NCBI GenBank assembly: GCA_033439295.1
Contig: JAVTLE010000013.1
Span: 2,108,001-2,172,000 of the forward strand
Source of the DNA: Deuterostichococcus epilithicus
Taxonomy: Eukaryota > Chlorophyta > Trebouxiophyceae > Prasiolales > Stichococcaceae
Length of the DNA stretch: 64,000 nucleotides
Direction of reading: 5' to 3'
The notes below the pieces were generated by a model. The model worked only from the letters and a program-made list of their open reading frames with translations. It searched no databases and was not told the DNA's origin. The translations under genes and the position numbers were made by a program. Below, piece after piece: positions 1-64,000 of the stretch; the stretch's first letter is position 1, and the number at the start of each line of letters is the position of its first letter.

Positions 1-436
1 GGAGCTACTGATGGAGATTGAACAAATGACTGGCCAGGAGATGATGATATAAACTATGTCTTCTTTCCACAGAACGACGTTGTTTCCGTCACACAACCGT
101 GTTGAAAATTTCGCAACTATCTGATCCTGGCCTGGCACACTCGCTTTGTTGACATGTTGAAACGCGGTGGTGTGGGCGGTGATGATTTTACAACATGCAG
201 GATTAACCAACGGACACTCAGGACGATGCTTATGTATCTGAGCCCACCACCACTGGTTTAGCACGATTTAGGAAGACGTCAATGACGAAAGAAATGTTGT
301 TGAGATCTGAGAGAGGCCTTACGGCATGTGAAGATCAAAACACATTGTCACTACCACTGAGACGTCCCTTGCTCTGGTTACCGCACTCAATGTATCTCTG
401 CCAGCCACTTGTTAACACCACTTGTGATGGACGCAG
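1..436. other. Non-coding flank or intron upstream of the first visible RRP12 exon
   Basis: The stretch is less GC-rich than the exons and I see no protein-like reading frame in it. An acceptor (polypyrimidine then AG) ends at 436. It is most simply an intron of the RRP12-type gene whose 5' exons lie outside the window, because the first recognisable exon corresponds to the middle of the protein rather than its N-terminus. Confidence 0.4.
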
Positions 437-3400
437 GGAGCATGTGCCGCAGCTGGGCGCCGCATTCCAGAATCGGGCGGACCTACGGCCGGCCATCTGC
501 AATGCGCTGCAGACGCTGTGCCTGCAGAACCGTGCCGCGCTCCAGGTGCCATGCTCTCACACACGCTCTCGAGCCATCTGATGCGGGAACACCGAAGCCA
601 CCTTGGTCGAGTTGCAGTGTTGTTTTATGGCTGCACGACTGCTGCGGCTGCTGCAGTCATCAGCCTGTTTCCAAACATCGTCCTCCTCATCTTTGCGCAG
701 GCGGCCGGATCCACAGACCTGCTCGGGCCTGGCGAGCCGCCCGGCCAGCCCGCCCATGCAGATGACGCAGAGGACGCCGACACGGGTGCCCCGGTCGTCT
801 CCAATGTCTCGGCAGGCTACACCGCAGACGTCGCCACGCGGTGAGAGCCTACCTGTTCATCTGTTCAGCTCTCCTCATGCTGCAGTCGCTGCAGCCTGAC
901 AGCTGTGGTGACGAGCACTCTTTGGTCACTGCAGCGGTCCAGCCGACCCTTGAATGGCGGACTTGCAACAGTGTCGCTACACATCATGCTACCAAAGCCT
1001 AATAAGGGTCGAAACTCCTTTTCTGACGCAGCAATCTCGCTGCCACACGCAGGAATGTCGAGGCATTGCGAGGCTCTGCCATGAGCTGGCTGCCGGTGCT
1101 GTGCGCGTCCTTTGTGTCTGCGGCGCCAGAGGCGCGCGGCCCGCTGGCCGGCGCCATTGCGGCGTACGCCTGCGTGGTGTCACCCGACGTCGTCGCCGGC
1201 TTCTTCCGCACCGCCATGCAGAAGCTCATCAAGGTGCATTGACATTTCGTACACATGTGCACATCTACTTTTGGATACAAGAATGGAGCTAGAGAAAAAC
1301 TGTAAAAGGACGTTGTCCCTGCATCTGAGCAAGGGTCACGTCCTGTGCACGAGGTCAAGAGGAAGTTCCAGGCGCACTCTCAACGCGGTTTCAGTTCAGT
1401 GGAGCCTGAGGTAGCGCCTGGCGGAGAAGCTCTGCTGACACAGCTTCTGCTGACGGGCCACAGCCGAGCGCCCCGAGTGTGAGCACGGCTTGCTCTATGC
1501 TGCAGGTGGTGAACGACGCGGCAGCCCCAGAGGCACCGGCGGACGCTGTGAGGGAGGGCGGCGATACGCCGCCGTCGCGGCGCGGCACCTTTTTGGACCT
1601 GGCGCTGTGCCTGGCGGGGGGCTTGCAGGATGCTGGTCTGTCCACGCTGTTCAAGACCGCCGCCCTGGGCCTGACGGTGGGTTGTCTCGAACTGTCCAGT
1701 GCTAAACTGTCAAGTTGATGCCTGCATGGCGGGTTGCAGTCATATCTGACCTGGCCGTCTCTCTGTGTAGAGACTCCTACAAGCGCACAGCGCACAGGTG
1801 CGCAGCTTTGTGCAGCACCAGAGTGGCAACGGCGAAATCGGAAGCCACGCATGGGATCAGGCGCAATGTCACGACGTCTCGTTTCTGAACGCATCGCACT
1901 GGCTGCGCAGGACAAGGACAATGGTGTGCAGAAGAAGTCGTACAAGGTGGTGGCCTACCTGTGCGAGTCCCGCCCCGAGTTTGTCAAGGCCCACCTGCAG
2001 GTGTGGTTTTCCATGAGCTACCATCGAAACCCTCCTTCTGTAAGACATGTTCCTGTTGCCTCTGTCACTGATGCTTGCGCCTGTTGCTGATTGGCGCAAG
2101 GCTGCCGTCAGTCACATGACATCAATGTGGCTGTGCACATGTGGCCTTTAGTGTGGCCGGGTCTTAGTGGCCTTTAGTGTGCGCATGGATTCGTCCTGCT
2201 GCACCCCTTGGACCCGGCGGCTGATGATTTATTGGATTCCCCTTCGTGAGCCCTACAGGCGCTGAACGATCGTATTCGTATTCTGACGCCCGGTCCAAAG
2301 AGCGCTGCTCGTCTTCTGCAAGCCTCTGCCGTTGTGTATGTACGATATCTGACCTGGAGTGCAGTGAAGAGTCAAGGACTGTCCCTAATCGATTCGCTCC
2401 ACCCCTTGCGGGTGGCCGATGAGAACAAACACCCCACTTACTCCAAATTCTGAGCGCTCCTTCGGAAAAAGGGAACATCCAACCCTCCAACTGGGCTCCA
2501 GCTTGTGGCCTCCGAGTCCTCTGCGCATGGCATCATGTTCGTTGCAATGCAGGCGGTGCTGGAGGCGCTGACGGCAGGCGCCAAGGGCGTGTCGTCAGCG
2601 GCACGGCGCTTCCGGCTGCGCTGCCTGAAGGCCGTCATCCTGCTGCTGGCGGAGCAGCCGGCCCTGGACTTTGACTTGGGCGACGCTGAGGCGGATGCAG
2701 ATGCGTCCGCAATGCTGGGTCCCGAGGAGAAGAGGCAACAGGTCAGACAGTCTTTCGTGGATGTCATGTGTCTGGAATGGGGAAATTGCCCACCCTGCTG
2801 CCTCATGTGCAACGCTCCTGAGTTTGTCGCCTCCTTCCTAACAACCGGTGCCTCGTTCTGACCACATTTTGCGCCGTTCCACACTCTCCTTCTGATATCT
2901 GGCCTCTGATGCTGCAGCTGGTGGCGAGCCTGGTGGGCGAGATCGTGCTGTCGTGCAAGGAGGTGAACCAGAAGACGCGCGCCGCCGCCAACGACATCCT
3001 GGTGGACGTGGCGCATGCCATGCACGACGCCTCTCCGCCCAGCCTCGACCCAAGTGCGTGCGCAGTGCAAAACCTGATGAGGAACAGAGGGTAACGGTTC
3101 TGTCACATGCAACGCAAGGTGGCCAGCTTGCTGCGAGTGTCCTTTTGTCCTGTCGGCCGCTGATTAGTCAGAGATGTGTTGCGGTGCCTTGACGCTGGCA
3201 CCCAACACCTGACCGACTGACCAGCCACCATCCCTCCGCCGCACACCAGACCTCTCGTACACATTGTGCAAACCACATCCCTGTCGCTGCTCTATCACTC
3301 TGTTTCCCCTCTTGAATCGCCATGTCCGCTGTGCAGCTGCGCCGGAGGGGGGCCTGCGCACTCTGTTCACCATGGTCATCGGCGGCATGGTGGGCGAGTC

Positions 3401-6400
3401 GCCCCACATGGTCGCGGCGGCGGTAATGGCCCTGGCGCGCCTGCTGTACGAGTTCGGCGGTGCTCTCTCCGGCCTGGTGCCCGAGCTGCTGCCGGCGGTG
3501 CTGTCGCTGCTGCGCTCGCGGGCGCGGGAGGTCGTCAAGGCTGTGCTCGGCTTCCTCAAGGTGCGCTTGTGTCTGCACTGATTTGGGAACGGGGACTGGT
3601 GAGGAAGGCAGGGGGCCGGCCATCATGGGAGAAGAGCATTCTGAAGAGCATTCTGAGCACAGGGTCTGCAACCTGCTCTTCGAACTCTTTAGTGCCACCG
3701 ACAGCCTCGACTGCTGTGATGAATGCGCCTCTCAACCACCAGGCTGCCTAGCACCAAACGGCAGCTCGGCAAGGTGACGCGCACATGGATGTTGCGCATG
3801 CACTTTCCTGGCCACGTGGTCTCACAACCCAGCGGTCGCCGGACGGTTGCACGCTGCATTGCTCGAAGGAGGATGCGGCGTGCACTGTGCGCTTACATGC
3901 TCTTCCAACTCTAGGGTTTATTCATCGTCCAGACAAATCAATACAGTTGTAGTTCTACACTTCTGCATGGAGCCTAATTCGTAGAAGGCCATATGTCAGA
4001 TTTCTGGCACTCACTGTCTGCTGCTGACGACGCCGGCCTCCCCCTCCAATGATTGCACAGCACACAAGCCGTTGGATGGCACGCAGCAACAAACCGTTGC
4101 TGTGTGCCAGGTGGTGGCGATGCGGCTGCCAGTGGAGGCGCTGCAGCCGCAGCTGGGCCCCATCCTCGAGGGCGTCCTCCTCTGGGCCGCCGACTCCAAA
4201 AACAAGTTCAAGCTCAAGGTGCGCGCGGGCACCCTGCGGCCTCGCGCTGGTGTGCCGGACCCCTATCTCTGGCCTGCGTGCGACGTGCATGCTAGTCTCC
4301 AGCAGTCGAGAGATTGCAATCTTTGTGCACATGATGGCACGCCAACGGCAGCTGTGCACCCGAGCTCGTGTCCTCGGATAGGCTGCTGCACGTCCGGGAC
4401 AACACCCCTGTGCGGGCCGATTCGCCGACCTGGTTTCCCCGCGGCACAGGTGCGGCTGATCGTGGAGAAGCTGGCCAAACGGTGCGGCTTTGAGGAGGTG
4501 GAGGCGGCGATGCCGGAGGGCGACACCAAGCTGCTCGTCCACATCCGCAAGGAGCGCACCCGCAAGGAGGCCCGCAAGGCCGGCGCCGCCGCCACTGAGG
4601 TGCATCCGGCCGCAACACCACGAAACACGATGTGCTGTTTTGTGGCACGTGGCCCCGCTCAGGCTGCCCCCACCACACATGCTGCCTGCACCAATGGTTT
4701 CCACTGCAGCATGTTGAGTGCCTCACCAAGACCACTGGCGATGATGATCTCAATCAAATGAGTCCGATCCTGATGACGATTCAACTAGACTACAATTCGC
4801 TGAGCCAAGCTGGAAGCTCCAACTTTTGCTGTTCTCGGCAGCCATAGCACCGCCTGCACTTACCTTCCACCCGCTCCCTGACCTTGCCATAGCTGCTGTG
4901 TCATGCTGTTGCTGACCTACAACAAGTGGCATCGTGCTATAGGCCGGCGACTTTGACGTTGCCGATGGCGCCCGCTCGCAAAGGACGGCAGGCGGCCGCA
5001 CCGAACGTCGCCAGGCATGGGCAGCTACCGACGTCTTCTCTGACGACTCTGGCGAGGGCCGCGCGGCCACGGTGAGTGCTGTGTGTACCTGCTATGTGGA
5101 AGTCACATTCCTCCTTGAAGCCCTGTGCTTGATTTGCGGCAGCATCTGCAGGCGCTGGGATGCCTCTCTGCTTGAGCCTGTGTCTGGTGCAAACTTGCGT
5201 CTTGTCAGCTTGGACCTGGTGTCTCAGGGCAGGCTCGCCAAAGCCCTGCACAGGTCCTGACTGCTGCTGAACACGTGCCTCGTCCCATTCATGCAGGCTG
5301 CGCCGAGCCGGCGCACTGCGGCCACCGGCCCGGGCCGCAAGGCCATGTCCGTGGCGAGGAGTGGCAAGTCTGCCGCTGCGCGGTCCGGCGGCTCGCGTCT
5401 GCCCATGGGCGAGGGGCGGGACGTGGCCGACCTGCTGGACGCTGGTGCGCCTCGTGTGTCCATGTGTGACTGTTCGTGTGTAATTGTGTGTGTGGTCTGC
5501 TGCCGCCTCAGCATGTGCTGAGGGCGGGTCGAAGTTCTCTTGGCCCTGCACCTGTGTGGCGAGCAGGCTGCTTGGTGCACATGGGCGCACTCGCTGTGCA
5601 CCCTGCTGTTGCCTGTCTCTGCAAGCTGCAGCTGACAACCATGCTCTGAAGCGCACTTCTCGTGCTGGCCGCCAGGCACAGCGCGGCAGATGATGCGGAC
5701 GGCAGCAGGGCAGGAGCGGGAGCAGCAGGACATGGACGACTTTGCCCGTGACATGGGCGGCCGCATGATCATCAGGGTGCGCTGCACGAGGCTTCATCTG
5801 TAGCTGGCTGCGAGAAGCCTTCCATTTCTGTGGCTCTGAGTGGTTGCTTTTGGTCTTGCGTGAGACGCGCACGCCCTTGCAGCTGGTGGTTCAACCTGAC
5901 GGAGCGTGCGGTCGACATGTCTACACCGCAGCAGCCGGCACAAGGGCAGCCTTGAAGACTGAGCAGGCGTACGAATGCATGCGCCCGCAACGCAAGTGTC
6001 ATGACTGGGCGACGCTTCGGATGCAGGAGGAAGGCGACGGCCCGGTTGGCAAGGGCACCCGCAAGCGCAAGGGCACACTGACGGCGGAGGAGTTCGGCGA
6101 TGACGAGGACTCCGACGATGCTGGCGGCGCTGCCGGCGGCAAGGCTGTGCGATTCGCGCGCTCGACTGCCGGCTCGCTGGGCGGCCGCAGCCTGCGGACC
6201 AACACCGGCGGCAAGTCCACTGCGGGGCGCAGCCAGGTCAGCCGCGGCTCGGCGGCCAGTCACGCGTCCACCAAGCGCGGCTCCGAGCACAGTGGCTCCA
6301 GGTGACTCTGCACATTGTGAAATGAAGGCTGTTTGCACTGCCGGCCTTTTGGAAGTGGGCTGGGGTTGTTGGGGACTGGTTGGTTTTCCTCAACTGGGTG

Positions 6401-6741
6401 CAGTATTCTGCGCCGGAGGCCACATGCATCAAAGTTAAAACATTGTGTTTCCTGGCTAGTGTACTCGGCTTCTGCATCCCGTCCTCTACCACAGAGTCCA
6501 GATCTGGCTTTGGCACCATGCCCGCAGGTTCAAGGCGAAGAAGGGCGGCGGCGACGTGAAGGGCAGCAGCAAGGTGGAGCCGTATGCCTACTGGCCGCTG
6601 GACCGGAAGATGCTCAATCGGCGCGCCGGCAAGACTGCCGAGGCGAAGAAGGGGCTGGTCGGCGTCATTGGGCAGAAGCCCGGCCGCGGCGCAAAGGCAG
6701 GCGGGGGCAGGGCCCTCAAGCGGCGGCGCAGGGATGGTTGA
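437..6741 (+). CDS. RRP12: RRP12-like ribosomal RNA processing protein (3' portion, multi-exon, 5' partial)
   Basis: RRP12 is a HEAT-repeat nucleolar protein needed for maturation and nuclear export of pre-ribosomes. About 15 exons can be followed by GT-AG splice sites with helical-repeat text between them, at roughly 437-545, 701-840, 1053-1233, 1506-1676, 1911-2000, 2553-2741, 2915-3051, 3342-3559, 4112-4219, 4450-4599, 4944-5070, 5295-5442, 5694-5779, 6025-6302 and 6529-6741. Diagnostic stretches are VQKKSYKVVAYLCE (exon near 1911) and the conserved C-terminal signature PYAYWPLDRKMLNRR (last exon), followed by a basic, nuclear-localisation-like tail ending KRRRRDG before the stop at 6739-6741. 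The region before the last exon is acidic then Ser/Gly/Lys-rich, as in other RRP12 proteins. The true start is upstream of the window. The identification is firm; small exons may be missing from my list. Confidence 0.85.
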
Positions 6742-7028
6742 GCGTGTGTGTGTGCATGGAGGAGGACAGGGGGCTCCCAGTGAAGTCGAGGACAAGTCTT
6801 GTGCAGCGCAGCAAGGTGGTTTTCGGTAGTGGATAGTTTTCAGGATCTAGGCAGAGGAACTGCCATCTCAGAGAAAGCGCTTTTACGATGGCTAAATCGG
6901 GTTTTACATCATTCTCGACGATGAAAGCTCAAGCTCCAATACCTTTCCCATCACTGGCAATTGCGGCAATCGCGCTATCTCTGACCTCCGTGTCATATTG
7001 CCAACACTGTTCGGGGCAAAGCACTTAT
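6742..7028. other. Convergent 3' intergenic region
   Basis: About 290 bp lie between the stop of the RRP12-type gene (+) and the stop of the NVJ2/TEX2-type gene (-). No coding potential is evident. It must hold both 3'UTRs and polyadenylation signals; I did not recognise a clear TGTAA signal for either gene. Confidence 0.5.
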
Positions 7029-10000
7029 TCAGGCGCTCCCCTGCCCTGGCGCTGCACTGCCGCCGTTCCCACCTCCCCGGGCGGGCTGGGAGGCACCGCC
7101 GGCGTCCTGGCTGCCGCCCTGCCCCTGCCCATTCTTGCTGAGGTTCTTGCTCAGCTTCTCTGCCACCCACCCGCCATGCTCCTGAAGCCGCCCCTGCTGC
7201 TTTGTGACAAAACCCTCCAGCCTGTCGGTCATACTCTTTGTGGCGAACCAGCGGTTCTGCCCCTGCTGCTGCTGCTGCTGCTGCTGCTGGCCAGCCCTGT
7301 GCCGTAGAAAAAACAGCTCCATTAGCTCGCATGCACAATGCCGCCAGGCAGAGTTGCAGCAAGGAGCACATCCTCCAAGTACCTTTGTCCGTGAATCCGA
7401 GGACACACCTGCCACTCGACGGGCCGCCGCCGGCATGGCCGCTGGCGCCACCCGACGGCAGGCGCTGCAGCTGCTCATCGGGCGAGCGCGCCGGCGCTAC
7501 GATGTGGCCCAGCTCCCGGCCGCTTGTTGCGCCCGAGGCGGGCGGAGGGCTGGTGCCACGGGGGCTCGAGCCCCGCCGCCCGGCGTCGCCGCCCTCACCA
7601 CTGGCCGACACCGACACCCGCAGCTGGGGGATGATGGGTCCGATGCCATTGGCGCCACCCACGTTGCCAGCGTCATCGCTGGCGACACCCAAGTTCGAGC
7701 TGGGCGTTGACGGCAGCGAGGCCGAGCGGCGGCGGCCGTGATGCGGCTGGCTACATGAGCGCTGCAGACCGTCCGCCAGGCTCGCTGTGACCACCGCCAG
7801 GCGCGGGTCGGTGTCGTCTGCGCCATCGCCCGCCAGCGGCTCCGGCGACGTCGAAAATGCGCTGCCAGGCTGACTCCGCTGCTGCGGCGGCTGCTCCTGC
7901 AGTGGTGGTTGCTGCGCCTGCTGCGTCGCTGACCGCCGGCCGCTGGCCAGTCTGTCGGAGCCACCTGCAGGCGCTTTTGCCGCCCCAGACTGCCCGCCAG
8001 CGTCGGGCGCGGCCGGCGGCCCACTCGGCTTGACGCTGGCGACCTGTGCCGCCTGGGCGTCAGTCGGCACTCCAGACTGTGTAGAGGCTGGCAGCTGCGC
8101 CCCTGAGCCTGGCTCCGATGCGCGCTTCTGCGCCGCCCGCACGACCTGGGCAAACGCCTCGCCATCACCGGCCTGCATCACAATGACAGCCAATGCGGAG
8201 ATGAAGGCTTGCCTTGCTGCGCATGAATGCTGCTGAATGCTGTCCTAAAGTATCATGTCCGCGGCGCTTTGGTTGGGGATGCCTCCAAGCCGTGCACACG
8301 CTATACGAGTGGGCGTGCCGCATACACATGACGAGCATAACCTTGGCGCACAGGCAACCAAACCTGGCGCACTTGTGACTGGCCGGATGCAGGTGGCGAG
8401 ACACCCAGAGTGGCATCTACTGCGCGTGCAGCAGCCTGTGCACCCCGCTCCGTCGAGTCCTGTGCCGCCAGCACCTGAACAAAAGCAAAACAAGCAGGTG
8501 GGTGTTGACGCTTTTGTGTACTGCTGGGACGCTGACGTGTATTGGCGCTGGAATGCTGGAGGTGCCTCATCGCATGACAGCATGACTGCCGATCTGGCTT
8601 TAATTATATGCAAGGGGTTCCATTCGTCTCGGGTGGCTGTGGCGGAAAACGTCTCTCAGCTAGCTTCAGCCAGGGGACTGATTGCAAGTGTCCTCAACAT
8701 GTAGGCACACACAGATCCTATATGTGATTTCAAGTGCCAGTTGTGTCGCTGGGCTGTGCAAGTTGTGCGGGGGCACGTTGGCGCACTTGTGCCGTTGCAC
8801 GCAGAGCAGCGAGGTTGGTCGGGGCTTGCTTGGAGGCGCGATCACCGCCCAGTGCTGCAAAGATGTTGCTAGCCTGGCCGTTCTCGAGCGGCCCAGAAGC
8901 GTCGCCGTCACCTGCAAAGGTGTACATTGTCATGTGAGGCGCAAAGCTGCAGCATGCCCTGTGCCCTGCACGATGTGGCAGGAGGTTCTTGGAAGCACAC
9001 TTGCAATGTGCGTAGGAAGGACTTGACAGTGCAGTGCACACGTCATGCTCAGGGCATCTTGCTGTGATTCTCGTTTCGCAAATAGAAGCATTATACGGCA
9101 GTGGGCATACCCCCATTGGGCACGCCCTTGGACAGGGGCCGAGCAACATCCGGGCTGTCGAAGGGGATGAGGCCTGGCAGCCGCATGTCCGAGCAGGCGG
9201 GGTACATCATGTTCTTGGTGATGCTGCGCTTGAGCTTGTTCTCGATCCACTGCGATGCACGCGCGGCCTGCGCCGTCGACTTGAGCATCCGGCTGCCCAC
9301 CTGCGGCCAGGGAAACACACCTCTGATGGGATGCCAAACAGACGGTACGATTTCGACCATGTCCCACTTGATCTGTGCGGCTGCAGATGCACCGCCAGCA
9401 GCTGACTGTGATGTAGAGGGGGTGTCACCATGGTGCGACCAGGTGTCTAATTGCAGAGTTGTGTAGACGCTGACACTGGGCTCCGTATTTCACCGCTCCT
9501 TGTCTGCTCCAAAGACATTTCAAGACACAGGCAGCCTGTACAGGCAAGGAGGCGGTGCGTAGAGCAGCACCACAGGCTTGGCGGTCAGGTTCAGCTCGCG
9601 CAGGGAGGTGAAGGCAGTCCACATCCGGTCCCCGGGCGGCGGCGGTAGCCACGCCAGCATCGTGCCGTCAATGCTGCTGATGCGCACCTTGAGGCGCAGC
9701 GGAATCCTGCGCACGGAGACGCGCCTTATAGGTACACACTGAGCGACTAAGCCAGCAGCGTCCAAAAATTATGCCCCCAGAGCAATGTGGGTCCACAAAC
9801 GGTTCGACAGTGCGTGACGGCAATAGTCTTACGCTGCAGGATCATCTGCACAGCGCATCCCATCTACCAGCTGCCCAATTCACACGCGATACTAGCCGAA
9901 CCCTGGAGTGATTTCAGACAGCCAGACTGCCGTTCTGATTCCGATTCCAATTCTTGGATCCTGGACAGCTTTTGTTCAGGGGCGCACTGGGAGATGGACT

Positions 10001-13000
10001 TGGCGGCGGAGTCCGCGATGCGCCGGATCTGCGAAGCGGCCGCCTTGCGCATGGCGCCCATGTCCAGCAGCTTGCGCCGCGCGGACTTGCCATGCGCGGC
10101 CGCCGGAGCGTCCATGATCGGCGGCACGTCCTCTGCACACCAAACAGCCCCTGAAGACATTGACTTGCTACCGCAGGGACTGCTGCTTCCGAGTGCATTC
10201 CAATATTATGAGGACGTGGTTGCAAGGCTCAGCAGAACACGAGCAGGACACAAGCAGGGGCAAGTGTGGCTGCTTCTTGCGACTCTACATCCAGCGAAAG
10301 GGGCTCAACACAGCTCCTGCATGTGCCCACAGTGCTCCAAGTGCACCCTGTCCGCGACCTTATTTACTGCCTGCCACCGGCTGGCCGGGGCGTTGGGCGG
10401 CATTGGGCAGCAAGTTTGCGCAAGCCGAATTCTCTCTGCTTCAAAGAGGGGGGCGGCGCACCGGCGTCCGACTCGTCGTCATCTGTGACCGCGGGCTCGG
10501 CATGCGCGGCCGCCGACTCGCCGCCAAAGTGGCCAATGGCCTCGTCGAACTGGGACCAGGCCGTGGACGAGCGCAGGTCCACCTTCGTCTCCACCATCAC
10601 CCAGGCGTCGCCTGGTTCGCAGTTGACGAATACCAGAAAGTCAATCAGATGCAGCACGAGGGGGACTCGTGGAAGGAACCTGCACGCCTCATGGAGCTGC
10701 TGGTAACACAAGATTGCCACTTGCTGGCAGTGCTGCGCAGGCGGCAGGCAGAGCACGACTGCAGGTGGCCGGGTAGCATGCCGTGCTGCACACAGCAGGC
10801 CAAACTTCCCAATGGACGGACAGTGCTCGCGCCACCTTGAAAGGCAGCCAGCAGGGCGCCCAACGTTGAACCCGAAGAAGCAACCCGGCCGGCGCGCACC
10901 GCGGTAGGAGATGTCGAGTAGCATCTGGGGCCAGATGGCGCCGCTGGGCGTGGGCAGCGCCCTGAAGTTGTCCACTTCTGGCACCGACCGCCCCAAGCAG
11001 ATGTCGACCACCTGAAATCGACACCAGGACCCGAGTGCTTGGCAGCAGGGCTATGTCCAGGCGGTGTGGATGTTTTGACACAAGAGCACCCTCCGCTGCA
11101 GCAGCTGATGCTGGGCGCCCATTGAACTTCCTCTGCCGTGCCCGGTCAAGGTCCGCAAAGCCTTCATGCTGCAGGTGTACAGCGCACTGACAGCGGCCGC
11201 CCCTAACGACCTTGAGCTGCCCAATATAGTGGGGAATTGCAGCAGTCCCCGGGGGGGGGGTGTTGACCTTATGTAGGAGTGATTAAGCCTGCGCCTCATA
11301 ATCCTTGACTGACCTTGAGCGGCCCAATGTAGGCGGGGTAGCGCAACTGGTCCAGCTTGCGCTGAATATACGACGCGGCGGCGTCCCGGAAGGTGGGCGT
11401 CCGCAGCAGGTCGAATGCCACGCGCGTGATGAGCATGTTGGCTGCTGCCTCCACCGGCTCCCGCTCCCCCGCCCAGCTCTCCTCTGGCGCCTGCATTCGG
11501 CAACATACGTTCGTGCTTTGGTGTTGGCCCATTCCTCTGGGCACCGAGGTGTAATGTGCGCCATGCTCCAGACCGCGCGCCACTGACTGGCAGACTTGTG
11601 ACAGCAAAGGTGAGGCAGACCTTGTGAAGCGACAAGAGTGAATCGACACACAGGAAGGAGGCTCCCCACCCCATGCGCATGGTCTGCGCCCTTGGCGTCC
11701 GCCTTAGAGTGCTGTGCGGGCGACCCGGGCAGCGGCTTCTCTGTCGCCGGCGCTCCGCCCAGGTCGCCGCCGGTGCTGACCCGCGGCGGCATGCTGCGGC
11801 TCGCCAGCGGCGGGCCCCGCGGCGCCGGCCCGCCTGGTAGGGATAGCCCTGGGCCGATGGCGGCGCTGGCCACTGGCGAGCGCGGTGGCAGACGCTGCCC
11901 GCCCGACAGCGGGCTGGCCACGTGCGGCCGCTGCTGCTGCGGGCTGCCAACGGGAGACCGACTCTGGCTGCTGCTGGCGCTGCCGTGCCTTGCTCCGCCG
12001 AGCTGCTGGCCGGCCACCAGGCTGCGCGCGCCAGCCGGCTGGCCGGTAGCAGGGCTGTCATCATCTGAGTGGAAATCCAGGCCGGCACTGGACCCTGAGG
12101 CGGTGCGCTCGGCGACGCTCTCCTCGGCGTCTGATGCACCGGAGCCAGCAGGCGGCCCTGGGTCGCTGTGGATGCGGCCAGGGATGGTCGTGGCCGCATG
12201 CGGCAGGCCGCCGCCGTGCGGCTTTGGCTGGCACCACAGCGCGTCCAGGTCCTCGGGGTCCACTGTCGGCAGACAATTCAGTTCGAAATCAGAGCTTTCA
12301 ATGAAATGAAAAGAAAGTAAAGTAAGGCGGCATGCCGCAGTCTGGGCAGATTCAGGAGTGGGCTTGAGGACAAGGGCACTGCGACACAGTCGGAGGGTCC
12401 GCATGAAGGGAGAAAGCAACGAACGCACGGCCTCAAGCGGAGGAACCAGCACAGGCCAAAACGTCCAGATCAGCAGTCAGGAGCAGGTCCCAACGGGGTT
12501 CAAAGGTTTCGAGAGCCAGGTACGAAGCAGGCTACTCAGGGACCTTGCCTGTGGGCGTCGGCCGGTCGGGCTTCCTCTTGTGGCTGCCGGAGCGGCCGCC
12601 GCGACGGAAGCTGGCCTTGATCATGCCCCACCGCCCGCGCCGCTTGGCCTCCTTGCCCAGCGCCGCGTCCCCCGACAGCGTCTAGATGGCAGCAGTACTA
12701 CTCAAGACGACAAACATGATAGCGCAGGAGGCAGAAAAGCAGTCAACAGGTGTGGAGAGTCAGGTCAAGCCGCAGGCAGCACAGCAGGAGCCTTCAGCAC
12801 AGCAGAAGCTTCCTTGGCATGGCTGCACTACCTGCAGCAGGGATCCGAACAGCGATCTCAATGTCTGTATGAGCGAGCTGCCAGCGGACCTGCGGCAGCA
12901 GGTGGGGGATGGAGGACGCCTGGCGCACACTGGTGGAGAAGGCGTCAAACATGCCCTCCACCGTGCGCGGCACACCGCCCGCCTGTGCGCCCCACAGCAG

Positions 13001-14640
13001 CACCCCGTACCTGGCGGACAGCAATGCATTGTCAGGTTCCAAGTGTAACAATATCAGCTAAGAGCAGTCGTTGTTGTGCGTTTTGCAGAGCGGAATGCCA
13101 GACGTGGCGCCGCTGTGCTGCAGAGCGGGGTGCAGCGCATATCCTGCACGCACCACTGCGTCTTGGCAAAGCCGTCGGAGGCGAACAGGAAGAAGCTGTT
13201 CTGCTGCGACAGAAGCGCCAGGTCCGGGTGGCTGATCTCCAGCGGGCACTTCTTCCACCACCTGCGCTCGCACAAGCTCTCAGCCAGCATTGGAATCTAC
13301 AATGGTGGGCTTCTGTTCAGAACCACACACTTGCAGGCTCGCGCATGCACGCTGCACTGGTGCAGTGTGGCACTTTTGTCTTGACGTATGTGCTTTGCGA
13401 GTCAGGCGGATCCATGACATCTGGCACCAGGTCCTTTAACAGCAGGACATCCAGGAACTACGCTGCAAGGGTAAACTCACTTGCTCTTGCCGCGCAGGCC
13501 CTCGGTGCAAATGTCGATGTGGCAGCCCGCCAGCGGCACAGTCACCATGGGCACGAAATTGTTGTTGCTTGTCGCCGGCCTCTGGGCCAGAAATAGCTCG
13601 CCGCCCTTGGCGAGCGCAAACCACTTTGTGGCAACCGCCTTCTCGCCCTCCGTCTCTGGCGGCCAATTTGCTAGTGCCTGCAGAGGTAGGGTGCCAAGCG
13701 CTAACGCATACGGACAGCCACTCCTTCTTTCGACCGTACAGGCTGCGGTCGGCTTGATCCCCATGTCGATCCTCTGCAACTTTGGGCAGCAGCAAAGCAG
13801 CCCTCAATTGAGCTCCCGGTTGCGCATACACTGATCTCGAGTCATGCTTGTTATGCAGGCAGCACTTGCTGCTGCAATCACGAAACCTCACCTCGGTGCG
13901 GTCGTACTTGGCAGTGGGCATGGTGTACACCCAGTCGCTGAACTCGCCGCGGCGGCTGAGTGCCGGCGGCGGACCGTCCCGCCCGCCAGCCATGGGAATC
14001 ATGTCCTCCACCAGCTGTGCATAGGTTGTGCGCTCCTGCGGCTGCCGGTCTGCCCCCGCGGCGGCTTTGCCCGCCGGAGCCGCCGGCTCAGCGGCGGCGG
14101 CGGTCGCCTTTGCGGCGCCCGGCACCGGCTCCGACAGCGTGAACCATGCCGCCACCTGTGGCCAGAACAGCTGCCGCGTCATGCTAGGGGCCGTGCGGCT
14201 CCACGGCACTCGCTCGTAATTGATGCTGGCAAATTTTCTCAGTACATCGCCTGCTGCCATCCCTCTTCTCTCTCGGCAAGGCAGGAGGAAGTCACCACAG
14301 TTGCTCCCGCTGCTGCGACTGCCAGGACGACGCCCAGTAGCAGGTACAGCAGAGCGCCCAGCACGCCAAAGGGCGCCAGCAGCGCCGGCACACATCGCAG
14401 GATGTACAGCAGCGCGGCACACCTGCAGCGCAATAAGATCGGTAATGCACATAGGAATGATATCGGAAGTTGACCGTCAGGCTTCACAAACGGCAAGCAG
14501 AGTGTAGTGCCGACTTCCGCTCGACTGGGGGGCTCTGACCCGACGAGTCTCAGGGTCCACTGCTCCACGACCGCCAGCGCTGACCGCGCTCCTGCGCATG
14601 ACGACGCAAGAGCATCAGGGCGAATGAACTCAGTGCGCAA
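7029..14640 (-). CDS. NVJ2/TEX2-type SMP-domain lipid-transfer protein (PH-like plus SMP, multi-exon)
   Basis: SMP proteins form lipid-binding tunnels at ER contact sites. Reading the minus strand, an N-terminal exon (about 14,640-14,240) holds a strongly hydrophobic membrane segment (ALLAPFGVLGALLYLLLGVV). Exons between about 14,230 and 12,800 resemble a PH-like region (PLAGCHIDIC, WFALAKGGELFLAQR). A disordered Ser/Pro-rich exon covers about 12,290-11,700. The SMP domain follows in pieces: AASYIQRKLDQLRYPAYIG (near 11,360), IPLRLKVRISSIDGTML (near 9,690) and WIENKLKRSI (near 9,240). The C-terminal exons (about 8,170-7,029) are Ser/Pro/Gln-rich and include a nine-residue polyQ run; the stop is at 7029-7031. 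The order membrane-PH-SMP matches yeast Nvj2 and animal TEX2. The start at 14,640 is the first ATG of the membrane exon and is not certain. Confidence 0.75.
7263..7289. repeat. (CTG)9 microsatellite encoding polyQ on the minus strand
   Basis: Nine CTG units on the plus strand read as CAG, giving nine glutamines in the C-terminal exon of the SMP-domain protein. The correct frame is shown by the continuing helix-like text RWFATKSMTDRLEGFV just downstream. The run is likely length-polymorphic. Confidence 0.8.
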
Positions 14641-15027
14641 CCTCCGCAGCGCAGCTTTTCACCAGGGCACATGGAAAGTATGACGCACCGCGAGCATCTG
14701 CTGCAGCCATCATGACTATACGCTACATGAAAGGCCTACAGCCCATGCCGGCCGTGCGAGGCGAGGTCTCACGGCTTGCACAGCTGTTCAATGGATGACA
14801 TATATTTCGACAACTGCATATCATCGACGCGATCCGCGCGAGAATCCTCCTGATGATCCTGTCAATCCAGCTGCATTCCGCTCAAACGCGGCCGGCCGGA
14901 CTCCTCAGGGATTTCGACAAAAGTCAACTCGAGTATCTTTGACACCCAGTTAGAAGGGTCGTGTGCCCGCGACCAGCATTGGCTCTGATCGCTTGTATGT
15001 TCGTCAAGAAGTATCAACAGCGAGGTG
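14641..15027. promoter_or_regulatory. Divergent (head-to-head) promoter region
   Basis: About 390 bp separate the putative starts of the NVJ2/TEX2-type gene (-) and the SAC9-type gene (+). The stretch is AT-richer than the genes and contains a TATA-like string near 14,802 (catatattt). I cannot assign any factor-binding site. Both genes must be transcribed outward from here if their predicted 5' ends are right. Confidence 0.35.
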
Positions 15028-18000
15028 ATGTCCTTCCTCGCTTTGCCGCGGCCCTTTCAACTTTCGGGCGAGGTCGACATCCTTGTCTCCCCCCTGCCTG
15101 GGTTCCAGCGACGAAGCTGGACATCTGGCTGGAGCCTGTCCCGTCCCGAGTTTCCCATTGTCAGCAGTGAATGGCATTCACAAATCGTCACAATGGTCGC
15201 TGAAGCGTCGGGCCTGCTGGATCAATCTCGGCGGGATGTACGGGGCACATCAATCGCTCTGGTCCACCGGAGGGGCCCGGCTTCCGAGTCGCACCACATC
15301 ACAGTGTCGCTGGGAACAAGGTTTTGTTTGCATCGGATTGCGCTCATGTCGTTCTGGACGCACACACGCTCTTTTGTCATGCGTAAATGTGTGTTGCAAG
15401 CTTGACGAATTTTGTCAACCTGATGCGCGCAGGAAGGACACCCAGATCATCCATCTGCAGGGCTTTGATGGTCGGCCATACCACTCGGCGACAGCAGGCG
15501 AAGACTTGTTCGACACGGAGGTGAGCACTGCCGCACCGGTGTGGCGCAAGGCCGTGCGTCTGTTGCACTGCCCGCTGTGCGCCGATGGTCACGCACTGTT
15601 CTGTGCAGGCCCAAGCCATGGAGTCACTGCAAGGAGACGGCGAGCTCAACGTGAGCAGCCTCTGACCTCAGACGGATGCTCTCTGGTCATCCTCCAATGG
15701 TGCAATGGTGGCAATGCTCCAACTATTGCAACAGCTTGGCTGTCTGCACCCGTCAGCTGCATGCCACATGGGTTGAGCCCCCATTCCACACACTTGTGCT
15801 GCAGGTCACGCGCGGCGTAGCTCTCCTGGGCTACGCGCCGATCGGCAACCGCGGCCTGGTGCTGCTGGCTACACGGTCAAAGACGGTAGTCACGCTGCCG
15901 GGCGGCCATGAGGTCAAGCTCGTGACCGGCAGCAAGTGGATGACCGTCCCGCTCGAGGTCAGTAGCCTCGTGCGCCCCTGGTGCACAATGCGGGAAGATC
16001 GGTGGCGCTGAAGCTGGAAGACCCGACAGGCTGACACACTTCTAAGCGGGTCGCACAGCAACACCTCAACAACACCCAACCCGCTCAGAGATGCCCTGCA
16101 TATCATCCGCGGCAGGGCGACGATGCGCGGGGCGCGTCGCTGACGCGCGCGGAGCAGGAGCGACTGGCGCTGCTGGTGGAGTACACATTGGACAACGCGC
16201 ACTTCTACTGCGAGACGGCGGACATAACGCGGCCCTTCCCTAGCGCCTCCCCGGTTTCGGCTCCCAGCTGGGAGTTCGTTTGGAATAACTGGCTGGGCGC
16301 CGCACTGCGGGCGGAGGGTCTCGGCGGCATGTGCCCGCCGCTGCTGCAGGTGCAACGATTGAATGCCTTCTGTGACTGCTTCCAGCTGCAGCGGCATCTT
16401 ATAGAGTGCTTTCCGGTTGACGGGCAATCCTGGTAATCGCAGATTGTGGTGTCTGTGGGAGCCATGCGCATTGCATCTGCAGGAGTCGTTCGGATGGCAC
16501 GGAATAGTGGAGAATGCTATCTTCTGCTGAATGCCCGGGGCTCATTGCAAGCTTTAGTGACGGCACACATATCACTGCCCACATGCTCACGCCAGCCGCC
16601 ATGACGCCAATGTGAAACATTCCATGCTGCAGGGCATGGCGGCCAGCAGGGAGTTCACGGACCGTGGCGGCCAGCGCTTCAGCCTGGCGCTCATCTCGCG
16701 GCGCAGCTGCCTGCATCCAGGCATGCGGTACATTGCGCGCGGCCTCAATGCGCTGGCCTCCCCCGGCAACGAGTCGGAGTGCGAGCAGCTCGTGTGGACT
16801 TTGCGCGCAGGTGTGCTGCCATGCCTTGGCGGCTGCCTTGCCCTGCCTCGCATGTGCTGCGCAAGACCCTGCCTCGGCAATCCGATGCACTTGCTTGCCA
16901 CATCGCAACGCAACCTCCTCTCAGCACTCCTCGTTGCGCTGACGGCAGGAGGCAACGAGCACCACCGTGCCTTTTTTGTTTTGGCGCCAAGTGCAGACAT
17001 TGCCTGCAACCTGTCCTCCAGGCCGTGTGGGATGCATCCTGAGCATCAACACCTGGCAATGCAGCGGAGGCCAGTGTCACCTGTGGCATTGCTGAGACGC
17101 CGTGGTGGATCGCAGCAGGCGCAGGCGACCAGGTGCAGTGGTGCAACTTCACCTGGCGGCGGGGCACGGTGCCCATCTGGTGGGGCGTGGAGATGAAGAG
17201 CGGCGGTTTTGGCGATGTCGATGTCCTGATCGCCGCTGACAACCCATACAGGGGAACGAAACGGTGCCATCTCACGCCTCCCTATCTGCCACAGAGTGGC
17301 ATCACAAGTCTATCCTGCGCCTGTGACGAGCAGCACATGCGTCTGTGCATCCTCACTTGTGCTTTGTGGGCACCTCAATCGTGTCGCAACCCGCCACACA
17401 CATGTGGTGGTCCACAGGTACTTCCGGCGCCTGCAGAAGCGGTATGCGCCTCACACCACAGCTGGTGGCTCGCCAGCCGCAGGCGAGCAGCGGCAGCAAT
17501 CACGCGAGGAAAGCAGCCGGCAGTACCCAGTCACCTGCATCAATCTGCTGCGGTGCAACATGCAGAAGCGCAACGAGCTCACCCTGTCGGAGCATTTTGC
17601 AGAGGTGCGCCAAACAGCAGACTGCCAATTCTGCACCCTGCTGTGCTGCGCTGCTGCTGGCGCGTCATTGCATTCCTCACCGTCATCGTCCTCTTGACAT
17701 AGACTCGCTGTACGATGAGGCTCCCACCGCCGACCTGCCATTCCATTGTCCCTTCATTGCGCACCGTGTCTGGATCGGCAGCCGAGAGTCTACTGACTGA
17801 AGGCCCTCCCCAATGCATTTTCGCGCAGAGCGTGCGGCTGCTGCGCAAGGCGGACGACAGGCTGCCTGTGCAGGTCCGCAACTTCGACTGGCACGCCTCG
17901 CTGAAGGACTTCCGGGAGGCCGGCACCGTGGAAGCGTTGTGGCAGAGCCTGCAGCCCTTCGTGCCCGGCTGCGGCATGGCGGCCGGCTCCATCAGCCCCG

Positions 18001-18654
18001 AGGCCGGCAGGGAGGCGGATCACCGCCAGGGTGAGCGCTCTTGTCACATTGTTCTACTTTGATGGTTTCGTGTATTGAGGAGCCACAAACATCTGTCGTC
18101 CAGTGGCCACCTTCTGGGGGATCAGTCCAGGTTGCTCGACAGTCGCATTGTCACCTTGGTGCAAGGGCTTCCTGCTGCTGGCCCGATGCTGACAGCCAAG
18201 CGCAACTGGTCTCCCCACCTCGAGCTGGCATGGGTAGCGCAGGCCAGCCCTCCAGCGGCGGCACGGCAGAGCCCTCAGGGCAGGAAAATGCGGCCATTGT
18301 GAGCGGCTCGCGGGTGCACTGGCGGCAGCGTCAGCAAGGCATGCTGCGCTTCAACTGCGCCGACTCGCTGGACCGCACCAATGCCGCCTCCTACTTTGTC
18401 GCTGTCCAGGTTTGGTGCACAGAACCTGGCTAGTCGCCCATTGCCGATCCTCGACCTGACCAAACAACTCCTCTCGGTCTGGCTGTGCCGCCAGTGTAGA
18501 CGCCCTGAGCATGGCACCTTTGTGGCTGTGTGCTCTTGCCGAGCCCCGGCTGATTCAGATTTATCGTCACATCATGCTGGCAAACTGATTTTCCGACACC
18601 GCAGGCCCTCGTGGAGCAGTGTCGGCAGCTGGGCATACAGGTGGAGGGCGGCAG

Positions 18655-18705
<51 letters not shown>

Positions 18706-20835
18706 TGCCCGCGATGACAGCGACCTGCGGCCGGCGGCCAGCAGCGCGCCGCTGGCGCTGCCAAAGGCGCGTACGGCGTCTGAAGCATGATCCTGCAGAC
18801 TGGCCGTAGGAGAGAGGAAGCTATAACATGAACCGAGCACGCTTGCAGTCACCAGCGTTCTTGGGACACAGCATTCCTTTGTGAAGATGTTGCTGGTGCG
18901 AGCAGGGGTGGGAGCAGCGGCGGGACCCCAACACCGACAGCTTCTTCTACATCAACCACAACTTGCGGCAGACCTTCTGGGAGGTGCGCCAGCTGCAGCC
19001 CCAGCCCTGACTCTCAGCAGAGCTCTGGCGTGCTCATAAAACCCTGTGACTCTGGGTCAGAGCAGGTCAGGCGGGTGATGGCGGGCGGGGGTGACAGCAG
19101 GCCTGCCCGCCAACGCGGTGGCTCCCAGTATCGTCAGAGCTGCAGCACATCTGCGCGCTGAGAGGCTCTACTGCTGCAGGTGTCCTGCTACTCCAAGGCA
19201 TCAGTTGCATTGCCACTCGCGGTCTAACGCCAAATGCTGCGCCTTTGCGCTGCACTCCTTGGTGGCCGGATCCTGTGTGCCTTTGCTATTCAATGCACAA
19301 TGCTGGCCATCACGCTGCAATGCAGCAATGGCCGCGCCCCGTGTGCCCTCGCAGGAGGATCTGCCGGCAGAGCTGCGGGAGCAGGTGCTCGTTGCGCGCT
19401 CCACGGCGGCGGCAGCAGCGGCGGCGGCAGGCGGAGCATCGCCCACGCGCAGCGCGCCGCGCTCCCCAGGCCGGTCGCACATGCACCCGTCAGCCAGCGC
19501 GCCCGACCTGCCCAGGTGACTCCTCATATTTTGATGGAACGCCAAACGCTCTGCCGTTCGTTGCAGCGGCTGTTCAGCTCACCTGGCTGCTCCTAGTGAG
19601 TGTTGGAACTCTGGCAGGCAACATCATTCTCGACTGTGCTTGCATCTCAAGTGCAACATGTTAGCAGGTCCCCCTCGAACCTTTCGCTCGCATCTGCGCA
19701 GTGCCGGGGATCAGCAGCAGCACCACGCCGGCAGCAGGCCCGTGGGCTACGGGCTCTTCGGCTGCACGGTCGAACAAGTGCGGCAGCGGCTGCAGCCTGA
19801 CGTCATCGCCGAGCACGCCGGCTTCTTCAAGGTCTGCTACTCCAGTTTCCTCCCGGCACTTCTGCCTGCCAACTCAGAGAAGGGGATGCAGCCATTGGAG
19901 ACACATGACACCAACGGAAACTTTTGCGGTATGCTCAGGTCGACAACAGATCATCAACAACATGCTGTGTTGCACGGCAGGTCAATGGCGACATGAACGC
20001 GTACCTGTACACCTCCTCGCGCGCCATGCACTCGGAGATACTGAACCTGCTGCTGCCGCCGGTGCGTCCTGCGTCCAGCTGAGATTTGCAGCCGCTGCTC
20101 CAGCCGCATGGTGCAGCAGAGACGAAAGCCCCTTGGTCCTGGGCAAGCATCACCGCCTCGTGTTGCCTAGACCTGCATGTTCGTGGGCTGATGACAGCTT
20201 CACCTCAATGATGACCTCAGCTCATGTGATCCCTCGTCACAGGTGGAAGGCCTCGCCAGCAATGCCATGGGCGGCCTGAGCAAGCTGCAGAACCTGAGCA
20301 TCACGCTGCAGCGGCGTTGGTCCAACGTGCTGTCGGACGCACAGCGACAACACATCGTGGAGCTGTTCCTGGGCCTGCGCCTGCCAACCTACCTGCCGTC
20401 GGCGGAGCCACTGTACCGGGCCACCCCGGCGCTGGAGGTGAGGAACTCTGCCATACTGATTGACCCTCAATTGATGGTGCTGCTGGCCAATGCGAATCAC
20501 ATGCACCACTGCCAGACGTGGTGAGTCGGTGTTGCAGGTGGCTGTCTGTGGGTGATTTGATTGTGCATGTCGAGGTGTTGCGCCTGCAGGCTGAGAGCGA
20601 CGAGGAGGGCCAGCAGCAGCAGCTTGTGCCGGCCACTGGCGGCGCCGGCACGAGCGCGACTGTCGACAAGCGGGCGCCGCTTGCCGCCGAGCCAGGAGCG
20701 GCAGAAGCCATCCCGGCGGAGCTGGTCAACATGCAAACGACGGCGCAGCCTGAGCGGCTGCGCAATGGCGCGCAGCCTGCGGCAGAACAGCACAGCACCA
20801 CGGAGCAGTCGCTGCCAGGGGAGCAGGTGTTGTGA
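15028..20835 (+). CDS. SAC9: SAC9-type phosphoinositide phosphatase with WW domain (multi-exon, short C-terminus)
   Basis: SAC-domain enzymes remove phosphates from phosphoinositides; plant SAC9 acts on PI(4,5)P2 at the plasma membrane. Exon text matches SAC9 in order: KDTQIIHLQGFDGRPYHSA (15,433), the CETADITRPFPS block (16,208), SRRSCLHPGMRYIARGLN (16,700), RRGTVPIWWGVEMKSG (17,155), VRNFDWHASL (17,875) and the catalytic C-x5-R motif in FNCADSLDRTNAASYF (about 18,352-18,400). A WW domain is read at about 18,900-18,985 (WEQRRDPNTDSFFYINHN, then the second W in TFWE). Between catalytic motif and WW lies a polyQ insert. Later exons include YLYTSSRAMHSEILN and LSITLQRRWSNVL. The protein stops at 20,833-20,835, so the long C-terminal half of land-plant SAC9 is absent. 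The 5' end is uncertain: ATG 15,028 is a guess and the first secure exon begins at 15,433. Confidence 0.8.
18655..18705 (+). repeat. CAG microsatellite encoding polyQ in the SAC9-type gene
   Basis: About sixteen near-perfect CAG units (one CAA interruption) lie in an exon between the SAC catalytic motif and the WW domain. The frame that gives glutamine continues from VEQCRQLGIQVEGG and on to HARDDSDLRP, so it is the coding frame. Confidence 0.8.
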
Positions 20836-21475
20836 TGCGTAGTGCTTGCGTTCTGCTGTGTGGGCTGCCGTGGATTTGACCAACCATGCGGTTCAGCACC
20901 TACCAACATGGTGTCTGCAATTGTGCACAAACAATCAAAGTTAATCACGTTTTCCAAAGCCACTGGAAGCTGTAGGATGTGCGTCACACTCGAGTGCGCG
21001 TGACCCAAATGGTTTTCCGGCCTTACCCATGTATCCTGTTGTGCCCAGGACGGTTCGAGCTCAGAAGGCGGTGGCAATGCTAAGGGGTTGCTGGTGTGTG
21101 TTGCCACCGAGGACTCGGACCTTCTGGGCCTCCAGTCAATGGCAACTGCGGCGGGGCAGGGAAAGGCCGAGGGACTGGAGCACCCGCTGTCCCTCATCTA
21201 GGCTGAGTTGCACTACAGTGTGCAGCATCTGGGACAGGCCGCATTTGTTCTTGGCGGCAGTGCACTAAGCACGCCAGCCTGTGAAATTTAGCTTGAGCGT
21301 GTCAAGCGGAGATGGTCGACAATTGCATGGTGCACGCCGCAAACTAAACTATGTATATCCACCTTTCCTCCAGCTGCACTCTTGCACATCAACAGGCGCA
21401 TCAGGCAAATCGTCAAAGCAGCCAGCTCTATCTGTAAAAGATTGTCGAGGCGGCGGGGATGCGGGATCCGATGTA
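20836..21475. other. 3' flank of the SAC9-type gene, no gene seen
   Basis: About 640 bp between the SAC9-type stop and the first LINE tail hold no convincing coding frame. The SAC9 3'UTR must lie here. The LINE island begins at about 21,476, where a hexamer tail on the minus strand starts. Confidence 0.5.
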
Positions 21476-22318
21476 CTTGACTTGGACTCGGACTTGGTTA
21501 CATACTGTGCAGTCAAGTGGCTAACTATAGCACAGGCCCGAAGGCGGTCGGAATGCGCAACAGCAAGCGACAAGCTGAGGAACCAACCGGGATAGGCGTC
21601 GCGCAGACCAAAACGACATTGGCAACCATGTCAAGTCATAGAGTCATGTGCCACAGCACCCGCGAGTAAACCCAGTAGACCCCGCGCAGACATACAGGAC
21701 CAGTTGCGCACAAGGCACCAAGCTCTCTGGCTCGCTAAGACCGGAAACGCCGTGAGGTGCCCTGCATGCTGGTGGAAGCAGGCCAAACACAAAAGCCAAG
21801 GAATGAAAAAAACCTGCTAGGCCTGACCTCCCGCTACCAAGGCTGCGGGATGTCTGACTGCGCAACATGCCTAAAGTGCCCCCGGCACCCGAGCTAGCCG
21901 CTCCCATCGCAGGTTTCCGCGAGCGCTATGGCACACCACTCCGAAACCCAAACACAGAAAATGAAATCGCCATCTACCCCCATGCCGACCCTAAAAGTCC
22001 CGAGAGCAAGGTGCCCTCTGCCTCGAAAGCATGATGATGGTAGGCCTCATTGAGAGCTCGAGCCCAACCCCTCTAGCTCCGCGCAGCGATCGGCGCAATG
22101 CCGCAGAAACACCCCCAAGCTGGCAGGGTCCTGTTGCATGAACGCCTCGACCGTGGCGTCGCCCCGGCTGAACAACTCCACGTGCTGGAGGCGCTGGTCT
22201 AGCAGAGCAGAACACCCCCAGAGCATGTGCTCTGCGTCATCAACCTCGCCGCTGTCGCAGCGCTGACAGCTGCGCTGCTCGCGCGGCAGACCGGCCCACC
22301 GCCCTGTCTCCACCCGCA
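21476..22318 (-). mobile_element. LINE copy 1: 3'UTR plus C-terminal ORF fragment, 5'-truncated
   Basis: Reading the minus strand from right to left, the fragment contains the end of the LINE ORF (zinc-knuckle text CQRCDSGEVDDAEHMLWGC and the terminal GLGSSSQ at about 22,047), then a ~560-bp 3'UTR, and finally the family's hexamer tail (AAGTCC units, slightly mutated here) at 21,476-21,500. The 5' part is missing at 22,318, where an opposite-strand copy begins. Confidence 0.75.
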
Positions 22319-22647
22319 GCCTTGGCAGCGGGAGGTCAGGCCTAGCAGGTGTTTTTCAGTCCTTGGCTTTTGTGTTTGGCCTGTTTCCACCAGCATGCAG
22401 GGCGCCTCACGGCGTTTCCGGTCCCAGCGAGCCAGAGAGCTCGACGCCTTGTGCGCAACTGGTCCTGTATGTCTGCGCGGGGTTTACTGGGTTACCCGCG
22501 GGTGCTGTGGCACATGACTCTATGACTCGACGCCATTTCCGTTTGTTCCCTCAGCTTGTCGCTTGCTGTTGCGCATTCCGACCGCCTTCGGGCCTGTGCT
22601 ATAGTCAGCCACTTGACTGCACAGTATGTAACCAAGACCAAGACTGT
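22319..22647 (+). mobile_element. LINE copy 2: short 5'-truncated 3'UTR with degenerate tail
   Basis: Only the 3'UTR of the same LINE family is present, on the plus strand, ending in a mutated tail (aaccaagaccaag). It is flanked by two nearly identical ~170-bp stretches (22,148-22,318 and 22,648-22,818) that encode the zinc-knuckle region on the minus strand. Confidence 0.7.
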
Positions 22648-25374
22648 GGCGTCGCCCCGGCTGAACAGCTCCACGTGCTGGAGGCGCTGGTCTAGCAGAG
22701 CAGAACACCCCCAGAGCATGTGCTCTGCGTCATCAACCTCGCCGCTGTCGCAGCGCTGACAGCTGCGCTGCTCGCGCGGCAGACCGGCCCACCGCCCTGT
22801 CTCCACCCGCAGCCAATGGGAGCCGGTGCGAAACTGCGCCAGCCGAACACGGCCGGTCCTGGAGGCCACCGCCTGCAGATACATAGCTGGTTCGTAGGCA
22901 CCAAAAGCCAAAGGGCCCCGAATCTGCAGCCACTCGCGCACCTTGCGGGCGTCGCTACCATTCACCGACTCAAAGTGTCGGCGCTGCAGCACTGCTGTGG
23001 CTGCGTCAGGGTCGATGTGCTGCGGCACACCGTCAACAATGGGGGACATGAAGTCCAGGAACGAGGCCACCTGGGCTGCCCAGCAGGCCGAGTGGATGCC
23101 GCCGCCGCGGCCGGCCATGCTGACGTTCTCGAGGAAGGCCTGCTTGGTCAGCCGCGTGTCGGGCATGTCCACCAGCCGGTTCCAGAAGCGGCAGATCAGC
23201 GTCACTGTTGTGTGCGTCGCCTCAAAGCGGCCCGCCTCGCCGAGTAGCGCCGCCTTGGGCGTGCCTGCACGCACGCCAAGAAGAGCCCGCAAAAAGCTCC
23301 TCTGCACTTTCTCACAAGCCTCCATGCCGCTGGCCTTGCCACACAGCGCCCCAGGCCCCCAAGTTTCCACACCGTACAGCATCACCGGGCGCACAAGTGC
23401 GTCAAAAAGATGCATGAGCAGTGCAGGATCATGCAGCCCGAGATCACGACAGCGATTATGCAGTGCGAGCGCGGCGCGTCGGGCGGACGCCGCCCGGTCC
23501 GCTGCGCTCGAAGCAAGTGGCTTCGTGCTGTGCAGGTCAACCCCCAGGTACCTGAACGTGTCAAGCACCTCGATGGGGGCGGATATGTAGGTGAGCTGTG
23601 GCGCCGCCACCGCGCCGCGTGCAGTGGTGTAAACCACCACCTTCGTCTTCTTAACGTTGACGGTGAGCCGCCAGCGTTTGCTGTATGCCTGCAAGAGGTC
23701 CAGCTGCGCCTGCAGGCCGGCGACGGTGGTGGACACCAGTGCCAGGTCGTCCGCGTAGAAGAGCGCCGGCGTCTGCACGCCGGACAGTGTGGGAAGAGCG
23801 AAGCCGGCGGAGCCGGCTTCGAGCTCAGCCTGGAAGTCATCAATGAAGATGCCAAACAGGGTTGGAGACAGTGGGCAGCCCTGTTTCACACCTAGCAGGG
23901 AATCGAACGTGGCAGACATGCCGTCAGCAAACTGCACCCCCATGGGCACCTCCGCATACAAAGCCTGCACCGCCCGCAAGAAGTCCCCATGCACCCCGAT
24001 GCGTTGCAGTTTGTGCCACAGCAGGTCACGTGGAATGGTGTCATATGCTTTTTTGAAGTCAACGTAACATACATACTTGGACTTGGACTTGGTTACATAC
24101 TGTGCAGTCAAGTGGCTGTCTATAGCACAGGCCCGAAGGCGGTCGGAATGCGCAACAGCAAGCGACATGCTGAGGGAACAAACGGAAAGGGCGTCGAGCA
24201 GACCAAAACGACATCGGCAACCATGTCCAGTCATAGACTCATGTGCCACAGCACCCGCGGGTAAACCCAGTAAACCCCGTGCAAACATACAGGGCCAGTT
24301 GCGCGCAAAGCGCCGAGCTCTCTGGCTCGCTTGGACTGGAAACGCCGTGAGGCGCCCTGCATGCTGGTGGAAGCAGACCAAACACAACAGCCAAGGACTG
24401 AAAAACACCTGCTAAGCCTAACCTCCCCCTGCCAAGGCTACGGGATGTCTGACTGCGCAACATGCCTAAAGTGCCCCCGGCATCTGAGCTAGCCGCTCCC
24501 ATTGCAGGATTCCGCGAGCGCTATGGCACACCACTCCGAAACCCAAACACAGAGAATGAACTCTCCATCTACCCCCATGCCGGCCCCAATACAGCGGCTT
24601 TTTGTCTGCACGGGCTCGCTCAATGAGCGTGCGGAGCACAAACACCTGGTCAGTGGTGCGGTGGTCCCTCCGGAAGCCAGCCTGTCCGCGGGCACGCAGC
24701 CCGTGGCGCTCGGTCCACTCCATGAGCCTCTCGTTGAGCATCGCAGCGTACAGCTTTGCTAAAAGAGAGCCCACCGCGATGCCGCGGTAGTTGCCAGGGT
24801 CAGTGATGTCGCCACCCTTGTGGATGGGGGTGATGCCGCAAAGCGCCCAAGCGCGCGGCAGCGCCCCCACCCTCTGGCAAGCATTGAAGACGGCAGCAAG
24901 ACACGGCGCGAGCTCAGCAGCAGCAACAGAGAGAGCATCAAGCTCAAGCACACCCACAATTGACTTGCCACCATGCAGGGACTCAATGCCCTTGATGACA
25001 GAGGCACCTGTGAACTGCACATTCAACTCGGAACCATCTGCGGCTGGTGGCGCGGCGCCGGCGTCGGCTGTCGGGTCCTCTTGCACATCATAAGGGATGA
25101 AGGGCTGCTGCCCCAGCAGATCACGAAAGTCGTCAGCCATGGCATCATCAGGCACAGCGCAGACACGCTTCTTGGCAACTTTGAATTTGCCCCAGAAGCG
25201 CGCCGGGTTGGCCTGGGCCAGGGTAAGGAGGGCGATGGCCTGGCTGCGCGTCCAGCGGCTCAGCTTGCGCCGCAGCGCGCGCTGGTACTCAGCGCGCGTC
25301 GCGCGAGCCGCGTGCGAACGCGGATCGCTGCGCATGGCCTGCCGCGCTGCGCGCCGGCCGTCGGCCAGCTCCGG
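22648..25374 (-). pseudogene. LINE reverse transcriptase region, split by a nested insertion
   Basis: On the minus strand the ORF runs from ELADGRRAARQAM (25,374) through the RT core to the start of the zinc-knuckle region. RT motifs are plain: DFKKAYDTIP (motif A), GVKQGCPLSPTLFGIF (motif B) and FYADDLALV (catalytic YADD, motif C). A CCHC-type knuckle (C-x2-C-x9-H-x4-C) follows. The sequence is interrupted at 24,076-24,592 by another LINE 3'UTR copy, exactly between KKPLY and VCYVDF; removing that insertion restores frame. The endonuclease region is absent. The encoded enzyme would copy its own RNA at a nicked target (target-primed reverse transcription). The clade cannot be fixed by eye. 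Confidence 0.8.
24076..24592 (-). mobile_element. Nested LINE 3'UTR insertion inside the RT ORF
   Basis: A 517-bp 5'-truncated 3'UTR copy with two to three hexamer tail units is inserted in the RT coding sequence. A 4-bp target-site duplication (ATAC) can be read at both edges by comparison with the uninterrupted RT copy at 26,185-26,210. Confidence 0.8.
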
Positions 25375-25996
25375 GCATTGCGCTGATCGCTGCGCGGAGG
25401 AGCTAGAGGGCTTGGGCTCGAGCTCTCAATGAGGCCTATCATCATCATGCTTTCGAGGCAGAGGGCACCTTGCTGTCGGGACTTTTGGGGTCGGCATGGG
25501 GGTAGATGGCGATTTCATTCTCTGTGTTTGGGTTTCGGAGTGATGTGCCATAGCGCTCGCGGAATCCTGCGATGGGAGCGGCTAGCTCAGGTGCCGGGGG
25601 CACTTTAGGCATGTTGCGCAGTCAGACATCCCGCAGCCTTGGCAGCGGGAGGTCAGGCCTAGCAGGTGTTTTTCAGTCCTTGGCTTTTGTTTTTGGCCTG
25701 CTTCCACCAGCATGCAGGGCGCCTCACGGCGTTTCCGGTCCCAGCGAGCCAGAGAGCTCGGCGCCTTGTGCGCAACTGGTCCTGTATGTCTGCGCGGGGT
25801 TTACTGGGTTTACCCGCGGGTGCTGTGGCACATGACTCTATGACTGGACATGGTTGCCGATGTCGTTTTGGTCTGCTCGACGCCCTCTCCGTTTGTTCCC
25901 TCAGCTTGTCGCTTGCTGTTGCGCATTCCGACCGCCTTCGGGCCTGTGCTATAGTCAGCCACTTGACTGCACAGTATGTAACCAAGTCCAAGTCCA
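25375..25996 (+). mobile_element. LINE 3' end: ORF C-terminus, 3'UTR and tail
   Basis: It starts inside the last ~20 codons of the ORF (CADRCAEELEGLGSSSQ), continues through the complete 3'UTR and ends in AAGTCC units at 25,996. It abuts, in opposite orientation, the 5'-most residues of the RT fragment to its left. That is the layout expected from twin-priming inversion of one insertion. Confidence 0.7.
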
Positions 25997-27057
25997 AGGC
26001 ATCGCGGTGGGCTCTCTGTTAGCAAAGCTGTACGCAGCGATGCTCAACGAGAGGCTCATGGAGTGGACCGAGCGCCACGGGCTGCGTGCCCGCGGACAGG
26101 CTGGCTTCCGGAGGGACCACCGCACCACTGACCAGGTGTTTGTGCTCCGCACGCTTATTGAGCGAGCCCGTGCAGACAAAAAGCCGCTGTATGTATGTTA
26201 CGTTGACTTCAAAAAAGCATATGACACCATTCCACGTGACCTGCTGTGGCACAAACTGCAACGCATCGGGGTGCATGGGGACTTCTTGCGGGCGGTGCAG
26301 GCTTTGTATGCGGAGGTGCCCATGGGGGTGCAGTTTGCTGACGGCATGTCTGCCACGTTCGATTCCCTGCTAGGTGTGAAACAGGGCTGCCCACTTTCTC
26401 CAACCCTGTTTGGCATCTTCATTGATGACTTCCAGGCTGAGCTCGAAGCCGGCTCCGCCGGCTTCGCCCTTCCCACACTGTCCGGCGTGCAGACGCCGGC
26501 GCTCTTCTACGCGGACGACCTGGCACTGGTGTCCACCACCGTCGCCGGCCTGCAGGCGCAGCTGGACCTCTTGCAGGCATACAGCAAGCGCTGGCGGCTC
26601 ACCGTCAACGTCATGAAGACGAAGGTGGTGGTGTACACCACCGCGCGTGGCGCGGTGGCGGCGCCACAGCTTACCTACATGTCCGCCCCCATCGAGGTGC
26701 TTGACACGTTCAGGTACCTGGGGGTTGACCTGCACAACACGAAGCCATTTGCTTCGAGCGCAGCGGACCGGGCGGCGTCCGCCCGACGCGCCGCGCTCGC
26801 ACTTGGACTTGGACTTGGACTTGGTTACATACTGTGCAGTCAAGTGGCTGACTATAGCACAGGCCCGAAGGCGGTCGGAATGCGCAACAGCAAGCGACAT
26901 GCTGAGGGAACAAACGGAAAGGGCGTCGAGCAGATCAAAACGACATCGGCAACCATGTCCAGTCACAGAGTCATGTGCCACAGCACTCGCGGGTAAACCA
27001 CTGCATAATCGCTGTCGTGATCTCGGGCTGCATGATCCTACACTGCTCATGCATCTC
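25997..27057 (+). pseudogene. Second LINE reverse transcriptase fragment (plus strand)
   Basis: The RT core is repeated here in the opposite orientation to the 22,648-25,374 copy, from GIAVGSLLAKLYAAMLNERL through motifs A, B and C to just past the region encoding ALHNRCRDLGLHDPALL. It is interrupted at 26,811-26,995 by a minus-strand 3'UTR copy, with the host sequence resuming after a CACT duplication. It differs from the other copy by a few substitutions (for example MKTK against KKTK). Confidence 0.75.
26811..26995 (-). mobile_element. Nested 185-bp LINE 3'UTR fragment at the palindrome's left edge
   Basis: Three hexamer tail units followed by a short 3'UTR segment sit inside the RT fragment and are flanked by CACT on both sides. 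The left arm of the giant palindrome begins at this tail (26,813); its mirror tail ends the right arm at 36,163. Confidence 0.75.
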
Positions 27058-27500
27058 TGTGATGCCGCAAAGCGCCCTAGCGCGCGGCAGCGCCCCCACC
27101 CTCTGGCAAGCATTGAAGACGGCAGCAAGACACGGACTTGGACTTGGTTACATACTGTGCAGTCAAGTGGCTGACTATAGCACAGGCCCGAAGGCGGTCG
27201 GAATGCGCAACAGCAAGCGACATGCTGAGGGAACAAACGGAAAGGGCGTCGAGCAGACCAAAACGACATCGGCAACCATGTCCAGTCATAGACTCATGTG
27301 CCACAGCACCCGCGGGTAAACCCAGTAAACCCCGTGCAGACATACAGGGCCAGTTGCGCGCAAAGCGCCGAGCTCTCTGGCTCGCTTGGACTGGAAACGC
27401 CGTGAGGCGCCCTGCATGCTGGTGGAAGCAGACCAAACACAACAGCCAAGGACTGAAAAACGGCGCGAGCTCAGCAGCAGCAACAGAGAGGGCATCAAGA
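27058..27500 (-). mobile_element. LINE RT upstream fragment with a nested 3'UTR copy
   Basis: Two short minus-strand pieces of the RT N-terminal region (27,058-27,133 and 27,465-27,500) are separated by a 3'UTR copy (27,134-27,464) that carries the tail at its left end. The host reads continuously across the insertion after allowing for an ACGG target-site duplication. Confidence 0.7.
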
Positions 27501-27983
27501 TCTGCCGCTTCTGGAACCGGCTGGTGGACATGCCCGACGCGCGGCTGTGTCGCTTGCTGTTGCGCATTCCGACCGCCTTCGGGCCTGTGCTATAGTCAGC
27601 CACTTGACTGCACAGTACGTAACCAAGTCCAGTCCAGTCCAGCTGACCAAGCAAGCCTTCCTCGAGAACGTCAGCATGGCCGGCCGCGGCGGCGGCATCC
27701 ACTCGGCCTGTTGGGCAGCCCAGGTGGCCTCGTTCCTGGACTTCATGTCACCCATTGTTGACGGTGTGCCGCAGCACATCGACCCTGACGCAGCCACGGC
27801 GGTGCTGCAGCGCCGACACTTTGAGTCGGTGAATGGCAGCGACGCCCGCAAGGTACGCGAGTGGCTGCAGATTCGGGGCCCTCTGGCTTTTGGTGCCTAC
27901 GGACCAGCTATGTATCTGCAGGCGGTGGCCTCCAGGACCGGCCGTGTTCGGATGGCGCAGTTGCGCACCGGCTCCCATTGGCT
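27501..27983 (+). mobile_element. LINE ORF C-terminal fragment with a 92-bp tail insertion
   Basis: Plus-strand C-terminal ORF text (CRFWNRLVDMPD, then LTKQAFLENVSMAGRGGG) is split at 27,547-27,638 by a 92-bp 3'UTR end with a variant tail (agtccagtccag). GCTG is duplicated at the edges. This is the shortest insertion in the island. Confidence 0.75.
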
Positions 27984-28917
27984 GGACTTGGACTTGGACT
28001 TGGACTTGGTTACATACTGTGCAGTCAAGTGGCTGACTATAGCACAGGCCCGAAGGCGGTCGGAATGCGCAACAGCAAGCGACATGCTGAGGGAACAAAC
28101 GGAAAGGGCGTCGAGCAGATCAAAACGACATCGGCAACCATGTCCAGTCATAGACTCATGTGCCACAGCACCCGCGGGTAAACCCAGTAAACCCCGTGCA
28201 GACATACAGGGCCAGTTGCGCGCAAAGCGCCGAGCTCTCTGGCTCGCTTGGACTGGAAACGCCGTGAGGCGCCCTGCATGCTGGTGGAAGCAGACCAAAC
28301 ACAACAGCCAAGGACTGAAAAACACCTGCTAAGCCTAACCTCCCCCTGCCAAGGCTACGGGATGTCTGACTGCGCAACATGCCTAAAGTGCCCCCGGCAT
28401 CTGAGCTAGCCGCTCCCATCGCAGGATTCCGCGAGCGCTATGGCACACCACTCCGAAAACCAAACACAGAGAATGAACTCTCCATCTACCCCCATGCCGG
28501 CCCCAAAAGTCCCGACAGCAAGGTGCCCTCTGCCTCGAAAGCATGATGATGATAGGCCTCATTGAGAGCTCGAGCCCCAGCCCACTAGCTCCGCGCAGCG
28601 ATCGGCGCAATGCCGCAGAAACACCCCCAAGCTGGCAGGGTCCTGCTGCATGAACGCCTCGACTGTGGCGTCGCCCCGGCTGAACAGCTCCACGTGCTGG
28701 AGGCGCTGGTCTAGCAGAGCAGAACACCCCCAGAGCATGTGCTCTGCGTCATCAACCTCGCCGCTGTCGCAGCGCTGACAGCTGCGCTGCTCGCGCGGCA
28801 GACCGGCCCACCGCCCTGTCTCCACCCGCAGCCAATGGGAGCCGGTGCGAAACTGCGCCAGCCGAACGCGGCCGGTCCTGGAGGCCACCGCCTGCAGATA
28901 CATAGCTGGTTCGTAGG
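27984..28917 (-). mobile_element. LINE 3' end: tail, 3'UTR and zinc-knuckle ORF end
   Basis: Four hexamer tail units at 27,984-28,008 are followed (minus strand) by the 3'UTR and the last ~115 codons of the ORF, ending at YEPAMYLQ at 28,917. There the sequence switches to the plus-strand endonuclease region. Confidence 0.75.
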
Positions 28918-30953
28918 CCACAGGGCTGCTCTGCCTTACTGCGTCTTGATGGCTGCATCGGGCAGGAGGAGGATGCATACATGTTTGCATGCTACATTCC
29001 ACCAGAGGGCAGCTCAGCACTAGCTGGGAAGGGACCTGCGGTTTGGGAGGCATTGAGTGAGGAGGTTGGGGCCACCTCGCGCTTGGGTCATGTCTTTGTC
29101 ATTGGGGACCTGAATGCACGCACAGCCACATTCCCGGATTTTCCCGGGACCATCACTCACCCCATTCGGGAGCCTTTCCTGTCCACCGGCGCCGAGCCAG
29201 TGCGGTCGAAGCGACACAGTCGCGACCCGCTGGCGCGGCCAAACCTGTGGGGCACGGAGCTGCTCGATCTGTGCATCTCCACCAGCATGCGCATTGCTAA
29301 CGGTCGTGTGTCGGGTGATGAGCAGGGACAGGTTACTTTTGTCAGCCAGAGTCAGGAGGGCAGCAGCCTCATCGACTATGTGCTGTCCAGCCCTGACGCC
29401 ATGCCCCTCATTCAGTCTTTGCAGGTGATGCCGGCGCCGGAGTCGGACCACCTTGCTGTGGTCTTGCAGATAGAGCGTTGCTCCGCAGCCAGCCCGACCT
29501 CGCAACGGCGGCGCCCGCGCCGCCGGCCAGCAATGCCGCCGCCGCCGCCGCCGGCTCCCGAGCCGCCGCGCCTTAAGACGGACGTGCAGCTGGCCGCATG
29601 GCAGGAGCTGCTGCGGCAGCCTGACTCAGTCATGGATCTGTATCTGATGGAGGTTGCAGCTTGTACTGCCGCAACCCCGGCAGACATCCATGAGGCAGGA
29701 CAGCAGTTCGACTCTTTCGTTGAGCGCACGCAGGCACAGGTGCTGGCGTCGCAGCCGGCCGCCAAGGGGCGGCGGCGCGGCGCCAAGGAGCAGCCAGACT
29801 GGTGGGACAAGGAGCTGGCCGACGGCCGGCGCGCAGCGCGGCAGGCCATGCGCAGTGATCCGCGTTCGCACGCGGCTCGCGCGGCGCGCGCTGAGTACCA
29901 GCGCGCGCTGCGGCGCAAGCTGAGCCGCTGGACGCGCAGCCAGGCCATCGCCCTCCTCACCCTGGCCCAGGCCAACCCGGCGCGCTTCTGGGCCAAATTC
30001 AAAGTTGCCAAGAAGCGTGTTTGCGCTGTGCCTGATGATGCCATGGCTAACTACTTTCGTGATCTGCTGGGGCAGCAGCCCGTCATCCCTTCTGATGTGC
30101 AAGAGGACCCGACAGCTGACGCCGGCGCCGCGCCACCAGCCGCAGATGGTTCCGAGTTGAATAGGCAGTTCACAGGTGCCTCTGTCACCAAGGTCATTGA
30201 GTCCCTGCATAGTGGCAAGTCAACTGTGGGTGTGCTTAAGCTTGATGCTCGGCTGGTGGACATGCCCGACACGCGGCTGACCAAGCAGGCCTTCCTCGAG
30301 AACGTCAGCATGGCCGGCCGCGGCGGCGGCATCCACTCGGCCTGCTGGGCAGCCCAGGTGGCCTCGTTCCTGGACTTCATGTCCCCCATTGTTGACGGTG
30401 TGCCGCAGCACATCGACCCTGACGCAGCCACAGCAGTGCTGCAGCGCCGACACTTTGAGTCGGTGAATGGTAGCGACGCCCGCAAGGTGCGCGAGTGGCT
30501 GCAGATTCGGGGCCCTTTGGCTTTTGGTGCCTACGAACCAGCTATGTATCTGCAGGCGGTGGCCTCCAGGACCGGCCGTGTTCGGCTGGCGCAGTTTCGC
30601 ACCGGCTCCCATTGGCTGCGGGTGGAGACAGGGCGGTGGGCCGGTCTGCCGCGCGAGCAGCGCAGCTGTCAGCGCTGCGACAGCGGCGAGGTTGATGACG
30701 CAGAGCACATGCTCTGGGGGTGTTCTGCTCTGCTAGACCAGCGCCTCCAGCACGTGGAGCTGTTCAGCCGGGGCGACGCCGCAGTCGAGGCGTTCATGCA
30801 ACAGGACCCTGCCAGCTTGGGGGTGTTTCTGCGGCATTGCGCCGATCGCTGCGCGGAGCTAGAGGGCTTGGGCTCGAGCTCTCAATGAGGCCTATCATCA
30901 TCATGGTTTCGAGGCAGAGGGCACCTTGCTGTCGGGACTTTTGGAGTCGGCAT
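28918..30953 (+). pseudogene. LINE ORF with the RT core deleted in frame (left-arm copy)
   Basis: The 635-codon ORF (28,981-30,888, open upstream to 28,918) begins inside an exonuclease-endonuclease-phosphatase domain: VFIGDLNAR-type text at 29,095 and the terminal SDHLAVVLQI at 29,448 are the characteristic motifs, but the N-terminal active-site part is missing. It continues into the pre-RT region, then jumps at about 30,250 from GVLKLDA directly to RLVDMPDTRLTKQAFLENV, losing about 1.2 kb that encodes all RT motifs, and ends with the CCHC knuckle and GLGSSSQ. The jump keeps frame and has no GT-AG ends, so it is a deletion or template switch rather than an intron. The protein could not reverse transcribe. 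Confidence 0.8.
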
Positions 30954-32016
30954 GGGGACTTGGACTTGGTTACAACTGTGCAGTCAAGTGCCTGACTATA
31001 GCACAGGCCCGAAGGCGGTCAGAATGCGCAACAGCAAGCAACATGCTGAGGGAACAAACGGAAAGGGCGTCGAGCAGATCAAAACGACATCGGCAACCAT
31101 GTCCAGTCATAGACTCATGTGCCACAGCACCCGCGGGTAAACCCAGCAAACCCCGTGCAGACATACAGGGCCAGTTGCGCGCAAAGCGCCGAGCTCTCTG
31201 GCAAGGCCAGCGGCATGGAGGCTTGTGAGAAAGTGCAGAGGAGCTTTTTGCGGGCTCTTCTTGGCGTGCGTGCAAGCACGCACAAGGCGGCGCTACTCGG
31301 CGAGGCGGGCCGCTTTGAGGCGGCGCACACAGCAGTGACGCTGATCTTGGACTTGGACTTGGACTTGGTTACATACTGTGCAGTCAAGTGGCTGACTATA
31401 GCACAGGCCCGAAGGCGGTCGGAATGCGCAACAGCAAGCGACAAGCTGAGGGAATAAACGGAAAGGGCGTCGAGCAGACCAAAACGACATCGGTAACCAT
31501 GTCCAGTCATAGAGTCATGTGCCACAGCACCCGCGGGTAAACCCAGTAAACCCCGCGCAGACATACAGGACCAGTTGCGCACAAGGCGCCGAGCTCTCTG
31601 GCTCGCTGGGACCGGAAACGCCGTGAGGCGCCCTGCATGCTGGTGGAAGCAGACCAAACACAACAGCCAAGGACTGAAAAACTCACGCTAAGCCTAACCT
31701 CCCGCTGCCAACGCTGCGGGATGTCTGACTGCGCAACATGCCTAAACTGCCCCCGGCACCTGAGCTAGCCGCTCCCATCGCAGGATTCCGCAAGCGCTAT
31801 GGCACACCACTCCGAAACCCAAACACAGAAAATGAAATCGCCATCTACCCCCATCTCTATGACTGGACATGGTTGCCGATGTTGTTTTTTGGTCTGCTCA
31901 ACGCCCTTTCCGTTTGTCCCCTCAGCTTGTCGCCTACTGTTGCGCATTCTGACCGCCTTCGGGCCTGTGCTATAGTCAGGCACTTGACTGCACAGTATGT
32001 AACCAAGTCCAAGTCC
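30954..32016. mobile_element. Palindrome spacer built of four LINE fragments
   Basis: In order: a minus-strand 3'UTR with tail (30,954-31,199), a plus-strand RT C-terminal scrap (31,200-31,345, EACEKVQRSFLRALLGV), a minus-strand 3'UTR with three tail units (31,346-31,855), and a plus-strand 161-bp 3'UTR end (31,856-32,016). The last piece is flanked by CCCCAT, a target-site duplication inside the minus-strand 3'UTR that continues into the right arm. The innermost ~160 bp on each side are related but clearly diverged, unlike the arms. Confidence 0.7.
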
Positions 32017-35000
32017 CCATGCCGACTCCAAAAGTCCCGACAGCAAGGTGCCCTCTGCCTCGAAACCATGATGATGATAGGCCTCATTGAGAGCTCGAGC
32101 CCAAGCCCTCTAGCTCCGCGCAGCGATCGGCGCAATGCCGCAGAAACACCCCCAAGCTGGCAGGGTCCTGTTGCATGAACGCCTCGACTGCGGCGTCGCC
32201 CCGGCTGAACAGCTCCACGTGCTGGAGGCGCTGGTCTAGCAGAGCAGAACACCCCCAGAGCATGTGCTCTGCGTCATCAACCTCGCCGCTGTCGCAGCGC
32301 TGACAGCTGCGCTGCTCGCGCGGCAGACCGGCCCACCGCCCTGTCTCCACCCGCAGCCAATGGGAGCCGGTGCGAAACTGCGCCAGCCGAACACGGCCGG
32401 TCCTGGAGGCCACCGCCTGCAGATACATAGCTGGTTCGTAGGCACCAAAAGCCAAAGGGCCCCGAATCTGCAGCCACTCGCGCACCTTGCGGGCGTCGCT
32501 ACCATTCACCGACTCAAAGTGTCGGCGCTGCAGCACTGCTGTGGCTGCGTCAGGGTCGATGTGCTGCGGCACACCGTCAACAATGGGGGACATGAAGTCC
32601 AGGAACGAGGCCACCTGGGCTGCCCAGCAGGCCGAGTGGATGCCGCCGCCGCGGCCGGCCATGCTGACGTTCTCGAGGAAGGCCTGCTTGGTCAGCCGCG
32701 TGTCGGGCATGTCCACCAGCCGAGCATCAAGCTTAAGCACACCCACAGTTGACTTGCCACTATGCAGGGACTCAATGACCTTGGTGACAGAGGCACCTGT
32801 GAACTGCCTATTCAACTCGGAACCATCTGCGGCTGGTGGCGCGGCGCCGGCGTCGGCTGTCGGGTCCTCTTGCACATCAGAAGGGATGACGGGCTGCTGC
32901 CCCAGCAGATCACGAAAGTAGTTAGCCATGGCATCATCAGGCACAGCGCAAACACGCTTCTTGGCAACTTTGAATTTGGCCCAGAAGCGCGCCGGGTTGG
33001 CCTGGGCCAGGGTGAGGAGGGCGATGGCCTGGCTGCGCGTCCAGCGGCTCAGCTTGCGCCGCAGCGCGCGCTGGTACTCAGCGCGCGCCGCGCGAGCCGC
33101 GTGCGAACGCGGATCGCTGCGCATGGCCTGCCGCGCTGCGCGCCGGCCGTCGGCCAGCTCCTTGTCCCACCAGTCTGGCTGCTCCTTGGCGCCGCGCCGC
33201 CGCCCCTTGGCGGCCGGCTGCGACGCCAGCACCTGTGCCTGCGTGCGCTCAACGAAAGAGTCGAACTGCTGTCCTGCCTCATGGATGTCTGCCGGGGTTG
33301 CGGCAGTACAAGCTGCAACCTCCATCAGATACAGATCCATGACTGAGTCAGGCTGCCGCAGCAGCTCCTGCCATGCGGCCAGCTGCACGTCCGTCTTAAG
33401 GCGCGGCGGCTCGGGAGCCGGCGGCGGCGGCGGCGGCATTGCTGGCCGGCGGCGCGGGCGCCGCCGTTGCGAGGTCGGGCTGGCTGCGGAGCAACGCTCT
33501 ATCTGCAAGACCACAGCAAGGTGGTCCGACTCCGGCGCCGGCATCACCTGCAAAGACTGAATGAGGGGCATGGCGTCAGGGCTGGACAGCACATAGTCGA
33601 TGAGGCTGCTGCCCTCCTGACTCTGGCTGACAAAAGTAACCTGTCCCTGCTCATCACCCGACACACGACCGTTAGCAATGCGCATGCTGGTGGAGATGCA
33701 CAGATCGAGCAGCTCCGTGCCCCACAGGTTTGGCCGCGCCAGCGGGTCGCGACTGTGTCGCTTCGACCGCACTGGCTCGGCGCCGGTGGACAGGAAAGGC
33801 TCCCGAATGGGGTGAGTGATGGTCCCGGGAAAATCCGGGAATGTGGCTGTGCGTGCATTCAGGTCCCCAATGACAAAGACATGACCCAAGCGCGAGGTGG
33901 CCCCAACCTCCTCACTCAATGCCTCCCAAACCGCAGGTCCCTTCCCAGCTAGTGCTGAGCTGCCCTCTGGTGGAATGTAGCATGCAAACATGTATGCATC
34001 CTCCTCCTGCCCGATGCAGCCATCAAGACGCAGTAAGGCAGAGCAGCCCTGTGGCCTACGAACCAGCTATGTATCTGCAGGCGGTGGCCTCCAGGACCGG
34101 CCGCGTTCGGCTGGCGCAGTTTCGCACCGGCTCCCATTGGCTGCGGGTGGAGACAGGGCGGTGGGCCGGTCTGCCGCGCGAGCAGCGCAGCTGTCAGCGC
34201 TGCGACAGCGGCGAGGTTGATGACGCAGAGCACATGCTCTGGGGGTGTTCTGCTCTGCTAGACCAGCGCCTCCAGCACGTGGAGCTGTTCAGCCGGGGCG
34301 ACGCCACAGTCGAGGCGTTCATGCAGCAGGACCCTGCCAGCTTGGGGGTGTTTCTGCGGCATTGCGCCGATCGCTGCGCGGAGCTAGTGGGCTGGGGCTC
34401 GAGCTCTCAATGAGGCCTATCATCATCATGCTTTCGAGGCAGAGGGCACCTTGCTGTCGGGACTTTTGGGGCCGGCATGGGGGTAGATGGAGAGTTCATT
34501 CTCTGTGTTTGGTTTTCGGAGTGGTGTGCCATAGCGCTCGCGGAATCCTGCGATGGGAGCGGCTAGCTCAGATGCCGGGGGCACTTTAGGCATGTTGCGC
34601 AGTCAGACATCCCGTAGCCTTGGCAGGGGGAGGTTAGGCTTAGCAGGTGTTTTTCAGTCCTTGGCTGTTGTGTTTGGTCTGCTTCCACCAGCATGCAGGG
34701 CGCCTCACGGCGTTTCCAGTCCAAGCGAGCCAGAGAGCTCGGCGCTTTGCGCGCAACTGGCCCTGTATGTCTGCACGGGGTTTACTGGGTTTACCCGCGG
34801 GTGCTGTGGCACATGACTCTATGACTGGACATGGTTGCCGATGTCGTTTTGATCTGCTCGACGCCCTTTCCGTTTGTTCCCTCAGCATGTCGCTTGCTGT
34901 TGCGCATTCCGACCGCCTTCGGGCCTGTGCTATAGTCAGCCACTTGACTGCACAGTATGTAACCAAGTCCAAGTCCAAGTCCAAGTCCAGCCAATGGGAG

Positions 35001-36163
35001 CCGGTGCGCAACTGCGCCATCCGAACACGGCCGGTCCTGGAGGCCACCGCCTGCAGATACATAGCTGGTCCGTAGGCACCAAAAGCCAGAGGGCCCCGAA
35101 TCTGCAGCCACTCGCGTACCTTGCGGGCGTCGCTGCCATTCACCGACTCAAAGTGTCGGCGCTGCAGCACCGCCGTGGCTGCGTCAGGGTCGATGTGCTG
35201 CGGCACACCGTCAACAATGGGTGACATGAAGTCCAGGAACGAGGCCACCTGGGCAGCCCAACAGGCCGAGTGGATGCCGCCGCCGCGGCCGGCCATGCTG
35301 ACGTTCTCGAGGAAGGCTTGCTTGGTCAGCTGGACTGGACTGGACTTGGTTACGTACTGTGCAGTCAAGTGGCTGACTATAGCACAGGCCCGAAGGCGGT
35401 CGGAATGCGCAACAGCAAGCGACACAGCCGCGCGTCGGGCATGTCCACCAGCCGGTTCCAGAAGCGGCAGATCTTGATGCCCTCTCTGTTGCTGCTGCTG
35501 AGCTCGCGCCGTTTTTCAGTCCTTGGCTGTTGTGTTTGGTCTGCTTCCACCAGCATGCAGGGCGGGCGCCTCACGGCGTTTCCAGTCCAAGCGAGCCAGA
35601 GAGCTCGGCGCTTTGCGCGCAACTGGCCCTGTATGTCTGCACGGGGTTTACTGGGTTTACCCGCAGGTGCTGTGGCACATGAGTCTATGACTGGACATGG
35701 TTGCCGATGTCGTTTTGGTCTGCTCGACGCCCTTTCCGTTTGTTCCCTCAGCATGTCGCTTGCTGTTGCGCATTCCGACCGCCTTCGGGCCTGTGCTATA
35801 GTCAGCCACTTGACTGCACAGTATGTAACCAAGTCCAAGTCCGTGTCTTGCTGCCGTCTTCAATGCTTGCCAGAGGGTGGGGGCGCTGCCGCGCGCTTGG
35901 GCGCTTTGCGGCATCACAGAGATGCATGAGCAGTGTAGGATCATGCAGCCCGAGATCACGACAGCGATTATGCAGTGGTTTACCCGCGAGTGCTGTGGCA
36001 CATGACTCTGTGACTGGACATGGTTGCCGATGTCGTTTTGATCTGCTCGACGCCCTTTCCGTTTGTTCCCTCAGCATGTCGCTTGCTGTTGCGCATTCCG
36101 ACCGCCTTCGGGCCTGTGCTATAGTCAGGCACTTGACTGCACAGTATGTAACCAAGTCCAAAG
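32016..36163. repeat. Right arm of the giant palindrome (~4.15 kb)
   Basis: This is the reverse complement of 26,813-30,955 with few substitutions and a 4-bp insertion near 35,565. It ends at the LINE tail (aaccaagtccaaagtcc) at about 36,165, after which unrelated SINE-like sequence begins. Confidence 0.9.
32084..33991 (-). pseudogene. LINE ORF with the RT core deleted in frame (right-arm copy)
   Basis: This is the mirror copy of the left-arm ORF: same 635-codon length, same partial endonuclease domain, same in-frame loss of the RT core and same C-terminal CCHC knuckle. Sharing the identical deletion junction shows that the deletion predates the inverted duplication. Confidence 0.8.
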
Positions 36164-36165
36164 TC

Positions 36166-36715
36166 CACATATGACTGCCCTGCTTTCGCATTGCTTCGGC
36201 AATCACCCATCGCTATCGATCACCTTCGGGTGACACTCCACCATCTTGATTGTGTATATGTGTTCATTTGATTCCACTTTCACAACCAACCTTCCGGTCA
36301 AAGGTTCTTCCACTTTTCACGCTCCACACACCCATAGAATGTGTGTGCAAGGTTTGAGGAGAAACGAGAAGCCACAGAAAATTGCGGCTGGAGGATCCTT
36401 GTTGTTGGTTGGTTGACGAACGTGCCGCTGAGCGCGTTGCCACCACCACCCCCACGTGGTTGGAAAACGGAAAAATACCCATGGGGTCTCGAGTTCGATT
36501 CCTCATGCGGACAAAAAAAGGAGTGAATTGGGTCATAGTCATACATATGACTGCCCTGCTTTCGCATTGCTTCGGCAATCACCCATCGCTATCGATCACC
36601 TTCGGGTGACACTCCACCATCTTGGTTGTGTATATGTGTTCATTTGATTCCACTTTCACAACCAACCTTCCGGTCAAAGGTTCTTTCACTTTTCACGCTC
36701 CACCACCCCCAAGTT
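36166..36715 (+). mobile_element. SINE-like tRNA-derived unit with a partial direct repeat
   Basis: A ~165-bp segment at 36,168-36,335 recurs almost exactly at 36,543-36,710. Between them lies a tRNA-like head with a good B-box match (gagttcgattcc, about 36,489-36,500) and a weak A-box-like string (gtgccgctgagcg, about 36,422). A tRNA-derived head followed by a unique tail suggests a SINE, with a 5'-truncated copy just upstream. The alternative is a small terminal-repeat element: the repeated unit can be framed to start TG and end CA. No protein is encoded. Confidence 0.45.
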
Positions 36716-36819
36716 GCCGGAGTCCAGGGCATGCGCAGACGCTTCGCCGTGTATGTTGATTGCTTGTGTGACGAGGGCGTGGTGTTTTGACGTGCGTGGA
36801 AAATTTTACCGAACGTGCA

Positions 36820-37385
36820 GACGGAAAGGTGCGGCATGGGAGTAGCTGGCGATTTCATTTAGGGTTAAGGGTCGTCATAGGAGTAGCTGGCGATTTCAAT
36901 TTCCGTGTTTGGGTTTCGGAGTGGTGTGCCATAGCGCTTGCGGAATCCTGTAATGGGAGCGGCTACCTCAGAGGCCAGGGGCACTTTAGACATGTTGCGC
37001 AGTTAGACATCCCGCAGCCTTGGCAGCGGGAAGCTTAAGCCTAGCATGGGTTTTGAGCCTTCAGCTTTCGTGTTTGGTCTGCTTCCACCAGCATGCAGGG
37101 CGCCTCACGGCGTTTCCGGTCCCAACGACCCAGAGAGCTCGGCGCCCTGTGCGCAACTGGTCATGTATGTCTGCACGGGGTTTACTGGGTTCACCCACGG
37201 GTGTTGTGGCACATGACTCTATGACTGGACATGGTTGGCGATGTCGTTTTCTGTCGGTTCAATGCCTTTTCCGGTTGGTCCCTCAGCTTGTACCTATGTC
37301 GCGCATTCCGACCACCTTCGGGCCTATGCTATAGTCAGCCACTTGACTGCACAATATGTAATCAAGTCCAAGTCCAAGTCCAAGC
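36820..37385 (+). mobile_element. Diverged LINE 3'UTR copy with (AAGTCC)n tail
   Basis: The sequence aligns over its length with the family 3'UTR but with many substitutions (for example ttggcgatgtcgttttctgtcg against the usual ttgccg...). It ends in three to four tail units at 37,363-37,385. A short internal duplication (ggagtagctggcgatttca at about 36,839 and 36,880) is present near its 5' end. Confidence 0.65.
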
Positions 37386-37399
37386 TGTTTGATGGTCCG

Positions 37400-38180
37400 G
37401 CAAGGGCGGCGGTATGCGGGGTCAAACCGGCAGTGGCGATGGTAGGTGGCTTGTGGCGGGCAGCTGGCGGCGATGGTGGCGGGTGGTGTGTAGCGGCGGG
37501 CGGCCGTAAGTGACGGCGAGTGACGGGAATGTCTGGGGGGTCGCGGTGGGTGACGGGTTGGCTGGCGGGTAGTGGCGGGCGGCAAGTGGTTGTGAGTGAT
37601 GGGTGGTGGTGAGTGTTGAAAACCTATGCATAGGCGGCGGTGAGTGTTGGAAAATACAAGCTGGCTGTCGCATGGTGAATGTATGTCGCGTCTATGGCGG
37701 CGGTTATGACGCCAACAGTGGAGGGTGACGGCAAGTGACGGGAGTTGGCGGCCGGAGAGTGGCAGGTGGCAAGTGGTGGCGGGTGGCGGCGGTGGCGGCA
37801 TTTGGCGGCGGTGCCAGCGGGTGGCGGCGTGTGGCAGCGGGTGGCGGCCGCCGACGATGATGGTGGTGGTGGGCAGCAGGCGGCGGGTCATGAGTGACGG
37901 CGATGGTTGTGGTAGGCGGCGGATGACTAAGTGGTGGAGGCAGGTGGTGGCAATCGACGGCAACAAGTGGCAGTAGTGGCGACTGGTGGTGAGTGCTTAG
38001 AAACGTTGTTTGGGTGGCGGTGAGTTTTGACACACTATTGGAGTGGCGGGTGGCGGGTAGCAAATGGCGGCGGGTGAAGGGTGGCGGGTGCCAGGCGCCG
38101 AGCTAACAGTGAAGATGGGTGGCAGGTGGCGGGTTGCGAGTGACGGCGAAGGTGGTGGCATGACACCTGGTGGCCTGACG
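37400..38180. repeat. G-rich minisatellite-like block
   Basis: About 780 bp of the plus strand consist of degenerate GGTGGCGG-type units (ggtggcgggtggcggc and variants) with strong G/C strand asymmetry. Long frames on both strands are low-complexity artefacts (His/Pro/Thr on the minus strand). The dense GG and GGG runs could form G-quadruplexes. Confidence 0.7.
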
Positions 38181-40096
38181 GGAGTGGCCTTGGTCGGCAG
38201 CCGGGGGCGGCCCGCGGCGGCTACATGAGCTACCACTGCATCCCGCACCATTTGTAAGCTGTACATGGCGATGCGTTAGCCGAGCTGCGCTTCGAGGCTG
38301 ATTAGCCGCTCTTGTGGTGGGCGTCGATGTGGGCATGGGCATCAAGCTGGTGAGTGTGCTGGATGGTGGCAAGCGTGATGGGGATGGCCCGGGCAAAGAC
38401 GGCCCTACGGGCCTGCACGTGCTGCCGCCGAGCACTAAGACACACAACTCCAAAATTCAAACACAAGAACCGAAATCGCCAACTATGCCGATGCCAAAAC
38501 CAAAAGTCCCGAAAGCAAGGCGCCCTCTGCCTCGAAAGCTGATGGTAGGCCTCACTGAGAGCTCGAGCTCCACCCCCTCTAACTCCGCGCTGTAATCGGC
38601 GCAGAACTGCGGGAACACCCCCAAGCTGGCAGGGTCCTACTGCATGAACACCTCGACCGTGGCGTCGCACCAGCTAAACAACTCCACGTGCTACAGGCGC
38701 TGATCTAGTAGAGCACAACACCCCTAGATCATGTGCTCCGCGTCCTCGTCATAAAGCTCACCATTGGTGCAGCGCTTGCAACTATGTTGCCCACGTGAAA
38801 TCTCGGCCTATCAACCTGTCTTCACCTCGAGCCAGTGCGAACTTACGACGAGCGAATACGATCAAAACTGGAAGTCCGCGGAATGCAGCCACTATAGCAG
38901 CTGTCCGTGGTAGGCAAGGCTAGTTTACGAGGTAGCATCGAGAGATTGCAAGGGAACGAGCACATACGCTGAGTGCCCCGCTGTGCGTGTGCGGCTGCTG
39001 GCTGTGGGTGGCTGGGTATCTCTGGCTATTTCAAGCGACAAGGGAGGCGGATGTTCGAAGGAAGGTGCTGCAAGCGGAATTGTGCCCCGAGCCGCTGCAA
39101 TCACAGCAATGCGAACAAACGAGGAATCTTCCATGGCACCGACAGGGTCTCATGACTAAACACCACGAATCCTGTGTGTTAGTGGTGCTTAAGTGCTCCT
39201 CCAATAGCACGACTGCAACCACTTGCGTACTTTGCGGGCGTCGTTCTACAAAAAGCTCGTTCATTGATTCAATGTGTCGGCGTTGCTGCACTGCTGTGGC
39301 ATGGTTGATCTGCAGAGGCACACTGTCAGCAATGGGAGACATGAAGTCCACAAGCGAGGCCACTCATTCGTGGCCACTCGCCGCCACTTGCTGTTACACC
39401 CGCTGCCCACCACACCCCATCTTTGACCCACTGTCAGATTGCCGCCCGCCACCCGCTATCTGCCGCCGCCTTTGCCCGTCATTGCTGTCACATTACAAGA
39501 GCCACTGGCGTCGCTTTCATCTGTCACCGCCGCCTCTCTACCCGACGCATAGTCACCGTCAGGACTATTGCCGTACCATCCGGAGAGCACTATCATCATC
39601 ATCACCGTCACCATCGACATCCTCGTCACCATCGGGTAGAAAACCGTCACTATCACGTCGCCATCATCATCACCGAGACCTAGAGGGAGAAGACATGGTG
39701 GAAGACCAGAAAGCACTGGTGGCACGGTCACATGTAGAGTCGGGCACCCGCGGACCCCGCCGGGATGGAGGCGTCGACCTCAGATGACCGGGGTGTCCGG
39801 CGTTGCGCATTAGCGGATAGCTGGCGGCGTCAGCCGCCTAGATGTCACCCATTGCGAGTGCTGGCACTTGGTTTTATATGGGCTCGGTTGCTTTCACTAG
39901 CATGTCGGGCGCCTCATGGCGAATTTGGTTCCAGCGAGCCAGAGGGCTCGCCGCCGTGTGCACTACCGGTATTGCATGTCTGCGCGGGGTTGACTAGGTT
40001 TACTCGCGGGTACCATGGCACATAGAGACTTGAATGGGCATCTCTTACCTAGCGCGCTAGTTTGATAGCAGAGCGTCTGAGCCGCGTGTGCGTGGC

Positions 40097-40154
40097 ACAA
40101 ACAAACAAACGCACGAACGAACAAACAAACAAACGAACAAACAAACAAACAAAC
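40097..40154. repeat. (AAAC)n simple repeat
   Basis: About 58 bp of AAAC units with a few G interruptions lie inside the decayed LINE region. Confidence 0.85.
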
Positions 40155-41100
40155 GTTGTCAGCAGGGTGAGCGGACGGCATGCTGCCGCCGCGGCCGGCC
40201 ATGCTGACGTGCTTTAAGAACGCCTGCTTGGTGAGCCACACATCCGGCATCTCTGCCAAGTAGTCCCAGAAGCGGTAAAGCAGCGTCATTGTTTAGTGTG
40301 CAACCGCAAACCGGCCCGCCTTGCTGAGTAGCGCTACATTGATTATGCCTGCACACACGCCAGAACGAGCCCGCAAGAAGCTTTCCTGCACTTTCTTACA
40401 GCCTCCATTGCATATGCCTTGCCACATCGCACCCCAGTACCCCATAATTCCACACCGTACAGCATCACAAGGAGTACAAGTGCGTGAAAGCGTTGTATTA
40501 TGTATGAGCAATGAATCTTGCATTCTAAGATCATGACGGCAAGTATGTGGTGCGAGCGCAGCGCGTCGTGCAGACGCCGCCCCGTACACAGTGCTCGCTG
40601 CAAATGCCCTTCATGCTGTGCAGATCAACCCCCAGGTACCTGAACGCATTTAAAAAGGACCTGGTTGGGAACGGACATGTATGTGACCTGTGGCGCCGCC
40701 ACCGCGCCGCGCCGGGGTGGGTTATACCACTTCCTTTGTCTGGAGTGACGGTGAGCCGCCAGCGCTTTCTGTAGGCCCGTAAGAGGTCCAGCTGCGCTTG
40801 CACGACACCATTATCCGTCGTCCACGTGGAAGAGCGCCGGCATGTGACTCCAAATAGTGTGGGAAGGGCGAAGCTGGCAGAACAAACTTCGAGCTCAGCT
40901 TGGAAGTTATAAGTGAAGATGTGGACAACCCCGTCTCACACCTGGAACGGGAATGGAACGTGGCATACATGCCGTCTGCAAACCCATGGGCACCTCTGCA
41001 ATCAAAATCTGTACCGCCCGCAGTAGAGTAATTTCCCATGCACCCCGATGCATTGCAGTTGAAGCCACAGCAGGCCACGAGGAATGGTGTCATACACCGG

Positions 41101-41273
41101 ACTGCCACGCATCTATCGCGCATGATAGTTCGCAAGCCGCTGCGCGAAGGGCTTGCGCGCACTTTTCCATTGTCAGAACCTATTTCTGAACACTGCACTA
41201 TGCATAGTTTCCCGGTGCGCGATTCATCTACCAAATTCGAAATTGATCTGCTGCGCGATAGATGCGTGGCAGT
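41101..41273. mobile_element. 173-bp MITE with perfect 22-bp terminal inverted repeats
   Basis: Bases 41,101-41,122 are the exact reverse complement of 41,252-41,273. The similarity extends outward past one mismatch for about four bases. The element has no coding capacity, contains internal self-complementary stretches (gcaagccgctgcgc and gcgcgaagggcttgc) and interrupts the decayed LINE RT sequence. A target-site duplication cannot be defined because the host copy is too decayed. Confidence 0.65.
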
Positions 41274-41427
41274 ACGGTAGGACACTAGGACTCGCACTTA
41301 AACTCGTCGATTATAATTAAGTGGCTGACAACAGTACAGGCCCGTGCCCGTCTCAGCAGTGTTACATAGTACTTGCAACAGCCTAATAAGATGCAGCCTT
41401 TCTTGAATGCCATTGATCGAGTCCCAT

Positions 41428-42320
41428 TTACTTGTTCTCTTTCAGCCATTTCTGTATGGCATTGTATGTCTCCTCGTTGATGCCGCGCGCCTTTGCGCTG
41501 GCCAGGCTTCCAGCTTCAAAACTGAAGTAATCCTGCATCAATAACTTATACGTCATCACAAAGCCCAGGATGGAGGACGAATGCTACTGCTAAGTCTTCC
41601 ACTCAGTTGAACAGTACACGAGAAGGGTAGAGGCTCAGCACCCTGAAGTTGCGTCGGTCATAATCCTTGAGCCGCTGATTGTAGCGTGTCTCTCTCATGG
41701 CTTCCGTCTTCTTCAGCAGATCTGCAGGGTGCCGTGATGATGGTGAGGCAAGAGCGCATGGCACACGAGTACATGGCACGGTGAGGCACAAGTCCACGGC
41801 ACACATAAGCATGTGTGCTTGAGGTGAGCATGCGGCAGGTGCTCGCTAATTTGACGGGCCACCGGTCGCCCAAGCGTGCTACGCTCTTTCGAACGGTTGC
41901 AGGAGGCATTACCTTGGATGTAGGGGCTCGTGGCCGCGTCTGTTTCCTGGTTCCTCTGCACGGGCTGAGCCTGAGCTGCCGAAGCACCAAAGCCGGTTCC
42001 CTGCGCCATTAACGTTCCTCACACGAGTCCCCTTGCAACTTTTCGCAGCACATCACAGGCTTCAGGCTCACCGCTGCCACCATCGCTGCCGCGCCGATCA
42101 AAAGCGCTCGGCGGTCCAGGGGCTGCGACGCCGCGGATTCATGAAATGCACTCGATTGGCCCGATTGAGCTGACCGTGTTACGCTCGCCTGCCCCTGAGG
42201 TCGTGTGCATTTCCAGGACACAGAGCCTCGATTGCGTTGCTGAAGGTGACTGCCGGAAAATGACGTGCGCGAGCTGCAGCAGGTGCTGGCTGTGCCATTC
42301 TGCATCACAAGGGCGCGCAC
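41428..42320 (-). CDS. Small thylakoid-lumen protein with Tat-type targeting signal (4 exons)
   Basis: Four exons join in frame: 42,320-42,072, 42,000-41,914, 41,721-41,642 and 41,532-41,428, stop TAA at 41,428-41,430. The N-terminus is Ser/Thr/Arg-rich like a chloroplast transit peptide. It is followed by a twin-arginine and hydrophobic stretch (LDRRALLIGAAAMVAA, extended by exon 2) and an A-x-A-type cleavage region before QPVQ, a bipartite lumen signal of the Tat pathway. The mature part is short (about 85 residues), charged and helical: SPYIQDLLKKTEAMRETRYN, then DYFSFEAGSL and a C-terminal IQKWLKENK. It reminds me of small plant lumen proteins annotated as PsaN-like, but I do not recognise the family with certainty. 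The start ATG at 42,320 is the first in the open frame; 42,305 is an alternative. Confidence 0.65.
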
Positions 42321-43021
42321 TGGACTTTGCCTCTAGGGTAAATGACGCCAGCGGACGCAAGGATACTTTCTGAATCGTAGAGAACGCTACTTGCCTGAGC
42401 GTTCTGGACCTGCTGGAATTGTTCAAATATCTGAAAGATGGGCCAATTTGAACGGGACGGGGAAACTCGGAACAGAAATCCTTTCCAATCGACCACTCAG
42501 TGTCTAGGACTGTACGTAGGCCTGCTTGCCAGTGCGGAATTAGGGGTGTGGGTTGTCGGCCTAGAGAGCGTATCCTGGAGATGTGCTACCGTGTGACGCT
42601 TGCACCGCACAAGATGGTCATCGTCAATCGACTGCTCTGCCACACTGGAATGGCTGCCCGATGGGGCGGCGCACTGGCAGTGCGCCCCTACCTGACACAC
42701 CGTGCCTACTCCGCAGATAGACCAGCGGACTGCGTCAGCGTTAGACTGCAGAAACAGAAGGTGGTTGAATCCACATTTGCAAGCAGGAGGCCCTAAGCTC
42801 GGGGAAAGCAAATCGGCTGTCACGCAGCATGCAGGTACAACCAAAGGCAGTCGTCTGTCCACCCACAGCGAGAAGCAACCGCCAACCGCTGATACTGCAT
42901 CGCAGCCTCTGCCGTGCAAGCATATATTCTCTGCGTCGGGAAGAGTCCGCAGCAAAGACGACGTCGGAATGGCGGCTGCAGCCGCAGCCGCTGACCTGTG
43001 CTGGCCGGTATCCACAGCGTC
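42321..43021. other. Intergenic region, no gene seen
   Basis: About 700 bp separate two minus-strand genes. Open frames here lack splice-consistent or family-like text. The region must contain the promoter of the lumen-protein gene and the 3'UTR of the Q-rich gene. Confidence 0.45.
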
Positions 43022-43815
43022 TCAATACTGTTGGTACTGAGACGGCGCTCCCTGCTGTTGGCCGCCGATCCACTGCCCAGAGCCGCCATAGCTCGGCTGC
43101 GGCGGGCTGCCCCATTGCCCAGACGCGCTTGGATCTGCGTAGGACGGTGGCGCGCTGTATGTGTAAGCACTGCTGCTGGTGCTGGCCAAAAGTTGCGGCG
43201 TAGCGCCTCCCTTGCGGCTCTTGCGGAACGGCGCCGGCGGATAGCCCAGGGGCGGCGCTACCGTCATGCCGTTCGCCGGCGGCGGCGCCCCCAACGGATG
43301 CTGCTGCTGCTGTGCCGCGCCGCTGTATTGCGTCTGCATCACACAAAGATCATGGAATCATCAACGTCAAGGCGCGGCTCCGGCTTCGCCAACGAATCAC
43401 TCGCAGATGCATGTGACCCTGCAGCGCAAACGCTAATGCGGGGGGAGAGNAGATTTGACTCACACCTGTGGTGGTTGCGCAGGCGCAGCGGCGTACGGCT
43501 GTGACGGCTGCGACGTGCCATAGCCGCTTGTGTATCCCTGCTGTGACGAGCCGTATCCCTGCTGTGCGCCGTAGTCCTGCTGCGGAGCGCCATAACCTTG
43601 TTGCGGAGCGCCGTAGGAGCCCTGCTGCGCGGGCGGATACTCCTGCTGCGGGGCGCCATACTGAAACCCGTACTGCTGCTCCGGCTGCGCCTGCAGCCAG
43701 GTCATCCGCGCGTCCTTAGGTTACACGCGCGGCGTCGGAATCAGCATGTCAAAGGAAACACGTGCAGCGAGATCACCTGCTGGTCGTAGCCGCAGTCCTG
43801 CTGCTGATAGCTCAT
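43022..43815 (-). CDS. Prion-like Q/Y/G/P-rich protein (3 exons)
   Basis: Exon 1 starts at ATG 43,815 (MSYQQQDCGYDQQ). Exon 2 begins DARMTWLQAQPEQQYGFQYG and contains repeated GAPQQ/GYGAPQQ/YGSSQQGY units. Exon 3 (from about 43,337) carries QQQQHPLGAPPPANG and a Ser/Tyr/Gly tail ending QYQQY before the stop at 43,022-43,024. All three splice junctions are GT-AG and keep frame, giving a protein of about 195 residues. The composition resembles prion-like low-complexity domains of RNA-binding proteins, but no RNA-binding domain is visible, so the function is unknown. One undetermined base (n, 43,450) lies in intron 2. Confidence 0.6.
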
Positions 43816-44383
43816 GGCCGTCGCTTGAAGAGCCTCACTTGCTGGAGACAGTGAGACTAAGGGAGGCGGACGACAAAACTGTGGAAGGAGCCTGTGCACC
43901 TGCCCCTGATCGCTAGCTTCCCGAGGCACAGGGAACCTGCGATTACGACATGCTGGCTGCCTTGTGGCCTGTGCTGAGGGTGATCGACTCCAAACCTACA
44001 TGTGGCCAACATGCCTGAGCGTGCTCTCGTTCTCACCTTTGACTTGGCTCTTGATCCAGTTCCAGTTGCGTGCCCTCGCCGCGACAACGGTTGCACCAGT
44101 GCAACAGTGCAACAGTGAAGCAGAGTTGTTCCCCTGTCCCTGCCACCTATAGGCTGCAATTTACTGTGGGATTGGCTGTGCGCTGCGCACCGCAGATGCG
44201 ACACCTGCAACACCTGTAGGATGCAGTTGCCAGTGGTCAGTTTCCTGATGTGCTCGCAGACTGCGTCATCTGTTGCCAAAGCTAAAACTGCACACACGCG
44301 GCCAGCACGAGACGCCGTGCCCTCCTGCTGACTGCTCTTTGTGAGTGGACACTCAGATCTGCATCGGGCCGGTATGCGTGCCG
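43816..44383. other. Divergent intergenic region
   Basis: This separates the Q-rich gene (-) from the small membrane-protein gene (+). I see no convincing exon, although an upstream non-coding or short coding exon of the plus-strand gene could end at a donor here: an acceptor-like site lies at 44,355-44,356 and the frame is open from 44,345. Confidence 0.4.
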
Positions 44384-44935
44384 ATGAACCTGCTGCTCCC
44401 TTTTCTGCTGGGGATTGCGCACCGCGCCGGATGGTTGCAGTGGTTCAAGCGCGAATGGGTGACACTGCGGTGGTGGAAGGAGCTGTGCACAGGATGTGCC
44501 ATCAGGTGAAGCAAGCCAAGCATCGCATCGACGCTTCTCCATGCGGTTCTAACCTGCTTCCGAACTGAGAAGCGGCGTCCATGCAGGCCAGAGGCTGTCA
44601 GCAACCCAGCACAGGGGCAGCCCGGCGATCAGGCGCCTGCTGATGCGCCACTGCAGAAGGAAGAAACGGCCCAGAGCAATGCAGAGCCAGCCCCGCTGGG
44701 CAGTCCTGCAGTTTGGGCACCGTCGCAAGGTAGGTGGCATGACACATTGCTTCCCTGCGTTGAAACTTGCGGCCGCAACATGTGTCACCATGGACTGCAC
44801 ATGGATTGGACATCGATTGGTGAGAAACTGCTCGACCTGCTTCTTGCAGCGGCAGCTGATAATATTGGCTACAAAGCTGCAGCGGTGCGGCAAAGGTCGA
44901 ATGTGCTACCACCGGCTGATAAGATACAACTCTGA
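44384..44935 (+). CDS. Small predicted membrane protein, ~111 aa (3 exons), unknown family
   Basis: Exons 44,384-44,505, 44,602-44,729 and 44,850-44,935 have consensus GT-AG borders and join in one frame totalling exactly 112 codons including the stop. The N-terminus is hydrophobic then aromatic/basic (MNLLLPFLLGIAHRAGWLQW, then FKREWVTLRWW), consistent with a single membrane anchor followed by an amphipathic Trp-rich helix. The middle is acidic and Ala/Pro/Gln-rich (disordered). The C-terminus is ordered-looking (NIGYKAAAVRQRSNVLPP). Frame continuity across three exons too short to be found by ORF length is the main evidence that it is real. An upstream exon may exist. I do not recognise the family. 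A strong hairpin lies just after the stop. Confidence 0.55.
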
Positions 44936-44946
44936 TGAGGAGTCAC

Positions 44947-44982
44947 AGGTGAATAGCTGTGAGGAGTCACAGCTATTCACCT
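44947..44982. other. Perfect 16-bp hairpin in the 3'UTR
   Basis: Bases 44,947-44,962 pair perfectly with 44,967-44,982 around a GGAG loop, eleven bases after the stop codon of the small membrane-protein gene. In the mRNA it would form a stable stem-loop, possibly an RNA-stability or 3'-end element; in DNA it would be a small cruciform. Confidence 0.7.
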
Positions 44983-45546
44983 CCATGCAATGCCAGCCTC
45001 ACTGCCAGCCTCACGGACCAGCCTGACGAAGGTAGCTCATGATGTCCCTGCAAGTGTAACAGTCAATCTGCAGCTGCAGAGCCACGCTGCACACACCCAC
45101 ACTGCATGATATGTCTCACCATTTCATCAATGGGCATTCGCCAAAGCGAGAAACTAGTGCAATCTTTGCTTGCAAGGGACCAGTGGGACCAGCCGGATAT
45201 TTCAGCAGCACAAGTGATGCGCGGAAGGCGAACTAAAAGTTTGCTTTGTTTGCAGGCGACTTCATGTGAAGGCCATGCTGACCGCGAGTTGGCAGACATA
45301 ACCGCGAGTTGGCAGACATAATCAGCTACTCAACCGTGTCAGTCCGCGTCAGTCACGACAAACCTTGCAACTGCTGTCGCAACCACCCTGGAAACAATAA
45401 CAGACGTCATTCCCTAGACATCTCCGCTGCTTTGTAATATAGAATGTTTCAGACGGCCTCAAGACGTGCTTCCAGCACTCACACCCACCTATAAATACGA
45501 CATCAAGAGCGGCACCACACTCGTGCATCCGTGAGCCAAACACGCC
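44983..45546. other. Convergent intergenic region
   Basis: It lies between the small membrane-protein gene (+) and the stop of the PRC-barrel gene (-). It contains a 20-bp exact tandem duplication and otherwise no coding signal that I can support. Confidence 0.4.
45281..45320. repeat. 20-bp exact tandem duplication
   Basis: The 20-bp unit at 45,281-45,300 (accgcgagttggcagacata) is repeated immediately at 45,301-45,320. Confidence 0.9.
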
Positions 45547-48181
45547 CTACCGCCTGAGCATCGGATTCTTCTCGTACTCCAGCCATGACCGGCCCGCTTC
45601 TCGGTCGCCGAATGGGGCTGCAGGACGCTGCTGCGGCTGCTGCTGCCACGTCGCCTCACGCTGCTGCTGTGGAGGAAGCACCCTCCTCTTGTCAAGGTCC
45701 TGCATGACAGTGCATGCTCACTCAATGCCAGAAGGGATGTTCAGATTTTGGGAAGCTATTCAGTTGTGAAGAGTAACGTAGACATCTTGCGCGGCCCGAC
45801 TCAGGGATGGAGGTTCGGCAGAGCCCTATATCTGGCTGCAAGCATTTTCACACCTGCTGATCCTGCTCACGGAACCTCTGCCTGCGTGCATCTGCTATGG
45901 CCTGCCGCGCCCCAGCGTCACCACCATCGCCTGGCTGCCTGGCCCTGCCGTCCGTCGGTCGAGGCTCAAACCCAGATTGCCGAGCACCGGCTGGACCTGC
46001 AGCACGGCCGTCCACCTGCCGAGGCGGCGGTGCCGCATTGCTGCCACGCGGCCGGAAGCCCTGCGAGGACAGTGCAGCAGCATGCAGTGGAGGTCGACAA
46101 TTTTCAGCACATGCTGGCATGACCACACATGATCAATTGTCGCTGCCACGTGTGGCAGCACGAAATCCTTCCCCCACAAGGTTCATGAACGCACACAGGC
46201 CAGCCGGGCGGACAAAGCCATCCATGAGTTGAGCTGTGCCTGCATAGGCCGTGGCGGCGCTGCTGCCTCTTCGAAGCGCCGGCTGCGCGGGTCCCGCGAC
46301 TCTGCGCGGGAGGGCTGATATGCCTGCCGCTGGGGAGCGGCCTGCTGGCGGGCAGTGGGCTGCATAGCAGGCTGCATCACGGGCTGCCTTGCAGCCGGCT
46401 GCGGCGCCAGCATGTCCTGGAAAGCCTGCGTCTGCGGCGGCGGCAGCTGCCGCTGCCGCTGGCGCGTTGCCGTCATCTCTGCGTAGGGGTCCTGCACAGG
46501 AAGCGAACCATTGATGTTGGTCAATAAGCTGCTGGGAAACAGGCCAGCAGCATGCATGCTCGTTGTCATGCAGCAGTCACCTGTGCAGGCACTGTGGATA
46601 TGCTGTGCGGTCTGTGCATGTGACTGTGGCAACTCCTGCGCACATCTCGTGCCTCGCTCCACGAGAGTCCGTTAGGAACTCAGCTGAGGAATGGAAGACG
46701 GAGACAACTTACCGTTTGGTAGTACTCCCGCCAGGCCTTGCCGAATTGCCGCTCCCACTCCAGGTACTCAGGACTCGCACTTGCTGGCATACTTCCCGGC
46801 GCCGCAGGACTCGCTTCGCCGGCATAGATGCCGCCGCCGCCGTCGTTGTTCTGCATACCAAAAGAATATCCAAGGCATATGCTGAAATGCAGGTGCCGCA
46901 GCCAGAGCAGCCGCAGACAGCTATCACACGCCACCACCTTGCAGCAGTACTATCACGGCAGATGACAGCCAGTGCTCATAGCAGCGCAGCGAGAGGCGGG
47001 CCTGGCATGTACCACCTTCCTGCAAAACATCTCTTCAGGTTCTGCAGCGCACCGGCAGCGCAAAGAGCGCCTCGGTGGCGCGGTCCAGGATGCCGTCCGA
47101 CTCCTTGAAGGGGCGGTGCTGCGCCGCCAGCGTGACCGCCGAGAAGCTGACGCGCAGCACGTCACCGATGGGCACGCTGAAGACGCTGACCACAGAGCTG
47201 GGTATCGACGGTTGCCCAAAGCGGTCGTACTTGAGGCTGTCCAGCAGCCCGCTGTCCGGGCTGAAGGAGAAATCCCGCACCTGCGCCGCACGCAGCAGGG
47301 GTCAGGCGGAAAGTTGCAGTGTATTGACTTGAAGCGGATGACAACTGCTTCAAGTATTGCGCACAAGCAGACCTGCGGGCTGAGATGCTTCTTCGAGAGG
47401 TTCTCCAGAGGTCCCAGCGTGTGCAAGTTTACCGGCAGCAGCTGCGGCTGCCGCATGACAGCGGACAGGCTGGTGTCACCTTGCCGAGCAGCCGGCCATC
47501 CTCGGTGACTACGTCCAGCCCGATGAGCTTGGTGCAGTTAGATGCCTCATAGAGGTCCGGCTGCTGCAGCGCAGCCTCGTCCTGGACAAGGCACACGTCG
47601 CCGATTTGCTGCAGCGCCGTGAGCGGAATATTGCGGCTGGGCGGCGTCAGCGGCAGCCGGTCCTTCTTTAGGTTGATGTTGACCACCACAAACTGCTGCG
47701 GCAGGACATACAGCTGCTCCACGTAGCCCAGCGACGTGCCCTCCTGCCTGGTGACCACCTGCGTAGGGCCTTTGTGGCTTCAGTCGGACTCGCTGCCAGA
47801 GCCGCCACAGCAAGCAGGCAAAGAAGGCGATGAAGGCACGCATGCACGCCGCCCTGCGTCCCGCGCTGCTCTGCCAGCTTCTAGCACCTGCTTGTTGATA
47901 ATTAGGCTGCGCAGGATGCTGAAGCTCTGCTGCCGCCTGGCGGGAGCCCGCCGCTGCACCGCGAGCGCCGTCTGCTGGGGGGCGGGCGGCGGCGGCGCGG
48001 CCTGCCGCTCCATTGGCTGCTGCACGGCTGCGGGATGGGCTGCCATCCGCTGGGTCTGTCGGCGCGCCTGCAGCTGGATGCGGCGCTGCAGGCGTGCGCA
48101 ACCCGTCTCAGGCCGCAGCCACGAGGAGGCCTGCAAGCCGCGCGCATGCCCCACCACGGCGCGTGGGCTGCACAGTTGCAT
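45547..48181 (-). CDS. Plastid PRC-barrel domain protein with long disordered C-terminus (multi-exon)
   Basis: PRC-barrels are small beta-barrels, found in photosynthetic reaction-centre H subunits and in many plastid and cyanobacterial proteins. Exon 1 (from ATG 48,181) is rich in Arg/Gln/Ala like a transit peptide and ends SFSILRSLIINKQ. The next exon reads VVTRQEGTSLGYVEQLYVLP and later IGLDVVTEDGRLLGKV, the two halves of a PRC repeat. The following exon (about 47,275-47,040) gives the remainder, including VVSVFSVPIGDVLRVSFSAV. Downstream exons (46,850-46,710, 46,490-46,230, 46,050-45,870, 45,705-45,547) encode Gln/Pro/Arg-rich sequence with short conserved-looking pieces such as YLEWERQFGKAWREYYQ and SWLEYEKNPM; the stop TAG is at 45,547-45,549. 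The first ATG of the exon is at 48,214, so the start is not settled. The PRC assignment is good; the function is not known. Confidence 0.7.
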
Positions 48182-48856
48182 GCCGGGCGCACAGGGAGGG
48201 CTCTTGTGTCGCAAGGACTCGGCGAAGCAGGCGGTCTGCGTACAAGGGCAGCGGCGCTCGGGCCCTGCGGCCCTGCTTGGCAGTCGCTCCGAGACAGCGC
48301 TGCAGGCCCGGGGGGTATCCCGCAGAATTGCTGTGGCAGGCTACGCAGCGGCCTTACGCAGCGCGCACTTCAAGGGCTTGCAGCTCTGCCAAGCGGTCGG
48401 GCACTTGGGGCAAGGAAGTGGTGATACGAACATACGACACGAGTCAAGGTCACTGGCACAACATCTGCCCGACAGAGTGGCTACACAAAAACCAACCGAT
48501 GCTCTCGCTTGGATTCGACACCTGACAGTAGCAGGTTCGCCGTTGTTTGCTGAATATTGTCAGTCTACAACGCCTCGACACGAACCCACGCCTTAGCTTC
48601 AACACACTCCAAATTGACAGCTCTCCTCCGACATCTTCCTCGCACCTCCAAACTGCACCTGCCTCCGAGCCTCAGCAGTCTGTCGAGACTCAGGCTCTCA
48701 ATTTGGAGTGGGTAGTGGCCTTCGAGTCCGCAGCTACGGATGACACCGCGCCCGAGACGGTCAAGGGCAACATTGTCGAGCGCGGGCGCCCGCGGGAGCC
48801 CGCCACCCCTGGATGCCGAGCTGCGGTGACGGTGCAGCAGCCCTGGCGGTCGAGGC
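48182..48856. promoter_or_regulatory. Divergent promoter region
   Basis: About 675 bp lie between the PRC-barrel gene (-) and the COV1-like gene (+), transcribed away from each other. No specific motif is assigned. The part next to the COV1-like start is open in several frames, so some of it may be 5'UTR. Confidence 0.35.
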
Positions 48857-50354
48857 ATGAACTCTGCCGACTCGGATTCGCACCCGGCCGACGAGGCGGA
48901 CCGTCTCATCATGGACACTGAGGCGGGAGTGCGGTCGCCACGGCAGCGCCTCGCACGCTCGCATTCAGGCAGCAGCCACCCCACCACCAAAGAGGTGCAT
49001 AAGCATGCAGTCACCCAAACTGTTTGCGGTTCTGGCAGATGCCTGTGTCCAAATCATGCAGCTTATCAGTGAGTTGCTGCGTTGCAGGCTTTGGCGGGCA
49101 TGCTGTCAAGCTGGTTCTCGCGCAGATTCTTCAGCGGCTGGTGAGCGCACTGTGCATCTGCTGCAATCCTGCTGGTCAGATTTTTGGTGTCAGAGGGGCT
49201 GGCATTGTGACTGCAATTCGATCATGGCTTTTGTTCCTGCTGCAGTGCGGTCCTCTTCCCCATGGTCGTCACAGGTGTGGCTAGGCTTTGATGCACCAGA
49301 CTTGCGACCATACTACTGCATGGGCGATTGCCTGATCGGTCGCTAAGCTCTAACAATCGTGCTGTCCTGCAGTGTATGTGACATGGTGGTTCCTCAGATT
49401 CTTCGACAACTTTTTTTCGGTGCGCGTGTGCAATCAGTGGCGTTAAGTATCTCGAGTGCTGCTCAAATGCTATGCACTCTGCTCTACAATATTAATTTCT
49501 GCCTCACGTAGCCGGTGTACTTTGCGCTGTTTGGCTTCCACGTCTTCGGGCTAGGCTTTCTGACCTCGATGGTGAGTCGCATGCGCATGGCACAGCATGG
49601 CATGGCATGGCATGGTGTGCGCTCGACACGCTTGAGCTCTGCTAGCTGCACTCCCAGCCTGAGGCAGAGCTGCGGACAGCCACACTCCGGTGACGCCGCA
49701 GGTCTTCATCTTCATGACTGGCGTGTTCGTGTCCTCGTGGATCGGCGGCGCCCTGCTGTCGGTGGGCGAGTGGATCATCAAGAAGCTGCCGCTGGTCAAG
49801 CACATCTACTCCGCGGCCAAGCAGGTCACCGCGGGGCTGAACCCCGAGAACGAGAATGCCAAGTCCTTCCGGGAGTGCGTCATTGTGCGGCACCCGCGGC
49901 ACGGGGAGTACGCTGTGGGGTTCATCACGGGGGAGACCGTTCTGCAGGTGCGCACCGTCAGCGCCAGAAGCCAGAGCGGCTTGATGCGTCAGTGTTTGGA
50001 AGCCCTCTGGTGCTTGTTCGCGTGCAATTTCGAGGATTTTACAACTCTTCTGTGTAATGCTATCGCAGACGCCAAAGGGCGACCTGAAGCTGTTTAGCGT
50101 CTACGTGCCGACAAATCATGTGTGAGTCTCTGCACGTGCACGGTGCTGTGCATGGCTTGGGCCGCCTATTTCGCGTCCTTGTATGACCAGTCCCCGTTGC
50201 CCCTGACAGAACTCCGTTTCGCTGCAGATACGTCGGCGACATCTTCCTGATGGGCTCGGAGGACATTATCAAGCCCAACCTGTCAGTGCGGGAGGGTCTA
50301 GAAATCGTGGTGAGCGTCGGCATGGCGCTGCCGGCAGAACTCAAAGTTAATTAG
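48857..50354 (+). CDS. COV1: COV1-like (DUF502) membrane protein
   Basis: COV family proteins are multi-span membrane proteins; plant COV1 affects vascular patterning and Golgi/trafficking, and the role in algae is unknown. Exon 1 starts at ATG 48,857 (MNSADSDSHPADEADRL, hydrophilic). Short exons then splice in frame: the GMLSSWFSRRFFSG piece at 49,088, a 29-nt exon giving AVLFPMVVT at 49,244, YVTWWFLRFFDNFFS at 49,374, and VYFALFGFHVFGLGFLTSM at 49,512. The large exon at 49,700 gives VFIFMTGVFVSSWIGG and IKKLPLVKHIYSAAKQV. The last exons carry FSVYVPTNHV, then YVGDIFLMGSEDIIKPNLSV, and stop at 50,352-50,354. At least two hydrophobic spans are evident. The match to the family runs from start to end, so the gene is complete. 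Confidence 0.85.
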
Positions 50355-50760
50355 CAATCGTGGGCGTCGCCCGGCATTGGGTAGAGGCCCCCGCACAGTG
50401 ACTACTTTGTCCGGTCAAGCAGCAGCAGTAGTTGGTTGCCGCAGTCGTCCTGGCATCTCGTGTTTCGAGGTAAAACCCTGAGGCGGCTGTGCATGAGCTG
50501 GTCATCATGAGCTGGACGAACCTGGTACTCGCTGACTCACATTGTGTTGCACTCCTCCGTTGGTACAGAATAACGCGTTGCAAGTTTTTAGTATAGCAGG
50601 CTGATCGACATCGCTCGCGCGCACACAACTTGCTGCTGACATTTCCAAAGCTTTCACCCTGTGATTGGAGCTCGAGGCTGGCTGATTGGTTTGACGCCTC
50701 CGGCAGTCCTCTTCCTGCACCTGTCCGTCCCTGCACTTTCTGGTGTCCGGCAGTGCGGGC

Positions 50761-52557
50761 ATGTCGGACGGGCTGGCACCATCAGATGAGCAGGTGCTCG
50801 AGGCGTTGCGGGCTGCTCTGAGCACGGCGGACTTGTCACAGACCACAGGTGCTGGCTGCGCCTGCTTAATGCCAGTTGATCTGCACAAGCTTTCACTACT
50901 TGGGGAAAAATTCCCGCGTGTCACATGCTATCTGCTATCATCTGCCATGTGCTGTGTCTCGCAGAACGTGCACTGCGGAAGCAGCTGGAGGAGCAGTTTG
51001 GTGGGTTCGACCTGACCGACCGCAAGCCTCTCATCCGCGAAGAGGTCGGTCGATCTGGCATGCCTTCAGCGCCTGCATGCATGGCAGCCTGGCCGTTCTG
51101 TATTGCTTAACCTGCCGTAACGGCCCGCCAGTAAGGCGGGCCGACGTGCTGGGACGCCAGTCCCGCAGCGCAGCCTGTTCGTGGTAGTGACGGCACATAC
51201 TTGATCGCGCAGGTCGAGGCGTTTCTGGCGGAGCAGGACCCCGTCGAGGAGGAGGACGAGGCGGCAGAAGAGGATGAAGAGGAGGAGGCAGCAGGCCGAC
51301 GGGGCGGCGGCCGCGGCGGCAACGCGCTGTCCGAGGCCATGCAGGATTTTCTGGGGGAGGAGACGCTAGCTAGGCCGCAGGCACGGCGTCGTACTCGCAA
51401 GCTGATGCTGCAGCAAGTTGCGATGCGCATGGTGGCCATCTCGGTAGCGTGCGGTGGCGGCGTGTCAGGCGACTGGCATAACAAGGGGCGCTCTTGCCGC
51501 AGGTCGTCAAGCGCATATGGGAGTACATCAGAGCAAATGATCTCCAGGTGCGCCACCCGAGGCAGCGACTACTGTGCAATGCAGGACTGACGCCCGTGCC
51601 TGTGCTGGTCCGCGTTGCCACAGGTTATCAAGCCTGCTGCCGTTATTTCGCAGGACCCCAGAAACAAAAGGAATATCATCCCCGACGAGCGCCTGGGCAC
51701 CATCCTCACGGCGCCAGTCAACATGTTCTCGATGAACAAACAGCTGTCGAAGCATGTCTTTGCGGCAGAAGGTACCTCTCGTTGACCTTTGCTTCTGTGC
51801 CTGTGTTTGATGTTGTTGCAGTGCTGCAGACAAGGCGCGCATCGCCGCAGGCTCCAGGTCCATGAGAGTGGTCTCGACTGGCAGGTGGTAGCGCCCCCGC
51901 GCCTCGGAAGCGGAAAAGCACAGGCAGCGGCAGCGCGGCCCGGAAAAAGTCGACGGGCGAGGGTGGCAGCAGCAAGCCGAACGGCTTCACGAAAAAGCTC
52001 AGGCATGCGTGTGCTGCTCTCGCTGCTTTGCAATGGTGCAAATGTACACGACCCATCTGACGAGTGGGAGATGCATCTTCTCTGTGCTGAGGCTTGTCGA
52101 GGTGTCCATGTCGTCGTGTGTGCAGGGCGACGCCTGAACTGAGAGAATGGCTGGGCGGTGGTGACTTTATCAGCCGACCAGAGCTCACGAGTTACTTCTG
52201 GGCCTACGTCAAGCAGAATGAGCTGCAGGTTGGTTCCAGTAAACGCTCCAGCTGCCTTGGTTCATGTTTCAATGCACAATTACTCAGTGTGTGCATTGCT
52301 GTCACGCAATGCCATCAAGGCTTGCGCGCCGTAACTCATGATTGTCGTAACTTGCCATCGATGTGAATTGCTGTCGTGCCCCGCGTGCGACTGCGAAGCC
52401 AGCATGCTGCTTCATGCACAACACCTCTTATGCGCAGGACCCCGAGAATAAAAAGATCATCCTTAGCGATGACGTGCTGCGGGGTCTCACAGGGGAGGAA
52501 AGCTTCTCGGGCTTCGGCTTCATGAAGTATTTCAACAAGCACCTCCTGACAGAATGA
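50761..52557 (+). CDS. DEK_C plus double-SWIB chromatin protein (UAF30/BAF60b type)
   Basis: SWIB/MDM2 domains occur in BAF60 subunits of SWI/SNF and in RNA polymerase I factor UAF30; proteins with an N-terminal DEK_C domain and one or two SWIB domains are typical of plants and green algae. The start is ATG 50,761 (MSDGLAPSDEQVLEALRAAL). The DEK_C helices continue into LRKQLEEQFGGFDLTDRK and IREEVEAFLAEQ. An acidic run (51,240-51,300) and Gly/Arg stretch follow. The first SWIB is read as VVKRIWEYIRANDLQ, then PRNKRNIIPDERLGTIL and SMNKQLSKHVF. A basic linker (PRKRKSTGSGSAARKK) leads to the second SWIB: TPELREWLGGGDFISRPEL, YVKQNELQ, PENKKIILSDDVLRGL. It ends YFNKHLLTE at 52,557. A nuclear DNA/chromatin role is inferred. 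Confidence 0.8.
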
Positions 52558-52647
52558 GCATCCTCTGGATGTTGCGTGGATCTGCAGCGCGTCTGTAGAC
52601 ACTATATATGGTGCCTGGTTGAAAGTCGTGTTTTTGGCTGATTTACG

Positions 52648-52718
52648 CGGTCACCTGCGGCTCGCAGACTGAATCCTGCTTTAAGCCAATACGGTCACCT
52701 GCGGCTCGCAGACTGAAT
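52648..52718. repeat. 27-bp direct repeat, 44-bp period
   Basis: Bases 52,648-52,674 recur exactly at 52,692-52,718, downstream of the SWIB gene stop and probably in its 3'UTR. Confidence 0.85.
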
Positions 52719-53332
52719 TGCCGCAGCTGCCAACATCTGTGACGACTTGCTTATTCCAGCTGACTCCGACCAGCTATGCATAGGTAGTGTCTGGAGCAAC
52801 TCACTGCTGAGTTCCTTTGAGCCATACTGGACTTATTTTCCGCCCGCTTTTCGGCGGGATGCATGCCCTTTCGTTTCAACTATTTGGTCGCATACCATTG
52901 GGCCGACTCTTCCGGCACAGCCTTACACAATTCTTTTGCAGAAGGGATCACTATCAATGCTGAAGATCATCCGTGCCCAAATGCTCCCACCGCTTTGTGG
53001 CAAGCGCTGTCTCGCAAGCATAGCAGACAGAGCATGAGCGCTGATGTATGAGAGCAGCTTTGGCCAGGCTGGCTTCTGCAAGCAGGCAGCTCTGCCGGGC
53101 TGTCAGACTTTTCAGCTGTTTCCGCAGCAGCAACGGTTTGCAGGCGCTGGCGCGCAGGCAATTCGGCTGCCCCAGCACGGTGCACCTGGCGGCATCTGAG
53201 CACAGCTTTGCGCACCACCCCCGCGCCAGTCCGCACGTTACGCTTCCGCAGTGCAGCCAAATAAAAATTCGGAGCAATGCTGCGCAAAGCACGCCAAAGC
53301 ATGCATCATCCTCAAAGTCGCAGCTGAGGAAG
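52719..53332. other. Intergenic region upstream of SLX1
   Basis: About 610 bp between the SWIB gene and the SLX1 start. Open frames on both strands lack family-like text or consistent splicing. It presumably contains the SLX1 promoter and 5'UTR. Confidence 0.4.
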
Positions 53333-56300
53333 ATGTCATCCTTCCATGCCGTGTACCTGCTGCTTTCGCTGAAGCAGAGGGCATCCGGCGGGTCGATCGG
53401 GGCGACCTACATCGGGTAAGTCATGTGTTGCGCATGTGGCCGCCTCAGGTCTCGAGGTGATTTTCAGCGGTTGCCGTACCACACAGCTTCGCCCGCATGC
53501 AGGTTCACCGTCAACCCGCAGCGGCGCATTAGGCAGCACAATGGTGACATCGTCAACGGTGCGAAGAAGACAAGCAGGTGGGCGTGCAAGCCTCGTTCGA
53601 TGGCGCGCATCGAATTGTTCCATCGAGTGGGGAACATCGCCGCTCACATGGGCGTCATGATGTCGCGCTGCAGGCACCGGCCGTGGGAGATGGTGCTTGT
53701 GTGCTACGGCTTCCCAACCCAGGCACGTGCTGTCCTCTAAGTTTACGCAACAGAACCCGTCTGTGCGCCCTGTGCGCCCCTCACAATGTCATAATGGTGC
53801 ACCTCCGCATGCGGCTGCTATGCCAGGAATGTTGCTGTCTGCATGCGTCACCTGTGCATGCTGACGATGTTGCGTGCATCCACGGCCACAGCGAGAGGCG
53901 CTCCAATTTGAGTGGGCGTGGCAGCACCCAACGGTGTCGCTTGCCGTCCGGAACATGGCACTGGCGCTGCCCGCGCGAGCACTGGCCGGCGTGAAGGGAA
54001 AGGTGAGCTCCATTGGTCGATCGAGCCGCTGGCACGCCGAGCGCTGCATGCAAGGTCTGTGCAGCTGCACCAGGAGCCTGCGTGGCTTTACCAGCCACAG
54101 GGCTGTCCATGGGTCGGGCCCCTGCCTGGTATGTGGCGGCGTCTGGTCATGGGCATGCAACAGCTATTGGCAGGGTGTCCGTGACCGAGCACCGAGCAAA
54201 CCTTAAACGTTCCCACTGCGTTACATGAATCTCGGCTGATTGAGCGGTGCAGGTGCGGCTGCTGATGGAGATGCTGCAGCTGGAGAAGTGGCGGGCGCTG
54301 CCGCTGAAAGTGCAGTTCCTCTCGTCCGGCAGCCTCAAGTACCTGGCCAACTGCCCGCCGCTGCCATCGCACATGGAACAATGCGTGGCGTCGCTGGAGG
54401 TGCGTCTCCACGGCCCCGACCATGCATGCCAATGTGCGCTGCTGCAGCAGCAGCACACGGCAGCCCAGCTCCCAGTTGGTGGCATGCTCCCCACATGCGG
54501 CTGCTAGCAATTTTTGGTAGAATTTGCCGCATTCAGCTCTGGAGACCTCGAGCCACACTCTCCAGTGAAGATTGTGGACAGTTTCGGCCATTGATGCATA
54601 GTTGCAAGGTGTGCTTGCACATGGAATGTGGCGGCACCGTGCTGCAGGTACCGGCTCAGCGTCGCTAGGTTTTCAGGCATCACTGTGGTCTTCGCACGCT
54701 TGCTCATGGGCTAAAGCCGCGCTGCAGGCGCTGCCGACAACGTGCCCTGAGGACTTTGACATTGAGGAGACCAGCAGCTTTGGCGCCGACAGCCAGGCCA
54801 ACAGCGACTGCCTGCCGGCGGCGGGCTTTGCAGATGCCGCGCAGGACACCGCCATGTCTGCGTCACCAGGTCGGGTTGCCAACCTCTGCAGCGACTGAGA
54901 GCCTGACAGACGCTCAGCGTGGTGTCCTTCCGTCGAAGGACTGACTGTCACTTGCCTTTCCAGCGGCATCGATACGGCAATGCATGCCAAGGCAGAGGGA
55001 CAGGTCAGTGAGTTACCGTTCTTGACAGCGGCACCATGCAGTTCGTGCGGAAGGTGACTGACGGGCTCCCGAATCTGCAGGCAAGCGGCGGAAGAAGGAG
55101 CAGGCACCAAAGGCAGTTAGGCCACGCGGCCGGCCGCCAAAAGCGGCCGCAGCAGCCGCTGCAGGAGCGACGTCAGCCGCGGCAGGCGCCAGCCCAGCCA
55201 AGGCCGCTCGCCCGCGCGGCAGGCCGCGCAAGGTCGCCGCGCCTGGTGACGGCGCGGGCCGCTCCAGCCCGGCCGCCAAGTCGCCAGCAACCCCCAGGGC
55301 CTCTGCCCGCTCATCAGCTGCGCGCCGCCTGTCGGCCGACCTGGACGAGCTGATCGCCGCGAGCGTTGCCGGCCAAGCCACTGCTGTCAGCGCAGCTGTA
55401 GCAGCGGAGCCGGCAGCCGCGAGGCCCACGAAGCACAGCCCGGTGCGGAAGGCCAGCAGCCCGGCGCGTAAAGCTGCCAGTCCAGCGCGGAGAGCAGGCA
55501 GCCCTGCACCCAAGGCTGGCAGTCCGGCGCGGAAGGTCGTGGCCGCGACAGCACCTGCCGATGGCAGCCCGAAGCGCGGCCGCGGCCGGCCGCCCAGCAG
55601 GCCTGCAGTCGCTGCCACACCAGCAGAGCCCATCCTGCTACTCAGTGACTCGGACGCTGAGCCCAGCGCTCACGGCAGCCCCGATGACGAAGCGGCCGCC
55701 CACACAGACAGCCCGCCTGCGCTGAGCAGCCCGCCGCCTGTGTGCTGCATTGACCTGGACTCGGATGCAGCATCGAACAGCAGCGTGGCAGATGCGGGTG
55801 GTGCGAGCGCAGCGGCAGTGCAAACGGAGCAGGCCGATTTGGCCGGCGCCGCCTCGCATCAGGCGCCGGTCGCCTGCGCCAGCGGCGCAGTGAAGCAGCT
55901 GCGGCGCAAGTCGCCACCCTCAGTGGCGCGGCAGCTGGTGGAGGCATACGGCACGGCTGCAGCTGTGCTTCTCACGCCGGAGGCCGCGCCGCCAAAGCAG
56001 CGGCGGCGCACATCCCCACCCTCGCCGCAGGTGTCACAGCTCAGCGCAGCGGCCATGCTGGTGAGCCCTGCCGTCCGTACCAGCTCGGCGCAACGGCAGC
56101 GGCAGACGCTGGTCGAGGCACAGCGGGATGGAGCGCAGGCATTGGGGCAGCCAGCGGGGTCCAACGCAGACGAGGTGGCGGCGACGCGCGCTCCACCGGC
56201 ACTCGTGCGCTGGCCACCGGCAGAGACAAAGCTGGCTGATGTGGCGCACGCTTCGCAGCGCGAGCAGGACAGCGACGCGGCTCCAATGCTGACGCCGCAG

Positions 56301-56531
56301 CCGAAAGGCGGCGCGGCAGCGGAAGCCGCCGGCTGGCAGCGGCTGGACACGGCCTCGCCTCTTGGGGGGTGGAGCCCCCCGATGGCCTCGCCGCCAGCGT
56401 GGGACAGCCCCCAGGCCTCTGAGTCGGGCTTCGCCTGTCACGACGAGTCTGTGCAGACGGCGGCAGCCCCCCTGGCGTGCGGGCATGCAGCGTCACGAGT
56501 CGAGGTCATATCGCTGCTATCACCGGAGTGA
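53333..56531 (+). CDS. SLX1: SLX1-type GIY-YIG structure-specific endonuclease with AT-hook tail
   Basis: SLX1 is the catalytic subunit that cuts branched DNA such as Holliday junctions and flaps, normally with SLX4. Exon 1 (ATG 53,333) begins SSFHAVYLLLSL and ends ATYIG, the GIY-YIG pair; exon 2 (53,503-53,577) gives FTVNPQRRIRQHNG with the catalytic-region Arg. Exon 3 gives HRPWEMVLVCYGFP. The next exon gives ALQFEWAWQHP with the conserved Glu. Later exons (54,253; 54,728) continue the domain and an acidic linker. The exon ending at 54,869 joins in frame to a 1.45-kb exon (55,079-56,531) with AT-hooks (RPRGRPPK, RPRGRPRK, KRGRGRPP), SPAR repeats and a long Ser/Pro/Ala-rich tail. The usual C-terminal zinc finger of SLX1 is not seen. 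The intron after 53,721 has no clean GT donor (GC-AG or a shifted site). Confidence 0.75.
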
Positions 56532-56860
56532 TGCGGTAGCAGCGCTTGGCAGTAACCACGCTCTGGCACCTTTAGCGAATTGTTAGGATGCTGCTGCATG
56601 CCCGTGACATTCCTCTCTTACTGAATTTTGTGCGCTTGAGAACGTCAAAGGCATCCTGGTTCTGCGGACAAGCCTGAATAGCGATTCCACGGGTGATGTT
56701 CAGGCAGACCCAATGCGCAGGGAACGGCCCTGGAGGCATCGGAATAACTCCGACTCAGAGGCAACAGCCTCGCAGCAGCACGATGTCGACCCTCGTGCTG
56801 ACCCTTCAGATCTGCCAGGCAGCGCCTGCGCAAGCTTTGCTGCAGCCTTTTGCCCCTGGC

Positions 56861-58070
56861 TCAACTCCGCTTTGCTCTGTACTTTGCCCGTTGCCTTTGC
56901 GACCACACATAGTCCTCCAGCTCTCCAAGCAGTGCCGCCATCTGCACACAGCAACAGCACAACTGTTCATACTCCCGAGCCAAGGTATGACGCAGCAACA
57001 GCGACGAGCAGCTGCAGGTGATCCGCAGCAGGCAGGGCTGTGACGCAACTCGACGACGAGCCATGTCAGCAGGCAAGTCCGCAGCAAAGAGGTGCAGTTG
57101 GTCACAGTGGCAGGGAGAAAAGAACCCTAAGAACCCGCACCTGCTCTGCATCACGCGACGACACCTCGTCCACGATGTTGTCGATGACGTACGCCGCCAG
57201 ACCCAGCCTGCAGTTCCAGAGAGTGCGAAATCTGGATTTCTAGGTTTCTATGCCAGCATGACCCAGTGCTGCTGCGGCAAAATGCACCCAGCGCCATACA
57301 TGCCGACACGAGCTCCGCTGCGGAAGGCACGAGTGCCAGTGTGCGATCGAAATGTGTCTCGTGCAATATCGGGGTTGCTCAACAGTTAGCAACAGCTACA
57401 TCAGGCGCAACGTTGGCGGGTTCAACAGCCAGCGCCAATCAATCAGGAGGTTGCTTGAAAGACGCACCCCTCCGTGAGCGAGATGAGCTTCAGCTGGGCC
57501 TTGCAATCCCGAGCGCCCTCCGACATCTCACCCTGGAGACAGCCACAGCACAATCGGATCAAGCGTGTTCGCATAAGTGTCCCACAACCAACGGGCGAAG
57601 TCACGCAGGGTGCGCCGCCGCCGGGGCACGCCGGCCCGGAAGAGCGGCAACCCGGAGCGAGCTCCGCTTCAGCCCGCCACCCCCGGGAGCCAGAGTTCTG
57701 TCCTTTGATGACAGGTCCGAGATCGAACGGAGGCTACAACAGTCGGCACTCGTGCCGGGTACCTGCTTGATGCGTGTCACGTATTTGTGCACATGCTTGC
57801 AGCCGGAGGTGTCCATCTGGTAGCCATTCCGAAGCTCGCCGTTGCCAGGCCGCGCAGAGCCCGGGCGCTCATCCCGCCGCGCCGACACGCTGTCCCGATA
57901 CCTGCGAGGCGAGCCCGGACACTCGAAGCTGTAAGCTCCGGCACACATCCTCGTCAACCGCAAGCACCTGAATGACCTCGAGCACACAGGAGCAGGCTCG
58001 AAGGAGGCCAAGTGCTGTCATAGCACGCCAACCCCGCCCGCACTGCACCTGTTTCTCAAGGTTCAGTGGT
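56861..58070 (-). CDS. Unidentified multi-exon gene
   Basis: Minus-strand pieces look protein-coding by composition and splice borders but I could not join them all in one frame. They are GYQMDTSGCKHVHKYVTRIK (about 57,810-57,750); TLRDFARWLWDTYANTLDPI followed by VLWLSPG (57,667-57,532, ending at a GTGAGA donor); RFRTLWNCRLGLAAYVIDNI and VDEVSSRDAEQ (about 57,239-57,141); and a last exon MAALLGELEDYVWSQRQRAK ending KRS at the stop 56,861-56,863. The last two join cleanly. The Trp-rich stretch suggests a membrane-proximal or helical domain. I do not recognise the family. There could be two genes here, and the 5' end is a guess. Confidence 0.35.
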
Positions 58071-58167
58071 GCCCACACCATCATACGAACCAGCGCATAG
58101 CGGGCTCAAGCCGTCACGGCCGTGATGAGCACGGTGTCACGGGGATGCGCAGCACAGGGAAAGCACA

Positions 58168-61100
58168 CCTGCCGCGGTCCGAGTCCCGCACAGCCTCGCC
58201 GGCGCGCTCGCGCTCGCTGAGGCGCCGCGCACGGTCCCGCTCGGGGGAATCACCACGCTGTGCGGCACCCCCCCTGTACCCGCTGCGAGCATCCCTGCCG
58301 GCGGAGCCGCCGCGCCCACGGTAGGGCGGGTCCCTATCGCGATCCCTGCTCCTGCCCCGCGGGCTGTGCTCTCGGCTGCGGCTGCGCACAGGGCAAGCTG
58401 GTGGGGCATGCTGTGACAGTGCTATGGGGGTTGCGGGTCGCCGCAGCTCCGCCGCTGCCAGGCTCGCGGCAGGTCAGGTGGGACACTGTGGCAGTGTGAG
58501 CAGCAAAGGCTTGCATGAACAGCTCGCCCACAGTCGTTGCTGACAGGCCGGCCTGGCCTCCCACCTACGCTCGCGACTGCGGCCGCGGTCGTCCGCCCAT
58601 GCCTTGGCGCGCAGCCGCTCCGGCGTGCGGCCACGGTGCGGCGAGTCCGGGTCCCGCCCCGGCCGCGGGTCGCCGGGGATGCGCTGCGGCTGCGGATGCG
58701 GCTGCCCGGGCGACTTCGCAGCGGGCTGCCGCCGCGTTCCCTGTGTCCGAGTGATGGCAGTTGTCGCTGACGGGCGACATAATTGCAGGCGGCGCGGAGC
58801 CAGAGTTGCGGCGTGCGGTGTCTCTGCGCAAGCGCGCTGGCGGAACGGCAAGCACTGCAGCACATGCAGCCTGTCACAGCGAAGTGCAAGCTGCAACTGC
58901 GTGGGGCCCAGGCACGAGTAGAGAGCACTGCGGGATCCAGCACAGCCAGTACGTTCCTGCGGTAATTGTAACCCACAGCTGGGCAGGACCCAAGGCAGGG
59001 AACGATGAACTGAAATCTTGATGAATTGGAATCTTTGAAACTGATATTTGATTGATATGAACCACTGAAGCACCCGCTATCCCCCCGCACGGCGCCATCG
59101 GCGTCCTCATGCCTGGCGCGGGGCTGCCTGTCCGGTTCCCGCTCCCGGCTGCGCGAACGCCCGCCAGAGTCTGGCTCCGCCGGCGACCGCGCCTCGCCAG
59201 GCCTGCACGTGAGGAGGGTCCATCGGCTGCCGCAGGGTGCACAAGTCCTTGAAGTGTTGCCCTCAAACTTCAGCGCGTCATGCAAGATAGCACACCTCCT
59301 GCAAGTGCCCAGGGTTCTGAGCATCCTCCGGACAGAACCCCCAGCAGGCCTTGGATATGTTGTCATGAAAGTTGTGCTGCCTTTCTGACTGGCCCGCACC
59401 TGGGCCGCTTGACGCCTGCGAGAGCAGCCGGCGCTGGCCTGCCACCGCCTGGCGCTGTGGGCTCGTATGCTGGGCTGGCTACTGCGCGTAGCGGCAGCCC
59501 CATGCCGCTGCTCAGGTCCATCGCTGCTGGGACTGCAGCGGCGAGCCCGCGTGTGAATAGATGCTTCGTGGCAGAGGGAGCGTTGGTCTCCCCAGCATGC
59601 CAGCAGTTGTTGCAGGCATCCGCCAGCGGTCTCGGGAGCCAGGAGGGATAGGTGTGTTTCCGCAACAAGGAAGGCTGGCGGCCTGCATGAGGCCATCACG
59701 ATGTAGCAGCACGAGCCAGCCGCTCTGCAAGCGGAGTCAGAGGGGATCACGTAATCGAAAGTGCAGCCACCTGAAGCAGCTGGCCAGGAGGCTGCATTTT
59801 CCATTGGCGGCGACAGCGGCGTGTCTGCGATGTCCCCGGGCGGCGACAGCGGTGTGTCTGCGATCTCGTCTGGCGGCGACAGCGGCGTATCTGCAATGTC
59901 CTCCAGCCCGGTGAGGTGCGCGCCGGCCGCGCCGTTGGGCTGCGCCGGGCTGGCCTGCGCGGAGACCAAATCGAAAACCTGACGCGCACCAGATGAACTG
60001 TGACACGAGCAAACACTGGAGACGCTGCTATCCAAGATATGTCGACCATTTGTTCAATCGACTCCTCAAGTAGGCAACCATCATAGTTTCGGCAGCAGCG
60101 GACACAAGCTCTCAATGCACTTTCTGCACTCTGGCGACCATTCGAACACCATCACAGTCGACGCCCGTTGGTTCTTCAGGAACTCTTCCAAATTCTTGAC
60201 ACTCACCCCCTGTCAACTCGGACCCGAGTCGTCCAGCCAGCGCCGCAGGATCATGTGATCCGGCTGTTCGCTGAAGGTGACTTTGGCGAGGCAGTCCTTC
60301 ACAAGCCCTACAGCCACGCACCTCTGCGACGAGGTCGTCGAGACAACTCCTCAGGAAGGAATAATCCGGGTCTTCCTTGAAGGTGAGGCCCGTCAGGTGG
60401 TCCGAGATGCGCGTCAGCGCTTTTGGCAGCGGGGCGCCGCCGCTGAGTTTCGAAGGGTCCGCCTGGCACTCTCGCTTCAGCGACACGACCTAGCAGGATT
60501 CGTTGCATAGCATGTGGGCGCAAGGAGCCGCAATTGGCAGAAGTTGGACAGATGAGAAGATGCTTTGGGCCGACAGGGGTCCCCTAGGCAATGGGGATTG
60601 GACATGTGACTTTGGAGTGCACTTCAATCGTGGGGGTCGAGGGGTCTTTGCTGGCACACATGTGGGCTGGTGCACAACAGGAAAGATGGACTGTTGGCAC
60701 CTGCTCGCGGTCACGGCTCTCATCGCTGCGCCAGGGTAGCGTCCCCGTGATCATCTCCACCATGATGTACAGCCACGACCACAGGTCGTCGCGCCGGCCT
60801 GCGCAGGCCAGCCACGCGGGAGTCAGATAACAGGATCTGAGCAGGCATCTCTGGCAGCACACGACGGCAAGGGCCTGGGTGGGGGTATTCTTCAAAACAG
60901 GGTCTCACAATTACTCCTCCTGGCTGGGTCCACAAGCGGTAGCAATCGCTGCTTTGCAGCAGCATGATTCACTTGCCGTGAAGCTGGCCATATATCACAC
61001 GTCATGACACTCTTGCCTCTGTCAGCAGCAGGGCAATGCACAAGCATATATGTTGCGGTGCCGCGGAAAAAAGGATATTTGGCAAAAGAATTTCATACTC

Positions 61101-62668
61101 ACCCAGGTCCTCGCCGTCGTGCGCAGCCAGAGACGCATATGTGGTGGAGCCGCGGAAGGCGGCGTCCTCCCGCGCCTCCATTACCAGCCCTGCCTCGTCC
61201 ACGTACCGCCGCGCCAGCCCAAAGTCGATGACATGCCATGCGCCTGTCGTGGTTCAAGTGCACAAGTCACCGACGCTGAGAGTGGCACAGAGAATTGAGC
61301 ACAGAAAATATGGCACACAGTGACTGGCACATACCAGGCAGGGGAGGCTCACTGCAACGGGGTCAACAACGCGACAGAAGCAACGTGACGCCGATCACAG
61401 TAGTGAAATGGACAAGCACATCAACAGTTTTGGATCGGGCCTGCAAACTCGTAATGGCTCCAGCGGCGACTTTGGTGCAGGACGGCATAGTGGAGCGTGC
61501 TGGCGAAGTCGGTAGGCTTGATGTCACGCCACACGAGAATTATAGGATTTCACGGCCAGAGTTTAGAGAGATTTGACGGTACAAGCGGGCACCTTCGTGC
61601 ACGGCGGCGAAGCGTGGCGTGATGGCGAAGTTGGCGGGCTTGACGTCACGGTGGATGAACCCCAGCTGGTGCATGCCGGCGATGGCGTCCAGGAGGTGGC
61701 ACCCGATGGCGCGAGCAGTTGGCGCGTCCCACCGCCCGTCCTTGGTGCAGCTCTTGCGCGAGTCCGCCACGTTCATGCCCAGCAGCTGCAGCGCAGAGTG
61801 GACGGCGCAGCTCTCAGATCGGGTTGCTGTCCCTTGCTGCCCCGCCTGCATCGAGCTGCCAGGCGCACTGGCCCTGCCAGCGCCCACAAGCTGCGAGGGA
61901 AAGCCTGCCAGGCCGAGAGTTTGATCTGCTGCTACAGGTGCTGGTCCCCTTCCCCCTCGATCCAACCTCCTGCTGCCGTTCCGCCTCATGCTTTCACGCG
62001 ATGCATATGAGCTCCTGTGATCAGGTACTTGGAGGAGAAACCAGCATTGTGGCGCCGCTCCGTCAGATCCCTCGACATGCCACCCACCTCCATAACCATG
62101 AAGCCGCGCCCCTGGTGCATGCCCTGCTCGGACAGCCGCACGACGCAGGGGCACGGCTGCAGCCGCTTGAGCACCTTTGCCTCCCGCTCCACCGTGTTCA
62201 CTTCCAGCAGCCGGTCCAGCTTCAGCGCCACCTTGCGGTCGCTGTGGAAGGCGTCCGCCACCTTCGGGACAAAACATGGCGACGAGATTCAGCGGTCCTC
62301 AATGCGATGGTTGGAAGGCTGAGTTCGTGCAGGACTCTGGGCTTCCATCGCTGATGAGAGCGTCAAAGGGTCCGTCCCGCATCCGCTGACGCGCGCATGG
62401 TTGTTCAGGTGCCGGCGATGGGCAGTGCAGCAGAGTCTGGCGGCCGGCACGCCTACATGCCGGCCGCCAGACTCTGCTGCACTGCCCATCGCCTGTGATG
62501 ACTGCAACATCCCCTCTTAGGGGCAGGATCCAGGGCTTTCGTGGAAAGATATATTGTGCTGACCTCATACACCTCGGCAAACTGCCCCTCGCCAATCTTT
62601 CGGATGACGCGCCACCGCTGCAAATTCAAGCCCTCGCCGAGCTTGTCGTTGCGCTGAAGAACCGGCAT
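58168..62668 (-). CDS. CK1/TTBK-type protein kinase with C-terminal RS domain (multi-exon)
   Basis: Exon 1 (ATG 62,668) carries the Gly loop in WRVIRKIGEGQFAEVYE. Exon 2 (62,261 down) has VALKLDR with the ATP-binding Lys and ends in the hinge FMVMEVGG. The catalytic loop is GFIHRDVKPANFAI (about 61,660-61,620) and the metal site VIDFGLARRYVD (about 61,235-61,190), followed by FRGSTTYASLAAH, the CK1/TTBK form of the activation segment, which lacks a classic APE. The next exons give DDLWSWLYIMVEMITGTLPW and a CK1-like end (YSFLRSCLDDLVAE, about 60,330). The tail has three near-identical IADTPLSPP repeats (59,910-59,800) and then arginine/serine-rich exons: GRSRSREREPDRQPRARHED (about 59,150), RGRSRERR (about 58,580) and RSRSREHSPRGRSRDRDRD (58,380-58,320). 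The true last exon below 58,168 was not found. Role inferred: a nuclear kinase, possibly linked to splicing speckles. Confidence 0.7.
62414..62493. other. Perfect 36-bp inverted repeat (hairpin) in kinase intron 1
   Basis: Bases 62,414-62,449 pair without mismatch with 62,458-62,493 around an 8-nt loop (cgcctaca). It lies in the first intron of the kinase gene. Transcribed, it would fold into an extended, perfectly paired precursor-like stem; as DNA it could be a fold-back insertion. Confidence 0.85.
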
Positions 62669-63102
62669 GCTTGCAACCCGCCACTATGGCTCCGAGGATA
62701 ACAGAGTACACAGGTAAGGTGTCTAGAGACAGCAACAGCTGGGTGTCTCCAGCTGTCGATTACGAAGGCGTCAAGTTGATGGCAATGAACAACACGGCCT
62801 GGCGCGTCTCGCCGCTGCGCAGCCGTGAGGCATAGCACAGTCGCCGGTGATTATTAATAGTCAAGTTTCATGAGGCGTTGCGCAGGCCGCGATTGTCCAG
62901 TGCATTTACGTGCAAGCCTCCAGAGATGCTACTAGCCTACTCATTTTGGACTCACCCTGATTAAGAATTCAACGATTATCAACCCTTTGCTGACTAGACT
63001 ACCTTTGCGCACGGTAAACTTCTAGTCCGCGACGGGCGGTTCTAGGTCTTGCAGGTTCATCAAGGATCGTTTGTGGTCACTTCTAAGCCTTCTATATAGG
63101 AG
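62669..63102. promoter_or_regulatory. Divergent promoter region between kinase and GlpX-type gene
   Basis: About 430 bp separate the two starts, with an AT-rich patch around 62,850-63,000 and a TATA-like string near 63,093 (tctatatagg) about 10 bases before the GlpX ATG, too close to act as a TATA box unless the 5'UTR is very short. No other motif is assigned. Confidence 0.35.
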
Positions 63103-64000
63103 ATGGCCGCGCAACTGGGTATCCGAGGTCCTCGTGCCTGCAGCCTCAATCATTCGGTTGGAGCTCCGCACTCCCTGCGCGCAGCAGCCGTCAGGCACAA
63201 CAGGCCTTTGACAATTCATGCTTCATCAGGAAACGGCTCGTCGAAGGGTGCCACGCTTCATGGGTCCACCGGTACGTGGACCGAAAACGCACCGAGCACC
63301 TATTGATTGTAGCACGGTGGCAACAAGCAAGCCAATACGATTTTTCAAGTGATGAAGTTCAAATGGAGTGCAGTTGAAGCCGACATGCCTGTCCTGCCGG
63401 CTTGAATTTTAGGAAGCAGTTGCGCATGACTCTGTGACGGTGCACACGCTAGGGCCGAGGGAAAATTACACGATTGTGCAGCGCAACCTGGCCCTCGAGC
63501 TCGTGAGGGTGACAGAGGTGAGCCTGATGATCACTGCGTTGATGCACACAGGATGTGAATTCTCAGCATGTGGCGCTGAGTCAGCTCCTTCGCTATTCAG
63601 GCTGCCGCACTGGCTGGCGGCAGGTTTCTGGGCAGAGGCGACAAGAATGCCGCCGACCAGGTGCAACCCTGCTGCTCGATGCTGCCGTCATATAACCATC
63701 ACTCCTGGCCCTCGCCACGGCGCCAGTCGAGCAATGCAGCTCGCCGGTGCCTCCAATTGTGCTGCGCTTGCCGCCAAAATCACCTCACAGCTGCGCCGCC
63801 CTTGGCGCTGAGGTGCCCTACTTCTCAGAAAGAAGTTTCGTGGGCAGGCAGCAGTGGACCAGATGCGCAAGGTGCTGAACAGCGTCGCCATGGATGGCAT
63901 TGTCGTCATCGGCGAGGGCGAAAAGGACGAGGTGCGCTGGGGCTGTGTGGAGTGCTGGCATCCAGAGATGACTTGGCAGGGTGTTTTCAGCTCGGAGGGT
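63103..64000 (+). CDS. glpX: Plastid-targeted GlpX-type (class II) fructose-1,6-/sedoheptulose-1,7-bisphosphatase (3' partial)
   Basis: GlpX-type enzymes hydrolyse fructose-1,6-bisphosphate; cyanobacterial members also act on sedoheptulose-1,7-bisphosphate in the Calvin cycle. Exon 1 (63,103-63,271) encodes a Ser/Arg/His-rich, acid-poor leader (MAAQLGIRGPRACSLNHSVG) typical of a chloroplast transit peptide. Exons 63,420-63,517, 63,601-63,660 and 63,848-63,931 splice in frame and give RNLALELVRVTE, AAALAGGRFLGRGDKNAADQ, AAVDQMRKVLNSVAMDGIVV and IGEGEKDE, the hallmark N-terminal GlpX sequence, including the acidic metal-binding GEGEKDE. The rest of the protein lies beyond the window. The sequence is unlike the class I FBPase and the plant-type SBPase. 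Confidence 0.85.

What the first reader, a model, noticed from the sequence alone, without database searches (positions are those of the whole stretch)
26813..36163. Near-perfect 9.35-kb palindrome made of LINE fragments
Two ~4.14-kb arms are reverse complements with only a few substitutions and one 4-bp indel visible, around a ~1.06-kb spacer. Both outer edges coincide with the LINE's hexamer tail, and the same nested insertions and the same RT deletion occur in both arms. The duplication is therefore recent, or the arms are kept identical by gene conversion. Edges set at element tails suggest the inversion arose during or through retrotransposition or recombination between tails. Such palindromes are hot spots for cruciform extrusion and breakage.
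Basis: seen in the sequence. Interest (0 to 1): 0.75.

Follow-up and report, generated by a model that had tools for sequence, protein, structure and literature searches.

The report
Recent palindrome in putative LINE centromere
A 4.2-kb stretch of nested jumping-gene fragments was copied in mirror image next to itself inside what looks like the centromere of a green-alga-like chromosome, apparently by break repair between copies of the jumping gene, so it shows how such centromeres may be rebuilt.

Summary
The palindrome is real in the assembly: 26810-31113 pairs with 31856-36167 at 99.47%. Most differences sit at two seams; the arms proper (26848-31034 / 31937-36128) differ by 6 substitutions, a 4-bp and a 1-bp indel in 4187 bp. 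The window lies in a 46.8-Mb, 21-contig eukaryotic genome with CCCTAAA telomeres. The LINE forms one cluster on each of 15 contigs of 1.6-4.8 Mb (45.0 Mb), plus one on a 14.7-kb contig; no RT match of 54% identity or more lies elsewhere. This is the Zepp pattern of green-algal centromeres. Both seams look like hybrid LINE 3' ends, and target-site duplications are intact only at the left outer and right inner ends. The best reading is an inverted 4.2-kb duplication copied during break repair through LINE 3'-UTR homology, not by retrotransposition. A second near-perfect palindrome (9.75-kb arms, 99.75%) lies in cluster C6. Of 6 fully read clusters 2 have one, so palindromes are not an obligatory part. 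No reads or CENH3 data were available: centromere identity and absence of assembly error remain inferred.

The parts
21479..37384 (.). Nested LINE cluster (putative centromere core) that holds the palindrome
   Evidence: one such cluster per large contig
26848..31034 (+). Left arm proper (between seams)
31937..36128 (-). Right arm proper, mirror copy of the left arm; 6 substitutions, 4-bp and 1-bp indel
31035..31936 (.). Centre between the seams: 5' part of hybrid LINE s, RT fragment t, LINE 3' end u, 5' part of v
25998..26803 (+). g: RT fragment (E4137-4942) outside the left arm, continued inside it by i; ends in the CACT repeat 26800-26803
26802..26999 (-). h: 5'-truncated LINE 3' end, tail at left; native insertion flanked by CACT/CACT (the last two bases could belong to the tail)
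26999..27062 (+). i: RT continuation (E4939-5002) of g, inside the arm
27134..27461 (-). k: nested LINE 3' end with 4-bp flank overlap; mirrored at 35511-35842
27548..27641 (+). n: nested LINE 3' end with 4-bp flank overlap; mirrored at 35331-35424
27987..28918 (-). p: LINE 3' segment (E5506-6437); mirrored at 34054-34985
28917..30957 (+). q-r: endonuclease and linker (E2654-3985) joined to E5226-5934, RT deleted; mirrored at 32015-34055; a 660-aa open frame spans 28906-30888
30956..31202 (-). s: inner-seam hybrid LINE 3' end; its 3' 78 bp match v (bar a 1-bp deletion), its 5' part differs
31199..31347 (+). t: RT fragment (E5063-5211) in the centre
31346..31854 (-). u: LINE 3' end (E5929-6437), read as the 3' part of the same LINE as 32015-34055
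31856..32016 (+). v: LINE 3' end inserted between u and r' with a CCCAT target duplication (native context)
35977..36167 (+). h': outer-seam hybrid; h markers 15G, 48A, 84A plus the rare 142G; tail joined to non-LINE sequence
36168..36868 (+). w: right flank with a 259-bp SINE-like repeat (36456-36714) and a partial copy (36167-36333)

Best explanation
The region is a Zepp-type nested LINE cluster, most likely the centromere core of this chromosome. The palindrome is a recent inverted duplication inside it. Before the event the order was left flank - g - h - i ... r - v - u - t - S0 - w - right flank, in one copy. A break near the right edge of the cluster was repaired with the wrong template: the right-hand end, a LINE 3' end next to w, paired with the inverted LINE 3' end h about 5 kb away (on the sister chromatid or the same chromatid). 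About 5.1 kb was copied, from h through r, v, u and t into S0, and the new strand then annealed by LINE homology to v on the left-hand end (synthesis-dependent strand annealing, or break-induced replication ending in annealing). 4.2 kb of this is now present twice. Shown: arm identity, the composite structure shared by both arms, the marker pattern of the LINE ends at the two seams, and the two target-site duplications that are intact only at opposite ends. Inferred: the break, the template, the order of steps and centromere identity.
For: (1) Seam markers. Inner: s and v share 107C>T (2 of 66 aligned copies) and 142C>G (3 of 66), have no substitution in their last 78 bp, but 8 substitutions in the next 80 bp (Fisher p=0.0065; 8 in 80 against 6 in 4187 bp of arm p=3e-11). 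Outer: h' carries h's 15G (4 of 66 copies), 48A and 84A, and ends in 142G, which h lacks. By exact 15-mer the 142G form occurs 3 times against 73 for the common form in the six clusters plus contig C2, and not in 18 further, partly overlapping loci. (2) g|h|i keeps a CACT duplication only at the left outer end; u|v|r' keeps a CCCAT duplication only at the right inner end; the partners are missing at the mirror positions. Each half therefore preserves what the other lost, as expected if both come from one ancestor. (3) The deletion junction occurs only in the two arms (exact pattern, whole genome), and a 201-bp query over h-i-j-k has full-length matches only in the two arms (40 of 197 candidates scored), so the source was this locus. 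(4) Context: 72 of 79 RT matches are 54% identical or more, and all 72 lie in one cluster per contig on 16 contigs; 57 of 58 matches of the right flank w, mostly its SINE-like part, lie in or within 5 kb of the same clusters (40 of 63 candidates scored).
Against: The LINE's last 80 bp or so vary less among copies anyway (about 1-2% per site from the majority, against 3-6% in the preceding 80 bp), so the 0-in-78 against 8-in-80 contrast is partly expected; the inner seam then rests mainly on two shared rare variants. The outer seam rests on one substitution plus tail differences. The 142G variant is shared by v and by the right outer LINE end, which in the simplest model are different copies; this needs an earlier conversion or a common source. 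Flank overlaps are not uniform: of 12 insertions with LINE on both sides, 9 show 4-6 bp and 3 (all C4) show none or a loss. No reads were available, so an assembly error through LINE repeats is not excluded. Centromere identity rests on distribution alone. The C6 palindrome has a different inner junction (a fold-back between E4641 and E4575 of the RT gene), so one mechanism does not cover both. Nine of 15 clusters were not read in full.
Confidence: 0.62

Rival explanations
1. Retrotransposition-coupled inversion: a LINE insertion (twin priming, or TPRT followed by template switching) created the inverted copy, which is why the edges lie at tails.
For: Outer edges lie at LINE tails. A LINE 3' end (u, 31346-31854) lies at the centre. 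In contig C2 the outer edge of the C6 palindrome is also a tail.
Against: u belongs to the same LINE as the right arm: u and r' are contiguous on the element, split by v with a 5-6 bp target duplication, so u is not a new insertion at the join. Twin priming inverts one element, not an 11-piece composite. Markers switch inside the 3' UTR.
Confidence: 0.12
2. Old palindrome whose arms are kept identical by arm-to-arm gene conversion while the LINE ends beside the spacer escaped conversion and diverged.
For: s and v occupy the same site in mirror positions and differ in their 5' halves. Contig C2 is a mosaic of left-arm and right-arm variants of the C6 palindrome.
Against: In its 5' part s carries 48A and 84A, which are common in the family (26 and 20 of 66 copies) and which v lacks, so the difference looks like another LINE copy rather than drift. 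No arm-to-arm tract evidence was found at C11.
Confidence: 0.13
3. Assembly artefact: the assembler traversed one arm twice through LINE repeats, or a fold-back read was incorporated.
For: Hybrid LINE ends at both seams are also what a repeat-mediated misjoin would leave. C2 is a redundant 14.7-kb contig of the C6 palindrome, and N bases sit at several positions in the C6 arms, some where the arms differ, so the assembly struggled there.
Against: The C11 arms differ at 6 substitutions and two indels and contain no N (the only N in the window is 43450). The flanks of the two arms differ. Contigs of 1.6-4.8 Mb that run through such clusters point to long reads (inference). The opposite-end pattern of the two target duplications is not a natural product of a misjoin.
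Confidence: 0.12
4. The inverted repeat is a functional design, like the inverted repeats of S. pombe and Candida tropicalis centromeres, selected for kinetochore assembly.
For: Location in a putative centromere; a second large palindrome in another cluster. In C. tropicalis, inverted orientation of the repeats matters for de novo CENP-A recruitment (PMC4741521, passages).
Against: Only 2 of 6 fully read clusters have such a palindrome. The two have different centres, and their arms are far more alike than ordinary LINE copies, hence young.
Confidence: 0.05

Closest known systems
Zepp LINE clusters of Coccomyxa subellipsoidea C-169 (PMC3446292; section on Zepp read whole, other passages)
   Same: Nested LINE clusters (1.5-42.3 kb), apparently one per chromosome, mostly internal, proposed as centromeres.
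   Different: That section reports no tandem satellites in or near the clusters, whereas here LINE-derived repeats in tandem occur on C6 and C3 (mapped from sequence) and, by hit coordinates only, on C15 and C19. The words palindrom and inverted do not occur in its main text. The tail here is a hexamer repeat; Zepp has poly(A) (recalled).
ZeppL centromeres of Chlamydomonas reinhardtii (PMC8226300 and PMC10030371, passages)
   Same: Centromere-restricted LINE clustered by nested insertion with 5' truncation.
   Different: Far larger there (252-480 kb in strain CC-5816); membership of this LINE in the ZeppL clade was not tested.
TE centromeres of Chlorella (PMC11005252; abstract and Results read; word search)
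   Same: Compact (19-104 kb) TE-made centromeres in trebouxiophytes, seen as blocks in self dot plots; CENH3 ChIP-seq agrees with them in C. sorokiniana.
   Different: Composition mixed (Copia, L1, RTE-X); the words inverted, palindrom and nested do not occur in its main text.
Inverted-repeat centromeres of Candida tropicalis (PMC4741521, passages)
   Same: Inverted repeats at a centromere, 10-11 kb in total.
   Different: There on all seven chromosomes around a CENP-A-bound core; here in 2 of 6 read clusters, with young arms made of LINE debris.
Fold-back inverted duplications after double-strand breaks (PMC10622511, PMC3907307; listing and start of abstract only)
   Same: Break repair that yields a mirror-image duplication; the C6 inner junction resembles it.
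   Different: The C11 seams lie in LINE homology at both ends rather than at a fold-back.
Gene conversion in maize centromere cores (PMC2834711; listing and start of abstract only)
   Same: Non-crossover exchange acting in a centromere.
   Different: Here seen as a structural by-product of copying, not as exchange of markers between chromosomes.

Membership tests
Zepp/ZeppL-type LINE centromere | Exactly one cluster of the element per chromosome and few or no copies elsewhere | tested here: met
   15 of 15 contigs of known length 1.6-4.8 Mb (45.0 of 46.79 Mb; lengths) have one cluster. 72 of 79 RT matches (all with identity 54% or more) lie in clusters, including contig C2; the 7 divergent ones (28-45%) are on C1 (3), C19 (2) and just right of the C11 cluster (2) (all 82 candidates scored). 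Contigs C8, C16, C17, C20 and C21 gave no match (searches scored only part of their candidates); their lengths are unknown except that C8 reaches at least 29 kb
Zepp/ZeppL-type LINE centromere | Nested insertion into existing copies, 3'-biased, 5'-truncated | tested here: met
   54 of 83 LINE 3' ends in six clusters (mirror arms counted separately) have LINE sequence directly on the tail side
Zepp/ZeppL-type LINE centromere | Element belongs to the Zepp branch of the L1 clade | not tested
   No Zepp protein was at hand. RT domain present (RVT_1); nearest solved structures are R2 (1.7e-19) and LINE-1 ORF2 protein (4e-13), which does not settle the clade
Zepp/ZeppL-type LINE centromere | CENH3 occupancy | not testable with these tools
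   No ChIP or read data
Inverted-repeat centromere (C. tropicalis / S. pombe type) | Homogenised inverted repeats around a core at every centromere | tested here: not met
   2 of 6 fully read clusters (C6, C11) have a near-perfect inverted pair. In C1, C3, C4 and C5 the most alike inverted pairs of 700 bp or more are 96.7, 97.4, 98.5 and 98.8%, and the longest is 2.1 kb (97.5%)
Gene-conversion-maintained palindrome (primate Y type, recalled) | Arms more alike than their age allows | tested here: inconclusive
   No outgroup or strain to date the duplication; the C2 mosaic suggests exchange at C6 only

The most novel reading that the evidence does not exclude
In this alga, homology-driven copying between inverted LINE 3' ends is a regular engine of centromere turnover: it repeatedly turns nested LINE debris into large palindromes (C11, C6) and into tandem LINE-derived arrays (C6, C3, C15, C19), so retrotransposon centromeres can begin to change into satellite or inverted-repeat centromeres by repair errors within one genome.
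Probability: 0.33. Interest if true: 0.7.

Novelty: new variant of a known kind. Interest (0 to 1): 0.5.

Why it matters
Green-algal centromeres made largely of one LINE are known, but the passages and sections read here describe them as nested insertions and do not mention palindromes. This palindrome preserves both seams of one copying event, with target-site duplications that tell original from copied ends, so it allows a test of how such centromeres rearrange. Together with the LINE-derived tandem repeats in the same genome it bears on the open question of how centromeric satellites and inverted repeats arise from transposons.

Tried and rejected
C7 inverted pair (893116-894248 / 895787-896919): first looked like a third palindrome (1 difference in 708 bp), but further sequence showed two solo LINE copies with their own tails, 99.3% alike over 1133 bp and sharing no nested structure; not counted. 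C14 inverted LINE pair (hits): could not be read, so it is neither counted nor excluded. First model (right arm simply copied from left into LINE v) was dropped when u and r' proved to be one LINE split by v, which makes the right inner end native. Rfam on 36100-36900: no match at E up to 1. ARAGORN: no tRNA in the window. Two Zepp papers asked for by id are not held. No paper describing palindromes in Zepp-type clusters was seen in searches (listings only, apart from the papers cited); most subscription journals are not in the library.

Full report
OBSERVATION. Self-comparison of the window gives one dominant inverted pair: 26810-31113 and 31856-36167, 99.467% over 4312 columns, 15 mismatches, 4 gap openings, 742-bp spacer. 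The list of differences is uneven. 8 substitutions, a 2-bp gap and a 1-bp gap fall in the innermost 160 bp; one substitution and tail differences lie at the outermost end; the remaining 6 substitutions and a 4-bp indel are spread over the arms. Cut at the marker switches (26848-31034 / 31937-36128), the arms differ by 6 substitutions, the 4-bp and the 1-bp indel in 4187 bp.

CONTEXT. The window is contig C11:2108001-2172000 of a 46,791,984-base, 21-contig genome. Telomere repeats (CCCTAAA) sit at ends of at least seven of the large contigs (C1, C3, C4, C5, C10, C13, C14) in capped lists. The genome is GC-rich and eukaryotic; I take it for a green alga (inference; the species was not identified). 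The repeated element is a LINE with an endonuclease-like domain below Pfam's cut-off and a reverse transcriptase above it; its nearest solved relatives are R2 and LINE-1 ORF2 protein. Copies end in a hexamer tail. Searches with its 3' UTR (74 matches, 40 of 155 candidates scored), RT (79 matches, 82 of 82 scored), endonuclease (25 matches, 25 of 25) and two DNA segments (45 matches, 40 of 127; 30 matches, 26 of 26) place it in one cluster per contig on 15 contigs of 1.60-4.84 Mb, 45.0 Mb in all (lengths), and on the 14.7-kb contig C2, which duplicates part of C6. In one search, 72 of 79 matches have 54% identity or more and all lie in these clusters; the other 7 (28-45%) are on C1 (3), C19 (2) and just right of the C11 cluster (2). 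In one search one match (34%, C1:2422743) lies outside. This is the pattern described for Zepp in Coccomyxa and ZeppL in Chlamydomonas; TE centromeres of Chlorella sorokiniana agree with CENH3 ChIP.

ANATOMY. On a coordinate ruler of the LINE (E numbers) the left arm reads h(-) i(+) j(-) k(-) l(-) m(+) n(+) o(+) p(-) q(+) r(+), and the right arm is the same in mirror image. h, k and n are insertions with 4-bp flank overlaps. Such overlaps are not universal: of 12 insertions with LINE on both sides found in six clusters, 9 show 4-6 bp and 3, all on C4, show none or a small loss. q-r is a LINE with RT deleted (E3985 joined to E5226); that junction, as an exact pattern, occurs twice in the genome, both in this palindrome. 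A 201-bp query over h-i-j-k has full-length matches only at the two arms (40 of 197 candidates scored). So the source of the duplicated block was this locus, not another chromosome.

WHICH PARTS ARE ORIGINAL. At the left outer edge RT fragment g (ending E4942) is continued inside the arm by i (starting E4939) across insertion h, with CACT on both sides. At the right outer edge h' is followed by unrelated sequence w, so its target partner is missing. At the right inner edge u (to E5929) and r' (from E5934) are one LINE interrupted by insertion v, with CCCAT on both sides; at the left inner edge r is followed by s and t, so the partner is missing. The left outer and right inner ends are therefore original in context, and the two halves together spell one ancestor: g-h-i...r-v-u-t-S0-w.

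SEAMS. s sits where v sits in the mirror arm. Its last 78 bp match v without substitution (a 1-bp deletion apart) and share two rare variants, 107C>T (2 of 66 copies) and 142C>G (3 of 66). The next 80 bp carry 8 substitutions and a 2-bp gap against v, and s there has 48A and 84A, which v lacks. A control against this reading: the LINE's last 80 bp or so are more conserved among all copies (about 1-2% per site from the majority, against 3-6% in the 80 bp before), so the contrast alone is partly expected and the shared rare variants carry the argument. h' has h's 15G, 48A and 84A but ends in 142G, which h lacks. The exact 15-mer with 142G occurs only at s, v and h', against 73 occurrences of the common form in six clusters plus contig C2, and was not seen in 18 further loci from other clusters, some overlapping. 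Both seams therefore most likely lie in LINE 3'-UTR homology, the signature of homologous copying rather than of end joining or of a new retrotransposition event. That v and the right outer end share 142G is not explained by the simplest model.

HOW OFTEN. Two of six have a near-perfect palindrome: C11 and C6 (C6:345053-354800 / 357301-367049, 9749 columns, 99.75%). In the other four the most alike inverted pairs of 700 bp or more are 96.7-98.8% and the longest is 2.1 kb, which is ordinary copy-to-copy similarity. At C6 the right arm runs uninterrupted through the inner boundary (E4306-5407), while the left arm stops at E4641 and folds to E4575 beside a GC-rich hairpin, so C6 looks like a fold-back join rather than annealing in LINE homology. 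Contig C2 carries a version of the C6 left arm that runs on to a LINE tail and mixes left-arm and right-arm variants; it may be another haplotype, real arm-to-arm exchange, or a poor contig. An inverted pair on C7 turned out to be two solo LINE copies, and one on C14 could not be read.

VERDICT. It is best explained as a recent inverted duplication made by break repair between LINE 3' ends inside a Zepp-type putative centromere. It is a new variant of a known kind of locus. Palindromes are not a general feature of these clusters (2 of 6), so an essential centromere role is unlikely. Assembly error is unlikely but cannot be excluded without reads.

Noticed in passing
36456-36714 (partial copy 36167-36333); other copies e.g. 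L032:3171-3442, L036:3383-3642, L040:5884-6153, L045:8422-8683: A 259-bp SINE-like repeat with a tRNA-type B box (recalled motif) and UUCG-loop hairpins folds better than any of 200 shuffles (-80.5 vs mean -61.9 kcal/mol, z -3.8). 57 of 58 matches of the 701-bp flank, most of them to this repeat, lie in or within 5 kb of the LINE clusters, one (C14:1637669) outside (40 of 63 candidates scored). At least 2 of 16 near-full copies carry their own 3' end upstream.
   Followed up: partly
L032 near 3442 (C1:1925442) and L039 near 5062 (C4:1213062): Short telomere-like runs (CCCTAA-type) abut the 5' end of the SINE-like repeat at two insertions inside the clusters, hinting at telomeric DNA captured at internal sites.
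   Followed up: no
C6:338683-342939 (L045-L046); C3:1636315-1642180 (L036-L037); C15:906913-910515; C19:752125-758787: Head-to-tail LINE 3'-end units: seven 585-bp composite units on C6 and five same-strand copies in a row on C3; on C15 and C19 seen only as hit coordinates. They look like young satellites born from the LINE.
   Followed up: partly
contig C2:1-14706 (L034, L035) versus C6:344-359 kb: C2 duplicates part of the C6 palindrome with mosaic left/right variants and appears to lack a roughly 590-bp deletion seen at the C6 left edge; several N bases sit in the C6 arms, some at arm differences.
   Followed up: partly
C6:355265-356966 (L047): Spacer of the C6 palindrome holds a different, coding-looking element, 95.9% like C1:1925610-1926454 over 846 bp; not identified.
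   Followed up: no
37400-38200: G-skewed GGTGGCGG-rich repeat next to the cluster; similar sequence lies beside LINE copies on C4 and C7.
   Followed up: no
38429-41094: Old, degenerate LINE fragments (75-82%) right of the cluster, suggesting that the cluster edge has moved or shrunk.
   Followed up: no
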